DNA from: Polyangiaceae bacterium
Lineage (GTDB): Bacteria; Myxococcota_A; Polyangia; Polyangiales; Polyangiaceae
Assembly: GCA_020849655.1 (NCBI GenBank)
Contig: JADLFU010000111.1
Coordinates: forward strand, 1 to 47,978
Direction of reading: 5' to 3'
Length of the DNA stretch: 47,978 bases
How positions within the stretch are numbered: position 1 is the stretch's first letter; every line of letters starts with the position of its first letter. The translations under genes were made by a program, and so were the position numbers. Positions 1-47,978 of this stretch are shown here, piece after piece. The notes beneath the pieces are model-generated. The model searched no databases, was not told where the DNA came from, and saw only the letters and a program-made list of their open reading frames with translations.

Positions 1-1
1 C

Positions 2-1432
2 GCGAGCGTCGTCCTCCGGCGCGGCGCCGCCTACTCGCTCGACGATCTCGTGGTCTCGCGCGCTGCGCTCGCGGCGACCTTGATCTCGGCCGCGGGGCTC
101 GGCGCTTACCTCGCGCTCCGAGGGCGTGCGGCTCCTCCGTGGCGCGCGGGCGTGTGGTTGATCGCGCTCGGCGTCGCGCTCTCGACCACGGCGTTCGGTG
201 CCTTCGCCGCGTACGCAGACCGCGCGCGCGCGCAGGTGGCGCTGCCGATCGCCGCCGCGGCGCTCGGGGTGTGCTTCGGCGGTGCGTCGGCGTCGGTCGC
301 GCGGGTCGCCGTGGGGCTCACCCCGCTCCGCGTCGGCGTCCCCCGCGCGCTGTCGGCCGGTCCGGTCGCGCTCGCGCTGGTGGGCCTCCTCGCCCTCGTC
401 GCCTTGATCGAGCGCGGCGGGCCGCTGCGCGCGTCGGCGGGCCTGGGCGTCGTGTCGATCGCGCTCGGCGGCGTCGCCGCGGATCTGCTCGCCGGGGCCG
501 CGCCGGGCGCGCGTCGCGTCGCGGGGGCCTCGCTGATCGCGACCGTGCTGGTCGCGCCCTCGCTCGCGCTCGCCGAGGCGTTCACGCCGCTCGCCGAGGC
601 GGTCGCGTGGCCCGAGCCGCCCGTGTCGGCGGCGACGGGCGCGTCGTCGCGGCTGGTCGTCACGTCCGGGCGCGGCGCGTACCAGGCGTACGTCGACGGG
701 GCGCTCCGGTTCTCGTCGCTCGACGCGCACCGCAGGCGAGAGGCGCTCGCGCACCCGGCGATGCTGGCGGCCCGACGCAGGGCTCACGTGCTCGTGCTCT
801 CGGGCGGTGACGGCGGCGCGGCGCGCGAGGTCCTGCGCTGGCCCGGCGTCGCGCGCGTCGTGGTCGTCGAGCCCGACGAGGTCGTGCTCGCGGCGGGCCA
901 CGAGCACCCGGTGTTCCTCGCGCACAACGCGGGCGCGCTCCGCGATCCGCGCGTCCTCGCGGTGCGCAGCGACGTGTTCGCGTACCTCGCGCGTGGCGAC
1001 GAGAGGTTCGACGTCATCCTCCTCGACGCGCCCGAGCCCGACACGCCCGCGCGCTCCAAGCTGACGACCCGCGCGGGGTTCAAGCGGATCGCGCAGAGGC
1101 TCGCGGAGGGCGGCGTCGGCGCCGTGGCGCTGCCCTCGCCGCTCTCCCAGCGGCGCGCGTTCTCCTCCGCGCTCGCCTCGATCGCAGGCGCCGGGCTGCA
1201 CGCGCTCCCGTACCGCGCGGAGATCCCGACGTTCGGGCTCCGCGGACACGCTCTCTTCGCCCGCGCGCCGCTCGACGCGCCGCAGGGGGAGCTCCCGCCG
1301 GGGCTCTCGTGGCTGGACGCGGCCGTGCTCCGCGCGGCGTTCGCGCTCTCGCCCGACGAGCGCCCCGATCTCGCCGCGCCGCCCAGCCTGCTCCACGCGC
1401 AGGTGCTGCCGGAGGTCGGGCGCGCGCCGTGA
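2..1432 (+). CDS. Membrane-bound spermidine synthase-like aminopropyltransferase (5'-partial)
   Basis: The reading frame is open to the left edge; the first in-window start is GTG at 50, so the true start is probably upstream. Counting from that GTG, residues 1-180 hold about six hydrophobic segments and residues 200-425 a spermidine-synthase (SpeE) Rossmann domain. The signature SGGDGGAAREVL (251-262) is the nucleotide-binding loop of this family, and FSSLDAHRRREALAHPA (221-237) matches the family's substrate-gate region. The family normally has Asp-x-x-Asp at the active site; here the sequence is DAPEP (326-330), so the second Asp is Glu (E329). Putrescine aminopropyltransfer from decarboxylated SAM is the family reaction, but this substitution makes the true substrate uncertain. 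The protein should sit in the inner membrane with the catalytic domain in the cytoplasm. Confidence 0.8.
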   Translation, partial: ASVVLRRGAAYSLDDLVVSRAALAATLISAAGLGAYLALRGRAAPPWRAGVWLIALGVALSTTAFGAFAAYADRARAQVALPIAAAALGVCFGGASASVARVAVGLTPLRVGVPRALSAGPVALALVGLLALVALIERGGPLRASAGLGVVSIALGGVAADLLAGAAPGARRVAGASLIATVLVAPSLALAEAFTPLAEAVAWPEPPVSAATGASSRLVVTSGRGAYQAYVDGALRFSSLDAHRRREALAHPAMLAARRRAHVLVLSGGDGGAAREVLRWPGVARVVVVEPDEVVLAAGHEHPVFLAHNAGALRDPRVLAVRSDVFAYLARGDERFDVILLDAPEPDTPARSKLTTRAGFKRIAQRLAEGGVGAVALPSPLSQRRAFSSALASIAGAGLHALPYRAEIPTFGLRGHALFARAPLDAPQGELPPGLSWLDAAVLRAAFALSPDERPDLAAPPSLLHAQVLPEVGRAP

Positions 1433-1496
1433 CGCCTTTTCTTTCGCTTTCGTCGTCGTCCGCTGTAGGTTGCCACGAAGCCCGCGCAGGCCGCCC

Positions 1497-2324
1497 ATGA
1501 AGAAATTTTCTTCGCTCGCACTCGCTCTCTCCGTCGGTCTCTCGGTCGCTGGCGCGCTCGCGGCGGACACGTCGTACAAGGCGTGCGCCGGCCCGCCCTC
1601 GAAGGCCGATCAGGACGCGGCCAAGGGCCTCTTCGCCGCGGGTCGCACCGCGTACGAGGAGGGAGATCACCCGAAGGCCATCCAGTACTGGCGTGACGCG
1701 TTCGACCGCGACTGCACGGCGAGCCTCTTGCTCGTCAACCTCGCCAACGCCTACGAGAAATCGGGGAACCTCGACGCCGCGATCACGAGCCTCGACACCT
1801 ACCTGAAGCGCAGCCCGACGGCCGACGACGCGCCGACCATCCAGAAGCGCCTCGACAACATGCGCAAGCAGCGCGCGGCGATGGTCGCGCCGACCGCGAG
1901 CGCGAAGGCGACGGCGACCGCGGCGCCCACCGCGGCGCCCACCGCCACGCCGACCACCGCGCCCACGGAGACACCGCCCGGCGGCGACGCGAAGAAGCCC
2001 CGCATCGCGCCGCTCGTGGTCGCCGGCGCGGGCGGCGTGGTGACCCTCATCGGCGCCGTCGTGTACCTCGGCGGCAAGTCGAAGATCTCCGACGCCGAGG
2101 CGGGCTGCGGCGCCGACCGGAAGAGCTGCAGCGCGGACGCCGCCGAGAAGGGCAACTCCGGCCGCAGCCAGGTGACGACCGGCGGCATCCTGACCGTCGT
2201 CGGGCTGGCGGGCGTCGGCGGAGGCGTCGCGTGGTACCTGATGAGCAAGCCCAGCGACAAGGCCGCCGTCGCGCCCGTCGTGTCGCCCGGGTTCGCGGGG
2301 ATCACGGCCGCTGGTCGCTTCTGA
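1497..2324 (+). CDS. TPR-repeat protein with two membrane segments, myxobacterial type
   Basis: The start is ATG at 1497, giving a 275-residue protein. It begins with a signal peptide (MKKFSS then a hydrophobic run ending GALAA). Tetratricopeptide helices cover about residues 40-115, including the motif AKGLFAAGRTAYEEGDHPKA. An Ala/Thr/Pro linker follows, then a hydrophobic segment (about 170-190), a polar 30-residue loop, and a second hydrophobic segment. The C-terminus is a short tail ending in Gly-Arg-Phe. The same modular order occurs in the protein at 26965-28011, so they appear paralogous. The function is not known; such proteins are common in Polyangia envelopes and TPRs usually mediate protein contacts. 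The lipoprotein gene 13 nt downstream is probably co-transcribed. Confidence 0.75.
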   Translation: MKKFSSLALALSVGLSVAGALAADTSYKACAGPPSKADQDAAKGLFAAGRTAYEEGDHPKAIQYWRDAFDRDCTASLLLVNLANAYEKSGNLDAAITSLDTYLKRSPTADDAPTIQKRLDNMRKQRAAMVAPTASAKATATAAPTAAPTATPTTAPTETPPGGDAKKPRIAPLVVAGAGGVVTLIGAVVYLGGKSKISDAEAGCGADRKSCSADAAEKGNSGRSQVTTGGILTVVGLAGVGGGVAWYLMSKPSDKAAVAPVVSPGFAGITAAGRF

Positions 2325-2337
2325 TCGTGTCAGGATT

Positions 2338-2820
2338 GTGAGAGCGGCGCCTCGTCGCCTCTCCCGCGCCGCGCTCATCGGCGCGTGCGCCTCGCTGCTC
2401 CTCGCGATCGGGTGCAAGCAGGCGGACAAGAAGAAGGTCGCCGCCTACGCGCAGGCGTCGACGCGCACGGCGCAGCTGTTCGACGCGCTGCTGAAGGACA
2501 GGTGCCAGCGCGTCGCGAAGAGCTCGACGTGGCAGTCCGCCGTCGAGGACACGAACGCGCGGTACCCGGAGTACGTCAGGTCCTCCCAGGACGCCGTCAC
2601 GGCGTACGACGCGCTGATGAAGAGCGATCCTCCGTCGCGCGTGCTCGACCAGCAGCGCGCCGCGAGCGACGCGGGCAAGGAGCTCTCCCGGTGTCGCGAC
2701 GAGTTTCAGAAGGTCTGCACGGAGCGGTTCGGCAAGGGGCCCGAGCTCGACCGCGCCCGCGCCCAGATGGACGCCGCGCTCACCGCGTACCTGGCGGCGC
2801 TCCGGGCGGTGGGCAAGTAG
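2338..2820 (+). CDS. Small predicted lipoprotein, function unknown
   Basis: This gene uses a GTG start and encodes 160 residues. Residues 1-26 form a lipoprotein signal with LLLAIGC, so Cys26 would be lipidated; the next residue is Lys, not Asp, which by the E. coli +2 rule favours outer-membrane sorting. The mature part is charged and helical, with Cys residues near DRCQRV, SRCRDE and KVCTER that could form disulfides in the periplasm. I recognise no domain. It starts 13 nt after the TPR gene and ends one base before the stop of the convergent glycosyltransferase gene, so there is no room for a separate terminator. Confidence 0.65.
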   Translation: MRAAPRRLSRAALIGACASLLLAIGCKQADKKKVAAYAQASTRTAQLFDALLKDRCQRVAKSSTWQSAVEDTNARYPEYVRSSQDAVTAYDALMKSDPPSRVLDQQRAASDAGKELSRCRDEFQKVCTERFGKGPELDRARAQMDAALTAYLAALRAVGK

Positions 2821-2821
2821 G

Positions 2822-4210
2822 TCACCGCCTGGTCAGCACGACGTAGGTGAGCGGCCCGGCCGACACCGTCGCGCCGACGACGAACCGCTCGGCGACCCAC
2901 GGGTCCTCGGCGAGCCGGGCCTCCACCGCGCGCTCGAACGGCCCGCCGTCGCCGCGGACGCAGCCTCGCCCGCACCCGCGCCGGCGCAGCAGCACGAGCG
3001 AGTCGACGCCCCGATCGTCCAGAAAGGCAGCGGGGATCTGCTTCGAGGTGTGTCCGCCGGGGAGCGCGGCGATCGCAGGATCGGTGAGCCCCGCGAGGTC
3101 GACGACGCGCTCGCGGGTCGCGGCCGAGACCCACCCGACGTCGAGCGCGGCCACCGAGCGACGGTCGCGGAGCGGGCCTCGGGCGAGCTCGATGAGCGCC
3201 TCGCGCGTCCCCGCGATGTCAGCCATCGACGCGCGTCCGCCGGTCGCCCACGCGAACGCGAGCGCGCCGGCGCACACCGCCGCGCGCGCAGCGCCGAGCC
3301 AGGGGGGCGCGTCCGACGCGAGCGCCGCGCCGGCGAGCACGAGCGGCGGCAGCGCGGGCAAGAGCAGCCTCGAGAGCGGCATCCAGTCTCCGCCTGCCCA
3401 CGCGACCGCGCCGGCGTGCACGATCACGCTCGCGAGCTGCCAGCGAGCCTCCCGCTGCGACGGGCTCGTGAGCGCGCGCGGCGCGACGGCGAAGGCGGGC
3501 GCTCCCAGCAGCAACAGGCCGGCCGCGACGTACGGCCACCCATGCGAGAGATCCGCCGGCTTCGCGAGCACCGAGAGCGGCACGGGGCTGCCGAAGCACG
3601 CGAGTCGCGCCCCGACCACCGCGGCGAACGGCGCCGCAGCCGCGAGGCCGCGCGCGCCGCGAGCGGCGTGCGTCCCCGGCCGCGCGACCGCGAGCACGAC
3701 CACCATCGGCAGGCACTCCGGGCGGAGCGCGGCCGCGAGCCCGAGCGCGCTCGTCGAGACCGTCGCCCGCGCCGCGGTCACGCCCGCGGCGACGAGCGCG
3801 ACGACCGCGCCCGTCTCGAGCCCGCCGACCGCCCACGCGCCGACCGGCGCCGAGCCGAACACGAGGAGCGGCGCAAATCTAACGAACCCACCATCACGCA
3901 GGGCGACGGCTCGCCCGACGAGCCAGGCCGCGGTGAGCATCCCGAGCAGGCTCGTCGCGCGCGCGACGAGGAGCGCCGGCGCGCCGAGCCGCACCCAGAC
4001 CGCGAGCCACGGGGCCCACGGCAGCGGCGTGACCCCGTCCGTCACCGCGCCGCCCGCGTTGAAGCGGTAGCCGAGCCCGCCCGCCAGGTGCTCCGCGTAG
4101 CGCGCGGGGATCCACGCGTCGTCCACCACGAAGCGTCGCAGCGCGATCGCGGCGGCGAGGGTCAGCAGCGACGCGAGGAGCCCGCCCGCGAGGCCGCGCC
4201 GGTCACGCAC
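2822..4210 (-). CDS. Polytopic membrane glycosyltransferase, GT-C fold, AftB-like
   Basis: The protein is about 462 residues from GTG at 4210; the frame stays open further upstream (another GTG at 4249), so the start is approximate, chosen because it directly precedes the first transmembrane helix. The segment FVVDDAWIPARYAEHLAG (about 27-44) carries the Asp-Asp pair in the first extracytoplasmic loop typical of GT-C enzymes, followed by the family's Gly-Tyr-Arg-Phe-Asn stretch. Roughly ten hydrophobic segments follow. A soluble C-terminal region contains VVDLAGLTDPAIAALPGG, as in AftB-type lipid-linked sugar transferases. The inferred role is transfer of a sugar from a polyprenyl-phosphate donor to a periplasmic glycan; donor and acceptor cannot be read from the sequence. 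Confidence 0.7.
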   Translation of the reverse strand: MRDRRGLAGGLLASLLTLAAAIALRRFVVDDAWIPARYAEHLAGGLGYRFNAGGAVTDGVTPLPWAPWLAVWVRLGAPALLVARATSLLGMLTAAWLVGRAVALRDGGFVRFAPLLVFGSAPVGAWAVGGLETGAVVALVAAGVTAARATVSTSALGLAAALRPECLPMVVVLAVARPGTHAARGARGLAAAAPFAAVVGARLACFGSPVPLSVLAKPADLSHGWPYVAAGLLLLGAPAFAVAPRALTSPSQREARWQLASVIVHAGAVAWAGGDWMPLSRLLLPALPPLVLAGAALASDAPPWLGAARAAVCAGALAFAWATGGRASMADIAGTREALIELARGPLRDRRSVAALDVGWVSAATRERVVDLAGLTDPAIAALPGGHTSKQIPAAFLDDRGVDSLVLLRRRGCGRGCVRGDGGPFERAVEARLAEDPWVAERFVVGATVSAGPLTYVVLTRR

Positions 4211-4335
4211 GCGCCGGACGATACCGCGCGCCGCTGTGGCGGCGATCACAACTCGGTGGGGGCTGTCCAGTCCGCGGCAAACGGCCACGAAAAGTTCGGG
4301 TCGGCGGGGCGTGCTGCCTAGCATCCGCGCACTCG

Positions 4336-6600
4336 ATGAGCGGCTTCTCGATCGTCCTGGGCGCGCGCGCTGTCGCACCTGAACCGAAAGGACTCCTCGG
4401 CGTGCTGGACGTGCTGATCGACGGCACCAACATCACCGCCCGCGTGGGAGAGGGGCAGCTGCTGCCCTTCCTGCGCGACCTCGCGCACGCGACGGCCGAC
4501 CTCACGTCGCAGCGCAGAGCGCGGGTCGCGGTGCCCTTCTACCTTCGAGACGACGCGTGGGAGCTCGGGCTGCTGCGCGACGGTCGCGACGTGCTGCTCT
4601 CGGTGTACCGCCCGGCGGGCCCGGTCGAGGTCGCGGTGTTCGAGCGCCGCGTCGAGGGCGCCGCGCTGCGAGCGGGCCTCCGCGCAGCCCTCGACGACGC
4701 GCTCGCGCGGGTGGAGAGCGCAGACGCGCGCGTGGATCTCGCCTGTGCGCGCGAGATGCTCGGCCAGGTGGGGGAGCTCGAGGAGGCGCCGGCCCTCGCG
4801 CCCGCGCAGACGATCGCGATCGAGGGCGCGAGCGGCGCCCTCGCGATCCGCGGCGACGTGACGCTCCGCGCCTCGTGCGACGCGCGGCCCTCGTCGGCGC
4901 GCTCCGAGCTCCTGCCGCTCCTCGTCCCGGGGCAGCTGGAGCTGAGCATCCGCGGCCGATCGCGCCCGCTCGGCGAGGGCTTCGTGTTCCTCGCGGTGGA
5001 GGCGCTGCTCGCGCTCGCGGCGGAGCTGCTCGACGCCCACGAGACGGGGCGCGCGGTGCATCGACGCGTCGAGCTGCTCGGCGCCCGCCTCGTCGCGCGC
5101 GTCGCGTCGGACGGCGCGATGGGGCTGACCGTCCGGCGGCGCGGAGACGAGCCCCTCGCGGTCGGCGAGACGTTCCCGGGGGTGTCGCCGCGCGATCTCG
5201 CGCTCGCCGTGGCCGCGCTCGCGCGCTCGCTGGCCCGCGCCGTCCTGCACCACGATCGGAGCCAGGCGGGCAACCTCCGGCTCGAGACCTTCCGCGCCGC
5301 GCAGAAGGCCCTCGTCGCGCGGCTGCGCCCGCAAGCAGGGATCTCGACGCTCGTGAACGACGCGCCCGAGAGCTACCGCGCCTACGCGCAGGCCACCCGC
5401 CCGACGAGCGATCGCCCCGCGCCGCCCGGCAAGCTCCGCTACGCGCCCCGGTGGAGCCAGGCGGTGCCCGCGATCGATCTCGGCGGGACGTTCCTCTGCG
5501 GCGACGTGCTCCTCGCGCAGGGTGGACGCGAGCTGTTCGCGCTCGACCGCTCGACGGGGGAGGCGCGCTGGTCGAGGCCGCTCGGGCGCGCGGCGACGGT
5601 GCCGACGCCGGGCGGGCTCGCGAGGCTGGAGAGCTCGGGCGCGCTCTCGGTGCTCGACTTCGGGACGGGCGAGACCACGCTCTCGCTGAAGCTCGCGCCC
5701 CGCGTCGGCAGCGCGCCCGCGGGCTGCGTCGTGAACGCGCCGGGCCTGCCGAAGCTGCTCGTCGTGACCGAGGGCGACCGCTACGTGAGCGCGGTCGATC
5801 TGGTCGCGGGCGAGCTCCGCTGGCGGCACACGATCTCGCGCGGGGGCGCCTGCCGTGTCCGGCGCGCCGGGCGGCTGCTCGTGCTCGCCAACGGCGGCCC
5901 CGCCCTCACCGCGGTCGACGTGCAGAGCGGCGAGGTCGTGTGGAAGGTCGCGAGCGAGCGGCGGTTCAGCGTCGCGCCGACCTTCGACCAGGACAGCGTG
6001 TACGCGCTCTGTGGCGATCCGACCGCGGGGCGACGGGACGCCGACGCGCTCCTCGGCATCGACGCGTGGACGGGCGAGCGGCGCTTCGCCTCCCCCGTCA
6101 CGGGCCGCCTCGCCGGCGCGGCGCCGCTCGTCACCCGTGGGGTCGTCGTCGTCGCGACCCGGGGCGAGCGCGGGCTCGGCCTGTGCGCGTTCGATCGCCG
6201 CACGGGCGCCCCGCGCTGGAGCGCGCCCGCGGGCCTGCTCTCGCCGGAGGCCGCGCTCCTCGTCGTCGACGACGCCGTGTTCGCGAACACGGCCGAGGGA
6301 GAGCTCGTGGCCATCGACGCGGAGTCCGGCGACGTGCGGTACCGACGCCGGCTCTGCTCCGAGCCAGCTGACACCGCGCCGCGCCGGCTCGAGCCGGTGC
6401 TCCGGTCGGGCGCGCTGTTCGTCCCGCAGCGCGGCGTGCACGTCGTGCGCCCGAGCGACGGCGCCGACCTCGGGCAAGTGCCCTGCGATCTCATCCCGGA
6501 TCTGTTGCGCGTCGACGAGCGGTGCGACGTCTACGTCGCCGAGGAGAGCGGGCACGTCGCCGCGCTCACCGCCGGGCCGCGCCTCTCGCTCGTGCGCTGA
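4336..6600 (+). CDS. PQQ-type beta-propeller repeat protein, cytosolic
   Basis: The protein has 754 residues from ATG at 4336 and no signal peptide. The N-terminal half (1-340) is a conserved-looking region I do not recognise; it is rich in charged and aliphatic residues. From about 365 onward there are seven or eight repeats of the PQQ/pyrrolo-quinoline propeller type, seen as variations on [A/V]xDxxTGexxW: LFALDRSTGEARWSRPL, VSAVDLVAGELRWR, LTAVDVQSGEVVWK, LGIDAWTGERRF, LCAFDRRTGAPRW and VAIDAESGDVRYR. Soluble propellers without a quinone-enzyme active site usually serve as protein-interaction scaffolds, as in BamB. It lies between a divergent glycosyltransferase gene and a convergent membrane protein gene, so it is probably transcribed alone. 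Confidence 0.75.
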   Translation: MSGFSIVLGARAVAPEPKGLLGVLDVLIDGTNITARVGEGQLLPFLRDLAHATADLTSQRRARVAVPFYLRDDAWELGLLRDGRDVLLSVYRPAGPVEVAVFERRVEGAALRAGLRAALDDALARVESADARVDLACAREMLGQVGELEEAPALAPAQTIAIEGASGALAIRGDVTLRASCDARPSSARSELLPLLVPGQLELSIRGRSRPLGEGFVFLAVEALLALAAELLDAHETGRAVHRRVELLGARLVARVASDGAMGLTVRRRGDEPLAVGETFPGVSPRDLALAVAALARSLARAVLHHDRSQAGNLRLETFRAAQKALVARLRPQAGISTLVNDAPESYRAYAQATRPTSDRPAPPGKLRYAPRWSQAVPAIDLGGTFLCGDVLLAQGGRELFALDRSTGEARWSRPLGRAATVPTPGGLARLESSGALSVLDFGTGETTLSLKLAPRVGSAPAGCVVNAPGLPKLLVVTEGDRYVSAVDLVAGELRWRHTISRGGACRVRRAGRLLVLANGGPALTAVDVQSGEVVWKVASERRFSVAPTFDQDSVYALCGDPTAGRRDADALLGIDAWTGERRFASPVTGRLAGAAPLVTRGVVVVATRGERGLGLCAFDRRTGAPRWSAPAGLLSPEAALLVVDDAVFANTAEGELVAIDAESGDVRYRRRLCSEPADTAPRRLEPVLRSGALFVPQRGVHVVRPSDGADLGQVPCDLIPDLLRVDERCDVYVAEESGHVAALTAGPRLSLVR

Positions 6601-6603
6601 CCG

Positions 6604-8406
6604 TCACAAGGACGCGCCGAGCGGCTTCAGCGCTCCGCTCGCGTCCACGCGGAGCGCCCGCACGCCGTACGTCGTGCCGACGAGCGCGATCGCGAAGGTC
6701 GCCGCGGGGATCAGCTTGACGTCGAGGAACGTCCCCAGCTTCAGCGTGGCACCCTCCTCGCGCGGATCGAAGATCGCGTGATCCTCGGCGTCGCGAAGCT
6801 TCGCGATCGGCGCCACCCGGAGCCGCACGCCCCCGACCGAGCCGGCCTGGTAGACCACGGCGACCTTGTCGCCGATCGACGCCGCCGAGAAGCCCTGCGC
6901 GTCCGCGGGCGCGAGCTCGGTCTGGCCGCCGGTCATCTCGACGATGCCGCTCGCGCCGTGCGCGCACTCGCCCGCGCGCGAGCAGATCGTCTGGGCGACC
7001 GTGGCGAGGTCGGCGTCACCGCTGGCGGCGTGCGTCGTCTTCGTGATGACGAGGGACGTCGCGGAGCACGTGAGCGCGCCGCCCTTCGAGGAGGTCTTCC
7101 ATGGGCCGCTCCACTTCGACCCCGAGAACACCGCGAACGCGTCGCTCTTCCCGCCGCGCACCCGCACGAACACGCTCGCGCCGTCGGCCGACCGGCACGC
7201 CGAGATCACGTCGTCGTCGCCCGGCGCCACCTCGGTCGGCGACGGCTCGCCCATCTCGCCGATCTCGACCACCGGCCCCGCCTCACCCGGGCCGGACGGG
7301 AGCTTCCGGGCGAGCAGCTTGCCCGCCTTCGTGCGCGCGATCAGCCAGTCCCACGCGATCGAGGCGTGCAGCGGGCTCTCGAGCTCGCCCGGGCCGAACG
7401 CGGGGCGCTCGGCGGCCTGCCCCTTCGGGGGCGCGAACATCAAGGCCGCTCGCGCCTCCTTGCGCGCGACGACCCACGCGCCTCCGCCGGCGCGCAGCCA
7501 CGCGCCCAGGAGCGGCGCGCTCGCGATCTTCTCTCCGTCGGGGGTGAACACGCCCGTCGAGCCGCGATCCCCCGCGACGAACAGCGGCCGCTTGCCAGGC
7601 TCGAACGTGCCGAGCGGTCGCAGGCCCGGCGAGAGCGGCAGCGCGGCCGCGGGGAGGCGCACGCACGAGAGCCCGGTGTCGTTCGGCCCCGCGCTGCAGT
7701 GCACCGGGCCCTCGGGCACGTCCTTCTGATCGACGACGAACCCCGCGCGGTCCGTCACGACCGGGTCGGGTCGCACGTTCTTCATCGTGAACGCGCCCGA
7801 GAGCGTCCGGGGAAGCTCCTTGAACTGCGCGCTCGACCACGCGGGCCGATCGACCTTCGGCGCAGGAGCGACGCCCGCCGGCGTGGGGCCGGCCTTCAGC
7901 CCGAGCTTGTCAGCCTCGCGCCAGACCCGATCGACCTCCGGGCCGAGGTCCCGCAGCCCGCCCGTGTCGTCGGCCAGCGCCTTCGCGAGTGCGTCCGACG
8001 ACGGCGAGAGCCCCGCCTTGGCGTCGCCTGTGCCGCGCGTGTTCTCCGCCAGCTGATGCGCGAACGGGGCGCACGACGCGGGCCACGGGAGCGCGCCGCC
8101 CGCCGCGCGCCGTTGCTTCGGCACGCCGAGGACCTGGAGCTGCACCGCGCGCGCGCGCGACGAGGCGGTCTCCCTGTCCTTCAGCGGCTCAGCGCCGAGA
8201 AGGCACGCCGAGAGCGAGCTCCACACCGCGTCGCGCTCGGCCTTCGCCTTGGTGTCGAGCGCGCTGACGACGACGTACGCCCCCGCGCCGAGCGCGACCG
8301 CGCCGCCCGCCGCGAGGAAGACCACGCGCTTCCACCTGCGCTCGCTGCCGAGCGTGACCAGGAGGACGCGCGTGGAGAGATCGGCTGGGTTGGGCTTCTT
8401 CGCCAT
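6604..8406 (-). CDS. Single-pass membrane protein with large periplasmic domain, function unknown
   Basis: This protein of 600 residues starts at ATG 8406. A short basic cytoplasmic N-terminus (MAKKPNPADLSTRVLL) precedes one hydrophobic segment at about 28-50. The remaining 550 residues should be outside the inner membrane. They contain several Cys (for example HCSAGPNDTGLSC and ICSRAGECAHG) and short beta-rich, Gly-rich units that alternate in a way suggestive of a beta-propeller, though no motif is strong enough to name. The protein resembles the product at 9013-10683 in topology only. It ends 4 nt from the convergent propeller gene. A Myxococcota-specific family is likely; no function should be assigned. 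Confidence 0.7.
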   Translation of the reverse strand: MAKKPNPADLSTRVLLVTLGSERRWKRVVFLAAGGAVALGAGAYVVVSALDTKAKAERDAVWSSLSACLLGAEPLKDRETASSRARAVQLQVLGVPKQRRAAGGALPWPASCAPFAHQLAENTRGTGDAKAGLSPSSDALAKALADDTGGLRDLGPEVDRVWREADKLGLKAGPTPAGVAPAPKVDRPAWSSAQFKELPRTLSGAFTMKNVRPDPVVTDRAGFVVDQKDVPEGPVHCSAGPNDTGLSCVRLPAAALPLSPGLRPLGTFEPGKRPLFVAGDRGSTGVFTPDGEKIASAPLLGAWLRAGGGAWVVARKEARAALMFAPPKGQAAERPAFGPGELESPLHASIAWDWLIARTKAGKLLARKLPSGPGEAGPVVEIGEMGEPSPTEVAPGDDDVISACRSADGASVFVRVRGGKSDAFAVFSGSKWSGPWKTSSKGGALTCSATSLVITKTTHAASGDADLATVAQTICSRAGECAHGASGIVEMTGGQTELAPADAQGFSAASIGDKVAVVYQAGSVGGVRLRVAPIAKLRDAEDHAIFDPREEGATLKLGTFLDVKLIPAATFAIALVGTTYGVRALRVDASGALKPLGASL

Positions 8407-8510
8407 GAACGCGCATCGTCATCCCCGGCGCGCGCGCGGGTCAAGGTGGGCCGGCCCCGCGCGGGCCGCGGTCTGGCGAGGCAGCGGTGACCGTGGTACC
8501 CCTCGTCGTC

Positions 8511-8996
8511 ATGACGAAGTTCTCCGAAGGCGTCATCGGGATCTCCACCGCGGTGCTGCTCGCTGGCGGCGCGACGGGGTGCAACCGCAGCGAGGCCGCG
8601 CCGAGCCGCGAGAAGTCCAGCGCCCACGCCGTCGTCGCCGGCGCCAAGGTCGACACCGACGACTACGCCGTCGAGCTGAAGCCCGTGGGCGCCTACTCGA
8701 AGGGCAAGGAGGGCGTCATCGAGGTCGTCATCGAGGCGAAGGGCGACAAGCACATCAACGAGCAGTACCCGTTCAAGTTCACCCCGAAGGAGAGCGCCGA
8801 CGTCACCTTCAAGGGGCCGACGGGCAAGGACGGAGGGTCGTTCGACGCGAAGAAAGCCGTGCTCCGCGTGCCGTTCACGCCGACCAGGAGCGGCACCGTG
8901 AAGGTCGCCGGCAAGGTCTCGCTCTCCGTGTGCTCCGACAAGAACTGCCTGATGGAGAAGCAGGAGCTCGACCGCGACGTCTCGGTCGCCGACTGA
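8511..8996 (+). CDS. Small lipoprotein with DsbD-alpha-like domain
   Basis: ATG at 8511 gives 161 residues; a GTG at 8487 would add eight residues but would put extra residues ahead of an otherwise ordinary lipoprotein signal. The signal ends GGATGC, lipidated Cys24. The mature domain is beta-rich and finishes with SVCSDKNCLMEKQEL (139-153), where Cys141 and Cys146 are spaced CxxxxC before a Lys/Leu stretch. This resembles the redox pair of the DsbD N-terminal (alpha) immunoglobulin domain, which relays electrons to periplasmic thiol partners. No DsbD membrane domain is present, so it would act as a free-standing, membrane-anchored alpha domain. The gene is isolated between two minus-strand genes. 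Confidence 0.65.
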   Translation: MTKFSEGVIGISTAVLLAGGATGCNRSEAAPSREKSSAHAVVAGAKVDTDDYAVELKPVGAYSKGKEGVIEVVIEAKGDKHINEQYPFKFTPKESADVTFKGPTGKDGGSFDAKKAVLRVPFTPTRSGTVKVAGKVSLSVCSDKNCLMEKQELDRDVSVAD

Positions 8997-9012
8997 CGCA
9001 GGCAGCGGGGCG

Positions 9013-10683
9013 TCAGCTCGGGCCGCGGCGCCACACGACCGTGCGGCGGTTCGACGGCGTCGTGAGGCCGGCGCCGGACATCATCACGCCCTTGCTGGCT
9101 CCGATCGGCGTGGTGGGCGGCGCGTCGCCGAGCTTCCAGGGCTTGCCGCTCGAGAGCGGCACCACGTACGGCGGCGTCGGCTGCACCGTGACCGCGACGA
9201 TCTCGGCGTCGCCCTGCCGCGCGGTGACCTCGGTGCCTCCCCCGACGTCGCGCGCGCTCTCCATCATCGTGGGCTCGAAGCCGTCGCGGCCGAGCCGTCG
9301 CGCGAGGGCCAGCAGGTGAGACGCGGCGGTCGCGGCCGCCGGATCCTTCACCGACGCGAGCGCGCCCGAGATCCCGCCGAGGGGCGCGACCGCGAGCGCC
9401 GCCGTCTGCGCCGAGATCGCCGACCCCTGACCGGGCGGGAGCAGGCACACCGCGACCGGGCTCGGCCAGGGCGGGGAGCAGGTGAGCTTCGGATCGCGGA
9501 TGTCACCCGCGGCGCGCCCGAGCGCGAGCGCCCGCATCGTCGGCGCGGGCTTCAGCGAGTCCGGGCTCTCGATGTTCCCCGCGAGCAGCGCGCTTGCGAC
9601 GAGGGTGAGCTTCGGCTGGAGCTTCGCGGTCGCCGCGTCCAGCTCCGTGGCGGGCGCCGGGAGCCCCGCGGCGGCGGCGGCCTCGACGACGCCGAGCAGC
9701 CCGCCGATCTTCGCCGCGTCGAAGGCCGCGACGGTGACCGTCCCCTTGTCCTTCAGGAACACCCGCGACGTCCCGCCGTCACAGAGCGCGATCGCGCGGC
9801 CCTCTGCGACGATCTTCCCGCCCGTCGCGCGCAGCTTCGCGGCGTCGGACGCGACCGCGAGGTAGCAGAGGCTCGCGGTCGTGCTCAGCGTCGTCAGCGC
9901 CGTGTCCGCGCCGGCGTACGCGACGATCCTCGCGCCGCGGATGGGCGGGAAGGCGCGCTTCGCGTCGTCGGGCGGCTCCTCCATCTGCGCCCGCGGCGCC
10001 CACGCGTCGAGCTGGGCCTCCGCGCAGTCTGGCGGGGGCGCGTCGCCGTAGACGATGCCGTCCCGCGGGACGCGGGCGATCGCGCGCAGGCCGCCCGTCG
10101 CCTCGGCCGTCCCTCGCAGCACGCCGATCGCCGCGCTGCCGGGCGGCAGCTTCGTGTCGAGCTCGGGGACGCTCGCCGTCACGCGCTCGGTCGCGCACGC
10201 GCACAGGACGATCCCCTTGCCCTTGTGCACGGCGCCGCTCGCGCGCGTGACGGTGACGTCGACGGGGCCGCCGGGGCCGACGGCGACGAACCCGACGCAG
10301 CCCTCGACGTCGGTGGCGTGGGTGAGCGGCGCGCCCTGCTTCGACGGCACGGCCTCCGCGAGCGACAGCCCGGTGCCGCGGAACACCGCGAGCTGCCCCG
10401 AGACGTCCGCGCTCGCGCGCTCGCGCAGCGAGAGCACGCTGTACGCGACGAACGCGCCGACGCAGAGCACGAGCGAGCCCGCGAGCAGCATCACCACCCG
10501 CCCGCGCGAACGAGACGTCTCCGCCTTCTGGTCGGCCCGCTGCTGGGCGAGGCGCGCCTCGGTGGCGCGGAAGCGCTCCACGTGGCGCCGTCGCGCGTCC
10601 TCGTCCTCGCGGCGACGCAGCTCCTCGGCCATGGCCTCGCGGACCTCTGGCGCCTCCTCCTCTTCCGGGTCGAAGTCCCGCAT
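9013..10683 (-). CDS. Single-pass membrane protein with charged cytoplasmic helix, function unknown
   Basis: The protein has 556 residues from ATG at 10683. Residues 1-60 are very rich in Glu and Arg (MRDFDPEEEEAPEV then repeated Arg/Glu), predicted to form a cytoplasmic helix or coiled coil. One hydrophobic segment follows at about 64-84. The long C-terminal part should be periplasmic and contains paired Cys such as VLCACATE and LTCSPPWPSPVAVC. I recognise no catalytic motif. Topology (short cytoplasmic part, one helix, large outer domain) parallels the product at 6604-8406, and the two flank the DsbD-alpha-like lipoprotein, so a joint envelope role is possible but unproven. Confidence 0.65.
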   Translation of the reverse strand: MRDFDPEEEEAPEVREAMAEELRRREDEDARRRHVERFRATEARLAQQRADQKAETSRSRGRVVMLLAGSLVLCVGAFVAYSVLSLRERASADVSGQLAVFRGTGLSLAEAVPSKQGAPLTHATDVEGCVGFVAVGPGGPVDVTVTRASGAVHKGKGIVLCACATERVTASVPELDTKLPPGSAAIGVLRGTAEATGGLRAIARVPRDGIVYGDAPPPDCAEAQLDAWAPRAQMEEPPDDAKRAFPPIRGARIVAYAGADTALTTLSTTASLCYLAVASDAAKLRATGGKIVAEGRAIALCDGGTSRVFLKDKGTVTVAAFDAAKIGGLLGVVEAAAAAGLPAPATELDAATAKLQPKLTLVASALLAGNIESPDSLKPAPTMRALALGRAAGDIRDPKLTCSPPWPSPVAVCLLPPGQGSAISAQTAALAVAPLGGISGALASVKDPAAATAASHLLALARRLGRDGFEPTMMESARDVGGGTEVTARQGDAEIVAVTVQPTPPYVVPLSSGKPWKLGDAPPTTPIGASKGVMMSGAGLTTPSNRRTVVWRRGPS

Positions 10684-10725
10684 CTCGCCGCATGTTCGCC
10701 GAAGCCCGCGGCGGAGGCCAAGCGA

Positions 10726-11808
10726 TCACGCGAGCGACCGGCGCACCTCGTCGCGCACCCACTCGCTCGCCGCGCGCGTCCCGAACTCGCCGCCGACGTC
10801 GCGCGTGCACCGCCGCTCGTCGATGGCGCGCGAGACGGCCGCCTCGATCCGCCGCTCCTCGTCGGGCCACCCGAGGTGCGCGAGCATCATGCCGACGGTG
10901 AGCAGGCACGCGAAGGGGTTGGCGAGGTCCTTGCCGGCGAGCGGCGGCGCCGATCCGTGGACGGGCTCGAACATCCCGACGCGCCCGCGATCGAACCCGT
11001 GCACGTTCGCGCTCGCGGCCATCCCGAGCCCGCCCTGCAGCGCGGCGCCGAGGTCGGTGACGATGTCGCCGAAGAGGTTGTTCGTGACGACCACCTGGAA
11101 CTGCGACGGATCCTGGATGAGGTACAGGCAGAGCGCGTCGACGTAGACGTGCTGCGCCGCGATCGCGGGCGCGTACTCCCTCGACACCTCGTCGAACACG
11201 CGCAGCCACAGCTCGTGCGCCTGGCGCATGGCGTTCGACTTGTCGGCCATGTGCACCTTCGTCTTGCCCGTGGCCTTCGCGTACTCGAACGCGGCGCGGA
11301 TGATGCGCTCGACGCCCTTGCGGGTGTTCACGTCCTCGTTGATCGCGACCTCGTCGGGCGTGCCGCGCTTGAACTGCCCGCCCATGCCGACGTAGATGCC
11401 CTCGGTGTTCTCGCGGAACACGACGAAGTCGACGTCGCGCGCGCCCTTGTCCCGCAGCGGCACGAGCCTGTCGGAGAGCGCGCGGCAGGGGCGCACGTTC
11501 GCGTAGAGATCCATGCCCTGGCGCATCCCGAAGATGATGTCGCGCGCGTGCGCCATGTCGGGGACGCGCGGATCGCCGAGCGCGCCGAGCAGCATCGCCG
11601 AGCACTCGCGCTGCACCGCGACGCGGATCTCGGCCGGGAACGTCGCGCCGTCGCGCAGGTACCGCTCGGCGCCGAGGTCGAGCTCCCACAGCTCGAGGGG
11701 CAGCCCTCGTACGTCACGGTACAGCTCGAGCAGCAGCTTGCCCTCGCGCACGACCTCGGGGCCGATGCCGTCTCCGCCGAGCAGCGCGATCTTCTTCCTG
11801 TCGCCCAT
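10726..11808 (-). CDS. Isocitrate/isopropylmalate dehydrogenase family enzyme (LeuB-like)
   Basis: The 360-residue length is typical of 3-isopropylmalate dehydrogenase. Family residues align: LLGGDGIGPEVV at 9-20, Arg96, Arg106 (LYANVRP), Arg132 with FRENTEGIYVG, Tyr139, the catalytic Lys190 (ADKSNAMRQ), Asp224, and metal ligands Asp248 and Asp252 in NNLFGDIVTDLGA. These bind Mg2+ and the malate part of a 2-hydroxyacid substrate for NAD(P)-dependent oxidation and decarboxylation. Two features are unusual. The helix that reads the substrate side chain is IIFGMRQ rather than the Leu-rich LeuB form. The position that binds the NAD ribose (Asp in Thermus LeuB) is Pro289 in HGSAPPLAGKD. Tartrate, homoisocitrate or isopropylmalate are all possible. 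No other leucine genes are nearby. Confidence 0.8.
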   Translation of the reverse strand: MGDRKKIALLGGDGIGPEVVREGKLLLELYRDVRGLPLELWELDLGAERYLRDGATFPAEIRVAVQRECSAMLLGALGDPRVPDMAHARDIIFGMRQGMDLYANVRPCRALSDRLVPLRDKGARDVDFVVFRENTEGIYVGMGGQFKRGTPDEVAINEDVNTRKGVERIIRAAFEYAKATGKTKVHMADKSNAMRQAHELWLRVFDEVSREYAPAIAAQHVYVDALCLYLIQDPSQFQVVVTNNLFGDIVTDLGAALQGGLGMAASANVHGFDRGRVGMFEPVHGSAPPLAGKDLANPFACLLTVGMMLAHLGWPDEERRIEAAVSRAIDERRCTRDVGGEFGTRAASEWVRDEVRRSLA

Positions 11809-12149
11809 CGTCGGCGCGCATCATCATCGCGGCCGGCGCCCGATCGCAACCCCCGTCAACCGACGGGATCGCCGAGCCTGCGGCCGCCGCTCCGCCGGCG
11901 CCCCTCGGCCCTGGGGAACATCCTCCGATCTTCGGCGCGCCGATCGGCGAGGCCCTGCCGCCGCTCGCTCGGCGGCGAGCACGAGGCGCCCTCGCGCGAG
12001 GCGCAGGCGCGGGTGCGACACACGGGACACGGCGGGGACTGGAGCATGCCGCGAGCGGACCCGAGCCGCGTCGCGCGGGCAACTTCTCTGCACAAAATGG
12101 CCGCGGGGCGGGCCAGACCAGGCCGCGCCCCGCGCGAGCGAGCGTCAGC
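11809..12149. other. Non-coding gap between dehydrogenase and Cys-rich lipoprotein genes
   Basis: This is the only stretch over 300 bases without a convincing gene. Its left part carries the promoter region of the dehydrogenase gene (which starts at 11808 on the minus strand); no clear -35/-10 pair is visible. Its right part holds a strong GC hairpin and short T-run that fit the end of the lipoprotein gene. Three overlapping minus-strand frames are open for 60-120 codons, one with a Cys-Pro-Val-Cys motif near 12015-12040, but none has a second Cys pair or a believable protein, so I leave it non-coding. Confidence 0.5.
12095..12134 (-). terminator. Rho-independent terminator after the Cys-rich lipoprotein gene
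   Basis: Sixteen nucleotides beyond the stop codon at 12150, the minus strand can form a 13-bp stem. The arms are 12102-12114 and 12121-12134, with one bulged base at 12125 and a 6-nt loop. It is followed by GCCATTTTG on the minus strand. The stem is almost pure G/C and the short T-run follows within a few bases, as in intrinsic terminators. Activity is inferred. Confidence 0.55.
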
Positions 12150-13184
12150 TCACTTCGTGACGCAGACCCCGACCTCGGTCTCGCCAGAGATCAGCGTCTT
12201 GTCGCACTTGCCGCTGCCGCAGTCGCCGTCGTCGCAGCAGTTCTTCGCGCACTTGCCCCCGATGCACGCGAGGCCGCCGGCGCAGAAGGGGCCGTCCTCC
12301 GAGCTGTTGTCGCAGGCGCCGCAGAGCGCGCCGTCGTTCGGCGGCGGGTAGCAGCCGTAGCCCGACGTGGTGTCGGCGAAGTCACACGCGGAGCCGATCT
12401 CGCAGCCCTCGTTCGTCACGGGGTTGCAACGGGCGTCGCAGTCGGCCGCGCACGCGCCGGAGTAGTTGCCCTTCGCGTCCTCGAGGGCGCCGGCGCCCGA
12501 GCCGCACGTCACGATCGCCTCGAGCAGCGCGTTGCTGCCGCACGACGAAGGGGGCGAGTCGCCGAGGCACGCCTTGCAGGTCGTGTCGGCGAGGCAGGCG
12601 GAGATCGGGTCGCAGCACGAGCCGCGGAAGCACTCGTCGCACTTGGTCATCGTCTTGGGATCGAAGAACCCGCCGCACGTCAGATCGCCGCCGCCGCCCG
12701 CGCCCGCGGAGCCCGCCGCGCCCGCTGCCGCGCCCGCCGCGCCCGCGTCACCCGCCGCGCCCGCGTCGCCGGCAGCTCCGGCCGAGGCGCCGGCCGCGCC
12801 CGCTGCGCCCGCCGCGCCACCTCCGGCCGAGCCGGAGGCGCCTGCGCCCTTGCCGCGCGTGAAGCACTTGCCGCCGGACGGGGAGACCATCGGCGCGTCG
12901 CACGCGGGCGGCGGAGTGGCCTTCCCGCCGCCCGCGCCCGCCTTGCCGCCTGCGCTCGTGCCGCCCGCGCTGGTGCCGCCCGCGCTGGTGCCGCCCGCGC
13001 TGGTGCCGCCCGCGCTGGTGCCGCCCGCGCTGGTGCCGCCCGCGGCCTTCCCCGAGCTGCCGCCCTTGGCCGCGCCCGCGGCGCCGGTGGTCGACGTATT
13101 GCCCCCGCTCTCGCCGCCGCCGCACGCGACCACCATGCCCACCGCGAGCGCGCCCGCGAACCCGAACCAACGTGCATTCTTCAT
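12150..13184 (-). CDS. Cys-rich lipoprotein with Gly/Ala/Ser repeat linker
   Basis: This 344-residue protein starts at ATG 13184, preceded by GAAGG seven bases upstream. The signal peptide ends VVACGGG, so Cys21 would be lipidated; Gly at +2 favours the outer membrane. A low-complexity linker has tandem Gly-Gly-Thr-Ser-Ala units (about residues 50-80) and then a Gly-X-X run rich in Ala and Asp (about 115-165). From about 170 to the end there are roughly 30 Cys, arranged in short units such as CDECFRGSCCD and CGACDNSSEDGPFCAGG. This layout is typical of Polyangia surface lipoproteins, where disulfide-bonded modules sit on a flexible stalk. No catalytic function can be inferred. A terminator follows. 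Confidence 0.75.
   Translation of the reverse strand: MKNARWFGFAGALAVGMVVACGGGESGGNTSTTGAAGAAKGGSSGKAAGGTSAGGTSAGGTSAGGTSAGGTSAGGTSAGGKAGAGGGKATPPPACDAPMVSPSGGKCFTRGKGAGASGSAGGGAAGAAGAAGASAGAAGDAGAAGDAGAAGAAAGAAGSAGAGGGGDLTCGGFFDPKTMTKCDECFRGSCCDPISACLADTTCKACLGDSPPSSCGSNALLEAIVTCGSGAGALEDAKGNYSGACAADCDARCNPVTNEGCEIGSACDFADTTSGYGCYPPPNDGALCGACDNSSEDGPFCAGGLACIGGKCAKNCCDDGDCGSGKCDKTLISGETEVGVCVTK
12946..13035 (-). repeat. 15-bp tandem repeat in lipoprotein linker (minisatellite)
   Basis: Five perfect copies of CCGCCCGCGCTGGTG run from 12961 to 13035, preceded by one imperfect copy at 12946-12960. The array is in frame and encodes Gly-Gly-Thr-Ser-Ala units on the minus strand. Identity between copies, including third codon positions, suggests recent slippage or recombination, so copy number probably differs between strains and sets linker length. 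Confidence 0.9.
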
Positions 13185-13361
13185 GACGAACCTTCTCTCT
13201 TGCTGCTGCCCGGCGCGTGCGCCCGGCTCCCGTGAAGCGCGCGCAGTTACACGACGGCGCCGGAAAATTCAACGGACGACGTCCCCGCGGCGCCGCGGCG
13301 GTCGCTCGGGCGCTGAGGATCGCGCTTGACCTGACCGGGGGTTTTTGACAAAAGCGCCGGC

Positions 13362-13448
13362 GGAGAGCTGACCGAGTGGCCGAAGGTGCCTGATTCGAAA
13401 TCAGGTGTGCCTGCAAGGGTACCGTGGGTTCGAATCCCACGCTCTCCG
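13362..13448 (+). tRNA. tRNA-Ser (anticodon CGA)
   Basis: The acceptor stem GGAGAGC (13362-13368) pairs fully with GCTCTCC (13441-13447), and the discriminator base is G. The anticodon stem is CCTGA/TCAGG (13389-13393, 13401-13405) around the loop TTCGAAA, placing CGA at 13396-13398. The T-arm contains GGTTCGAATCC. The long variable arm between the anticodon and T-arms identifies a class II serine tRNA. It reads UCG. CCA is not encoded. Confidence 0.95.
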
Positions 13449-13458
13449 CAAAGCCCGC

Positions 13459-13476
13459 CGCGGCGACGTCGCCGCG
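13459..13476. repeat. 18-bp perfect palindrome between the two tRNA-Ser genes
   Basis: CGCGGCGACGTCGCCGCG is its own reverse complement. As RNA it could form a 7-bp GC stem with a 4-nt loop. No T-run follows, so it is not a classical terminator. It may be a processing hairpin in a tRNA-tRNA transcript, or chance in very GC-rich DNA. Confidence 0.4.
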
Positions 13477-13514
13477 CTGCGGGTGGGTGCTCCAGCGTCC
13501 GCGCGGGATCCCCT

Positions 13515-13602
<88 letters not shown>

Positions 13603-13643
13603 AGCATGCCCGGCCTGGCGGCGCTCGGATCGCCGCCGACCGC

Positions 13644-14891
13644 TCACCGCTCCATCGCGACCACCGTCTCGACCTCGGCGGTCTGCGGGAACATGTCCCA
13701 CGAGGCGACGCTCGTCGCGCGGAACCCGCTCGCCGCGAGCGCGCGAGCGTCGCGCCCCAGCGTGGTCGGATCGCACGAGACGTAGACGACGCGGCGGGCG
13801 CGCGAGCTCGCGATGGCGTCGCACGCGCGCCTCGCGCCAGCGCGCGGCGGATCCAGCACGACGACCTCGGTCGCCCGGGCGAGCTCGCACGCGTCCGCGT
13901 CGCCGGTGACCACGGTCGCCGACAGGCCGCGCGCGGCGAGGTTCTCCGAGCAGGCCCTCGAAGCGGCCGCGTCCGCCTCGACGGCGCGGTAGCTCGCGGC
14001 GCCCCGCGCGAGCAGCGTCGTGAGGTTCCCCGCGCCGGAGAAGAGCTCGACCACGCGCGCGCCCGCGGCCCGCGCCACCTTCGCCACGTGCTGTCCGAGC
14101 GCGACGCTGACCTCCGGGTTCGCCTGCGCGAAGCCGCCGTCCGGCACGTGGAGCGGCGCGCCGTCCGCGCCCACCGTCCACGCCGTCGGATCGCCGATCA
14201 CCGCGGGCGCCTTCGCGCCGCCGACGAGGATGGAGATCCCCGCCACGCGCGCGTCCGTCACCGCGCGCTCTGCCCGCGTGAAGAGCGACGTCGGCGGATC
14301 GCCCTCGGTCGCGAGCGAGATGACAGGGAGCCCCTGCGCGCCGAGGGCCACGCGCGCCTCCGCGCGGAGGCGCGAGTCGTCCGCGAGCGATCGCAACGTA
14401 TCGAACACGGGAGCGAGCGCCGCGTCGAGGGCCACGCAGCGCGGCACGCCGACGACCCTCGAGCCGCGCGCCTCGACGAAGCCGACGACCGCCGGGCGCC
14501 CGCCTATCACGCGGAGCCGGGCGCGGGTCCGGGCGCCGAGCGCGCGAGGCGAGCCGTGGTGCGCGACGTCCGGCGGGAGCTCGCCGAGCGCGCGACGCAG
14601 CTCTCGCTCGACGACCTCGGCGCGGTATCGGGCGCGCGCGCCCTCGCTCGCGTGCATCAGCGGGCAGCCGCCGCACCTGCTCGCGATCTCGCACGGAGGC
14701 TCGACGCGATCGGCCGACGGCGTGAGCACCTCGCGCAGCCTGCCCCGCAGCGTCCTGTCGCGGGTGTCGAGCTCGACGCGCACCCGCTCGCCGGGGAGCG
14801 CGCCGCGCACGAACACCGCGCGCCCGTCGAGCCGCCCGACGCCCTCGCCACCGAACGCCAGCGACTCGATCGCCAGCTCGACGGTCGTCAC
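13644..14891 (-). CDS. 23S rRNA (uracil-5-)-methyltransferase, RumA/RlmD family
   Basis: GTG at 14891 gives 415 residues; it was chosen because it overlaps the upstream stop as GTGA and starts directly at the TRAM RNA-binding domain (about 3-55). Four Cys (67, 73, 76 and 152; CEIASRCGGC and VPRCVAL) match the spacing of the [4Fe-4S] cluster of RlmD. The SAM-binding motif VVELFSGAGNLTTLLA follows, then the DPPRAG motif and the nucleophile Cys373 in VYVSCDPTTLGRD. The enzyme would use SAM to make m5U in rRNA (or tRNA); family members differ in target base, so the exact site is open. It is the last gene of the kinase operon, translationally coupled to a lipoprotein gene, an odd partnership. Its end lies 42 nt from the convergent tRNA-Ser(GGA). 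Confidence 0.88.
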   Translation of the reverse strand: MTTVELAIESLAFGGEGVGRLDGRAVFVRGALPGERVRVELDTRDRTLRGRLREVLTPSADRVEPPCEIASRCGGCPLMHASEGARARYRAEVVERELRRALGELPPDVAHHGSPRALGARTRARLRVIGGRPAVVGFVEARGSRVVGVPRCVALDAALAPVFDTLRSLADDSRLRAEARVALGAQGLPVISLATEGDPPTSLFTRAERAVTDARVAGISILVGGAKAPAVIGDPTAWTVGADGAPLHVPDGGFAQANPEVSVALGQHVAKVARAAGARVVELFSGAGNLTTLLARGAASYRAVEADAAASRACSENLAARGLSATVVTGDADACELARATEVVVLDPPRAGARRACDAIASSRARRVVYVSCDPTTLGRDARALAASGFRATSVASWDMFPQTAEVETVVAMER

Positions 14892-16690
14892 TGACAGCGG
14901 AAGATCGCGTACCCGCCCGTCGGATCGCTCGGCGCGAGCTGGTTGCGCGACGCCCACGCGACCGCGACGCGGCCGTTGCCGGACGCCACCGCGAGCTGGG
15001 TGCCGTCGAACGACGCGAGGTCCGGCAGCTCGGCCTTCGACAGCGCGAGCGTCTGCTCGACCGCGGTCGCCGGGGTGCCCGACGCGCCCTCGACGGTGAT
15101 GATCTTGAACCCGAGGCTCTGGCCGACCACGAACACGAGCCTGTCGGCCGCGACGGTCGCGTCGACGGACTTGTAGCCGCTCATCGGCAAGGTGGCGGAG
15201 GCGACGGTGCTCGCGTCCTGCCTCAGCACGACCCAGCCGATCTCGCCGGCGTTGCTGCGCGTGGCGACCAGCGTGCGCTCTCCGTAGGCCCACGGCGCGA
15301 CCTGCACGGCCGCGTCGCGGAAGATCGTCTTGTCGTTCACCTTCAGCGCGAGCTGTGTGCCGCCACCTCCGCTCCCGCCGCTGCCGGTGCCGTCCGCGAT
15401 AGACGCCAGCGTGTCGTTGGTGGACGTGGTCGTCGCGAACGTCGTGCCCGTCAGCCCAGGGAGGATGTCGTCGAACGCGCTCGACGAGTTGACCCCCTTC
15501 ACGTTGAAGGTCTTCGCGACCTTCGCCTGCGTGTACACGATGCGGAACTCGTCGCTCACGGTGTCGGGCACGCGAGCGATCGCGTGGTTCGAGACGAGCG
15601 AGATCGCGGGGAAGGTGTCCTGTCCCTGGAGGAACAGGCTCTGCTGCTGCACCGCGCCCTCGTTGAACGTGACGAAGGTGAGGCCCGCGCCCTTCTCTGT
15701 CGCGCCGCCCGCGCCGCCGCCACCCGCTCCGCCCGCCCCGCCCGCCCCGCCCTCGAGGCACGGGGGCCGGCTGATGGCCGCGAGCCCGAGCGTGCCGGTC
15801 GCGTTCATCGCGAGGCCGACGCCCGAGTCGAGCGGGGAGGTCGGGCTCGTGCACGCCGCGACGTCGTTCTTCTGCGGCGGGTTCGCGCCGCCGTCCGCGC
15901 CGAGCGCCATCAGCACCAGCTGGTCCATCGCGCCGCCCGCGGTCGAGTTGCGGTAGCCGACGACGAAGCCGGACTTCGTCGCGACGATCGCGGGGCCGCC
16001 GATGGTCGCGCCGAGCCCGATGGGCGCCGGCAGCGTGCCCTTCGAGATGAGCGCGAGATCACAGCCGCCTCCGCCGCCGACTCCGCCGCCCGCGCCGCCC
16101 GATCCGCCGCCGCTCCCGCCCTTGCCCGCCGCCGCGCCGGCCTTGCCGCCGCTCGAGCTGCCCGAGGCTCCGCCCGATCCGCCTGATCCACCCGGGCCGC
16201 TGCACGCGCCCTCGCTGCACTGACCAGGGCAGGCCGCCTGAGGCGCCAGCGTGTCTCCGCTCATCACCCCGCCGACCACGACGGTGACGTTGCGGATGTG
16301 CTCGAGGTTCGCGTTGGTGCAGCCGACGCCGACGATGCCGCAGTCCTTGTCCTTCAGGAGGGCGGCGAACCCGTAGGTCTTCGTGTCGAGCTCGCCGATC
16401 GCCGGCAGCTGGTCGGGGTACTTGCGGCGCTCCGAGTAGCGGGCGCTGGCGGCGGCCTTCCCCGAGGTCAGCACCTCCGAGCTCGGGCACCCGCCGTCGA
16501 ACACGTCGACCTCGACCCACTGGCCGGCGGCCTCGAGCAGCGCCTTCTGGTCGCCGCGCAGCGAGAGGGTGAGATCGGTGGTCGGCGCCTTCGCGCAGGC
16601 CGAGATCAGCGCGGGCGCGCACCCGAGCGCGAGCGTGAGAGACGCCAGCAGTCGGCGAGTGGTCAGATAGGTTTGTTTGTCGGGTGTCAT
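14888..16690 (-). CDS. Lipoprotein with Gly/Ser linker, kinase-operon member
   Basis: ATG at 16690 overlaps the kinase stop as ATGA, giving 600 residues. The signal ends PALISAC, so Cys32 would be lipidated; Ala at +2 fits the outer membrane. Residues about 35-175 form a first domain with Cys pairs (GGCPSSE, DKDCGIVGVGC, CPGQCSEGACS). A linker of almost pure Gly/Ser/Ala follows (about 178-225). The rest looks like a beta-propeller: repeated units such as TKSGFVVGYRNS and ATRSNAGEIGWVVLRQ. A second short Gly/Ala stretch interrupts it. It ends by GTGA overlap with the rRNA methyltransferase gene. Function is unknown; being coupled to a receptor-like kinase suggests a surface sensing or scaffold role. 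Confidence 0.75.
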   Translation of the reverse strand: MTPDKQTYLTTRRLLASLTLALGCAPALISACAKAPTTDLTLSLRGDQKALLEAAGQWVEVDVFDGGCPSSEVLTSGKAAASARYSERRKYPDQLPAIGELDTKTYGFAALLKDKDCGIVGVGCTNANLEHIRNVTVVVGGVMSGDTLAPQAACPGQCSEGACSGPGGSGGSGGASGSSSGGKAGAAAGKGGSGGGSGGAGGGVGGGGGCDLALISKGTLPAPIGLGATIGGPAIVATKSGFVVGYRNSTAGGAMDQLVLMALGADGGANPPQKNDVAACTSPTSPLDSGVGLAMNATGTLGLAAISRPPCLEGGAGGAGGAGGGGAGGATEKGAGLTFVTFNEGAVQQQSLFLQGQDTFPAISLVSNHAIARVPDTVSDEFRIVYTQAKVAKTFNVKGVNSSSAFDDILPGLTGTTFATTTSTNDTLASIADGTGSGGSGGGGTQLALKVNDKTIFRDAAVQVAPWAYGERTLVATRSNAGEIGWVVLRQDASTVASATLPMSGYKSVDATVAADRLVFVVGQSLGFKIITVEGASGTPATAVEQTLALSKAELPDLASFDGTQLAVASGNGRVAVAWASRNQLAPSDPTGGYAIFRCQ

Positions 16691-18951
16691 TCCATCTTCA
16701 CGCGCAGCGGTGTCGTCTCCCCCGCGACGATGGTCACTTGCAGCATCTTCGCCGCCATCCCGCTCTTGCGGAGCGTGACGCGCGCCGGGCCGGCGGGCAG
16801 CGGCGCCTTCACGACGGGCGAGGGGCCGAGGCTCCTGCCGCCCGCGGTCACCGAGTCGCAGTACGGGTTGCACACGACCGTGAGGTACCCGGTGCCTGCT
16901 GCGGGGGCGTCGGGCTTCTTCTCGTGCGTCGCCGCGGTGGCGGGAGGCGAGGTGACAGGTTTCTTGTCGGGCAGCGCGCTCGGCGGCACCGCGGTCGGCG
17001 TCGCGGTCGTCGTGGTCGTCGGGGGCGCGGCGGTCGCGGTGACGGCGGGGCTCGCGGCGGCGGTCGGCACGGGCGTGGCCGGCGCCACGTGGGGCGCGCT
17101 CGCGCTCGGCGCCGCCTGCGCGCTCGCGAGCGCGGGATCGGCGGATGCGGGGGAGCGCGCGTCCTTGCCGCGGAACAGGAGCAACCCGACCGAGACGATC
17201 AACCCCGCGGCGAGCAGCCCCACCGCGACCAGCGCGGCGATGAGCGGGCCCTTGCCCTTCGACGCGGGCGCGCCCGGCTGCGCCAGGGCAGCGGCGCTGG
17301 GCATCGCCGCGACCGGCGCCGTCGCCAGCGCGCTCGCGGGCTGTGCGGGGTGCGGCGCTGGCGGCGGCTGCATCCCGAGCAGCGTCTGCGCCCGCTGGTT
17401 GAACGCCTGAGGCGGCGCCGGTGGAGCCTGCATCCCGAGCAGCGTCTGCGTCCGCTGGTGGGGGGCCTGGGGCGGGGGCGCGCCCGCGGCTGGCAGCACG
17501 GGGCGTGCCTGCGCCCTCATCTGCTCGAACTCCGTGCCGAGCGACCGCGTGTTGGCGATCACCGTCTCGACGTTCTCGTCGTCGTCGTCGTCGTCGTCTT
17601 CGGGCGCGGGCAGCGGCCTCGGGGCGGGCAGCGGCCCGTCGAACGAGGGCAGCGGCTTCGGGCCGTCAGGCGTGGTCGCCGCGAGCGGCGCGCCCGCCGC
17701 AGGCCGCGGCGCGGGCAACGGCATCGTGTGCCGCAGCGAGGGAGCCGCCGGGGGGCGCGCGGTGACCGCGTTGCGCCCCGCGGGCGCGTCGCCGACGGTG
17801 CTCGCCGTGCGCTGCACGTCGGACGCATACGTGTGCGCGCTCACCTCGGACGGCTCGTCGGTGCGCGGGCGCTTCAGATCGTCGACGTTGATCGTCTGGG
17901 TGACCTCGGCGGCCCAGCGCAGGTGGGCGTCGCGCTTCTTGATGCGGTCGCCGAAGATGCGCCGGACGTAGCCCGAGACGTCCTCCGGGCCGATGAACAC
18001 GCCGCGGCGCAGGAGGTGCTGCTGCAGCGCTCGGGACAGCTCGCGCGCCGTCTGGAACCGCTGCTCGGGCGCCTTCGCGAGCGCGCGCATCACGATCGAC
18101 TCGAGCTCGGCCGGGTAGTCGGGGACGACCGCCGACGGCGACGGCACGATGCAGGCCTGCACCTTCTCCAGCGTCTCGAGATCGCTCTCCATGCGGAAGA
18201 GCCGGTGCCCCGTCGTCAGCTCCCACAGGACGACCCCGAGCGCGAAGATGTCGGTGCGGCGGTCGATCTCGCCGCCGCGGACCTGCTCGGGCGACATGTA
18301 CGCGAGCTTGCCCTTCAGCGTGCCGGCGCGGGTCTGCGAGAGCCTCCCGGCGACCTTCGCGATGCCGAAATCGACGACCTTGACGTTGCCGTCGTACGTC
18401 AGGAAGAGGTTGTGCGGCGTGACGTCGCGGTGGACGAGGTTCAGCAGCTGGCCGCCCTTGTCCTTGAGATCGTGCGCGGCGTGCAGGCCCTCGGCGGCGT
18501 CCGCGACGATGCGCGCGGCGATGTCGGTCGAGGGCAGCGGGAAGCCATCCTCGACGCACCTCATCACCTCCCGCAGCGGCTCGCCGTGCAGGTACTCCAT
18601 CGCGATCCAGTACGTGCCGTCGCCCTCGCCGAGGTCGAACACCTGCGCGACGTTCGCGTGCGAGATGCGCGCCGCGATGCGCGCCTCGTCGAGGAACATG
18701 TGGATGAACTGGTCGTCCTCGACCAGGTGCGGGTGGATGCGCTTGATGGCGACCCACTTCTGGAACCCGCCGGGCCCGTCGGCGCGCGCGAGGTGCACGC
18801 TCGCCATGCCGCCGATGCCGATCTCGTCGACGACGCGGTAGCGCCCGAGGAAGAACGTCCCGTAGCGGCCGCCCCCCGGCGTCGGCTGCGAGCCGAGGGA
18901 GCCGCTCTGCGCGGACGCGCTCAACGAGCCTAGCGAGCGCCGATCGACCAT
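16687..18951 (-). CDS. Transmembrane Ser/Thr protein kinase with PEGA-like C-terminus
   Basis: The protein has 754 residues from ATG 18951. The kinase domain (about 36-300) keeps all key residues: glycine loop GIGGMASV (45-52), Lys70 in VAIKR, Glu89, catalytic HRDVTPHN (174-181, Asp176), DFG (194-196) and SPE (220-222), so it should be active. A long Pro/Ala linker holds two near-identical TLLGM units and a seven-Asp run. One transmembrane helix (LIAALVAVGLLAAGLIVSVG) precedes an external region ending in a PEGA-like beta domain with a Cys-Asn-Pro-Tyr-Cys motif. It sits second in an operon after the TPR/Ig membrane protein (1-nt gap) and overlaps the lipoprotein gene. The likely role is envelope sensing, with phosphorylation of cytoplasmic targets. 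Confidence 0.93.
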   Translation of the reverse strand: MVDRRSLGSLSASAQSGSLGSQPTPGGGRYGTFFLGRYRVVDEIGIGGMASVHLARADGPGGFQKWVAIKRIHPHLVEDDQFIHMFLDEARIAARISHANVAQVFDLGEGDGTYWIAMEYLHGEPLREVMRCVEDGFPLPSTDIAARIVADAAEGLHAAHDLKDKGGQLLNLVHRDVTPHNLFLTYDGNVKVVDFGIAKVAGRLSQTRAGTLKGKLAYMSPEQVRGGEIDRRTDIFALGVVLWELTTGHRLFRMESDLETLEKVQACIVPSPSAVVPDYPAELESIVMRALAKAPEQRFQTARELSRALQQHLLRRGVFIGPEDVSGYVRRIFGDRIKKRDAHLRWAAEVTQTINVDDLKRPRTDEPSEVSAHTYASDVQRTASTVGDAPAGRNAVTARPPAAPSLRHTMPLPAPRPAAGAPLAATTPDGPKPLPSFDGPLPAPRPLPAPEDDDDDDDENVETVIANTRSLGTEFEQMRAQARPVLPAAGAPPPQAPHQRTQTLLGMQAPPAPPQAFNQRAQTLLGMQPPPAPHPAQPASALATAPVAAMPSAAALAQPGAPASKGKGPLIAALVAVGLLAAGLIVSVGLLLFRGKDARSPASADPALASAQAAPSASAPHVAPATPVPTAAASPAVTATAAPPTTTTTATPTAVPPSALPDKKPVTSPPATAATHEKKPDAPAAGTGYLTVVCNPYCDSVTAGGRSLGPSPVVKAPLPAGPARVTLRKSGMAAKMLQVTIVAGETTPLRVKME
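17369..17460 (-). repeat. 60-bp direct repeat in kinase linker encoding TLLGM units
   Basis: The 30-bp blocks starting near 17369 and 17429 differ at about one position and lie exactly 60 bases apart. Each encodes Gln-Arg-X-Gln-Thr-Leu-Leu-Gly-Met-Gln followed by a Pro-rich stretch. It is an internal duplication within the kinase gene. Confidence 0.85.
17578..17598 (-). repeat. (GTC)7 microsatellite coding poly-Asp
   Basis: Seven uninterrupted GTC units code for seven Asp in the cytoplasmic linker of the kinase. Perfect triplet arrays are prone to slippage and change the charge of the linker without shifting frame. Confidence 0.9.
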
Positions 18952-18952
18952 C

Positions 18953-19819
18953 TCACCTCCACTGGGGGGCCGAGACTTCCGCGTGGCTGGGGGGCCGCGT
19001 CGCCGCGTACCCGACGATGCCGGCGAGCACGACCGCGCCCGCGATCGCGTACGGCCACGGGCCGGCGAAGAAGCCCTTCTTGGACTTGCTCTTCTCGTCC
19101 TTGTCGGCGGGCCCCTCGGGCGCGGCGACGATCTCGGGCTTGCCCTCTCGGACGCGCACCTTCGTGTCGGCCATCGCCCAGCGGTTGCCGGACGGATCGA
19201 GCGCGCTCACCCGCACGATGAGGGTCGTGCCGCCGGGGACGTGCTTCGCGGGGACCTCGAACGTGATCTGCGCGGTCGCGGCCTGGTCGGCCCTCCAGCC
19301 GGGCTTCTGGGTCGCGGTGTCCCGGACCTCGACGCCGATCTTGTCGACGACGGGCGCGAACGCCTCGGGCAGCTTGGCGGTCACGGTGAAGCCCTTCTGC
19401 GCGTCGACCCGCTCGGGCGCTTCGACGGTCACCGTGAGCTTGCCGCCCTGCTTCTGGGCCTGCTTGCGGGCCTCCTCGTACAGCTTCTTCGCGACGGGGC
19501 CCGACTCGGCCGGCAGCTGGAACTCGGGATCGATCACGGCCGCGACGCGGAACGCGTTCATCGCGGCCTCCTTCTTGCCGACGGCGGCGTGCACGGTGCC
19601 GATGCGCGCGTGGGCGAGCACGACGTCGGGGGGGAACATCCCGCCCTGCGAGAGCGCCTTCTCGTACAAGGGCGCGGCCTCCGTGATGGCGCCCTGCTCC
19701 CACTTCTCGGCCGCCTGGGCGAGGAAGGTCTTGTCCTCGGCGCAGGCGAGGTGGGGGCTGGTCGAGATGCACAGGGCCGCGAGCAGGGCGGCCGTCGTCA
19801 CGCGCAGGGAGGGAGACAA
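18953..19819 (-). CDS. TPR protein with Ig-like domain and C-terminal membrane anchor
   Basis: TTG at 19819 is the start, with GAGGA eight bases upstream, giving 288 residues. A signal peptide ends HLACAED. Residues about 30-105 are TPR-like helices (AAEKWEQGAITEAAPLYEKA). Residues about 120-225 look like an Ig/bacterial beta-sandwich domain (KLTVTVEAPERVDAQKGF). A Lys-rich stretch, one hydrophobic segment (PWPYAIAGAVVLAGIVGYAA) and a short tail close the protein. It is therefore periplasmic and anchored at its C-terminus. It is the first gene of the operon, one base ahead of the Ser/Thr kinase, so it may be a periplasmic partner of the kinase's outer domain; this is inference. Confidence 0.75.
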   Translation of the reverse strand: MSPSLRVTTAALLAALCISTSPHLACAEDKTFLAQAAEKWEQGAITEAAPLYEKALSQGGMFPPDVVLAHARIGTVHAAVGKKEAAMNAFRVAAVIDPEFQLPAESGPVAKKLYEEARKQAQKQGGKLTVTVEAPERVDAQKGFTVTAKLPEAFAPVVDKIGVEVRDTATQKPGWRADQAATAQITFEVPAKHVPGGTTLIVRVSALDPSGNRWAMADTKVRVREGKPEIVAAPEGPADKDEKSKSKKGFFAGPWPYAIAGAVVLAGIVGYAATRPPSHAEVSAPQWR

Positions 19820-19902
19820 GGGAGATCCTCGCGCGGAGGGTACTCCGGGCGGCCGTTTCGTTCAACGATCACGTCGACCGCGCGGCGCCCGACCGCGGGC
19901 CG

Positions 19903-21792
19903 TCACCGGCCGCAGGCGGTCGAGAGTCGCGCGCGCAGGCGCTCGAGGTGGGCCGCGCGCGGGCGGTCGGCGAGCTGCGTCTCGACCTGGGCGAGGCGAC
20001 GGCACACGTCGTGGCGGCCGGTGGGGAGCTCCGAGAGGAAGAGCTGCGTCACGCGCTCGTCCCACCGGGCGACCAGCGCGTCGACGTCGCTCCGCCCGGC
20101 GTCGCCCGCGGAGGTGAGCGTGAGCAGCCCCGACAGCACGACGTCGACGAACACGGTGACGGGCACGGGCTCGGCCGTCGACGGCGGATCGAGCGGCGCT
20201 GGCGCCTCCGCGGAGGACGGAGCGGGCGGCGCATCCGAGGCAGGCGGCAGCTCGAGCAGCTCGATCTCCATCCAGGCGACCGGCTCGGTCGACGCGCGGG
20301 GCGGCGCCCCTCCCGCGACGAGCGCCGTGCGCCGCGGATCGGCCAGCGCCGCGGCGAGCGCGCGCGCGTGCGAGGGCGGCAGCCTCGGCGAGAGGAAGCT
20401 CAAGAACGCGTCGCGCTGGGACGGCTCGTAGCGCGCGAGCTCACGCAGCAGCGCCAGGGGATCGCGCCCGACCGTTCGCTCGAACGAGCGCACCGCGCCG
20501 CGCAGCGCGCCCAGCTGCGGGATGCGCGTCTCGAGCACGCTCGCCACCATCGTCGTGCCCGCGCCGTCGCCGAACACCTCGCGCAGCACGGCCTCGCACT
20601 GCCCTATCAACCGCTCGACCCGGGAGACCACCGCGAGCTCGTTCGCGAGCAAGGCGCCGCGCTTGTCCGCGCGCCTGTCCGCGCTCGCGAGCGACTCGGC
20701 GGCGTCGCGCGCCGGGCCCGATCCGAGCTCCCGCAGGATGGCCGCCTCGGTGAGATCGAGCAGGAGCGCGCGCCGCTCGCGGTCGGTGGAGAGCGCGTCG
20801 TAGCGCGCCTTCGCGTCGTGGGTCGCGAACACGAGCGCGCCGCGCGCGACGCCGAAGGGCGCGTGCGCCTGGTCCATGCCGAACAGGTAGAGCGCGTCCT
20901 GCCGCTCGACGAACGAGTCCCGCGTGACCGTCGGCGGCGGCGCCGCGGCGCCGTGGGCGGGGCGATCCTGCGCGGGGAGCGGGAAGGGCATCGTCGCGCG
21001 GTCGGGCGCCTCCCCGGCCGCGTAGCGGACCGTCGACGATGGAAACCTGGAGCGCGAGTTGGTCTGGAACGCGACGTGGGTCGGCCCGCCGAGCGAGCCC
21101 GGCGGCGCGGCGAGCAAGAGCTCGCGGTCGTCGACCGGCGGGCGCCGGCCGAGCCCCCGGAGGTACGCCGACACCAGGATGGGCGGCGCGAATACGGGCG
21201 CGCGCACCCTCGTCCGCTCGCCGGTGAGCAGGCTCCACACCTCGCCCTTGTGACGGTCGTACAGCACCGGGGAGACGTGCTCGGAGAAGATCTCGACGCC
21301 CGGCATCGTGCCCGCGGGGAGCGCGGGACGCACCGCCGCGAGGATCGCGATGACGAGCTTCGTCTGCGCCTCGCAGTTGCCGCCCGGATCGTCCTCGTCG
21401 AAGTACCCCGACATCCGGCTCTCCTTCAGGCGGTAGCTGTCGAGGTGCAGCTCGCGAAAGAGCCTGGAGAGCGCGCGCAGCACGTTCGACTCGAGCTGCT
21501 TCGGCCCCGGCAGCAGGTCTTCGCGCCGGATGGCGTCGGCGAGCAGGCCGAACCGGGCGAGCGCCGGGGCCGGATCACGCCCGCGCTCCCGCCCCTCGGC
21601 GCGCAGGAAGAACCCGGCGTAGTCGACGTTCCGCTGCCGGGACGTCCGCAGGATGTGCTCCGCCTCTTCGCGCGGTCCGCGGGGCCTCGCGGCCGTCGGG
21701 CTCGCGGGGGAGGGCCGGAAGAACGGCGCGTGCGCCGCGCCCGCCACCGCGAACGCGAACGACCAGGCGACGACCACGCGCGCGCGGGGCAC
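19903..21792 (-). CDS. Transglutaminase-like exported protein, function unknown
   Basis: GTG at 21792 gives 629 residues with an N-terminal hydrophobic signal. The region around GGNCEAQTKLVIAI (Cys140) and VEIFSEHVSPVLYD (His172, Asp179) reads like the Cys-His-Asp triad of a transglutaminase-type papain-like fold. The rest, about 250-629, is helical and charged with a Pro/Ala/Ser linker near 505-530 and is not recognisable. No partner domain of known transglutaminases is visible, so it may cleave or crosslink envelope proteins, or be a degenerate scaffold. It starts 21 nt after the aldo-keto reductase gene and is probably in that operon. It is one of three transglutaminase-like products in the window. 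Confidence 0.65.
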   Translation of the reverse strand: MPRARVVVAWSFAFAVAGAAHAPFFRPSPASPTAARPRGPREEAEHILRTSRQRNVDYAGFFLRAEGRERGRDPAPALARFGLLADAIRREDLLPGPKQLESNVLRALSRLFRELHLDSYRLKESRMSGYFDEDDPGGNCEAQTKLVIAILAAVRPALPAGTMPGVEIFSEHVSPVLYDRHKGEVWSLLTGERTRVRAPVFAPPILVSAYLRGLGRRPPVDDRELLLAAPPGSLGGPTHVAFQTNSRSRFPSSTVRYAAGEAPDRATMPFPLPAQDRPAHGAAAPPPTVTRDSFVERQDALYLFGMDQAHAPFGVARGALVFATHDAKARYDALSTDRERRALLLDLTEAAILRELGSGPARDAAESLASADRRADKRGALLANELAVVSRVERLIGQCEAVLREVFGDGAGTTMVASVLETRIPQLGALRGAVRSFERTVGRDPLALLRELARYEPSQRDAFLSFLSPRLPPSHARALAAALADPRRTALVAGGAPPRASTEPVAWMEIELLELPPASDAPPAPSSAEAPAPLDPPSTAEPVPVTVFVDVVLSGLLTLTSAGDAGRSDVDALVARWDERVTQLFLSELPTGRHDVCRRLAQVETQLADRPRAAHLERLRARLSTACGR

Positions 21793-21813
21793 GGAGGGGA
21801 GTATGCGCCGCCG

Positions 21814-22734
21814 TCACGCGAGGCGCGAGAGCTGGTCGCGCTCGTCGTCGGAGAGCGTGACCGACAGCGCGCGCACCGCCGCCGCCGCGTGCGCGCCCTC
21901 GCGGCACCCGACGATCGGCACCACGCCCGGGCGCATCGCCCACGCGAGCGCGATCTCGGATGCGCCCACGCCGCGCGCCTCGCCGAGCCGCTGGAGCGCC
22001 GCCACGAGCGGTCGAGCGGCGTCGAGGGCGGTGGGCGAGAACCAGGGCTCGGTCGCGCGGCGATCCGCGGGGCGCGTCGCGCTGTCGTAGCGTCCCGACA
22101 GCGCGCCCTGGGCGAGCGGGCTGTACGCGAGCAGCGCCACGTCGAGCTCGCGGCACGCGGCGAGCACGCCGTCGCGCTCCGGCGAGCGATCGAGCAGCCC
22201 GTAGCGCACCTGGTTCGACGCGAGCGCGATCCCGCGGCGCGCGAGGGCGTCGTGCGCGCGGCGCAGCTCGTCCGCCGAGAAGTTCGAGACGCCGACGGCC
22301 TGGACGAGCCCGTCGGCGACCGCGTCCGCGAGCGCGTCCATCAGCGAGGGGATGGAGGCCATCCGCTGATCGGGCCAGTGCACCTGGTAGAGCTCGATCC
22401 GCGCGCGCCCGAGGCGCTTCAGGCTCGCGCGGAGCGCGAGCGGCAGGGTCCGCGCCGTGCGGCCGGGCAAGAGGCCGAACTTCGTCGCGACGCGCACGGG
22501 CGTCGCGCGCCGCGCCGAGAGGAACCCCAGGATCTTCTCGGACGCGCCGTCGCCGTACACCTCCGCGGTGTCGAACGCGTCGAGGCCACCGTCGCACGCG
22601 ACCTCGAGCGCGTCCACGAGCCCGCCCGCCTGTGCCCGCTCGTAGCCCCAGTACTTCGCGTCGCCCCACGCCCAGCACCCGACGAGGAGAGGAGGGACCC
22701 GGAGGCCCGAGCGGCCGAGCGCGACGTCCGTCAC
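21814..22734 (-). CDS. Aldo/keto reductase
   Basis: GTG at 22734 overlaps the acyltransferase stop (GTGA) and gives 306 residues, normal for this family; an upstream extension in the same frame lies inside the acyltransferase gene. The catalytic tetrad is present: Asp55 and Tyr60 (FDTAEVYG), Lys85 (ATKFGLL) and His119 (LYQVHWPD). The GVSNF motif and the NADPH-binding region near LAWAMRPGVVPIVG are also typical. The enzyme reduces aldehydes or ketones with NADPH; the substrate is unknown. Coupling to a lipid acyltransferase could mean a lipid aldehyde or polyol substrate, but that is speculation. Confidence 0.92.
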   Translation of the reverse strand: MTDVALGRSGLRVPPLLVGCWAWGDAKYWGYERAQAGGLVDALEVACDGGLDAFDTAEVYGDGASEKILGFLSARRATPVRVATKFGLLPGRTARTLPLALRASLKRLGRARIELYQVHWPDQRMASIPSLMDALADAVADGLVQAVGVSNFSADELRRAHDALARRGIALASNQVRYGLLDRSPERDGVLAACRELDVALLAYSPLAQGALSGRYDSATRPADRRATEPWFSPTALDAARPLVAALQRLGEARGVGASEIALAWAMRPGVVPIVGCREGAHAAAAVRALSVTLSDDERDQLSRLA

Positions 22735-24041
22735 GGCGTGACGCCCCTCTCGAGGAGCGCCTCGCGCGCCCGCTCGATCGCGGCGATCGCGGCCTCGCGC
22801 GCCTCGCGCAGCGCTCGCGGGGAGGGCGGGGGGCCCGCCGCGCCGAGCCTCCTCCGCGTCGCGCGGCGCGTCCGATCGAGGCGATCGAGCCACGGCAGCG
22901 CCGCGACGGGGCACGCGAGCGCGACGATCGCCGCGGCGTGCGCCAGGGGCCGCGGCAGCAGGAGCTCACAGGCGACGACCAGCAGCGCGGCCCACGCCGG
23001 GAACACGAGCAGGCCGAGGGCGATCTTGTAAGTAGACACGACGTCTCTTTCGCTGCCGGCGAGCCGCTCGCTCAGCCGCGGGAGCTGGTACGGCGGGTAG
23101 TAGAGCACCGCGGCGCACAGCGCGAGCGGCAGCGTGGCCCACAGCCACGCCCGCCGTGGCGCCCCGGCGGGACGCGCGCCCGAGACCACGCGGTCGTCCG
23201 ACAGCCCGGCCTGCGCGAGCAGCTCGTAGTACGCGCCGACCGAGGACTCGACGTGGGCTCTCGCCTCGCCGTCGTCGAGCGCCCGCCCCGCCGCGCCGAC
23301 GCGCCGCCCGAGCGCGCTCCACTCGGCGAGCGTCCCCGCCGCGTCGGCCGCGTCGTTCGCGAGCAGCTCCGCGACGCGCCCCACGAGCACCCGCTCGGGC
23401 CACGTCGCGCCCTCCACGACGAGCGACGAGAGATCGCGCGACAGGACGCGCGTGATCTCGGCCGGCAGCTCGTCGCAGGCGGCGCCGAGCTCGTCGACGC
23501 GGCGCACGGGCCCGAACCACACGAGCGCGCGCGAGCGGAAGGTCCCGCGGTCCTCCCACTCGAGGCCGACGGCCTGGAACGTGAGGTCGCGCCCGCCCGC
23601 GTCGATCGCCCGCGCGAGCATCCGCCCCGCGCCCGTCTTCAGCGCGAGCACGTGCGGCTCGCTGTGGCTCGTGCCCTCGGGGAAGATGAGGAGGTTGCCG
23701 CCGCCCGCGAGGTGCGCGCCGACGCGCGCGAAGGCGTCGTCGTTCGCCTCGCGCCCCGCGGACGGATCGTCGCGCTTGCGCACCACCGGCACCGCGTCGG
23801 CGACGTCGAGCAGGAGCGACAGCCCCGGCGTCCTCCACAGCGTCGACTTCGCGACGGGCGAGAGATCGCACGCCGTCACGGTCGCGATGACCACCGGGTC
23901 GACGACGCCGTTCACGTGGTTGGCAGCGAACAGCCGCCCGCGCACCTCGCGCGACGGGGCGCCGACGACCTCGATCCGACGAAAGTAGACGCGCGCCGCG
24001 AGGCCGAGCGCGCCGCGGACGATCGCCTTCGCGAGCTGCAT
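22731..24041 (-). CDS. 1-acyl-glycerol-3-phosphate acyltransferase-like, with C-terminal membrane segments
   Basis: ATG at 24041 yields 436 residues; the frame extends upstream but codon pattern and the conserved N-terminus support this start. Motif I is ANHVNGVVDPV with His42 and Asp48. The spacing is HX5D, one more than the usual HX4D, and similar to Gpt2/GPAT-type members with NHxNxxxDP. Motif III is IFPEGTSHSEP (119-129). The enzyme should transfer a fatty acyl group to a lysophospholipid or glycerol-3-phosphate at the inner membrane. C-terminal hydrophobic segments (about 310-410) anchor it. It is first in a run with the reductase and the transglutaminase-like gene, and divergent from the fusion gene (64 nt between starts). 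Confidence 0.88.
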   Translation of the reverse strand: MQLAKAIVRGALGLAARVYFRRIEVVGAPSREVRGRLFAANHVNGVVDPVVIATVTACDLSPVAKSTLWRTPGLSLLLDVADAVPVVRKRDDPSAGREANDDAFARVGAHLAGGGNLLIFPEGTSHSEPHVLALKTGAGRMLARAIDAGGRDLTFQAVGLEWEDRGTFRSRALVWFGPVRRVDELGAACDELPAEITRVLSRDLSSLVVEGATWPERVLVGRVAELLANDAADAAGTLAEWSALGRRVGAAGRALDDGEARAHVESSVGAYYELLAQAGLSDDRVVSGARPAGAPRRAWLWATLPLALCAAVLYYPPYQLPRLSERLAGSERDVVSTYKIALGLLVFPAWAALLVVACELLLPRPLAHAAAIVALACPVAALPWLDRLDRTRRATRRRLGAAGPPPSPRALREAREAAIAAIERAREALLERGVTP

Positions 24042-24105
24042 GCGCGCATGCTCGCCGGTCGCCGCCCCGCTTGTCGACGGTGTAGGGTCGCCCGCGCCAG
24101 CGCCG

Positions 24106-25839
24106 ATGCCGAACCTCCTCGCGATGTCGTTCGAGGGCGAGCTCGCCCCGTCCTTCGATCTGCTGTGCCTCGCGCCCGGCCGTCGCGCGCCCGACGGCTG
24201 GGGCATCGGCTACTACCCGGGCGGGGAGCTCGCGGCGCCGGTGCTGAAGGAGCCCGTCCCGCTCGCGGGCAGCATCCGCAGCGAGCTCGTGAAATCGTGG
24301 GATCACCTCGCGTCGCCGCTGTTCGTGCTGCACATCCGCGACGCGACCTGGGGGCCGATCACCGACGCGAACACGCAGCCCTTCGCCCGCAGCTTCGTCG
24401 GACGCGACTGGCTCATCGCGCACTCGGGCAGCCTGCGCGAGCAGCTCGATCTCGGGCCCTCGCCAAGGTTCGAGCCGGTCGGATCGACGGACACGGAGCG
24501 CGTCTTCTGCTCGCTGCTCGCCGAGATCGCGAGGCACGGCCACCGCTCGCTCGGCGACGTCCCGCCCGAGACGCTCGCCGCGTGGCTCGGCGCGATCAAC
24601 CAGAAGGGCTCGCTGTCGCTCGTGCTCGCGGACGGCCTCGATCTCGTCGCCTACGCGGACCGCGAGGGCGCCTCCGAGCTCCACGTCGGCGAGATCACCC
24701 CGCCCTACGAGGAGGCCGTGTTCTCCGACGCCGATCTCGCGATCGATCTGACCCGCCGCGGGATGACCGCGAAGCGCGGCCTGCTCGTGTCCTCGACGCC
24801 GCTCGCGCACGAGGGCGGCGCGCGCGTGTCGTGGCGCAAGCTGCTGCCGGGGGAGCTCGCGGTCATCCGCCTGGGCGCGCTCCGGGCGACCGCGTTCGCG
24901 CCGTCGGTCGCGGGCTCGGAGCGCCGCTCGAGCGCCCCGCGGCTCGCGCTGCCCCGGTCGCGCGCGCGCGTCCGCACGTACTCCATCCGCCACCGCACGG
25001 TGTACGAGTACCAGCGCCCGGTCGAGCGCAGCGCGCACGTGTTCCGGCTCACGCCCGCGCACGATCGCCACCAGTCGCTGCTCGCGCACCAGCTGCAGCT
25101 GAGCGTCGAGGGCGAGGCGTTCGACTTCGACGACGCCTTCGGCAACACCGTGAGGAAGGTGCTGCTCGACTCGACCTACGACAGGCTCGTGATCGAGGCG
25201 CGCTCGACGGTGGAGGCGCGCGACACCGAGCCGCTCAGCATCCACCCGCGCCGCACCCGCGCGACGATCCCGATCGCGTGGATGCCCTGGCAGCGCCAGC
25301 TGCTCCAGCCGTTCCTCTTGCCGCCGGAGCTGCCGCAGACGCAGCTCGAGGAATTGTTCGAGTACGCGATGAGCTTCGTGCGGCGCAACGACTACGACCT
25401 CTTCGACACGCTGCTCGACCTGAACTCCACGCTGCACCGCGAGTACCGCTACACGCCGGGCGCGACGCACCTCGGGACGACGGCGTGGGAGGTGTACGAG
25501 GCGCGCCGGGGCGTGTGTCAGGATTTCACCAACCTGTTCATCTGCCTCGCGCGGATGCTGAGCGTGCCGGCGCGCTACGCGTGCGGCTACGTGCTCACCG
25601 GGCCCCGCGACGAGCGCCGCGCGATGGGGGACGCCTCGCACGCGTGGGTGCAGGTGTACCTGCCCGAGATCGGGTGGAAGGGGTTCGATCCGACCAACGG
25701 CAGCCTCACGCAGACGGAGCACGTCCGCGTGGCCGTGGGGCGCAACTACGTCGACGCGACGCCCACCTCGGGCACCATCTACGTCGGCGGCGGCCCGGAG
25801 CGCATGTCGGTCGACGTGCGGATGGAAGAGGCGGGCTGA
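24106..25839 (+). CDS. Class-II amidotransferase fold lacking catalytic Cys, fused to transglutaminase
   Basis: ATG at 24106 gives 577 residues; the start was chosen because MPNLLAMSFEG lines up with the MCxLLGMS start of YafJ-like class-II glutamine amidotransferases. Residues 1-265 keep the fold markers (DGWGIGYY at 30-37, HIRDATWG at 76-83, NTQPF at 89-93, STDTE). However, the essential N-terminal Cys is Pro2, and the oxyanion Asn of the HNG motif is Ser108 (HSG). Glutaminase activity is therefore unlikely. Residues 290-577 form a bacterial transglutaminase N-terminal plus core domain with a complete triad: Cys471 (RRGVCQDF), His512 (DASHAW) and Asp528 (GFDPTNG). No signal peptide is seen, so it is cytoplasmic. 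The amidotransferase half may have become a glutamyl-peptide-binding module for the transglutaminase (inference). Confidence 0.85.
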   Translation: MPNLLAMSFEGELAPSFDLLCLAPGRRAPDGWGIGYYPGGELAAPVLKEPVPLAGSIRSELVKSWDHLASPLFVLHIRDATWGPITDANTQPFARSFVGRDWLIAHSGSLREQLDLGPSPRFEPVGSTDTERVFCSLLAEIARHGHRSLGDVPPETLAAWLGAINQKGSLSLVLADGLDLVAYADREGASELHVGEITPPYEEAVFSDADLAIDLTRRGMTAKRGLLVSSTPLAHEGGARVSWRKLLPGELAVIRLGALRATAFAPSVAGSERRSSAPRLALPRSRARVRTYSIRHRTVYEYQRPVERSAHVFRLTPAHDRHQSLLAHQLQLSVEGEAFDFDDAFGNTVRKVLLDSTYDRLVIEARSTVEARDTEPLSIHPRRTRATIPIAWMPWQRQLLQPFLLPPELPQTQLEELFEYAMSFVRRNDYDLFDTLLDLNSTLHREYRYTPGATHLGTTAWEVYEARRGVCQDFTNLFICLARMLSVPARYACGYVLTGPRDERRAMGDASHAWVQVYLPEIGWKGFDPTNGSLTQTEHVRVAVGRNYVDATPTSGTIYVGGGPERMSVDVRMEEAG

Positions 25840-25875
25840 CTTGCGGCCCCGGGCGCGCTCGCGATAGTGCCGCGC

Positions 25876-26925
25876 ATGGTCGAGCCCGCGCCCTTCTCGC
25901 GTCGCATCGCGGTCGTCGTCAACGGCAACGCGAAGAGCGTGACCGAGGAGATCATCGCGACCCTCGGCGACATCCTCGCGGGCGGCGATCTGTTCGTCTC
26001 GCGCCGCGTCGAGGAGGCGAAGGACATCGCGCGCACGATCGTCACGCGCGGCTACGGCACGGTGCTGACGGGCGGCGGCGACGGCACGTTCACGGTCATG
26101 GTGACCGAGGTCGTGCGCGCGTGCGACGCCGCGGGCGCGCCGCGGCCGAGGTTCGGCCTGCTGAAGCTCGGGACGGGCAACTCGCTCGCGTGGGTCATCG
26201 GCGCCTCCGCCGCGAAGGGCGGCAGGGGCCTCGCGGCCGACATCCAGCGCCTCCGCAGCGACGCCGGCAGCCGCCCGATGCGCCTCATCGAGGTGATGGA
26301 CACGCTGACGCCGTTCTGCGGCTGGGGCGTCGACGCCCAGGTGCTGCACGACTACCAGCGCACGAAGTCCTTCCTCTCGAGGGGTCCGCTCGCGCGGCTC
26401 GCGCCGGGCGCCCTCTCGTACGTGCTGTCGAGCGTCACGCAGACGCTGCCGAGCTACCTGTTTCGCGGCGTGCCGTTCGTGCGGGTGCGCAACACGGGCG
26501 GGGACGCCTTCCGCATGGGCGCGGGGCACAAGCGCGGCGCGTCCGCGATCGGCGCGGGCGAGACGCTCTTCGAGGGCAAGGCGCGCCTCATCTGCTGCTC
26601 GACCATCCCGTACTATGGCTTCGGGTTCCGCATGTTCCCGTTCGCCGAGGACCGCGCGGACAAGATGCACCTGCGCCTCAGCGTCATCGACGCCGTCACC
26701 TTCGCGGCGAACTTCCCCGCGATCTGGCGCGGCGAGTACGAGAACCTCGAGAACACCTTCGATTTCCTCGTCGACAGCGTCGAGATCGAGACGGATCCGC
26801 CGACGCCGTTCCAGATCGGCGGCGACCCGGTCGGCGCCCAGGCGAAGCTCACGCTGTCGCTGCCGAGGCAGCCGATCGATCTCGTCGACCACTACGCGCC
26901 GCCGCGCGGCGCCGGCGCGAGCTGA
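25876..26925 (+). CDS. Diacylglycerol/sphingosine kinase-family lipid kinase
   Basis: ATG at 25876 gives 349 residues; a GTG at 25867 is possible. The catalytic domain motifs are present: VVVNGNAK (13-20), the ATP loop VLTGGGDGTF (63-72), and LKLGTGNSLAW (97-107). The C-terminal beta-sandwich includes EVMDTLTPFCGWGVDAQVL. The family phosphorylates a lipid or long-chain base with ATP; bacterial members include DgkB and YegS. It follows the fusion gene after a 36-nt gap and may share its transcript. With the acyltransferase on the other strand it forms a small phospholipid cluster. Confidence 0.88.
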   Translation: MVEPAPFSRRIAVVVNGNAKSVTEEIIATLGDILAGGDLFVSRRVEEAKDIARTIVTRGYGTVLTGGGDGTFTVMVTEVVRACDAAGAPRPRFGLLKLGTGNSLAWVIGASAAKGGRGLAADIQRLRSDAGSRPMRLIEVMDTLTPFCGWGVDAQVLHDYQRTKSFLSRGPLARLAPGALSYVLSSVTQTLPSYLFRGVPFVRVRNTGGDAFRMGAGHKRGASAIGAGETLFEGKARLICCSTIPYYGFGFRMFPFAEDRADKMHLRLSVIDAVTFAANFPAIWRGEYENLENTFDFLVDSVEIETDPPTPFQIGGDPVGAQAKLTLSLPRQPIDLVDHYAPPRGAGAS

Positions 26926-26964
26926 GCCACGCGAACCCGCGCCGAGGCTGCGAGCCAGGTCAGC

Positions 26965-28011
26965 TCAGAACGATCCGCTCGCGACCACGCCGCCGCCCGC
27001 CGGTGACGCCGCGGGGACCAGCGTGAAGCGCGGGAGCGCGCGCCGCGGCGCGCCCGTCGCGACCTCCTGCTCGGGGCGCGACGAGTACAGGTAGGCGGCG
27101 AGGCCACCCGCCGCCAGGCCCCCGATCAGCATCACGTCGGCGACGAGGTTGAGGCTCTTGCCGCTGTCGCGCAGCGACTTCGCGCCGTCCGGGTCCGAGC
27201 CGTCGTTCTTCTTGTCGAAGTCGCTCTTCTTGCCGAGCGCCATCATCCCGGTGACCGCGCCGCCCGCGAGGAGCACGGCCGCGGCGCCGCCCGCGACGTA
27301 CACTGACGTCGGCACCGGGCGGATCCTCTCCTTCGGCGGAGGGGGCGGCGGCGCGGAGGTGGTCGACGGCGCGGCGGACGCGGTGGCGGGGGGCGGCGCG
27401 ACGACGGCGCCGCCCTTCTTCGTGAGCGTGAACGTGTGCGTCTCCTTCGCGCTCGGGGCGACGTCGAATTCCCACGCCTGGTCGTCGTAGCCGGCCGCGC
27501 GCGCGATCATCACGTGGTGGCCTGGTCGCAGGCCGAGCTCGATCGAGCCCTTCACCGGCCCGTACTGGTTGTTGACCGCGTCGCCGCGGGACGGCACCCG
27601 CTGGTCCCGGAGCGTCACCCCGTCGACGTTCACCTGGACGGTGACGCGCGCGACGCCCGCCTTCAGCGTCGCGAGATCCGTCTCGATCTGCTTCTTCTCG
27701 GCGGGATCGAGGTCTCGGCCCTCCGCCAGGTACTTCGTGTACGCCTCGATGGCCTCGCCGTCGCGCTCGAGCTTCATCGCCGTCAGGCCGAGGTTGCCGA
27801 GGATCTTGTACGACGGAGACGCGGCGTACGCGGCCTTGAACTCGCGGTACGCGTCCTCGTAGCGGGCGCCCTCCGGATCCTTCAGGAGGTTCACGCCGGC
27901 GCCGAAGTGGCGCTTCGCCTCGTCGGTGATGGGCGTGTCGGCGAGGGCGACGCCGCCGAGGAGCGTCGCGGTGAGCAGCGCGGCGAGCGCGTGGGCACGG
28001 GTCGTCTTCAT
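26965..28011 (-). CDS. TPR/PEGA-type membrane protein
   Basis: The protein has 348 residues from ATG 28011, 2 nt after the stop of the upstream lipoprotein gene. A signal peptide (LLTATLLGGVALAD) is followed by TPR-like helices (about 30-105) and a PEGA-like beta domain (SIELGLRPGHHVMIARAAG). A Pro-rich linker, two hydrophobic segments separated by a charged loop (KKSDFDKKNDGSDPDG), and a tail ending in Gly-Ser-Phe complete it. The order and tail match the protein at 1497-2324. It is the last gene of a three-gene surface-protein operon. The role is unknown; PEGA domains are usually surface-binding modules. Confidence 0.78.
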   Translation of the reverse strand: MKTTRAHALAALLTATLLGGVALADTPITDEAKRHFGAGVNLLKDPEGARYEDAYREFKAAYAASPSYKILGNLGLTAMKLERDGEAIEAYTKYLAEGRDLDPAEKKQIETDLATLKAGVARVTVQVNVDGVTLRDQRVPSRGDAVNNQYGPVKGSIELGLRPGHHVMIARAAGYDDQAWEFDVAPSAKETHTFTLTKKGGAVVAPPPATASAAPSTTSAPPPPPPKERIRPVPTSVYVAGGAAAVLLAGGAVTGMMALGKKSDFDKKNDGSDPDGAKSLRDSGKSLNLVADVMLIGGLAAGGLAAYLYSSRPEQEVATGAPRRALPRFTLVPAASPAGGGVVASGSF

Positions 28012-28013
28012 GG

Positions 28014-29417
28014 TCAGGGGCACAGCGGGTTGGCGTTGCGGACGGCCGTGAAATCCGGCTCGAAATCGGTGGGGGGCTTCCAGTCGCTGGTGCGCTCGGT
28101 GAGCGGCTTCGCGGGCTTGCTCGGGTCGAGCTTGAACGCGCGCACGAAGTGCTGCGAGCCGACGCTGTACGGCACGATGACCGTCCTCGTCGCGTGGTCG
28201 AACGCGACGCGCTGCCCGGGCTTGCCGAGGCTCTGGAGCGCGGCGGGCTTGCTGGTGTCGCCCGGCACGATGAAGATCGCCTGGTCCGTCAGCTCCGAGA
28301 CGAACGCGATGTCGTCGCACTCGTCGTACGCGAGCGCCTTCAGCGCCGGGCCCGTCGCGTCGAAGGGCGCGGGCGCGCCGGCCTTCGACAGCGAGGTCGT
28401 CGTGTAGCTCTGCACGTAGCCCTTCGCGGGGGGCACCGGCGGGAACGCCGCGAAGAAGCGATCGCTGCCCGCTCCGAACGCCATGCTCGCGCCGACGGTG
28501 AAGTCGTACGTGCCGATGGACTTGCGCGCGAGGTACGTGACGGCGGTGTCGGTCACGCTGATGGGGAGGATCGACGCGTCGCAGGTCTTCATCGTCGCGT
28601 TGCACGCGGTGATGCCCGCGAGGCCCACGACGCCCCCCGCGGAGGCCGCGTCGCGGCTGGCGACCACGGAGACCGCCTCGCCGGTGGAGAACGACGTGCC
28701 GGTGTCCGGGAGCACCTTCATCGCGGTCGGATCGGACGTGTCGACCACGACGAGCGCGCGCTTCGTGCCCTGCCCGCCGGGGTACGTGAGGAACGCGACG
28801 CGGCCGTTGAGCGCGACCGCGCTGCCGCGCGCGTTCGGCGGGACCGCCACCGTCCCGAGGTCGGGGAGCCACTTGCCGGTCGACATGTCGAGCTTGCGGG
28901 CGCGCAGCGTGACCGCGTCGCCGGGCGCCGGATCGGGCTCGGTCGCCGAGTCGAACACGAAGAAGGTGTCGGTGATCGCGTCGTGCACGACGCCCGAGAC
29001 GATCATCGTCTCGCGCGAGGTCTCCTCGCCGCTGCCGGTGTCGAGCACGGTGAGGATGCGCGTGTCCGGGGTGCCCGGGACGAGGCCGCTGAGGACGACC
29101 GCGCCCACCAGCGCCGGCGCGCCGCCCGCCCCTGCGCCCGCGCCACCTCCGCCGCCCGCGCCCGCGCCGCTGCCCGCGCTGCCAGATCCTGCGCCGCTGC
29201 CCGCCGATCCAGCGACCCCGCCGGCGCCGGCGCCACCGACGGAGCCTCCCGACCCTGCCGTCACCGTGCTCCCCCCCGTGCCCGCCGCCCCCGCGGCGCT
29301 GCTCCCCGCGGCGCCGGGGCCGCCGGCGAGCGGCTTGACCTCATCGAAGGAGTTGGCGAGCGAGCAGCCGAGCGCGAGCGTCGGCACCATCCACAGCGCG
29401 GTCAGTCGGGTGTTCAT
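28014..29417 (-). CDS. Lipoprotein with Gly/Ala linker and beta-propeller-like domain
   Basis: ATG at 29417 gives 467 residues. The signal ends TLALGC, lipidated Cys18, with Ser at +2. Residues about 33-100 are almost entirely Gly, Ala and Ser. The C-terminal 365 residues look like a repeated beta structure (ILTVLDTGSGEE, ALVVVDTSDPTAM, AIFIVPGDTSKP), consistent with a YVTN/lactonase-like propeller on a stalk; no active-site residues are evident. It lies between the FN3-cytochrome gene (12-nt gap) and the TPR/PEGA gene (2-nt gap), so all three are probably expressed together. Confidence 0.75.
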   Translation of the reverse strand: MNTRLTALWMVPTLALGCSLANSFDEVKPLAGGPGAAGSSAAGAAGTGGSTVTAGSGGSVGGAGAGGVAGSAGSGAGSGSAGSGAGAGGGGGAGAGAGGAPALVGAVVLSGLVPGTPDTRILTVLDTGSGEETSRETMIVSGVVHDAITDTFFVFDSATEPDPAPGDAVTLRARKLDMSTGKWLPDLGTVAVPPNARGSAVALNGRVAFLTYPGGQGTKRALVVVDTSDPTAMKVLPDTGTSFSTGEAVSVVASRDAASAGGVVGLAGITACNATMKTCDASILPISVTDTAVTYLARKSIGTYDFTVGASMAFGAGSDRFFAAFPPVPPAKGYVQSYTTTSLSKAGAPAPFDATGPALKALAYDECDDIAFVSELTDQAIFIVPGDTSKPAALQSLGKPGQRVAFDHATRTVIVPYSVGSQHFVRAFKLDPSKPAKPLTERTSDWKPPTDFEPDFTAVRNANPLCP

Positions 29418-29429
29418 CAGTGTGTTCGC

Positions 29430-31298
29430 TCAGTTGTTGGGCGCGCCCTGCACGATCCAGAGCCGCAGCAACTCCTTCTGCGGGGCCGTCAGCGGCGGCG
29501 CGGCGCCTGGCGGCATCGCCTGGCCGACGATGTCGACCGAGCCCGTGGCCTTCTTGTACAGGTAGCTCTTGCTGGGATCGCCCGGCGCCACGCGGAGCTC
29601 GGCGGGCTTCTCGACCGAGGCCACGCCCACCATCGAGGCGTACGAGAAGCCCTTCGTGAGCGTCAGGGTCGCCTGCGGGTTGTTGTTCGAGTGGCACCCG
29701 TCGCTCGCGCAGGTGTCGGTCAAGAAGGGCTGCACGTCCGTCTTCAGTGACACGAACGTCGACTCCGATTTTTCGACGGTGTTGGTGTCGCGGTTGCCGG
29801 CCTTGTCGCGCGCGCGCACGACGAAGTAGTACGTCGTCGCGCTCTTCAGGTTGGGCACGGTGAGCGTCGTCGCGCCGGGCGCCGAGGTCGCGAGCGGGGG
29901 CTTCGTGAAGTCTTCCGTGCCCGCGGCCGTCGCCTGGAACACGTCGTACACGAGGTCGGCGGGCGCCGTCTTGTCGTCCGTCGCGGCCTCCCACTCCAGG
30001 TCGACGGAGGACGCCGTGAGGTTCGAGATCTTCGCGAGCCCCTTGAACGTCGGCGGGGTGTTGTCCTCCAGCGTCTTCGCGCTCCGCTCCTGCTTGTTCT
30101 TCTCCTCGTTGCCCGACGCGTCGGCCGCGCGGCACACGAAGAAGTAGCTCGTCGCCGACTTCAGGCCGGTGACGACGCCGGACGTCCCTCCGACGAACGT
30201 GCCCTGCGGCGTCGAGAAGTCCTGCGCGCCCGACGCGGTCGCCGCGTACACGTTGACCTTGAGGTTCTTCGCGGAGGTCGTGTCGTCGGCGCCCGGCTTC
30301 CAGGTCACGCTCACGGAGCCCGCGTCGAGGGTCGTCGCCGACGCGCAGCCGGAGAACGTCGGCGCGGTCGTGTCGGGGCCCGCCTTCGCGGTCACCTCCT
30401 TCGTGTTCGCGTCGAGGTTGCCCGCGGCGTCGCGCGCGCGGACGACGAAGAAATACGGCGCGTCGGGCGTCGACAGCCCCGTCACCACCACGCTCGTCGC
30501 GCCCGGCTCCGAGACGGCGGCGGGCGCCGTGAAGCTCTGCGCGCCGGTCGCGTCAGCCGCGTACGCGTAGTAGACGAGGCCCTCCGGCGGGGTGAGATCG
30601 TCCGTGCCAGCGGCCCACGTCAGCGTCACCGCGCCCGCGTCGGCAGACGCCGCGGACACCGCGCCCGCGAAGGTCGGCGCGGCCGTGTCGGCCTTCGTCG
30701 TGGCCGATTTCTCCTTCGTGTTGGTGTCCTCGTTGCCGGCCTCGTCGACCGCGCGGACGACCACGAAATACGGCGTGTCGGCGGTGAGGCCGGCGCTCAG
30801 CTCGAGGCTCGTCGCGCCGGGGGCGCTCGTCGCCGTCGGCGCGGAGAACGTCTGGCCCCCCGCGGCGGACGCGACGTAGACGTTGTACTTGATCTTGATC
30901 GCGACGGAGACGTCGTCGGTGGCCGGGGCCCACGCGATCAGGAGCCCGGTCGGCGAGATCGGCGCGACCGCCGTGACGCCCCCGAACGTCGGCGCCGACG
31001 AGGCCTTGCCACCCGCGCCCGCTGCGCCGCTCGCGCCCGCCGCGCTCGTCCCTGCGGCGCCCGCGACGCTCCCGGCGGCTCCGGCCTTGCCCGCCTGCGC
31101 CGAGCCGGCGGCCCCGGCCTGCGCGGCCCCGGCGCTCCCTGCGGCCCCTGGGCCGGACGCGACGCACCGTTGATCCTTCTGCACCGTGCCCTCGCCGCAG
31201 GTCAGGCCCTGCTCGTCCTCGCCCCCGCCGCACCCCGCGGCCGCGCCGCTCACCGCACAGGCCACCGCCAACCACACCCCGAAGCTCTTCGATTTCAT
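29430..31298 (-). CDS. Lipoprotein with four FN3 domains and a C-terminal cytochrome c-like domain
   Basis: ATG at 31298 (AAGGGA six bases upstream) gives 622 residues. Cys23 of SGAAAGC is the lipid site. A Gly/Ala linker (about 48-100) leads to four fibronectin type III domains at about 103-202, 206-305, 312-409 and 414-515, each containing the YFFVVRARDxAGN-type strand. Residues 518-622 match the planctomycete/myxobacterial cytochrome c-like module: a CX4CH haem motif (Cys530, Cys535, His536), then PGDPSKSYLYKK, MPPGAAPPL and a final WIVQGAP. If haem is attached, the protein could carry electrons at the cell surface; the CX4C spacing is a known but less common variant. It heads a three-gene operon. 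Confidence 0.85.
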   Translation of the reverse strand: MKSKSFGVWLAVACAVSGAAAGCGGGEDEQGLTCGEGTVQKDQRCVASGPGAAGSAGAAQAGAAGSAQAGKAGAAGSVAGAAGTSAAGASGAAGAGGKASSAPTFGGVTAVAPISPTGLLIAWAPATDDVSVAIKIKYNVYVASAAGGQTFSAPTATSAPGATSLELSAGLTADTPYFVVVRAVDEAGNEDTNTKEKSATTKADTAAPTFAGAVSAASADAGAVTLTWAAGTDDLTPPEGLVYYAYAADATGAQSFTAPAAVSEPGATSVVVTGLSTPDAPYFFVVRARDAAGNLDANTKEVTAKAGPDTTAPTFSGCASATTLDAGSVSVTWKPGADDTTSAKNLKVNVYAATASGAQDFSTPQGTFVGGTSGVVTGLKSATSYFFVCRAADASGNEEKNKQERSAKTLEDNTPPTFKGLAKISNLTASSVDLEWEAATDDKTAPADLVYDVFQATAAGTEDFTKPPLATSAPGATTLTVPNLKSATTYYFVVRARDKAGNRDTNTVEKSESTFVSLKTDVQPFLTDTCASDGCHSNNNPQATLTLTKGFSYASMVGVASVEKPAELRVAPGDPSKSYLYKKATGSVDIVGQAMPPGAAPPLTAPQKELLRLWIVQGAPNN

Positions 31299-31428
31299 GG
31301 CGTCCCTTCGTTGGAGGCGCACGATTTGCCTCTCAAGCGCGCGAATCCTGCATGGTCGGTCCGGGCGCGTCAAAGAGAACTCGCGCGCGGCTGTTCGAGT
31401 TGTTTCGCTCGGGATGCGCGGGCGTGGG

Positions 31429-32265
31429 TCAGCGCGGCTTCGGCGGGCCGAGATCGTCGGCGAGGTAGCCGAGGATCACGTCGTCGAGCGACTCGTCGGC
31501 GGCGGGGGCGTCGGCCCCGAAGAACGCCGCTGGGTTGCCCGCGCTGGCGACCGGGCGCCCCACGGCGAACTTGCTCGAGGAGGGCGGGTGGGGCCTCGGC
31601 GGCTTCGCCTGGGGGCGCTCGCTCGTCCCCTTCGAGCGCGGCTCGGTCGAGACGACGCGGTACCCGGACAGCTCGACGCGCGGCGCCCCGACGCTCGGCG
31701 GGGGAGGGAGATCGTCCAGGCCGGGCGCGCCCCGCGCGGCGTCTGCTTCGGCGGCTGCGCGCTCGATCGCGTCCGCCATCCTGATCTCGCTCGACGTGAG
31801 CTCCTCGTCGTCGCCGGACGCGTCGCCCTCCGCGGCGGTCGTGCTCGCGGTCTGCGCGTCGGCGTGGGGCTCGGGCCCTGGCGCTTCGGCAGGCGCCGCG
31901 CCCGCCTCGCGGGTCGGCGCGACGTCGGGAGGGGCCGCCGCGGCGCCGAGGGCGGGCTCGGTCGGCCGCGCGGCGCTCGGGCTCTTCTGCGCGATCAGCT
32001 CGTCGAGATCGCCCGCCTTCAGCGTGCGGAACATCGCGCGGTGCTGCTCCTTCATCAGCGCCTTCACGTGGTCGGCGAAGCCGGGCTGCCCGACGTGATC
32101 GGCGTACGACGTCTTCGTCGTCTTCAGGATGCGGCCCCCGTCCATGAACAGGTGCGTGATGACGTGCGGGTGACGGACGCCGGAGTCCTCCGTCTGGACG
32201 TGGAACACCTGGCCCTTGTACCGGAGGTTGTTGTTGAAGCCGAGGAGCGGCGACGGGCGCGACAC
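31429..32265 (-). CDS. Conserved myxobacterial protein downstream of a Ser/Thr kinase
   Basis: GTG at 32265 gives 278 residues. The N-terminal 95 residues are well ordered and appear conserved in myxobacteria from memory: GFNNNLRYKGQVFHVQTED, followed by HVITHLFMDGGRILKTTKTSY. The middle and C-terminal parts are acidic/Ala/Pro-rich and likely disordered, ending with an amphipathic helix (LDDVILGYLADDL). There is no signal peptide. The gene begins 34 nt after the kinase gene and could encode a substrate or partner of that kinase; its Ser/Thr-rich linker supports this only weakly. Confidence 0.65.
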   Translation of the reverse strand: MSRPSPLLGFNNNLRYKGQVFHVQTEDSGVRHPHVITHLFMDGGRILKTTKTSYADHVGQPGFADHVKALMKEQHRAMFRTLKAGDLDELIAQKSPSAARPTEPALGAAAAPPDVAPTREAGAAPAEAPGPEPHADAQTASTTAAEGDASGDDEELTSSEIRMADAIERAAAEADAARGAPGLDDLPPPPSVGAPRVELSGYRVVSTEPRSKGTSERPQAKPPRPHPPSSSKFAVGRPVASAGNPAAFFGADAPAADESLDDVILGYLADDLGPPKPR

Positions 32266-32299
32266 GGGCCCGCGCAGGCTACCACAGCTGCCCTCGCGC

Positions 32300-33262
<963 letters not shown>

Positions 33263-33308
33263 GGAACCTCGCGAGCGTAGCAGACCCGCGCGCGATGGCG
33301 CGGGGACG

Positions 33309-34025
33309 TCACTTCATGCCGGGCAGCTTGCCGGGCTCGGGCGGAGGCTCGAGGTACTCCATCACCTTGTAGGTGATGATGCCGGTGAGCGGGTTGGCCT
33401 CCACGCCCTGCGACGCGAGCGTGAAGCTCGTCGAGTACTTGCCGACCACCTTCACCTTGCCGTCCTTCGCGGGGATGGGGTTCGGGATGACGACGCCCCA
33501 GGTGTCGTCCTTCGGGGGCTCCTTGTTGGTCTTCACCTTGAACTTCTCGATGGCGTCGTAGATCTTCGCGAAGTTCGACGCCCAGCCCATCACGGGGATG
33601 GCCTCGCCGACCGGCGAGGTCTTCTCGTCGGCGATCCAGAACGTGGGCACCGGCGGGGGGTTCTTCTCGCACTCCTTGCCGTCGGCCTTGCCCGTCTTGT
33701 GCACGGCGCACGGCGGGGCGTCGGCGAGGTTCGTCTTGATGATGTACCCGACGATCGTCACCTGCTCCTGGGCGACGAGCTTCGGCCCGTGGATGCGGCT
33801 GCGCAGATCGTGGATGGCGCCGTAGACGGTGTACGCGTCGCCGACCTTCTTCGGCTTCTTCGACAGCGTCGGGACCGCGGGGAGGTTCGCCGCCTTGCCG
33901 CTGTACGCCGGGCGCGGCTTGTACTCGACCTTGTCGCCGCCGCAGCCTGGGGCGAGCGCGACGAGCGCGAGGGGGATGAGGGCGAACAGCGCGGTTGCGA
34001 CGGGGCGCGAGAGCGAGTGGGTCAT
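33309..34025 (-). CDS. Predicted lipoprotein, function unknown
   Basis: ATG at 34025 gives 238 residues; the frame continues upstream without an obvious start of its own. The signal ends VALAPGC, so Cys28 would be lipidated, Gly at +2. The mature part is basic and beta-rich with a Cys pair near APPCAVHK and KECEKNPPP. It includes VTIVGYIIKTNLAD and PVPTFWIADEKTS, but I recognise no family. It is first in the minus-strand run with the kinase and the conserved protein, and divergent from glgC. Confidence 0.65.
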   Translation of the reverse strand: MTHSLSRPVATALFALIPLALVALAPGCGGDKVEYKPRPAYSGKAANLPAVPTLSKKPKKVGDAYTVYGAIHDLRSRIHGPKLVAQEQVTIVGYIIKTNLADAPPCAVHKTGKADGKECEKNPPPVPTFWIADEKTSPVGEAIPVMGWASNFAKIYDAIEKFKVKTNKEPPKDDTWGVVIPNPIPAKDGKVKVVGKYSTSFTLASQGVEANPLTGIITYKVMEYLEPPPEPGKLPGMK

Positions 34026-34237
34026 GCCGTGCCTTGACGAGGGGAGGTGACGGTGGGCGCGTGCTCCCTGGCCCCGGACCGTCGTGGGATGCGTGCCACG
34101 GCTATCACGCGCAAGAAAGCGGCGGCAAGGCTTACGTTGCGGTGATTTCGCTCGCATCGCGAAGATGCAGCGAGGCTGTGCTGCCGGCGGCGAGGGCCGC
34201 GGGCGCGCGCGGGAGCGTGTATCCTCCCGCGCTCGAC
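34026..34237. promoter_or_regulatory. Divergent intergenic region between lipoprotein and glgC
   Basis: The 212 bases separate two diverging genes and must hold promoters for both. The stretch 34108-34160 is the least GC-rich part. I see no confident -35/-10 or sigma-54 site, and no Shine-Dalgarno sequence just before the glgC ATG. Confidence 0.35.
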
Positions 34238-35497
34238 ATGGAGGACACGTTCATCGACCCGCCCTGGGAGTCGGCGCGCTGCCTCGTGATGATCCTCGCG
34301 GGCGGCGAGGGGCGCCGGCTCGGCCCGCTCACGATCGATCGCGCGAAGCCCGCCGTGCCGTTCGGCGGGCGCTACCGCATCATCGACATCGTGCTCTCGA
34401 ACTTCGTCAACTCGGGGCTGCACCGCATCAAGGTGCTGACGCAGTACAAGAGCGCGAGCCTCGAGGAGCACATCGCGCGCGCGTGGCGGCTCTCGCCGAT
34501 CCTCGACCACTACATCGAGTGCATGCCGGCGCAGCAGCGCACCGGGAAATCCTGGTTCCGCGGCAGCGCCGACGCCGTGTGGCAGACGGTGCACGTCATC
34601 GACGACGAGAAGCCGAACGTCGTCGCGATCTTCGGCGGCGACCACGTCTACAAGATGGACGTGCGCCAGATGCTGATGGATCACCTGTCGCAGAAGGCGG
34701 ATCTCACCGTCGCCGCGATCCCCGTGCCGAAGGCCGAGGCGAAGGATTTCGGGGTCATCGAGTGCGACGCCGAGGGGCGCATCCTCGCGTTCCACGAGAA
34801 GGTCGCGGACCCGCCGACGATGCCCGGCAACGACGCGATGTGCCTCGTCAGCATGGGCAACTACCTCTTCTCGACGAAGCCGCTGCTCGGGGAGCTCGCC
34901 GCCGACGCCGAGAAGGACGACTCGAGCCACGACTTCGGGCGGGACATCGTGCCGTCGATGGTCGCGAAGGGGCTGAACGTGCGCGTGTACGACTTCGCGA
35001 AGAACGCCGTGCCGGGCGATCGCCTGCGGGGCTACTGGCGCGACATCGGCACCGTCGACGCGTACTGGGAGGCGCAGATGGATCTCGTCGCGATCCAGCC
35101 GCTGTTCAACCTGTACAACACGCACTGGCCCATCCGCACCGGCGTGAACCACGATCCGCCCGCGAAGTTCGTGTTCTCGGACGCCCAGACCGCGCGCGTC
35201 GGCATCGCGACCGACAGCCTCGTCTCGCCGGGCTCGATCATCTCGGGCGGCCGGCTGCACCGCTCGGTGCTGTCCTACCGCGTGCGCGTGAACTCCTTCG
35301 CGGAGGTCACCGAGTCGATCCTCTTCGAGGACGTGCAGGTCGGCAGGCACGCGCGGCTGCGGCGGTGCATCGTCGACAAGGGCGTCGAGATCCCGCCGAA
35401 CACCGAGATCGGGTTCGACGCGAAGAAGGACCGCGAGCGCTTCTACGTCAGCGACAAGGGGATCGTCGTCATCCCGAAGCGCGCGAAGCTCGGCTGA
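34238..35497 (+). CDS. glgC: Glucose-1-phosphate adenylyltransferase
   Basis: ATG at 34238 gives 419 residues, the usual GlgC length; a GTG seven codons upstream is an alternative. The pyrophosphorylase signature MILAGGEGRRLGPLT and AKPAVPFGG are followed by the IFGGDHVYKMD metal/nucleotide region, GVIECD, SHDFGRDIVP and the C-terminal left-handed beta-helix (SVLSYRVRVNSFAEV). The C-terminus DRERFYVSDKGIVVIPK is diagnostic for GlgC. It makes ADP-glucose from ATP and glucose-1-phosphate for glycogen synthesis and is normally allosterically controlled. No glycogen synthase or branching enzyme is next to it; the following gene is a phosphoesterase, 4 nt away. Confidence 0.96.
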   Translation: MEDTFIDPPWESARCLVMILAGGEGRRLGPLTIDRAKPAVPFGGRYRIIDIVLSNFVNSGLHRIKVLTQYKSASLEEHIARAWRLSPILDHYIECMPAQQRTGKSWFRGSADAVWQTVHVIDDEKPNVVAIFGGDHVYKMDVRQMLMDHLSQKADLTVAAIPVPKAEAKDFGVIECDAEGRILAFHEKVADPPTMPGNDAMCLVSMGNYLFSTKPLLGELAADAEKDDSSHDFGRDIVPSMVAKGLNVRVYDFAKNAVPGDRLRGYWRDIGTVDAYWEAQMDLVAIQPLFNLYNTHWPIRTGVNHDPPAKFVFSDAQTARVGIATDSLVSPGSIISGGRLHRSVLSYRVRVNSFAEVTESILFEDVQVGRHARLRRCIVDKGVEIPPNTEIGFDAKKDRERFYVSDKGIVVIPKRAKLG

Positions 35498-35501
35498 GCC
35501 G

Positions 35502-36179
35502 GTGGGACGCACCGTCATCGTCGGCGACGTCCACGGCTGCGCGGCCGAGCTCTCCGATCTCGTGGCGAAGATCGGCGTCGCCGCGGGCGATCGCGTCGTG
35601 TTCGTCGGCGATCTGATCGCGCGCGGGCCCGACAGCCGCGGCGTGCTCGCGATCGCGCGGCGGCTCGGCGCGGTCGCGGTGCGCGGCAACCACGAGCAGA
35701 AGCTCCTCTCGCACCGCGCGACGCGCGCGCCCCTGTCGGCGATGCACCGGCGGGTCGCCGACGCGCTCTCGCCGCGCGACTGGGCCGATCTCGAGGCGAT
35801 GCCGCTCTACGCCGATCTGCCCGAGCACGGCCTGCGCGTCGTGCACGCCGGGGTCGATCCCGCGACGCCGCTCGAGCGCCAGCTGCCCGAGTGGCTGCTG
35901 ACGATGCGCACGATCGTCGACGGCCGCCCGAGCGACAAGCACGGCGACGCGCTCTGGGGCGCGGCGTGGCGAGGCCCGAGGCACATCGTCTTCGGGCACA
36001 ACGCGCGGCCCGACCCGCAGCTCCACCCGTTCGCGACCGGGCTCGACACCGCGTGCGTCTACGGCGGGCGGCTGACCGCGCTCGTGCTGCGCGAGGGCGA
36101 GCGCGTCCCTGACGTCGATCACCGCGCGCTGTCGCTGGTGAGCGTCCCCGCGCGCCGCGAGCACGCGAGGTACGCGTGA
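35502..36179 (+). CDS. Metallophosphoesterase, ApaH/PrpE-like
   Basis: GTG at 35502 gives 225 residues, starting 4 nt after glgC. PPP-type metal-binding motifs are in order: IVGDVHGC (6-13), GDLIARGPDS (36-45), RGNHE (61-65) and a GHN motif near VFGHNARPD, with C-terminal LDTACVYGGRLTAL. In the second motif the canonical Asp-Arg or Asn-Arg is Ala-Arg. The family includes diadenosine tetraphosphatases and protein phosphatases. The substrate is not determinable; coupling to GlgC suggests a nucleotide-type substrate only loosely. It overlaps the Rieske gene as GTGA. Confidence 0.87.
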   Translation: MGRTVIVGDVHGCAAELSDLVAKIGVAAGDRVVFVGDLIARGPDSRGVLAIARRLGAVAVRGNHEQKLLSHRATRAPLSAMHRRVADALSPRDWADLEAMPLYADLPEHGLRVVHAGVDPATPLERQLPEWLLTMRTIVDGRPSDKHGDALWGAAWRGPRHIVFGHNARPDPQLHPFATGLDTACVYGGRLTALVLREGERVPDVDHRALSLVSVPARREHARYA

Positions 36180-36571
36180 GCGAGAGAGAGATCTACCTGG
36201 GCCCGTCGTTCATGCTGCCCAGGCGCGGGTTCGTCGCGCTGCCGATCGTCCCCGCGCACCGGCTGCCGGACGGCACGCGCGCCGCCGGCGCGCTCCTCGG
36301 GAGGGTCGACGGCCAGCTCGTCGCGTACGCCAACGTGTGCCGCCACCTCGCCATCCCGCTCGACTACGGCGACGGCGAGGTGACCGAGCCCGACGGGGAG
36401 CTCTTGCTCTGCCACCACCACGGCGCGACGTTCGAGCCGCGCGACGGCGAGTGCACGGGGGGGCCCTGTGTTCGCGAGTTCTTGTGGAGGTTTCGCGTCG
36501 TCGAGCGCGACGGGGAGGCGACGCTCGTCGTCGGCCACGAGGGCGACGACACGCCCGGCGCCCCGCCCTGA
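36176..36571 (+). CDS. Rieske [2Fe-2S] ferredoxin-type protein
   Basis: This 131-residue protein starts at GTG 36176 within the phosphatase stop. The cluster ligands are visible: Cys-Arg-His in NVCRHLAIPLDYG and Cys-His-His-His in LLCHHHGATFEP, i.e. CxH...CxxH. There is no oxygenase domain or signal peptide, so it is a soluble one-electron carrier, like the ferredoxin component of a ring-hydroxylating system or a stand-alone Rieske. Its redox partner is not adjacent. It is the last gene of the glgC run, followed by a hairpin. Confidence 0.9.
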   Translation: MSEREIYLGPSFMLPRRGFVALPIVPAHRLPDGTRAAGALLGRVDGQLVAYANVCRHLAIPLDYGDGEVTEPDGELLLCHHHGATFEPRDGECTGGPCVREFLWRFRVVERDGEATLVVGHEGDDTPGAPP

Positions 36572-36609
36572 CGCGCCGCCCCGTGGCGGCGAGGCCATCG
36601 CCCCGGCGA

Positions 36610-36639
36610 CCGGCGAGCGGCGGGCCAATTGCTCGCCGG
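36610..36639 (+). other. Inverted repeat (possible terminator or operator)
   Basis: Nine bases CCGGCGAGC (36610-36618) are exactly complementary to GCTCGCCGG (36631-36639) across a 12-nt spacer. No T-run follows, so intrinsic termination is unlikely; rho-dependent or regulatory roles remain possible. Confidence 0.35.
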
Positions 36640-36673
36640 ATCCCGCGACTTGTGGCATAGGCGCGCCCTTGCC

Positions 36674-37333
36674 ATGTCGAGCGACGACGCGCTTACGCCC
36701 TCGGAGTCCAGCCCGCCCGCGCCCGCACCGGGCGAGAAGAAGGGCCTCAGCCGCCGCCTGTACGACTACTGCCTGAAGTGGGCGGGGACGCCGTACGCGC
36801 TGCCGGCGCTCTGCGTGATGAGCTTCGCGGAGTCGTCGTTCTTCCCGGTGCCGCCCGACGCCCTGCTCCTGCCGATGTGCTTCGCGAAGCCGAAGCGGAG
36901 CTTCCTGTACGCGACGGCGTGCACGGTCGCGAGCGTGCTCGGCGGCGTCCTCGGGTACTACATCGGCTACGCGCTGTGGGAGCAGGCGGGCCTGAAGGAG
37001 TGGTTCATCCCGCGCGTGTTCTCGCAGGCCGCGTTCGACAAGGTGCGCGCGATGTACGTGGGCAACGCCTTCCTCATCATCGCGGCGAAGGGCCTGACGC
37101 CCATCCCGTTCAAGATCGTGACCATCACGGCGGGCGTCGCGAAGGTGGGGTTCGGTGAGTTCGTCGCGGCGTCGATCGTGTGCCGCAGCATCCGCTTCTA
37201 CGCGGAGGCGACGCTCATCTTCTTCTTCGGCGAGAAGGTGCGGCCGATCGTCGAGAAGTACCTGACGCCGCTGATGCTCGCCGCGTTCGTGCTGCTCGTC
37301 GGCGGCTTCGCGCTGATCAAGCTCTACCGCTGA
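36674..37333 (+). CDS. DedA/YqaA-family inner-membrane protein
   Basis: ATG at 36674 gives 219 residues. The conserved block MSFAESSFFPVPPDALLLPM is the first re-entrant element of the SNARE-associated/DedA family, and VLGYYIGY and AKGLTPIPFKIVTITAG are its other hallmarks (Gly and the P-F-K segment). Four or five membrane segments are visible. DedA proteins are linked to lipid scrambling, pH tolerance and envelope integrity. It sits after the hairpin and 21 nt before the FHA regulator gene. Confidence 0.9.
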   Translation: MSSDDALTPSESSPPAPAPGEKKGLSRRLYDYCLKWAGTPYALPALCVMSFAESSFFPVPPDALLLPMCFAKPKRSFLYATACTVASVLGGVLGYYIGYALWEQAGLKEWFIPRVFSQAAFDKVRAMYVGNAFLIIAAKGLTPIPFKIVTITAGVAKVGFGEFVAASIVCRSIRFYAEATLIFFFGEKVRPIVEKYLTPLMLAAFVLLVGGFALIKLYR

Positions 37334-37354
37334 CATGCTGGGCCACGCGGGGCG

Positions 37355-38719
37355 ATGAGGCGCAGCGACGACCCGTTCCTCGAGGCCACCGTCGCCGGCC
37401 CCGGCCGGATCGAGGTGCTCACCGGCGCGCTCGCGGTCCAGGCCGACGCGTCCCGCCGCGTCGAGGTGGGCGCGGAGGCGCTGCTCGTCGGCCGGCACGC
37501 GTCGTGTCAGCTCGTCGTCGACGACCGCCGCGTCTCGTCGGTGCACGCCGAGGTCGTCGCGACCGAGCGCGGCGTACGGCTGCGCGATCTCTCGAGCAAG
37601 AACGGCACCTTCGTCCACGGCGTGCGCGTGGGCGAGGTGTTCCTCCGGCACGAGACGCAGGTGAAGCTCGGCGAGACGACCCTCGTGTTCACGCCGTCGA
37701 AGGGCGCGCGGCAGGTCGAGGAGGAGGCGTCGTTCGGGCCGCTCGTCGGCCAGAGCCACGAGATGCGCGCGCTGTTCGGCCGCCTGCGGCGCATCGCGGC
37801 GACGGAGCTCACGGTGCTCGTCGGCGGCGAGACGGGCACCGGCAAGGAGCTCGTCGCGCGCGCGATCCACCTCGGCAGCCCCCGCGCGAAGGGGCCCTTC
37901 GTCGTCGTCGACTGCGGCAGCATCCCGCAGTCGCTCGCGGAGGCGGCGCTGTTCGGCCACGAGAAGGGCTCGTTCACCGGCGCGACGGATCGCCGCGTCT
38001 CACCGTTCGTCGAGGCCGACGGCGGCACCGTCTTCCTCGACGAGCTCGGCGAGCTCCCGGCCGAGCTGCAGCCGAAGCTCCTGCGCGCCCTCGCGGAGCG
38101 CCGCATCAAGCCCGTGGGGAGCAACACGTACCGCCCGGTCGACGTCCGCGTCGTCGCGGCGACCCGCCGAGATCTCGTCCGCGAGGTGAACGAGGGCGTG
38201 TTCCGCAGCGATCTGTTCTTCCGCGTGGCCGAGGTGCGCGTCGACCTCCCGCCGCTGCGCGCGCGGCTCGACGATCTGCCCGCGCTCGTGCGCCGGATCC
38301 TCGCGGAGCTCGGCGACGAGGCGGCGTTCTCGCGCGTCACGGCCGACTCGCTCGCGCGGCTCGCGCGGCACGACTGGCCGGGGAACGTGCGCGAGCTGCG
38401 CAGCGCCGTCGCCGTCACGCTCGCGCTCACCGATCCGGGCGAGCCGCTCGAGCTGTCGCCGAGCGTCGTCGGGATCGCCGATGTCCCGGCCGCGGGCGTC
38501 GCGCGCGCCGCCGCGCCGGGCTCGCCCGCCGAGCTCGCCTCGTTCAAGGACGCGAAGCAGGAGGCGCTCGCGCGCTTCGAGCGCGAGTATTTCGCGCGCC
38601 TCTCGGCCGACTGCCAGGGCAACGTCTCGGAGATGTCCCGGCGCTCCGGCCTCGAGCGCGCCCACGTGCGCGCGTACCTCCGGCGCCACGACCTCGCCTC
38701 GCGGCCGAGGGGCACGTGA
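37355..38719 (+). CDS. FHA-domain sigma-54-dependent transcriptional activator
   Basis: The protein has 454 residues. An FHA domain occupies about 42-112 (GRHASCQLVVDDRRVSSVH, then SSKNGTF), in place of a response-regulator receiver. The AAA+ domain (about 127-365) has Walker A GETGTGKE (158-165), the sigma-54 contact loop GSFTGA (205-210, Ser replacing the usual Ala), and Walker B GTVFLDELGEL. A C-terminal helix-turn-helix (GNVSEMSRRSGLERAHVRAYLRRH) binds DNA. Such activators respond to phosphothreonine from Ser/Thr kinases. The CBM9 lipoprotein gene overlaps its stop (GTGA), so it may be a target or effector. Confidence 0.95.
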   Translation: MRRSDDPFLEATVAGPGRIEVLTGALAVQADASRRVEVGAEALLVGRHASCQLVVDDRRVSSVHAEVVATERGVRLRDLSSKNGTFVHGVRVGEVFLRHETQVKLGETTLVFTPSKGARQVEEEASFGPLVGQSHEMRALFGRLRRIAATELTVLVGGETGTGKELVARAIHLGSPRAKGPFVVVDCGSIPQSLAEAALFGHEKGSFTGATDRRVSPFVEADGGTVFLDELGELPAELQPKLLRALAERRIKPVGSNTYRPVDVRVVAATRRDLVREVNEGVFRSDLFFRVAEVRVDLPPLRARLDDLPALVRRILAELGDEAAFSRVTADSLARLARHDWPGNVRELRSAVAVTLALTDPGEPLELSPSVVGIADVPAAGVARAAAPGSPAELASFKDAKQEALARFEREYFARLSADCQGNVSEMSRRSGLERAHVRAYLRRHDLASRPRGT

Positions 38720-40071
38720 GGCGCGCGGCGCTCGTCCTCGCGCTCGCGCTCACCGCGTGCGTCGATCCCTCGCCGAAGCGCCGCCGCGAGGTGCCCGCGC
38801 GCCTCGCCCGCTTCGTCACCGACACGCCGCCCGAGCCGCAGCACCGCCTCGACTACCTGTTCGACGGGCGCATCCGGCTGTTCGGCTACCGGCTGGATCC
38901 CGACGGGCCCGTGCAGCCGGGAGAGAGCGTGAAGCTCACGCTCTACTGGCAGGCGATGGAGCGCATCGAGCCGGGGTTCATGCTGTTCACGCACCTCGGC
39001 GACGCGCGCGGGCAGCGCTACCCGTCCGGCAACTTCGACCACGTGGGGCCGCTGCGCGAGGCGACGGGCGGCGGCCAGGCGTTGCCCCCCGGCGACTGGG
39101 TGCGCGGCAAGGTCTACGTCGACGAGCAGCCGCTCGTCATCCCGCGCGAGGCGAGCGGCGAGGTGCAGATCACGACGGGCATCTGGCGCGGCGACGTGCG
39201 CAAGCCGATCACGACCGGCGCCGGCGACGCGGAGAGCCGCGCGCTCGTCGCGCGCCTGAAGATCGGCGGGAGCGAGCGCGCGCCCGCCCGCGACGCCCCG
39301 AGGAGCGTCCCCTCGCTGCGCGCCGAGAGGCTCGCGCCCGGCGTCGCCGCGCCCAGGATCGACGGCAAGCTGGACGATCCCGCGTGGCGCACGGCCGCGC
39401 GCACCGGGCCCTTCGTCGACGTCGCGACCGGCGGCCCGGCGGCGGGCGCGCTCGGCGTCGAGGGCTCGGCCCGCGTCACGTGGGACGACGCGCGCGTCTA
39501 CTTCGCGTTCGAGGTCGCCGACAAGAAGCTGATCGGTGGTCTCTCTGCCGCCGAGGCCGCGTCGCGCGACCCGCACGTCTGGGAGAAGGAGTGCGTCGAG
39601 CTGATGATCGACCCCGACGGCGACGGCGACAACCTCGACTACTACGAGGTGCAGGTCTCCACGCAGAACGCCGTCTTCGACTCGCAGTTCGACGGCTACA
39701 ACCTGCCGCGCGGGGGGCCGAGCGGGCCCTTCGGGCACGAGGAGTGGTCGTCGCAGCGACAGAGCGCGGTCGCGGTGGCGGGGACGCTCGACAGCGACGC
39801 CGACGACGACGAGGGCTACACGGTCGAGCTCGCGATCCCGTGGGCCGCGTTCTCGAAGGCGAAGCGCGTGCCCCCGCGCGACGGCGACGTGTGGCGGGTC
39901 AACCTCTACGCGATGAAGCGCAACGGCGGCGTCGCGTGGTCGCCGATCCTCGGCGAGGGCAATTTTCACCGCGCGTCGCGCTTCGGCAAGATCGTCTGGT
40001 CGTCGGAGCCGGGCGCGGCGTCCGCGGCGTCGTCGGCCGCGCCTGCCGGGCCCGCGCCTCGCGCGCCGTGA
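38716..40071 (+). CDS. Lipoprotein with CBM9-like carbohydrate-binding domain
   Basis: GTG at 38716 within the regulator's stop gives 451 residues. The lipobox LTAC (Cys15) is canonical, Val at +2. Residues about 40-165 form a beta-sandwich (LFGYRLDPDG, SVKLTLYWQAM, MLFTHLGDARG) of the type often found on membrane glycosyltransferase tails. Residues about 205-430 resemble CBM9/DOMON: RIDGKLDDPAWRTAA, VYFAFEVADKKLIG, ELMIDPDGDGDNLDYY and a late KRNGGVAWSP strand. It is predicted to bind a polysaccharide on the cell surface. Overlap with the FHA activator suggests coordinated expression. Confidence 0.85.
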   Translation: MRRAALVLALALTACVDPSPKRRREVPARLARFVTDTPPEPQHRLDYLFDGRIRLFGYRLDPDGPVQPGESVKLTLYWQAMERIEPGFMLFTHLGDARGQRYPSGNFDHVGPLREATGGGQALPPGDWVRGKVYVDEQPLVIPREASGEVQITTGIWRGDVRKPITTGAGDAESRALVARLKIGGSERAPARDAPRSVPSLRAERLAPGVAAPRIDGKLDDPAWRTAARTGPFVDVATGGPAAGALGVEGSARVTWDDARVYFAFEVADKKLIGGLSAAEAASRDPHVWEKECVELMIDPDGDGDNLDYYEVQVSTQNAVFDSQFDGYNLPRGGPSGPFGHEEWSSQRQSAVAVAGTLDSDADDDEGYTVELAIPWAAFSKAKRVPPRDGDVWRVNLYAMKRNGGVAWSPILGEGNFHRASRFGKIVWSSEPGAASAASSAAPAGPAPRAP

Positions 40072-40119
40072 GGCGGCCGCCGCTTTCCGTGGGACGAGGA
40101 CGTGCTAGCTTCGCCTCCG

Positions 40120-41082
40120 ATGCAATCTGCCGTGGCCTCGGTCCACGAGCCTCTCCCGGTCATCGGTCGCCTCCGGGCCGCGGTCGAGGGCGCCCTCGAG
40201 GGCAAGCCAGAGGTGGTCGAGCTGGCCCTGGTCGCGCTGCTAGCGGGCGGGCACGTGCTGCTCGAGGACGTGCCCGGCGTCGGCAAGACGACCCTCGCCC
40301 GCGCGCTCGCGAAGGCCATGGGCTGCGATCTGAAGCGCGTGCAGTTCACGAGCGATCTGTTGCCGAGCGACATCCTCGGCGTCTCGGTGTTCGACCAGCG
40401 CATCGGCGAGTTCACGCTGCGGCAGGGGCCGATCTTCAGCAACGTGCTGCTCGCCGACGAGATCAACCGCGCGAGCCCGCGCACGCAGTCGGCGCTGCTC
40501 GAGGCGATGAACGACGGCCAGGTGAGCCTCGACGGCCAGACGATCCCGCTGCCGCACCCGTTCTTCGTCATCGCGACCCAGAACCCGGAGGACTTCGCCG
40601 GCACCTTCCCGCTGCCCGAGTCGCAGCTCGACCGCTTCATGGTGCGGCTGAAGCTCGGGTACCCACCGCCCGCCGTCGAGCTGCGGCTCCTGCTCGACCG
40701 CGGCACCGATCGCGCCGCCGACGTGCCCTCGGTGCTCGACGCCGCGTCGCTCGTCGCGCTCCAGCGGCAGGCGGAGCGCGTCGCCGTCGACCCCGCGCTC
40801 GCGCACTATCTCCAGGCCATCCTGCAGGCGACCCGCAGCTGCACCGCGCTAGCGCTCGGCGCCTCGACGCGCGCGGGGATGAGCCTCGCCCGCGCCGCGC
40901 GGTCGCGCGCGCTCCTCCGCGGTCGCGCCTTCCTCATCGCCGACGACATCCATGATCTCGCGGTCCCCGTGCTCGCGCACCGCGTGAGGCTCGCGGCCCA
41001 CGCCGAGGGCTACATGCCGTCGCGCGAGGAGGCGGAGGGCGCGGTGCACGACGTCGTCGCCCGCGTCCCCGTCCCGCTTTGA
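40120..41082 (+). CDS. MoxR-family AAA+ ATPase
   Basis: ATG at 40120 gives 320 residues. Walker A is [10 protein letters not shown] (51-60) and Walker [12 protein letters not shown] (110-120); sensor regions [22 protein letters not shown] are typical of MoxR. The family acts as a chaperone for the assembly or metal loading of partner proteins, usually encoded next to it. Here it is translationally coupled to a DUF58 protein, the standard partner. No VWA protein is adjacent. Confidence 0.96.
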
Positions 41083-42083
41083 GCGCGTGGGGGCGCATCG
41101 GCGCGCGGCTCACGATGCCGCGCCGCCTCCGGCTGACCCGCGAGGGCAAGCTGTTCGTCGGCATCACGTTCGGCGTCGGCCTCGCGGCCATCAACACCGG
41201 GAACAACCTCCTCTATCTCCTGCTCGGGATGCTCCTGTCGCTGATCGTGATCAGCGGCGTGATGAGCGAGATCTCGCTGCGGGGGCTCACCGTCGTGCGG
41301 CGCTTGCCGGCGCGCGCGCAGGTGGCCCGCGCCCACCTCGTCGAGATCGAGGTCAGCAACGCGAAGCGGCGCATCCCGAGCTACGCGATCGAGGTCGAGG
41401 ATCTCCGCGAGGGCCAGCCCGCCGACAAGCGCTGCTTCTTCCTGAAGATCAGCCCGAGCTCCGCGCAGGTCGCCGCGTACCGGCGCACGCCGCAGCGCCG
41501 CGGGCGCGATCTGCACACAGGGTTCCGCGTCGCGACGCGGTTCCCGTTCGGATTGTTCGAAAAATCGCGCGAGATCCGCGGAGAGGGAGAGCTCGTCATC
41601 TACCCGGCCGTCGACCCGGTGCGCCTGCCGGCCGATCGAGGCGGCTCGCGCCGGCTGGGCGGCGGCGCGGTGGGACGGGGCGCGGGCGACGAGATCGCGG
41701 GCGTGCGCCCCGGCCGCGCCGACGAGGATCCGCGCGACATCTACTGGCGCAAGAGCACCGTCCCGTCGCAGCTCGTCATGCGCGAGCGCGCGCGCGAACT
41801 GAGCCCGGACGTGAGCCTCACGCTCGACGTGGCCGAGCCCTCCCCCGCGGGCGACGACTGGCCGGCGCGGTTCGAGCGGCACGTCCGCGACGTCGCGTCG
41901 CGCGCGGTGGCGCACGTCCGCCGCGGCGATCGGGTCACCATCTCGACGACCGCGGGGCAGCGCGTGCGCGCCGAGCGCGCGTCGGGCACGGATCCCTTGC
42001 TGCGCTTCCTCGCGCTCGTCGAGCCGTCGAAGGCCGACGCCGCGCCCGCGCGCCCGCGCCGCCCGCTCGCGAGGGGCGCGTGA
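41079..42083 (+). CDS. DUF58 membrane protein
   Basis: TTG at 41079 overlaps the MoxR stop as TTGA, giving 334 residues; ATG at 41115 would be an alternative. Two adjacent hydrophobic segments lie at about 26-65. The DUF58 signature is [20 protein letters not shown], with the basic Trp-Arg-Lys core. A von Willebrand-like acidic fold is expected in the remaining part. In many bacteria MoxR, DUF58 and a TgpA-type transglutaminase are encoded together; function is thought to be in cell-envelope maintenance. Confidence 0.92.
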
Positions 42084-44215
42084 AGTTCGGGCTCGTGCAC
42101 CGCGTGATGACGAACGCGCTCGCGGCGCTCGGCGTCCTCTCGCTCGTCGCGACCGGTGAGCTCGGGCGGTGGGTGAACGTCGCCATCCTGGTCGGCCTGG
42201 CCTGCGCGGTCGCGGTGCCCGAGCGCTTCGGTGACAACCCGTGGGTGCGGCGCGGCTCCCAGATCGCGCCGCTCTTGTTCCTCTCGATCCAGATCGGGCG
42301 CTGGGTCTCGGGTCGGCCGCTGCTGGAGGTGGCGGTCGAGTTCGCCGCGGTGCTGCAGATCGTCCGCGTCGCCACGCGCAGCGACTCGGCGCACGACCAG
42401 CAGGTGATCGTGCTCGCGCTCCTGCACCTCATCGCGGGCACGGTGCTCGGCGGGGGGCTCGCGTACGGCGTGTGCTTCCTCGGGTTCCTCGTCGTCGCGC
42501 CGGCCGCGCTGGTGCTGTCGCACCTGCGCCGCGAGGTCGAGGGCAACTACCGCCAGGGCGCGCGCGACCGCACCGGCCTGCCCGTCGACGTGCCGCGCAT
42601 CCTGAAGAGCCGCCGCGTCGTGGGCAAGACGTTCCTGCTCGTCACGTGCTCGCTCGCGCTGCCGATCCTGCTCTTCACCGCGGGGCTGTTCACGCTGTTC
42701 CCGCGGGTCGGGTTCCACTGGCTGATCGTGCACCAGGAGGGCGGACGGCGCGTCGGGTTCTCCGATCTGGTCGATCTCGGCAGCGTGGGGCTGCTGCGCG
42801 ACGATCCGCAGATCGCGCTCCGCGTGACCCTCCCGGACCTGCCCGAGCCTCCGCCCGACCGCGTCGCCTTGCACCTGCGCGGCACCGCGCTCGATTTCTA
42901 CGACGGGCGCGCGTGGGCGCGCACCAACGTGCACCGCGCCGCCGTCGGGCAGCTGCAGCAGATCATCCCGATCGAGCGCCGCCCCGAGCCGGACGATCAG
43001 CGCGTGACGATCGATCTCGAGGCCTTCGACCCGCCCGTCCTGTTCACGCCGCCCGGCGCCGTCGCCGTCGAGATCGTGCCGCGCACGGAGTCTCCCTTCT
43101 TGCTCGGCGTCTCGCGGCTGCGGATCGAGCGCGGCGCGGAGGGCGAGCTGCGGTACCGTGACAGCGAGGAGCGCGGCGTGCGGTACCACGCGTGGGTGTC
43201 GCGCCGCGCGCGGACGAGCGCCGCCCGCGAGGACATGTCGCGCTACCTCCAGCTGCCCCAGGGCCTCTCGCCTCGCATCTCGGCGCTCGCCGCGGAGTGG
43301 GTGGGCGCCTCGCCGCAGCCGCTCGAGAAGGCGCGCATCATCGAGCGCCGGCTCCGCGCCGAGTACCGCTACGACCGCGCGTCGCCCTCCGCCGGCACGC
43401 CGCACCCGCTCGATCACTTCCTGTTCGAGTCGAGGCGTGGGCACTGCGAGTTCTACTCGACCGCGATGGCCATCATGCTGCGCACAGCGGGCGTGCCGAC
43501 GCGCAACGTGACCGGCTTCGCCGGCGGGAGCTGGAACCGCTTCAGCCGCGCGTACACCGTCCGCCAGGGCGACGCGCACTCGTGGGTCGAGGTGTGGATC
43601 GACGGCGTCGGCTGGCAGCTCTTCGATCCGACCCCGCCGGCCGAGGCGGCCCCGCAGAGCGAGCTGCGCGGCCTGACGGCCTTCCTGCGCGACATGCTGG
43701 AGGCGACGAGCCAGCGATGGGACCGCAACGTGGTCGGCTACGACATCCACCAGCAGATGTCGCTGCTCGAGCGGCTCCGCGGGTCGTTCCGCGCGCCCGC
43801 GGGCCGGCCGGCGTTCGGCGTGCCGCCGAGCACGCTCTTCCTGTCGGTCGTCGGCCTCGTGGTCGTCTGGTGGCTCGTGCGCCGGCTGCTGCGTCGGCGA
43901 CGCGCGCTGGCGAGCCCGGAGGAGGCGCGGTCGACGCCGGCCGTCCGGGCGAGGATCGCGACGGCGCTCTACGAGGCGCTCGAGGGCGCGATGAGCGCGC
44001 AGGGCGTGCCGCGCGCGCAGGGCGTGCCGCCGCTCGCGCACGCGCGCTCCTCCGACGTCACGGCGCACCCGCTCGCGAGGGAGATCCTGGACCTGACCGA
44101 GCTGTACCTCGACGCGCGCTTCGGGCACCGCGCGCTCGACGCCGCCGAGCGGGACGCCTTCCTGCTGCGGGTCAAGCGCGTCCGGGCGCACAAGATCAGG
44201 CCCGCGCGGGCGTAG
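42080..44215 (+). CDS. TgpA-type membrane transglutaminase (DUF3488 + transglutaminase + DUF4129-like)
   Basis: GTG at 42080 overlaps the DUF58 stop, giving 711 residues. Several membrane helices occupy about 1-205. The extracytoplasmic transglutaminase core has Cys456 (RRGHCEFYS), His500 (GDAHSWVEVW) and Asp516 (FDPTPP), the intact Cys-His-Asp triad. One more helix (about 592-612, LFLSVVGLVVVWWLV) and a cytoplasmic tail with the DUF4129-like ending follow. TgpA of Pseudomonas is essential for growth and is a periplasmic transglutaminase. It is the third member of this operon and probably works with the DUF58 protein and MoxR. Confidence 0.93.
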   Translation: MKFGLVHRVMTNALAALGVLSLVATGELGRWVNVAILVGLACAVAVPERFGDNPWVRRGSQIAPLLFLSIQIGRWVSGRPLLEVAVEFAAVLQIVRVATRSDSAHDQQVIVLALLHLIAGTVLGGGLAYGVCFLGFLVVAPAALVLSHLRREVEGNYRQGARDRTGLPVDVPRILKSRRVVGKTFLLVTCSLALPILLFTAGLFTLFPRVGFHWLIVHQEGGRRVGFSDLVDLGSVGLLRDDPQIALRVTLPDLPEPPPDRVALHLRGTALDFYDGRAWARTNVHRAAVGQLQQIIPIERRPEPDDQRVTIDLEAFDPPVLFTPPGAVAVEIVPRTESPFLLGVSRLRIERGAEGELRYRDSEERGVRYHAWVSRRARTSAAREDMSRYLQLPQGLSPRISALAAEWVGASPQPLEKARIIERRLRAEYRYDRASPSAGTPHPLDHFLFESRRGHCEFYSTAMAIMLRTAGVPTRNVTGFAGGSWNRFSRAYTVRQGDAHSWVEVWIDGVGWQLFDPTPPAEAAPQSELRGLTAFLRDMLEATSQRWDRNVVGYDIHQQMSLLERLRGSFRAPAGRPAFGVPPSTLFLSVVGLVVVWWLVRRLLRRRRALASPEEARSTPAVRARIATALYEALEGAMSAQGVPRAQGVPPLAHARSSDVTAHPLAREILDLTELYLDARFGHRALDAAERDAFLLRVKRVRAHKIRPARA

Positions 44216-44221
44216 CGCCCG

Positions 44222-45133
44222 TCACTCGACGCGCAGCGGCGTCGCCATGAACAGCAGGACGAAGAGCGCGAGGCACGCGACGGCGACCGCCCTCCTGCCC
44301 GGGCCGAGCGGTTCGCCCTCGTCGGTCGGCGGATGGACGCCGCCCGACGCGCGCAGCACGAGCGCGGTCAGCCCGAACCAGAGCAGCCAGAAGGTGCTGT
44401 TCGACACGGCCGTGATCACCGCGTCGCTCGAGATCCCGTGCCCGCGCGCCCGCAGCAGGTTGCGCGCGGCGTTGACGACGAACAGCGCGAGCAGCCCGCG
44501 GTGCAGCCACCGCCCGAGCGTGTTCGCGCGGTCGCCGAGCAGCGCGTAGGCGACGTGGCCGCCGTCGAGCTGCCCGATCGGCAGGAGGTTCACCATCGTC
44601 AAGAACAGCCCCGTCCAGCCCGCGAACGCCGTCGGGTGCAGGTACACGTCGTGGCCCGCCGGGATGGGCCGCGCGAACGCCGCCTTCATCGCGAGGTAGA
44701 GGAGCGAGTCGCCCTCGATGAGCGACGGAGAGCTCGCCGGCTTCACCTCCGACAGCGACAGGCCGAGCCCGAGGAGCGGCAGCGCGAACACCATCCCCGC
44801 GAGCGGCCCCGCGGCGCCGATGTCGAGCAAGGCGCGACGAGACGAGATCCGCGACGTCATCCCGATGATCGCGCCCGCGGTGCCGAAGGGCGACAGGTAG
44901 GGCAGGGGCAGGAAATGCGGCAGCGACGCGGGCACGCCGTGCACGCGCGCCGCGACGTAGTGGCCGAGCTCGTGCGCGACGAGGATCGTGAGCAGCGGCA
45001 CCGCGAACGTCCAGCCTCGCCACGCCGGCCCCGCCTCGCCGACGTAGCCCGCGCCTGTGTGCATCACTGACAGGATTGTCAACAAGAACAGCCCGAGCGG
45101 CGCGAGCGCGCGGGACGGCCTCGCCTCCGTCAT
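44222..45133 (-). CDS. Site-2-type intramembrane zinc metalloprotease (M50)
   Basis: ATG at 45133 overlaps the FliH-like stop (ATGA), giving 303 residues. The zinc motif HELGH (54-58) lies in a membrane helix and the third ligand motif is NLLPIGQLDGGH (182-193, Asp190). GFT/SPFGTAGAIIGMTSR and LLDIGAAGPLAG are features of the EGY/S2P subfamily. There is no PDZ domain. It should cleave a membrane-embedded substrate, typically an anti-sigma factor or a lipid-associated protein; no candidate is next to it. It is the last of five overlapping genes. Confidence 0.93.
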   Translation of the reverse strand: MTEARPSRALAPLGLFLLTILSVMHTGAGYVGEAGPAWRGWTFAVPLLTILVAHELGHYVAARVHGVPASLPHFLPLPYLSPFGTAGAIIGMTSRISSRRALLDIGAAGPLAGMVFALPLLGLGLSLSEVKPASSPSLIEGDSLLYLAMKAAFARPIPAGHDVYLHPTAFAGWTGLFLTMVNLLPIGQLDGGHVAYALLGDRANTLGRWLHRGLLALFVVNAARNLLRARGHGISSDAVITAVSNSTFWLLWFGLTALVLRASGGVHPPTDEGEPLGPGRRAVAVACLALFVLLFMATPLRVE

Positions 45134-45579
45134 GGCGCCCCGGCGCTGGCGGCGAGCCGGCGCACCGCGTCCGCCACGGTGAGCTCGACGGCGCCGCGCT
45201 CGCTCGCGAGCGAGATCGATCCAGGCGCGCGCCCGGGCTCGACGAGGACGCGCGCCCCCAGCGCGGAGAGGCGCGCACAGAGGCGCGCCGCGTCGTCGGG
45301 AGAGAGCCGCGCCTCGAGGTGCAGCGACGCGCCGAGCGCAGAGAGCGCCTCGTCGAACAGGGCGTCGAGCGCGCGCGCGTCCGCCGCGAGCGCGTCGCCG
45401 ACGAGCCGCTCGGCGATCGCGCGGGCGAGCTCGAGGCACGCGGACCTCGAGCGCTCGGCGTCGATCACGATCGCGAGGTCGGTGAGCGGAGGCGTGCTGA
45501 CCTCGAACACACGCGCGCGACGGGCGCCGCTCGTCCCCGGCCCGGCCTCGAGCACGGCGCCGCGCGCGACGCGCCTCAT
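45130..45579 (-). CDS. FliH/SctL-like protein (orphan)
   Basis: ATG at 45579 overlaps the 69-aa gene's stop (ATGA); 149 residues. The central and C-terminal helices resemble the FliH/SctL (HrpE/YscL) stator family: ELARAIAERLVGDALAAD, ALFDEALSALGASLHLEA, and the final ISLASERGAVELTVADAV strand-helix. In flagella and type III secretion this protein binds and restrains the export ATPase. No ATPase FliI/SctN, ring protein or other export gene is in the window, so it is an orphan. The N-terminal helix that binds FliN/SctQ seems short. Assignment rests on pattern, not on catalytic residues. Confidence 0.55.
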   Translation of the reverse strand: MRRVARGAVLEAGPGTSGARRARVFEVSTPPLTDLAIVIDAERSRSACLELARAIAERLVGDALAADARALDALFDEALSALGASLHLEARLSPDDAARLCARLSALGARVLVEPGRAPGSISLASERGAVELTVADAVRRLAASAGAP

Positions 45580-45785
45580 GCGGGCCTCGCCTGCTGCAGC
45601 TCCCGCGCCGCGCGGGCGACGGCCGCGGCGAGGAGCGCCGCGCGGGCGCTGCGCTCCGGGGTGGACGCGAGCGCCGCCGCGAGCGGCACACGCGCGCGCA
45701 GGTGGGCCACCGTGTCTGTCTCGCCGAGCAGCGCGGAGGCCGCGACGAAGGCCTCGTCGAACGCGTCGCTGTGCGCCTCGGTCAC
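45576..45785 (-). CDS. Small 69-residue helical protein, function unknown
   Basis: GTG at 45785 overlaps the hydrolase stop as GTGA, and the stop overlaps the next ATG as ATGA. These two in-frame 4-nt overlaps are the main evidence that this is a real gene. The product is Ala/Arg-rich, predicted helical (AFVAASALLGET, AALLAAAVARAARELQQ), with no Cys and no signal. Size and position between the FliH-like gene and the hydrolase suggest a partner protein, but no homology is recognised. Confidence 0.6.
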   Translation of the reverse strand: MTEAHSDAFDEAFVAASALLGETDTVAHLRARVPLAAALASTPERSARAALLAAAVARAARELQQARPA

Positions 45786-46621
45786 GCGCGCGCCTCCCAC
45801 CGGCCGTCGCGCTCGACGGCCCGGCCCTCCGCCGCGAGCTTGTCGAGGTGCGCCTCGAGCGACAGCTCGGCGAGCGGCCACGCCGCGGCGGGCGTGTCGT
45901 CGTAGGCGTGCGGCAAGAGCTCGGCGACCGATGACAGAGGGCGCGCGAGCAGCGCCGCCGCGACCTTGGCCTCTCGCATCAGGCGGTGCGCGACGTACCT
46001 GTCGAAGGTGCGGGAGGGCTCCGCGATCGGCGCGCCGTGCGCCGGCAGGGCCAGCGTCGCGCGCCACGACGACAGGCGCGCGAGCTCGATGAGGTACCGC
46101 GCCATGTCGCCGTCGCCGCGCGCGATCAGGATCGTGCCCTCGCTCGCCACCATGTCGCCGACCACGAGGACGCCGAGCGCGCGCTCTCGCAGGCAGAGGT
46201 GCCCGGGCGCGTGACCTGGAGTGTGGGCGACCTCCCAGCGCTGCGGCGTCGGCCCCGCGAGCTCGAGCACGTCGCCGTCGTCGAGCTCGCGCGACACGCG
46301 GCCGTCGATGCGGCGCGCCGTCTCCCTGTGCGCCCACAAGGGGACGCCGAGCGCGTCCGAGAAGAACGCGGCCCCGCCCACGTGGTCGGGGTGGTGGTGG
46401 GTCGCGAAGATCGCGACGAGCCGCCGCCCCGCGGAGGCGAGGCCGCGCGCCCACGCGAGCCACGCTGCGCGCTCATCGTCGTAGGGCGTCGCCGGCTCCA
46501 CCAGGAGCACGTCCCGCCCGCCGAGCGCGTAGCTGTTGGTGTGGGTCGCCGGCGGCAGCGTCGGCGTCCGCGCGCTCCAGGCCGCGACGCCGGGGAGGAT
46601 GTCGCGCGCGCCCGTGATCAC
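45782..46621 (-). CDS. Metallo-beta-lactamase fold hydrolase (LACTB2-like)
   Basis: GTG at 46621 overlaps the lipoprotein stop (GTGA), giving 279 residues. The metal motif is THHHPDH (74-80, HxHxDH), followed by HTPGHAPGHL, GDMVASEG and a final PAHG. The C-terminal 60 residues look like the helical extension of LACTB2/glyoxalase-II-like members. These enzymes hydrolyse thioesters, phosphodiesters or RNA; the target is not evident. It is the second of five overlapping genes. Confidence 0.9.
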   Translation of the reverse strand: MITGARDILPGVAAWSARTPTLPPATHTNSYALGGRDVLLVEPATPYDDERAAWLAWARGLASAGRRLVAIFATHHHPDHVGGAAFFSDALGVPLWAHRETARRIDGRVSRELDDGDVLELAGPTPQRWEVAHTPGHAPGHLCLRERALGVLVVGDMVASEGTILIARGDGDMARYLIELARLSSWRATLALPAHGAPIAEPSRTFDRYVAHRLMREAKVAAALLARPLSSVAELLPHAYDDTPAAAWPLAELSLEAHLDKLAAEGRAVERDGRWEARA

Positions 46622-47976
46622 AGCGGGCAGGGGACCTGCTCGTCGCGCCAGACGCCGGCCGCGCACCTGCGCTTCATGAAGGTCGACGTGCACGAGGCGC
46701 CGTACGTGCAGGTGAGCCCGTCCGTCTTGCACGCCTGGCCGAGGTTCGGCGCGATCGCGGGGCAGGGCTGCGTAGCGGCGCCCGCGCAGGTCCACCTCGG
46801 CGTGCCCATGCACGGGCCGCCCGCGCACGCGGTGCACACGCAGCTCGCGCCGCCGCCGAGGTCGCACACCGCCTCGTTCTGCGTGCATGACCCGCCGGCG
46901 TCCGCCACGGCCTTCGGGCAGCCGTCGACACCCGGGACCACGGGCGCGGGGCACGCCGCTGGCGCCGTCGACCAGCCCGCCTGGGTGCACGCGACGCGCG
47001 TGCGGCAGCCCGGCGCGAGCTGCTGGCCGTACTCGCACAGCTGGTCGAGCTCGGGGCAGGGGCCCCCCTGGGGAGGCGTCGATGGGCACGGGGCGGCCTT
47101 CTTCGTGACCTTGCAGTGGCCGTCCTCGCCGCACTTGGCGGCGAGCTCCGACGGGAGCTGCGCCGCGCACTTGTCGGTGCACGGGCCGAGGCCCGCCCCG
47201 CACACCTCGAGCTCGTAGGCCTGCACCTGGTCCGCGGCGATCGCGACGTACTGGCTCGCGTCGAGCTTCTGGCAGTTGCAACACTGGTTGGCGGCGTGCA
47301 GCGCGCAGTCGGCGTCGGAGGTGCACGCGGAGACCGGGTGCTTCGTGACGTCGACCACCTGGCACTCGTTGTTCTTGCACATGGCGCTGAGCGCCGGGTT
47401 CGAGCTGCCAGCGCAGTCGGGGCACGGCTGCGGGCTGGGGCACACGTCCTCGAAGTGAGCCTGCACCTTCTTGTAATTCACCGCGTCGAGGTCGGCGGCC
47501 GTCGGCGTCGAGCAGACCCCGCAACAGGTGCTGGCGGCCAGCAAGCACTCGCCGGGCTTCGCGCACAGCGACCACTCCCCGGTGGCCGTGCCCTTGCAGC
47601 TGCCGGGGCTGTCCTCGACGTTGCACGCCGCGTTGCACGGGCAGATGTTCGCCCCCTTGCAGGTGCCGCCGGCGCCGCAGTCGTCGTCGTCCCAGCAGCG
47701 GCCGGAGACCTTCTCCTTGCACACGCCCTGTGCGCAGTTCTTCCCGGGGCCGCAGGCGGCGTCGCTCGCGCACGCGCAAGAGGGGGAGCCGGCTGCGCCG
47801 CTCGCGCCCGCGCCGCTCGCGCCCGCGCCGCCCGCCTGCCCGCCCGCGCCGCCCCGGCCTCCTTGTTGCGCGCCTGCCTGGCCCGCGCCCGCCGCGCCGC
47901 CCGGGCTCGCCTCGAACGTCTGGCCGCCGCACGCGACCGCGAGGGCCGCCCCGAGCACGAAGGAAAGCTTGTTCAT
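46618..47976 (-). CDS. Cys-rich lipoprotein with Gly/Ala linker
   Basis: ATG at 47976 lies two bases from the right edge, giving 452 residues. The signal ends LAVAC, Cys16 lipidated, Gly at +2. A Gly/Ala/Gln linker (about 24-64) is followed by more than 40 Cys in repeated modules such as CASDAACGPGKNC, CPCNAACNVED and CTSDADCALHAANQCCNC. There is no catalytic motif. The fold is probably disulfide-rich and external, as in other Polyangia surface proteins. It is the first gene of the overlapping operon, which ties it to a hydrolase, a FliH-like protein and a membrane protease. Confidence 0.78.
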   Translation of the reverse strand: MNKLSFVLGAALAVACGGQTFEASPGGAAGAGQAGAQQGGRGGAGGQAGGAGASGAGASGAAGSPSCACASDAACGPGKNCAQGVCKEKVSGRCWDDDDCGAGGTCKGANICPCNAACNVEDSPGSCKGTATGEWSLCAKPGECLLAASTCCGVCSTPTAADLDAVNYKKVQAHFEDVCPSPQPCPDCAGSSNPALSAMCKNNECQVVDVTKHPVSACTSDADCALHAANQCCNCQKLDASQYVAIAADQVQAYELEVCGAGLGPCTDKCAAQLPSELAAKCGEDGHCKVTKKAAPCPSTPPQGGPCPELDQLCEYGQQLAPGCRTRVACTQAGWSTAPAACPAPVVPGVDGCPKAVADAGGSCTQNEAVCDLGGGASCVCTACAGGPCMGTPRWTCAGAATQPCPAIAPNLGQACKTDGLTCTYGASCTSTFMKRRCAAGVWRDEQVPCPL

Positions 47977-47978
47977 TA

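Follow-up and report, generated by a model that had tools for sequence, protein, structure and literature searches.

The window analysed here, a 47,978-nucleotide stretch of contig JADLFU010000111.1 from a Polyangiaceae bacterium, contains at 24106-25839 on the forward strand, the coordinates given in the preliminary description, an open reading frame of 577 residues plus a stop codon. It encodes a putative pseudo-glutaminase fused to a transglutaminase-like enzyme, and the same fusion occurs in many genera. The protein matches the Pfam families GATase_4 (PF13230, E 2.3e-69), Bact_transglu_N (PF08379, E 8e-21) and Transglut_core (PF01841, E 6.5e-19). Residues 1-264 (24106-24897) make up a domain resembling the class-II glutamine amidotransferases (GATases), followed by a variable linker (residues 265-288, 24898-24969; pLDDT below 50 at residues 269-279) that is the fastest-changing part of the protein relative to the sister species, the bacterial transglutaminase-like N-terminal region (24979-25215) and the transglutaminase core (25393-25692), all on the forward strand. 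An acyltransferase gene on the reverse strand lies on one side of the fusion and a DAGK-like kinase gene on the forward strand on the other. Farther along the window, at 40102-44215, a MoxR-type AAA ATPase gene is followed by one for a TgpA-like membrane transglutaminase (TgpA_N, Transglut_core, DUF4129), which are unrelated to the fusion.

An AlphaFold2 model built from 68 sequences (pLDDT 88, pTM 0.84) matches the Pseudomonas aeruginosa stand-alone GATase_4 protein 1te5 in its N-terminal half (Z 31.0, rmsd 2.1 over 244 residues; 28% identity) and 3isr in its C-terminal half (Z 27.3). The Ntn GATase fold is thus present in the N-terminal domain (PF13230; 1te5), and both the transglutaminase-like superfamily fold and a Cys-His-Asp triad are found in the remainder. 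In a profile alignment with 1te5, MPNLLAMS stands opposite MCELLGMS and H-S-G opposite H-N-G, so that proline (Pro2, 24109-24111) occupies the canonical nucleophile cysteine position and the oxyanion motif His106-Ser107-Gly108 (24421-24429) lacks its asparagine. The 577-residue protein is therefore missing both the N-terminal catalytic Cys and the oxyanion Asn that are hallmarks of class-II GATases. The preliminary description had proposed the same alignment, with Pro2 for Cys and HSG for HNG, and was right in both; the serine it numbered 108 is residue 107. The ligand-binding Arg and Asp of the class are present by alignment to PDB chains as Arg78 (24337-24339; GlmS/PurF R73) and Asp129 (24490-24492; GlmS D123, PurF D127), and we take their ligand roles from GlmS and PurF, where the amino group of glutamine is bound by the equivalent of Asp129. 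Our view of the pocket is based on sequence alignment.

Stand-alone GATase_4 proteins (1te5 and the non-fused relatives L033-L036 and L176) have the same fold and most of the pocket residues but, unlike the fusion, carry their own Cys2 (the non-fused relatives read MCELLGM or equivalent) and HNG and no transglutaminase domain. The model also matches two Cys-less variants, EgtC C2A crystallised with the natural substrate (4zfl, Z 21.9) and GlmS C1A with glutamate (3ooj, Z 21.8), which, going by their entry titles, are precedents for a gamma-glutamyl or glutamate ligand held without the cysteine. EgtC, an Ntn hydrolase of ergothioneine biosynthesis that acts on a gamma-glutamyl substrate, shares the fold (Z about 22) but has an active Cys that the fusion lacks, and identity with EgtC was rejected (NCBIfam TIGR03442: 41.6 bits, with the cut-off at 218.65). 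Beta-lactam synthetase (1jgt, Z 12.5) likewise has a class-II GATase-like domain, one that has lost its glutaminase function, fused to another enzyme; its partner is an asparagine-synthetase-type domain, whereas that of the fusion is a transglutaminase.

Relatives were collected from 59 related genomes, a GTDB scan (best 80 of 323 relatives, the 243 weaker ones being left out) and 379 genomes of the phylum, in searches seeded with Cys-less proteins. This gave 107 distinct GATase domains, which were treated as fused and fall into a clade with mostly proline at position 2 (the Pro clade, 82 members, support 100/99) and a sister clade (25 members, 99/94) on a tree midpoint-rooted for drawing only. 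None of the 107 has Cys at the nucleophile position, where 4/4 stand-alone relatives do have it, and 14 more fused loci, some possibly repeats of counted genomes, are likewise Cys-less. Position 2 in the Pro clade is Pro in 77 members and Leu in 5, and position 107 is Ser (48), Ala (29) or Gly (5), never Asn; the loss of the cysteine is thus kept across the clade, while the serine is not, and the conserved feature at position 107 is the absence of asparagine. The transglutaminase triad, correctly numbered in the preliminary description as Cys471 (the nucleophile, 25516-25518), His512 (25639-25641) and Asp528 (25687-25689), is complete in each of the 102 fused proteins whose sequence covers it; the region is missing in the other five, three GTDB loci (of 80) at a contig edge and two sister-clade entries. 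The central claim of that description, a dead GATase domain joined to an intact transglutaminase, accordingly extends across the fusion clade, and the outcome that would have refuted it, fused homologues with Cys2 and HNG, did not arise, as Cys2 is absent from all 107. Matches in plasmid records (320) never covered more than 80% of the protein, and the ten best listed cover the transglutaminase half only. The fusion was also seen in metagenome-assembled genomes labelled Gemmatimonadaceae, Thermoanaerobaculia and Acidobacteria (L057, L129, L062, L094, L111), whose sequences, where placed on the tree, nest among Myxococcota, by horizontal transfer or binning error.

The start codon lies at exactly the same position in 81/81 aligned Pro-clade members (the window and 80 others; 62 ATG, 18 GTG and 1 TTG). 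Because of this conservation a longer ATG start at 24040 is unlikely and proline is residue 2, and a wrong start codon masking a Cys was rejected. Sequencing error or chance was also rejected, since the same loss is seen in another genome of the genus (91% identical) and in over 100 further fused genes. Compared with the sister species, the GATase half has a dN/dS of 0.19 and the transglutaminase half one of 0.07; both domains are under purifying selection.

Conservation within the GATase domain of the Pro clade is selective. Arg78, His106, Gly108, Thr128, Asp129 and Glu131 are each present in 82/82 members, and 27 of 264 positions are fully invariant, among them Arg78, Gly108 and Asp129; Thr81, the equivalent of PurF T76, is kept in only 56/82. 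The invariance of these pocket residues together with purifying selection on both halves points to a maintained pseudo-glutaminase and not a decaying enzyme, although part of the invariance could come from fold stability. Judged by its residues, the domain is very probably dead as a glutaminase, and it has, somewhat more tentatively, probably kept the ability to bind glutamine or a gamma-glutamyl group. Glutaminase chemistry was thus lost once or twice with the domain retained, and the protein as a whole keeps the complete triad of a transglutaminase-like thiol enzyme, with acyl-transfer or peptidase activity as its predicted function.

The genes beside the fusion in the window are not those found elsewhere. 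The DAGK-like gene recurs beside it in just one more genome, also of this genus, and a lipid-related operon of DAGK-like kinase and acyltransferase was rejected because these neighbours are not conserved; lipidated glutamate, one of the substrates suggested in the preliminary description, is left unsupported for the same reason. By Pfam assignment of neighbouring genes, a circularly permuted (CP) ATP-grasp, Alpha-E and/or transglutaminase-DUF2126 protein flanks the fusion in 69 of the best 80 of 323 GTDB loci. Both CP-ATP-grasp and Alpha-E are found in the flanks of 61 of these 80, 29 of which also have DUF2126, and DUF2126 occurs without the pair in 8 more. The window's genome carries its ATP-grasp/Alpha-E pair on a different contig (contig 8), not next to the fusion, and no DUF2126 protein was found there. 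Among relatives, Alpha-E is present in 17/17 genomes with the fusion versus 10/41 without (p 4e-8, related genomes not being independent). Several loci (L075:6209-7414, L083:6208-7401, L111:6139-7269 and others) have an additional gene that corresponds to just the C-terminal portion (about 600-1070) of the transglutaminase-DUF2126 protein, often placed between the full-length copy and the ATP-grasp gene.

The ATP-grasp, alphaE, transglutaminase and Anbu genes have been described as one operon, experimentally unexplained, with a proposed role in making or attaching peptides, and the Anbu papers give no known substrate for the system (PMC6376114; PMC5666114). The papers searched contained nothing relevant on the fusion, on a pseudo-glutaminase or on DUF2126. 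In the gene order of Caballeronia, Sinorhizobium and Burkholderia loci, the same slot is taken by a transglutaminase that stands alone, with no GATase domain, and the transglutaminase of the ATP-grasp/Alpha-E/(Anbu) operon, which lacks the pseudo-glutaminase domain, is about 34-35% identical to the transglutaminase half of the fusion. A Caballeronia gene annotated as circularly permuted ATP-grasp (L191:4383-6965) encodes 860 residues, with room for a fused Alpha-E domain, and gave no match to an Alpha-E query. We assign the fusion with confidence to the ATP-grasp/Alpha-E system; what is new here, beyond the preliminary description, is this link, including DUF2126, with the fusion filling the slot of the stand-alone transglutaminase of the proteobacterial predicted peptide-synthesis system, and the sister clade, with Ser or Thr at the nucleophile position and often an intact HNG.

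The domain's likeliest role in this setting, in our estimate with a probability of about 0.5, would be to grip a glutamine or gamma-glutamyl group and guide the fused transglutaminase. The CP ATP-grasp/Alpha-E/transglutaminase-DUF2126 system is predicted to assemble non-ribosomal peptides and to attach or trim them. Arg78, Gly108 and Asp129 of the dead domain would hold glutamine, glutamate or a gamma-glutamyl group and leave it uncut, and the substrate so gripped, a peptide product or a tagged protein, would be presented to or selected for the transglutaminase, which would then carry out acyl transfer or hydrolysis. A substrate-recognition module, as suggested in the preliminary description, would fit the selective retention of these three residues; that binding serves recognition, not sensing or scaffolding, we put a little short of even odds.

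The two main alternatives are a sensor and a scaffold. The same retained residues would suit a glutamine sensor, in which free glutamine, bound by the dead domain, would turn the transglutaminase on or off with nitrogen status, and the domain would not hold the substrate. A study of the nitrogen regulator NtrC in Burkholderia cenocepacia lists 6- to 9-fold lower expression for the DUF404/407 (ATP-grasp) gene, the DUF403 (Alpha-E) gene and two transglutaminase-like genes, which places these Burkholderia genes in the NtrC regulon (PMC5491218), one locus of that species has this gene order, and nitrogen limitation induces Anbu (PMC5666114). The stand-alone transglutaminases of the proteobacterial operons, however, do without the domain, and coupling between the two domains is conjecture; we regard a sensor as rather unlikely.

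An unlikely reading, too, is that the Ntn-fold domain is only a surface for protein-protein contact or oligomerisation, perhaps replacing Anbu, the Ntn-fold protein of the corresponding operon (PMC6376114). Anbu accompanies ATP-grasp, Alpha-E and transglutaminase genes in one subtype of the system, in other bacteria. PF00227 (Anbu/HslV) proteins are absent from the window's genome and number only one in the 36 other genomes of its family searched, and the pocket is less constant among sister-clade proteins, the Arg78 equivalent being Arg in only 18/25 members. Yet Arg78, Gly108 and Asp129 are fully invariant in the Pro clade, a PF00227 protein does occur in some fusion-bearing relatives (about 190 residues, probably HslV), and since Anbu is a proteasome-type Ntn protein and not a GATase, the replacement idea rests on the shared broad fold only. 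Nearly all genomes of the window's family lack any PF00227 protein, neither HslV nor Anbu being present.

Asn3, Trp82 and Ser109 are specific to the Pro clade and surround the old active site, which suggests that the site has been remodelled. That the Ntn pocket was rebuilt beyond silencing, with the N-terminal Pro and these three residues serving new chemistry or a new ligand, is nonetheless quite improbable. Such a ligand might be a gamma-glutamyl peptide tag from the ATP-grasp/DUF2126 ligases, and the fused domain would then be the reader or handler of a bacterial peptide-tagging system.

A different catalysis, by a Ser/Thr Ntn nucleophile in the sister clade and an N-terminal Pro amine in the Pro clade, is very unlikely. 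Pro2 should be exposed once methionine aminopeptidase removes Met, and position 2 in the sister clade is Ser in 19, Thr in 5 and His in 1 of 25, with position 107 Asn in 13 (HNG intact), Asp in 6, Ser in 3, Ala in 2 and Thr in 1. Against this, Leu replaces Pro in five sequences, the Pro clade has lost the oxyanion Asn, and in several sister-clade proteins the start codon lies 1 to about 40 codons ahead of the nucleophile position, so that their Ser or Thr is not N-terminal unless processed. Within L138-L161 of the sister clade the residue at the oxyanion position is variable (N, D, S, A, T) and some proteins are extended at the N-terminus by 1 to about 40 residues; it is possible that these proteins are Ser/Thr Ntn enzymes. 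Glutaminase activity through Cys21 (80/82 in the Pro clade) or Cys135 (82/82) is extremely improbable, as canonical enzymes also have Cys135 beside Cys2 and the missing oxyanion Asn speaks against such activity.

The preferred reading, a dead domain that holds a substrate for its transglutaminase, concerns a pseudo-glutaminase conserved and spread across Myxococcota and attached to a system that is widespread. A glutamine-type pocket, seemingly kept without catalysis, may be a clue to the substrate of the ATP-grasp/Alpha-E/transglutaminase/DUF2126 system, which would carry a free amino-acid head such as glutamine, glutamate or a gamma-glutamyl group.

Follow-up and report, generated by a model that had tools for sequence, protein, structure and literature searches.

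The DNA analysed here, called the window, is a stretch of 47,978 nucleotides from a Polyangiaceae genome (G000 below), a draft assembly of 307 contigs with an estimated contamination of 4%. At one end of the window, five open reading frames (ORFs) on the minus strand form a string in which all four junctions are 4-nt GTGA or ATGA overlaps (Table 1). This string had been described by a sequence-only reading of the window, and both its ORFs and its junctions were confirmed. Such overlaps are also found at 6 of the 25 other same-strand neighbour pairs within the window; thus, they indicate tight packing of the five genes rather than one function. The GTG start of the gene for the metallo-beta-lactamase-fold (MBL) hydrolase matches that of its homologues. 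The gene for the putative lipoprotein was taken by the sequence-only reading as a member of the operon. Its ORF is present, but it begins 2 bases from the contig end and its position is not conserved in relatives, most of which have a thiolase (acetyl-CoA acetyltransferase) gene there. On the other side, a plus-strand run at 40132-44215 converges on the gene for the site-2-protease-type (S2P) metalloprotease. Judged by sequence, its products resemble a MoxR-type ATPase, a DUF58-type protein and a membrane protein of transglutaminase type, and the run looks ordinary.

Table 1. Coordinates of the genes of the five-gene string in the window and of SctJ-type gene pairs in loci of relatives
Feature	Coordinates	Strand	Evidence
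Cys-rich putative lipoprotein, 452 aa	46618..47976	-	signal sequence ending LAVAC; no Pfam match
MBL-fold hydrolase with BLACT_WH domain, 279 aa	45782..46621	-	Lactamase_B 85.1 bits; BLACT_WH 46.6 bits
Four-helix protein (predicted), 69 aa	45576..45785	-	model, pLDDT 88; hhalign to longer upstream proteins
FliH/SctL-like protein, 149 aa	45130..45579	-	Pfam matches of relatives; AlphaFold model; Foldseek 5B0O
S2P-type M50 intramembrane metalloprotease, 303 aa	44222..45133	-	Peptidase_M50 75.1 bits; HELGH and QLDGG
SctJ-type and Mla-type ABC ATPase gene pair	L255 7671-9076		
SctJ-type and Mla-type ABC ATPase gene pair	L258 7228-8732		
SctJ-type and Mla-type ABC ATPase gene pair	L260 7209-8758		

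The 149-aa protein matched the Pfam family FliH (PF02108) with 18.0 bits (E=0.0028), below the cut-off of 24.1 bits. A Pfam FliH search of G000 gave no match, and a sequence search of the PDB with the 149-aa protein found nothing. A Pfam search of this genome alone would therefore have suggested that no FliH is present. A relative in locus L006 reached 36.9 bits, above the cut-off, and 11 of the 12 members of the alignment matched Pfam FliH at E<=0.01, the best at 2.4e-15; HrpE/YscL was matched by 6 of the 12 rows. In the AlphaFold model, the C-terminal domain of the 149-aa protein was predicted with confidence. The top Foldseek match of the protein was the FliH-FliI complex 5B0O (E=1.1e-4, probability 1.00), followed by the stalk subunit E of V/A-ATPase. 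The VIA Z-scores of these two structures, 8.8 to 5B0O_E (84 residues at 3.9 A) and 9.3 to V/A-ATPase E (114 residues at 6.9 A), are tied within 1. Because the window copy lies below the Pfam cut-off, its identity as FliH rests mainly on its relatives and on the fold. The FliH-like proteins of relatives are 200-235 aa long and have a coiled-coil-like, alanine/glutamate-rich, helical-looking N-terminus; this region is absent from the window protein, where alignment A1 is gapped. A FliH/SctL fold, with the C-terminal stator domain present, is thus supported by profile matches and by the predicted structure. This agrees with the sequence-only reading, which had named the protein as FliH/SctL-type, and the Foldseek match to 5B0O provides a structural counterpart.

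The order of the FliH-like gene followed by the S2P gene, mostly with a small gene upstream, is kept in more than 20 Polyangia loci, so that it extends beyond one strain. The S2P gene lies downstream of the FliH-like gene in all 12 family genomes examined, and the same order was seen in 11 further loci, a set that is biased because it was found via S2P. In most relatives, the MBL hydrolase gene lies upstream of the pair, and the usual order is acetyl-CoA acetyltransferase, MBL hydrolase, small protein, FliH-like protein and S2P. The pairing is not invariant: S2P genes without an adjoining FliH gene were found in L001 and L003, and FliH genes without an adjoining S2P gene in G034 and L171. The protease itself has the motifs and the score expected for M50 peptidases (the Peptidase_M50 cut-off is 27.2 bits). 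It is probably a conserved neighbour and not part of an export machine. For the hydrolase and the protease alike, no sign of a function shared with the FliH-like protein was found.

In 11 of 12 family genomes, the gene for the 69-aa protein sits directly upstream of the FliH-like gene. Other families have clustered non-flagellar loci in which the gene before FliH codes for a longer protein, often with an HPSWL motif (the examples read had 113 to 305 aa); in flagellar clusters this position is occupied by FliG. In an hhalign comparison (E=4e-6, probability 87), the small family aligned with the N-terminus of these longer proteins. The 69-aa protein is probably a shortened version of the protein that clustered relatives encode at the SctK/FliG position. 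A structure search had been proposed for this product. Its model has four helices, and a fold search with this model against the PDB gave no significant match. SctK identity found no support for the 69-aa protein and its longer homologues: the Pfam models YscK and OrgA_MxiK were unmatched at E<=1, and a PDB profile search gave no match. Only the position of the gene points to an equivalent of SctK. When the phylum was searched with the long upstream proteins (A4), just 3 of the sampled Polyangia were matched, with one weak match elsewhere; with so few matches, no link to the type III secretion system (T3SS) called T3SS* of Myxococcus was shown through these proteins.

The sequence-only reading noted that FliH/SctL-type proteins usually act on flagellar or type III export ATPases, and that such a system is absent here. 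The absence is true of the window, but it is false for the genome, as type III parts are encoded on other contigs of G000. A FliI/SctN ATPase on contig C58 scored 410.5 bits, above the TIGR01026 cut-off. In the PDB, it matched SctN/EscN and FliI with up to 289 bits, and F1 subunits with 165 bits or less. Its Walker A motif is intact (SGAGKST) and its N-terminus is shortened. A divergent FlhA/SctV is encoded on C112, FliP and FliO on C131, a 353-aa SctQ-type protein with a single FliMN_C domain on C189, and a SctJ-type short putative lipoprotein of 224 aa on C37, the last with 24.7 bits against a cut-off of 24.4. Thus SctN, SctV, SctR, SctJ-type and SctQ-type members of a non-flagellar T3SS set are all present in G000, and they sit on different contigs, not in one cluster. 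FlhB/SctU was not found in G000 or G048, where a draft assembly or divergence could hide it; it was found in G094, G102, G054, G068, G091, G012 and G099. A FliF-type ring, a FliM-plus-FliN pair and a flagellar-type FlhA were not found in G000. This indicates that the set is not an ordinary flagellum.

The type III genes are scattered in relatives as well, where they lie hundreds of kilobases from each other. In G094, which is assembled in 5 contigs, no two of the genes for FliH, SctQ, FlhB, FlhA, SctJ, FliP and FliI are closer to each other than 246 kb. Several of the scattered genes have conserved surroundings of their own. The divergent FlhA gene is directly preceded by a FIST-domain gene in seven of the compared loci (e.g., L087 9268-10284). 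FIST is a sensory domain, and a link between FIST and FlhA is possible. In three genera, the SctJ-type putative lipoprotein gene is immediately followed by one for an Mla-type ABC ATPase (Table 1). The SctQ gene adjoins a small lipoprotein gene. Just upstream of the scattered FliI ATPase gene in L088 (6924-8740) are a pyrE-like gene and three bactofilin-like ORFs; a possible GTG start of the ATPase gene overlaps the stop of the pyrE-like gene. These conserved neighbourhoods, together with the single copies, make contamination an unlikely source of the contigs that bear the parts. Other arrangements were also observed. In G012, the scattered set coexists with a flagellar FliH-FliI-FlhA cluster, and in other families the FliH-like gene is directly upstream of FliI.

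We then compared the presence of these parts in 114 Polyangia genomes. The FliH-like protein was found in 70 of them, the ATPase C-terminal family in 92 and FHIPEP in 104; these counts are uncorrected for shared ancestry, and the FliH profile also catches flagellar FliH. The ATPase was present in all 70 genomes with a FliH-like match, and none of the 22 genomes without the ATPase had one. Fourteen genomes have FlhA and lack the ATPase, and all of these lack the FliH-like protein too. In family f1, the scattered FliH-like gene was present in 12 of 12 genomes with a non-flagellar FliP and absent from two, G061 and G104, whose only FliP is of the flagellar type. In the ATPase tree, flagellar sequences were separated from the rest (support 100/99) and the eight scattered ATPases formed one clade (support 95/92). 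A row from G046, first labelled flagellar, grouped with the non-flagellar sequences. The G000 ATPase is on a long branch, which makes its exact place in the tree less sure. A separate pattern was observed in family f9 (G095, G097, G100, G103 and G108; genomes of 11-13 Mb), in which a divergent FlhA and FliP are kept and no FliI or FliH was found; in G108, FlhB, FliMN_C and YscJ/FliF were also not found. The f9 set may be a remnant, or else an export gate that has no ATPase.

From the fold and homology of the 149-aa protein, the parts encoded in the same genome, the strict co-occurrence of FliH with the ATPase and the single clade of scattered ATPases, we conclude that the 149-aa protein is likely to be the SctL/FliH-type stator of a dispersed, non-flagellar type III apparatus, which is perhaps needleless by analogy with relatives in Myxococcus. 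With similar confidence, we think that the genes of this apparatus are spread over the genome, alone or in pairs, in this family of Polyangia, and that the three other products of the operon (S2P, MBL hydrolase and lipoprotein) are probably neighbours rather than machine parts. In such an apparatus, the C-terminal domain of the FliH-like protein would dock on the ATPase hexamer and connect the hexamer with SctQ, beneath the FlhA export gate and at the SctJ-type inner-membrane ring. The ATPase would deliver substrates to the gate, through which they would cross the inner membrane, and the 69-aa protein would help anchor the cytoplasmic platform. The more specific proposal of a working needleless type III machine, with genes scattered almost singly across the genome, an arrangement maintained through the family, and with the 69-aa protein replacing the platform linker, has in our view a little less than an even chance of being right.

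A different role had been proposed by the sequence-only reading: no longer tied to an export ATPase, FliH would act as the adaptor of a module for envelope processing that also includes S2P and the MBL hydrolase. The S2P gene does follow the FliH-like gene in the 12 family genomes and in the S2P-derived loci described above, which speaks for such a module. However, an ATPase is encoded in every genome with the FliH-like protein, either gene occurs without the other beside it (L001, L003, G034), and other scattered parts likewise have conserved but unrelated neighbours. Moreover, the accelerated divergence of FliH, FliI and FlhA described below is not seen in MBL and S2P. No support for the module was found, FliH follows the ATPase (70/70), and on co-occurrence a function as adaptor for S2P or MBL was rejected; we regard the module as a whole as very improbable. 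We give slightly less weight still to the idea that the FliH-like protein serves another rotary ATPase, like the V/A-type stalk subunit E. The fold is common to subunit E, and the VIA scores are slightly higher for subunit E than for 5B0O, although tied within 1, but sequence profiles name FliH and HrpE/YscL and not subunit E, homologues adjoin FliI in other families, and presence of the FliH-like protein tracks the type III ATPase.

A more serious alternative concerns the state of the apparatus in G000. FliH of G000 is 28% identical to its relatives, whereas the relatives are 45% identical among themselves; the corresponding values are 54% and 72% for FliI, and 36% and 71% for FlhA. Controls from the same operon behaved differently, with 58 vs 58% for MBL and 50 vs 51% for S2P. 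Judged from these sequence comparisons, the faster divergence is as compatible with decay as with adaptation. Along with the lack of the coiled-coil-like region and the undetected FlhB, it fits either erosion or altered function in the G000 lineage, and the apparatus in G000 may be eroding and losing function. The apparatus could then be a decaying remnant here, in which the FliH-like protein, the ATPase and FlhA, though still encoded, have ceased to make up a functional exporter. The large f9 genomes, which keep FlhA and FliP without ATPase and FliH, would also be in line with this. On the other hand, every detected gene has an open frame, the Walker A motif of the ATPase and the gene overlaps are intact, and G048, which is similarly accelerated, still keeps several genes. 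We consider decay in G000 a real possibility, although the less probable one. It is compatible with a stator of a dispersed type III apparatus as the explanation for the family and differs from it for G000, so that possible erosion there leaves the reading for the family unaffected.

Type III systems are as a rule identified by the clustering of their genes. Because they are usually sought in this way, a scattered machine is easily missed. A vertically inherited dispersed version would show that a type III apparatus can persist without clustering, and the scattered set provides a testable part list in bacteria without flagella. A search of the open-access literature yielded no account of a scattered T3SS in Polyangiales. 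In a survey that covered 17 genomes, T3SS was assigned mainly to Myxococcales and not to Polyangiales (PMC10196010), and several SctV and SctR copies were noted in Myxococcia and Polyangia (PMC11509652). An early-branching Myxo NF-T3SS was described in Cystobacterineae, in clustered short and long loci (Abby and Rocha, PMC3459982), and to lyse prey, Myxococcus xanthus uses its needleless T3SS* together with Kil, a Tad-like pilus (PMC12075869). The scattered set may be related to this T3SS* used by Myxococcus in prey lysis (PMC12075869).

Compared with known systems, the scattered set shares with Myxo NF-T3SS/T3SS* (MXAN_2434-2464) a non-flagellar export gate, an ATPase, a SctJ-type ring and a sorting platform in Myxococcota (PMC3459982, PMC12075869). 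It differs from Myxo NF-T3SS in that its genes are dispersed, FliO is beside FliP, and the gene for the 69-aa protein lies before FliH. The 149-aa protein has the stator fold of flagellar FliH (5B0O); unlike flagellar FliH, it is found in a genome without the flagellar set, and the scattered ATPases form a clade apart from flagellar FliI. In the Chlamydiales NF-T3SS, type III genes are also spread over several loci and have been kept together by descent (PMC3459982). However, Chlamydiales have at least four loci with several genes each, whereas in the scattered set almost all parts occur singly, and the genomes are of a size seen in free-living bacteria.
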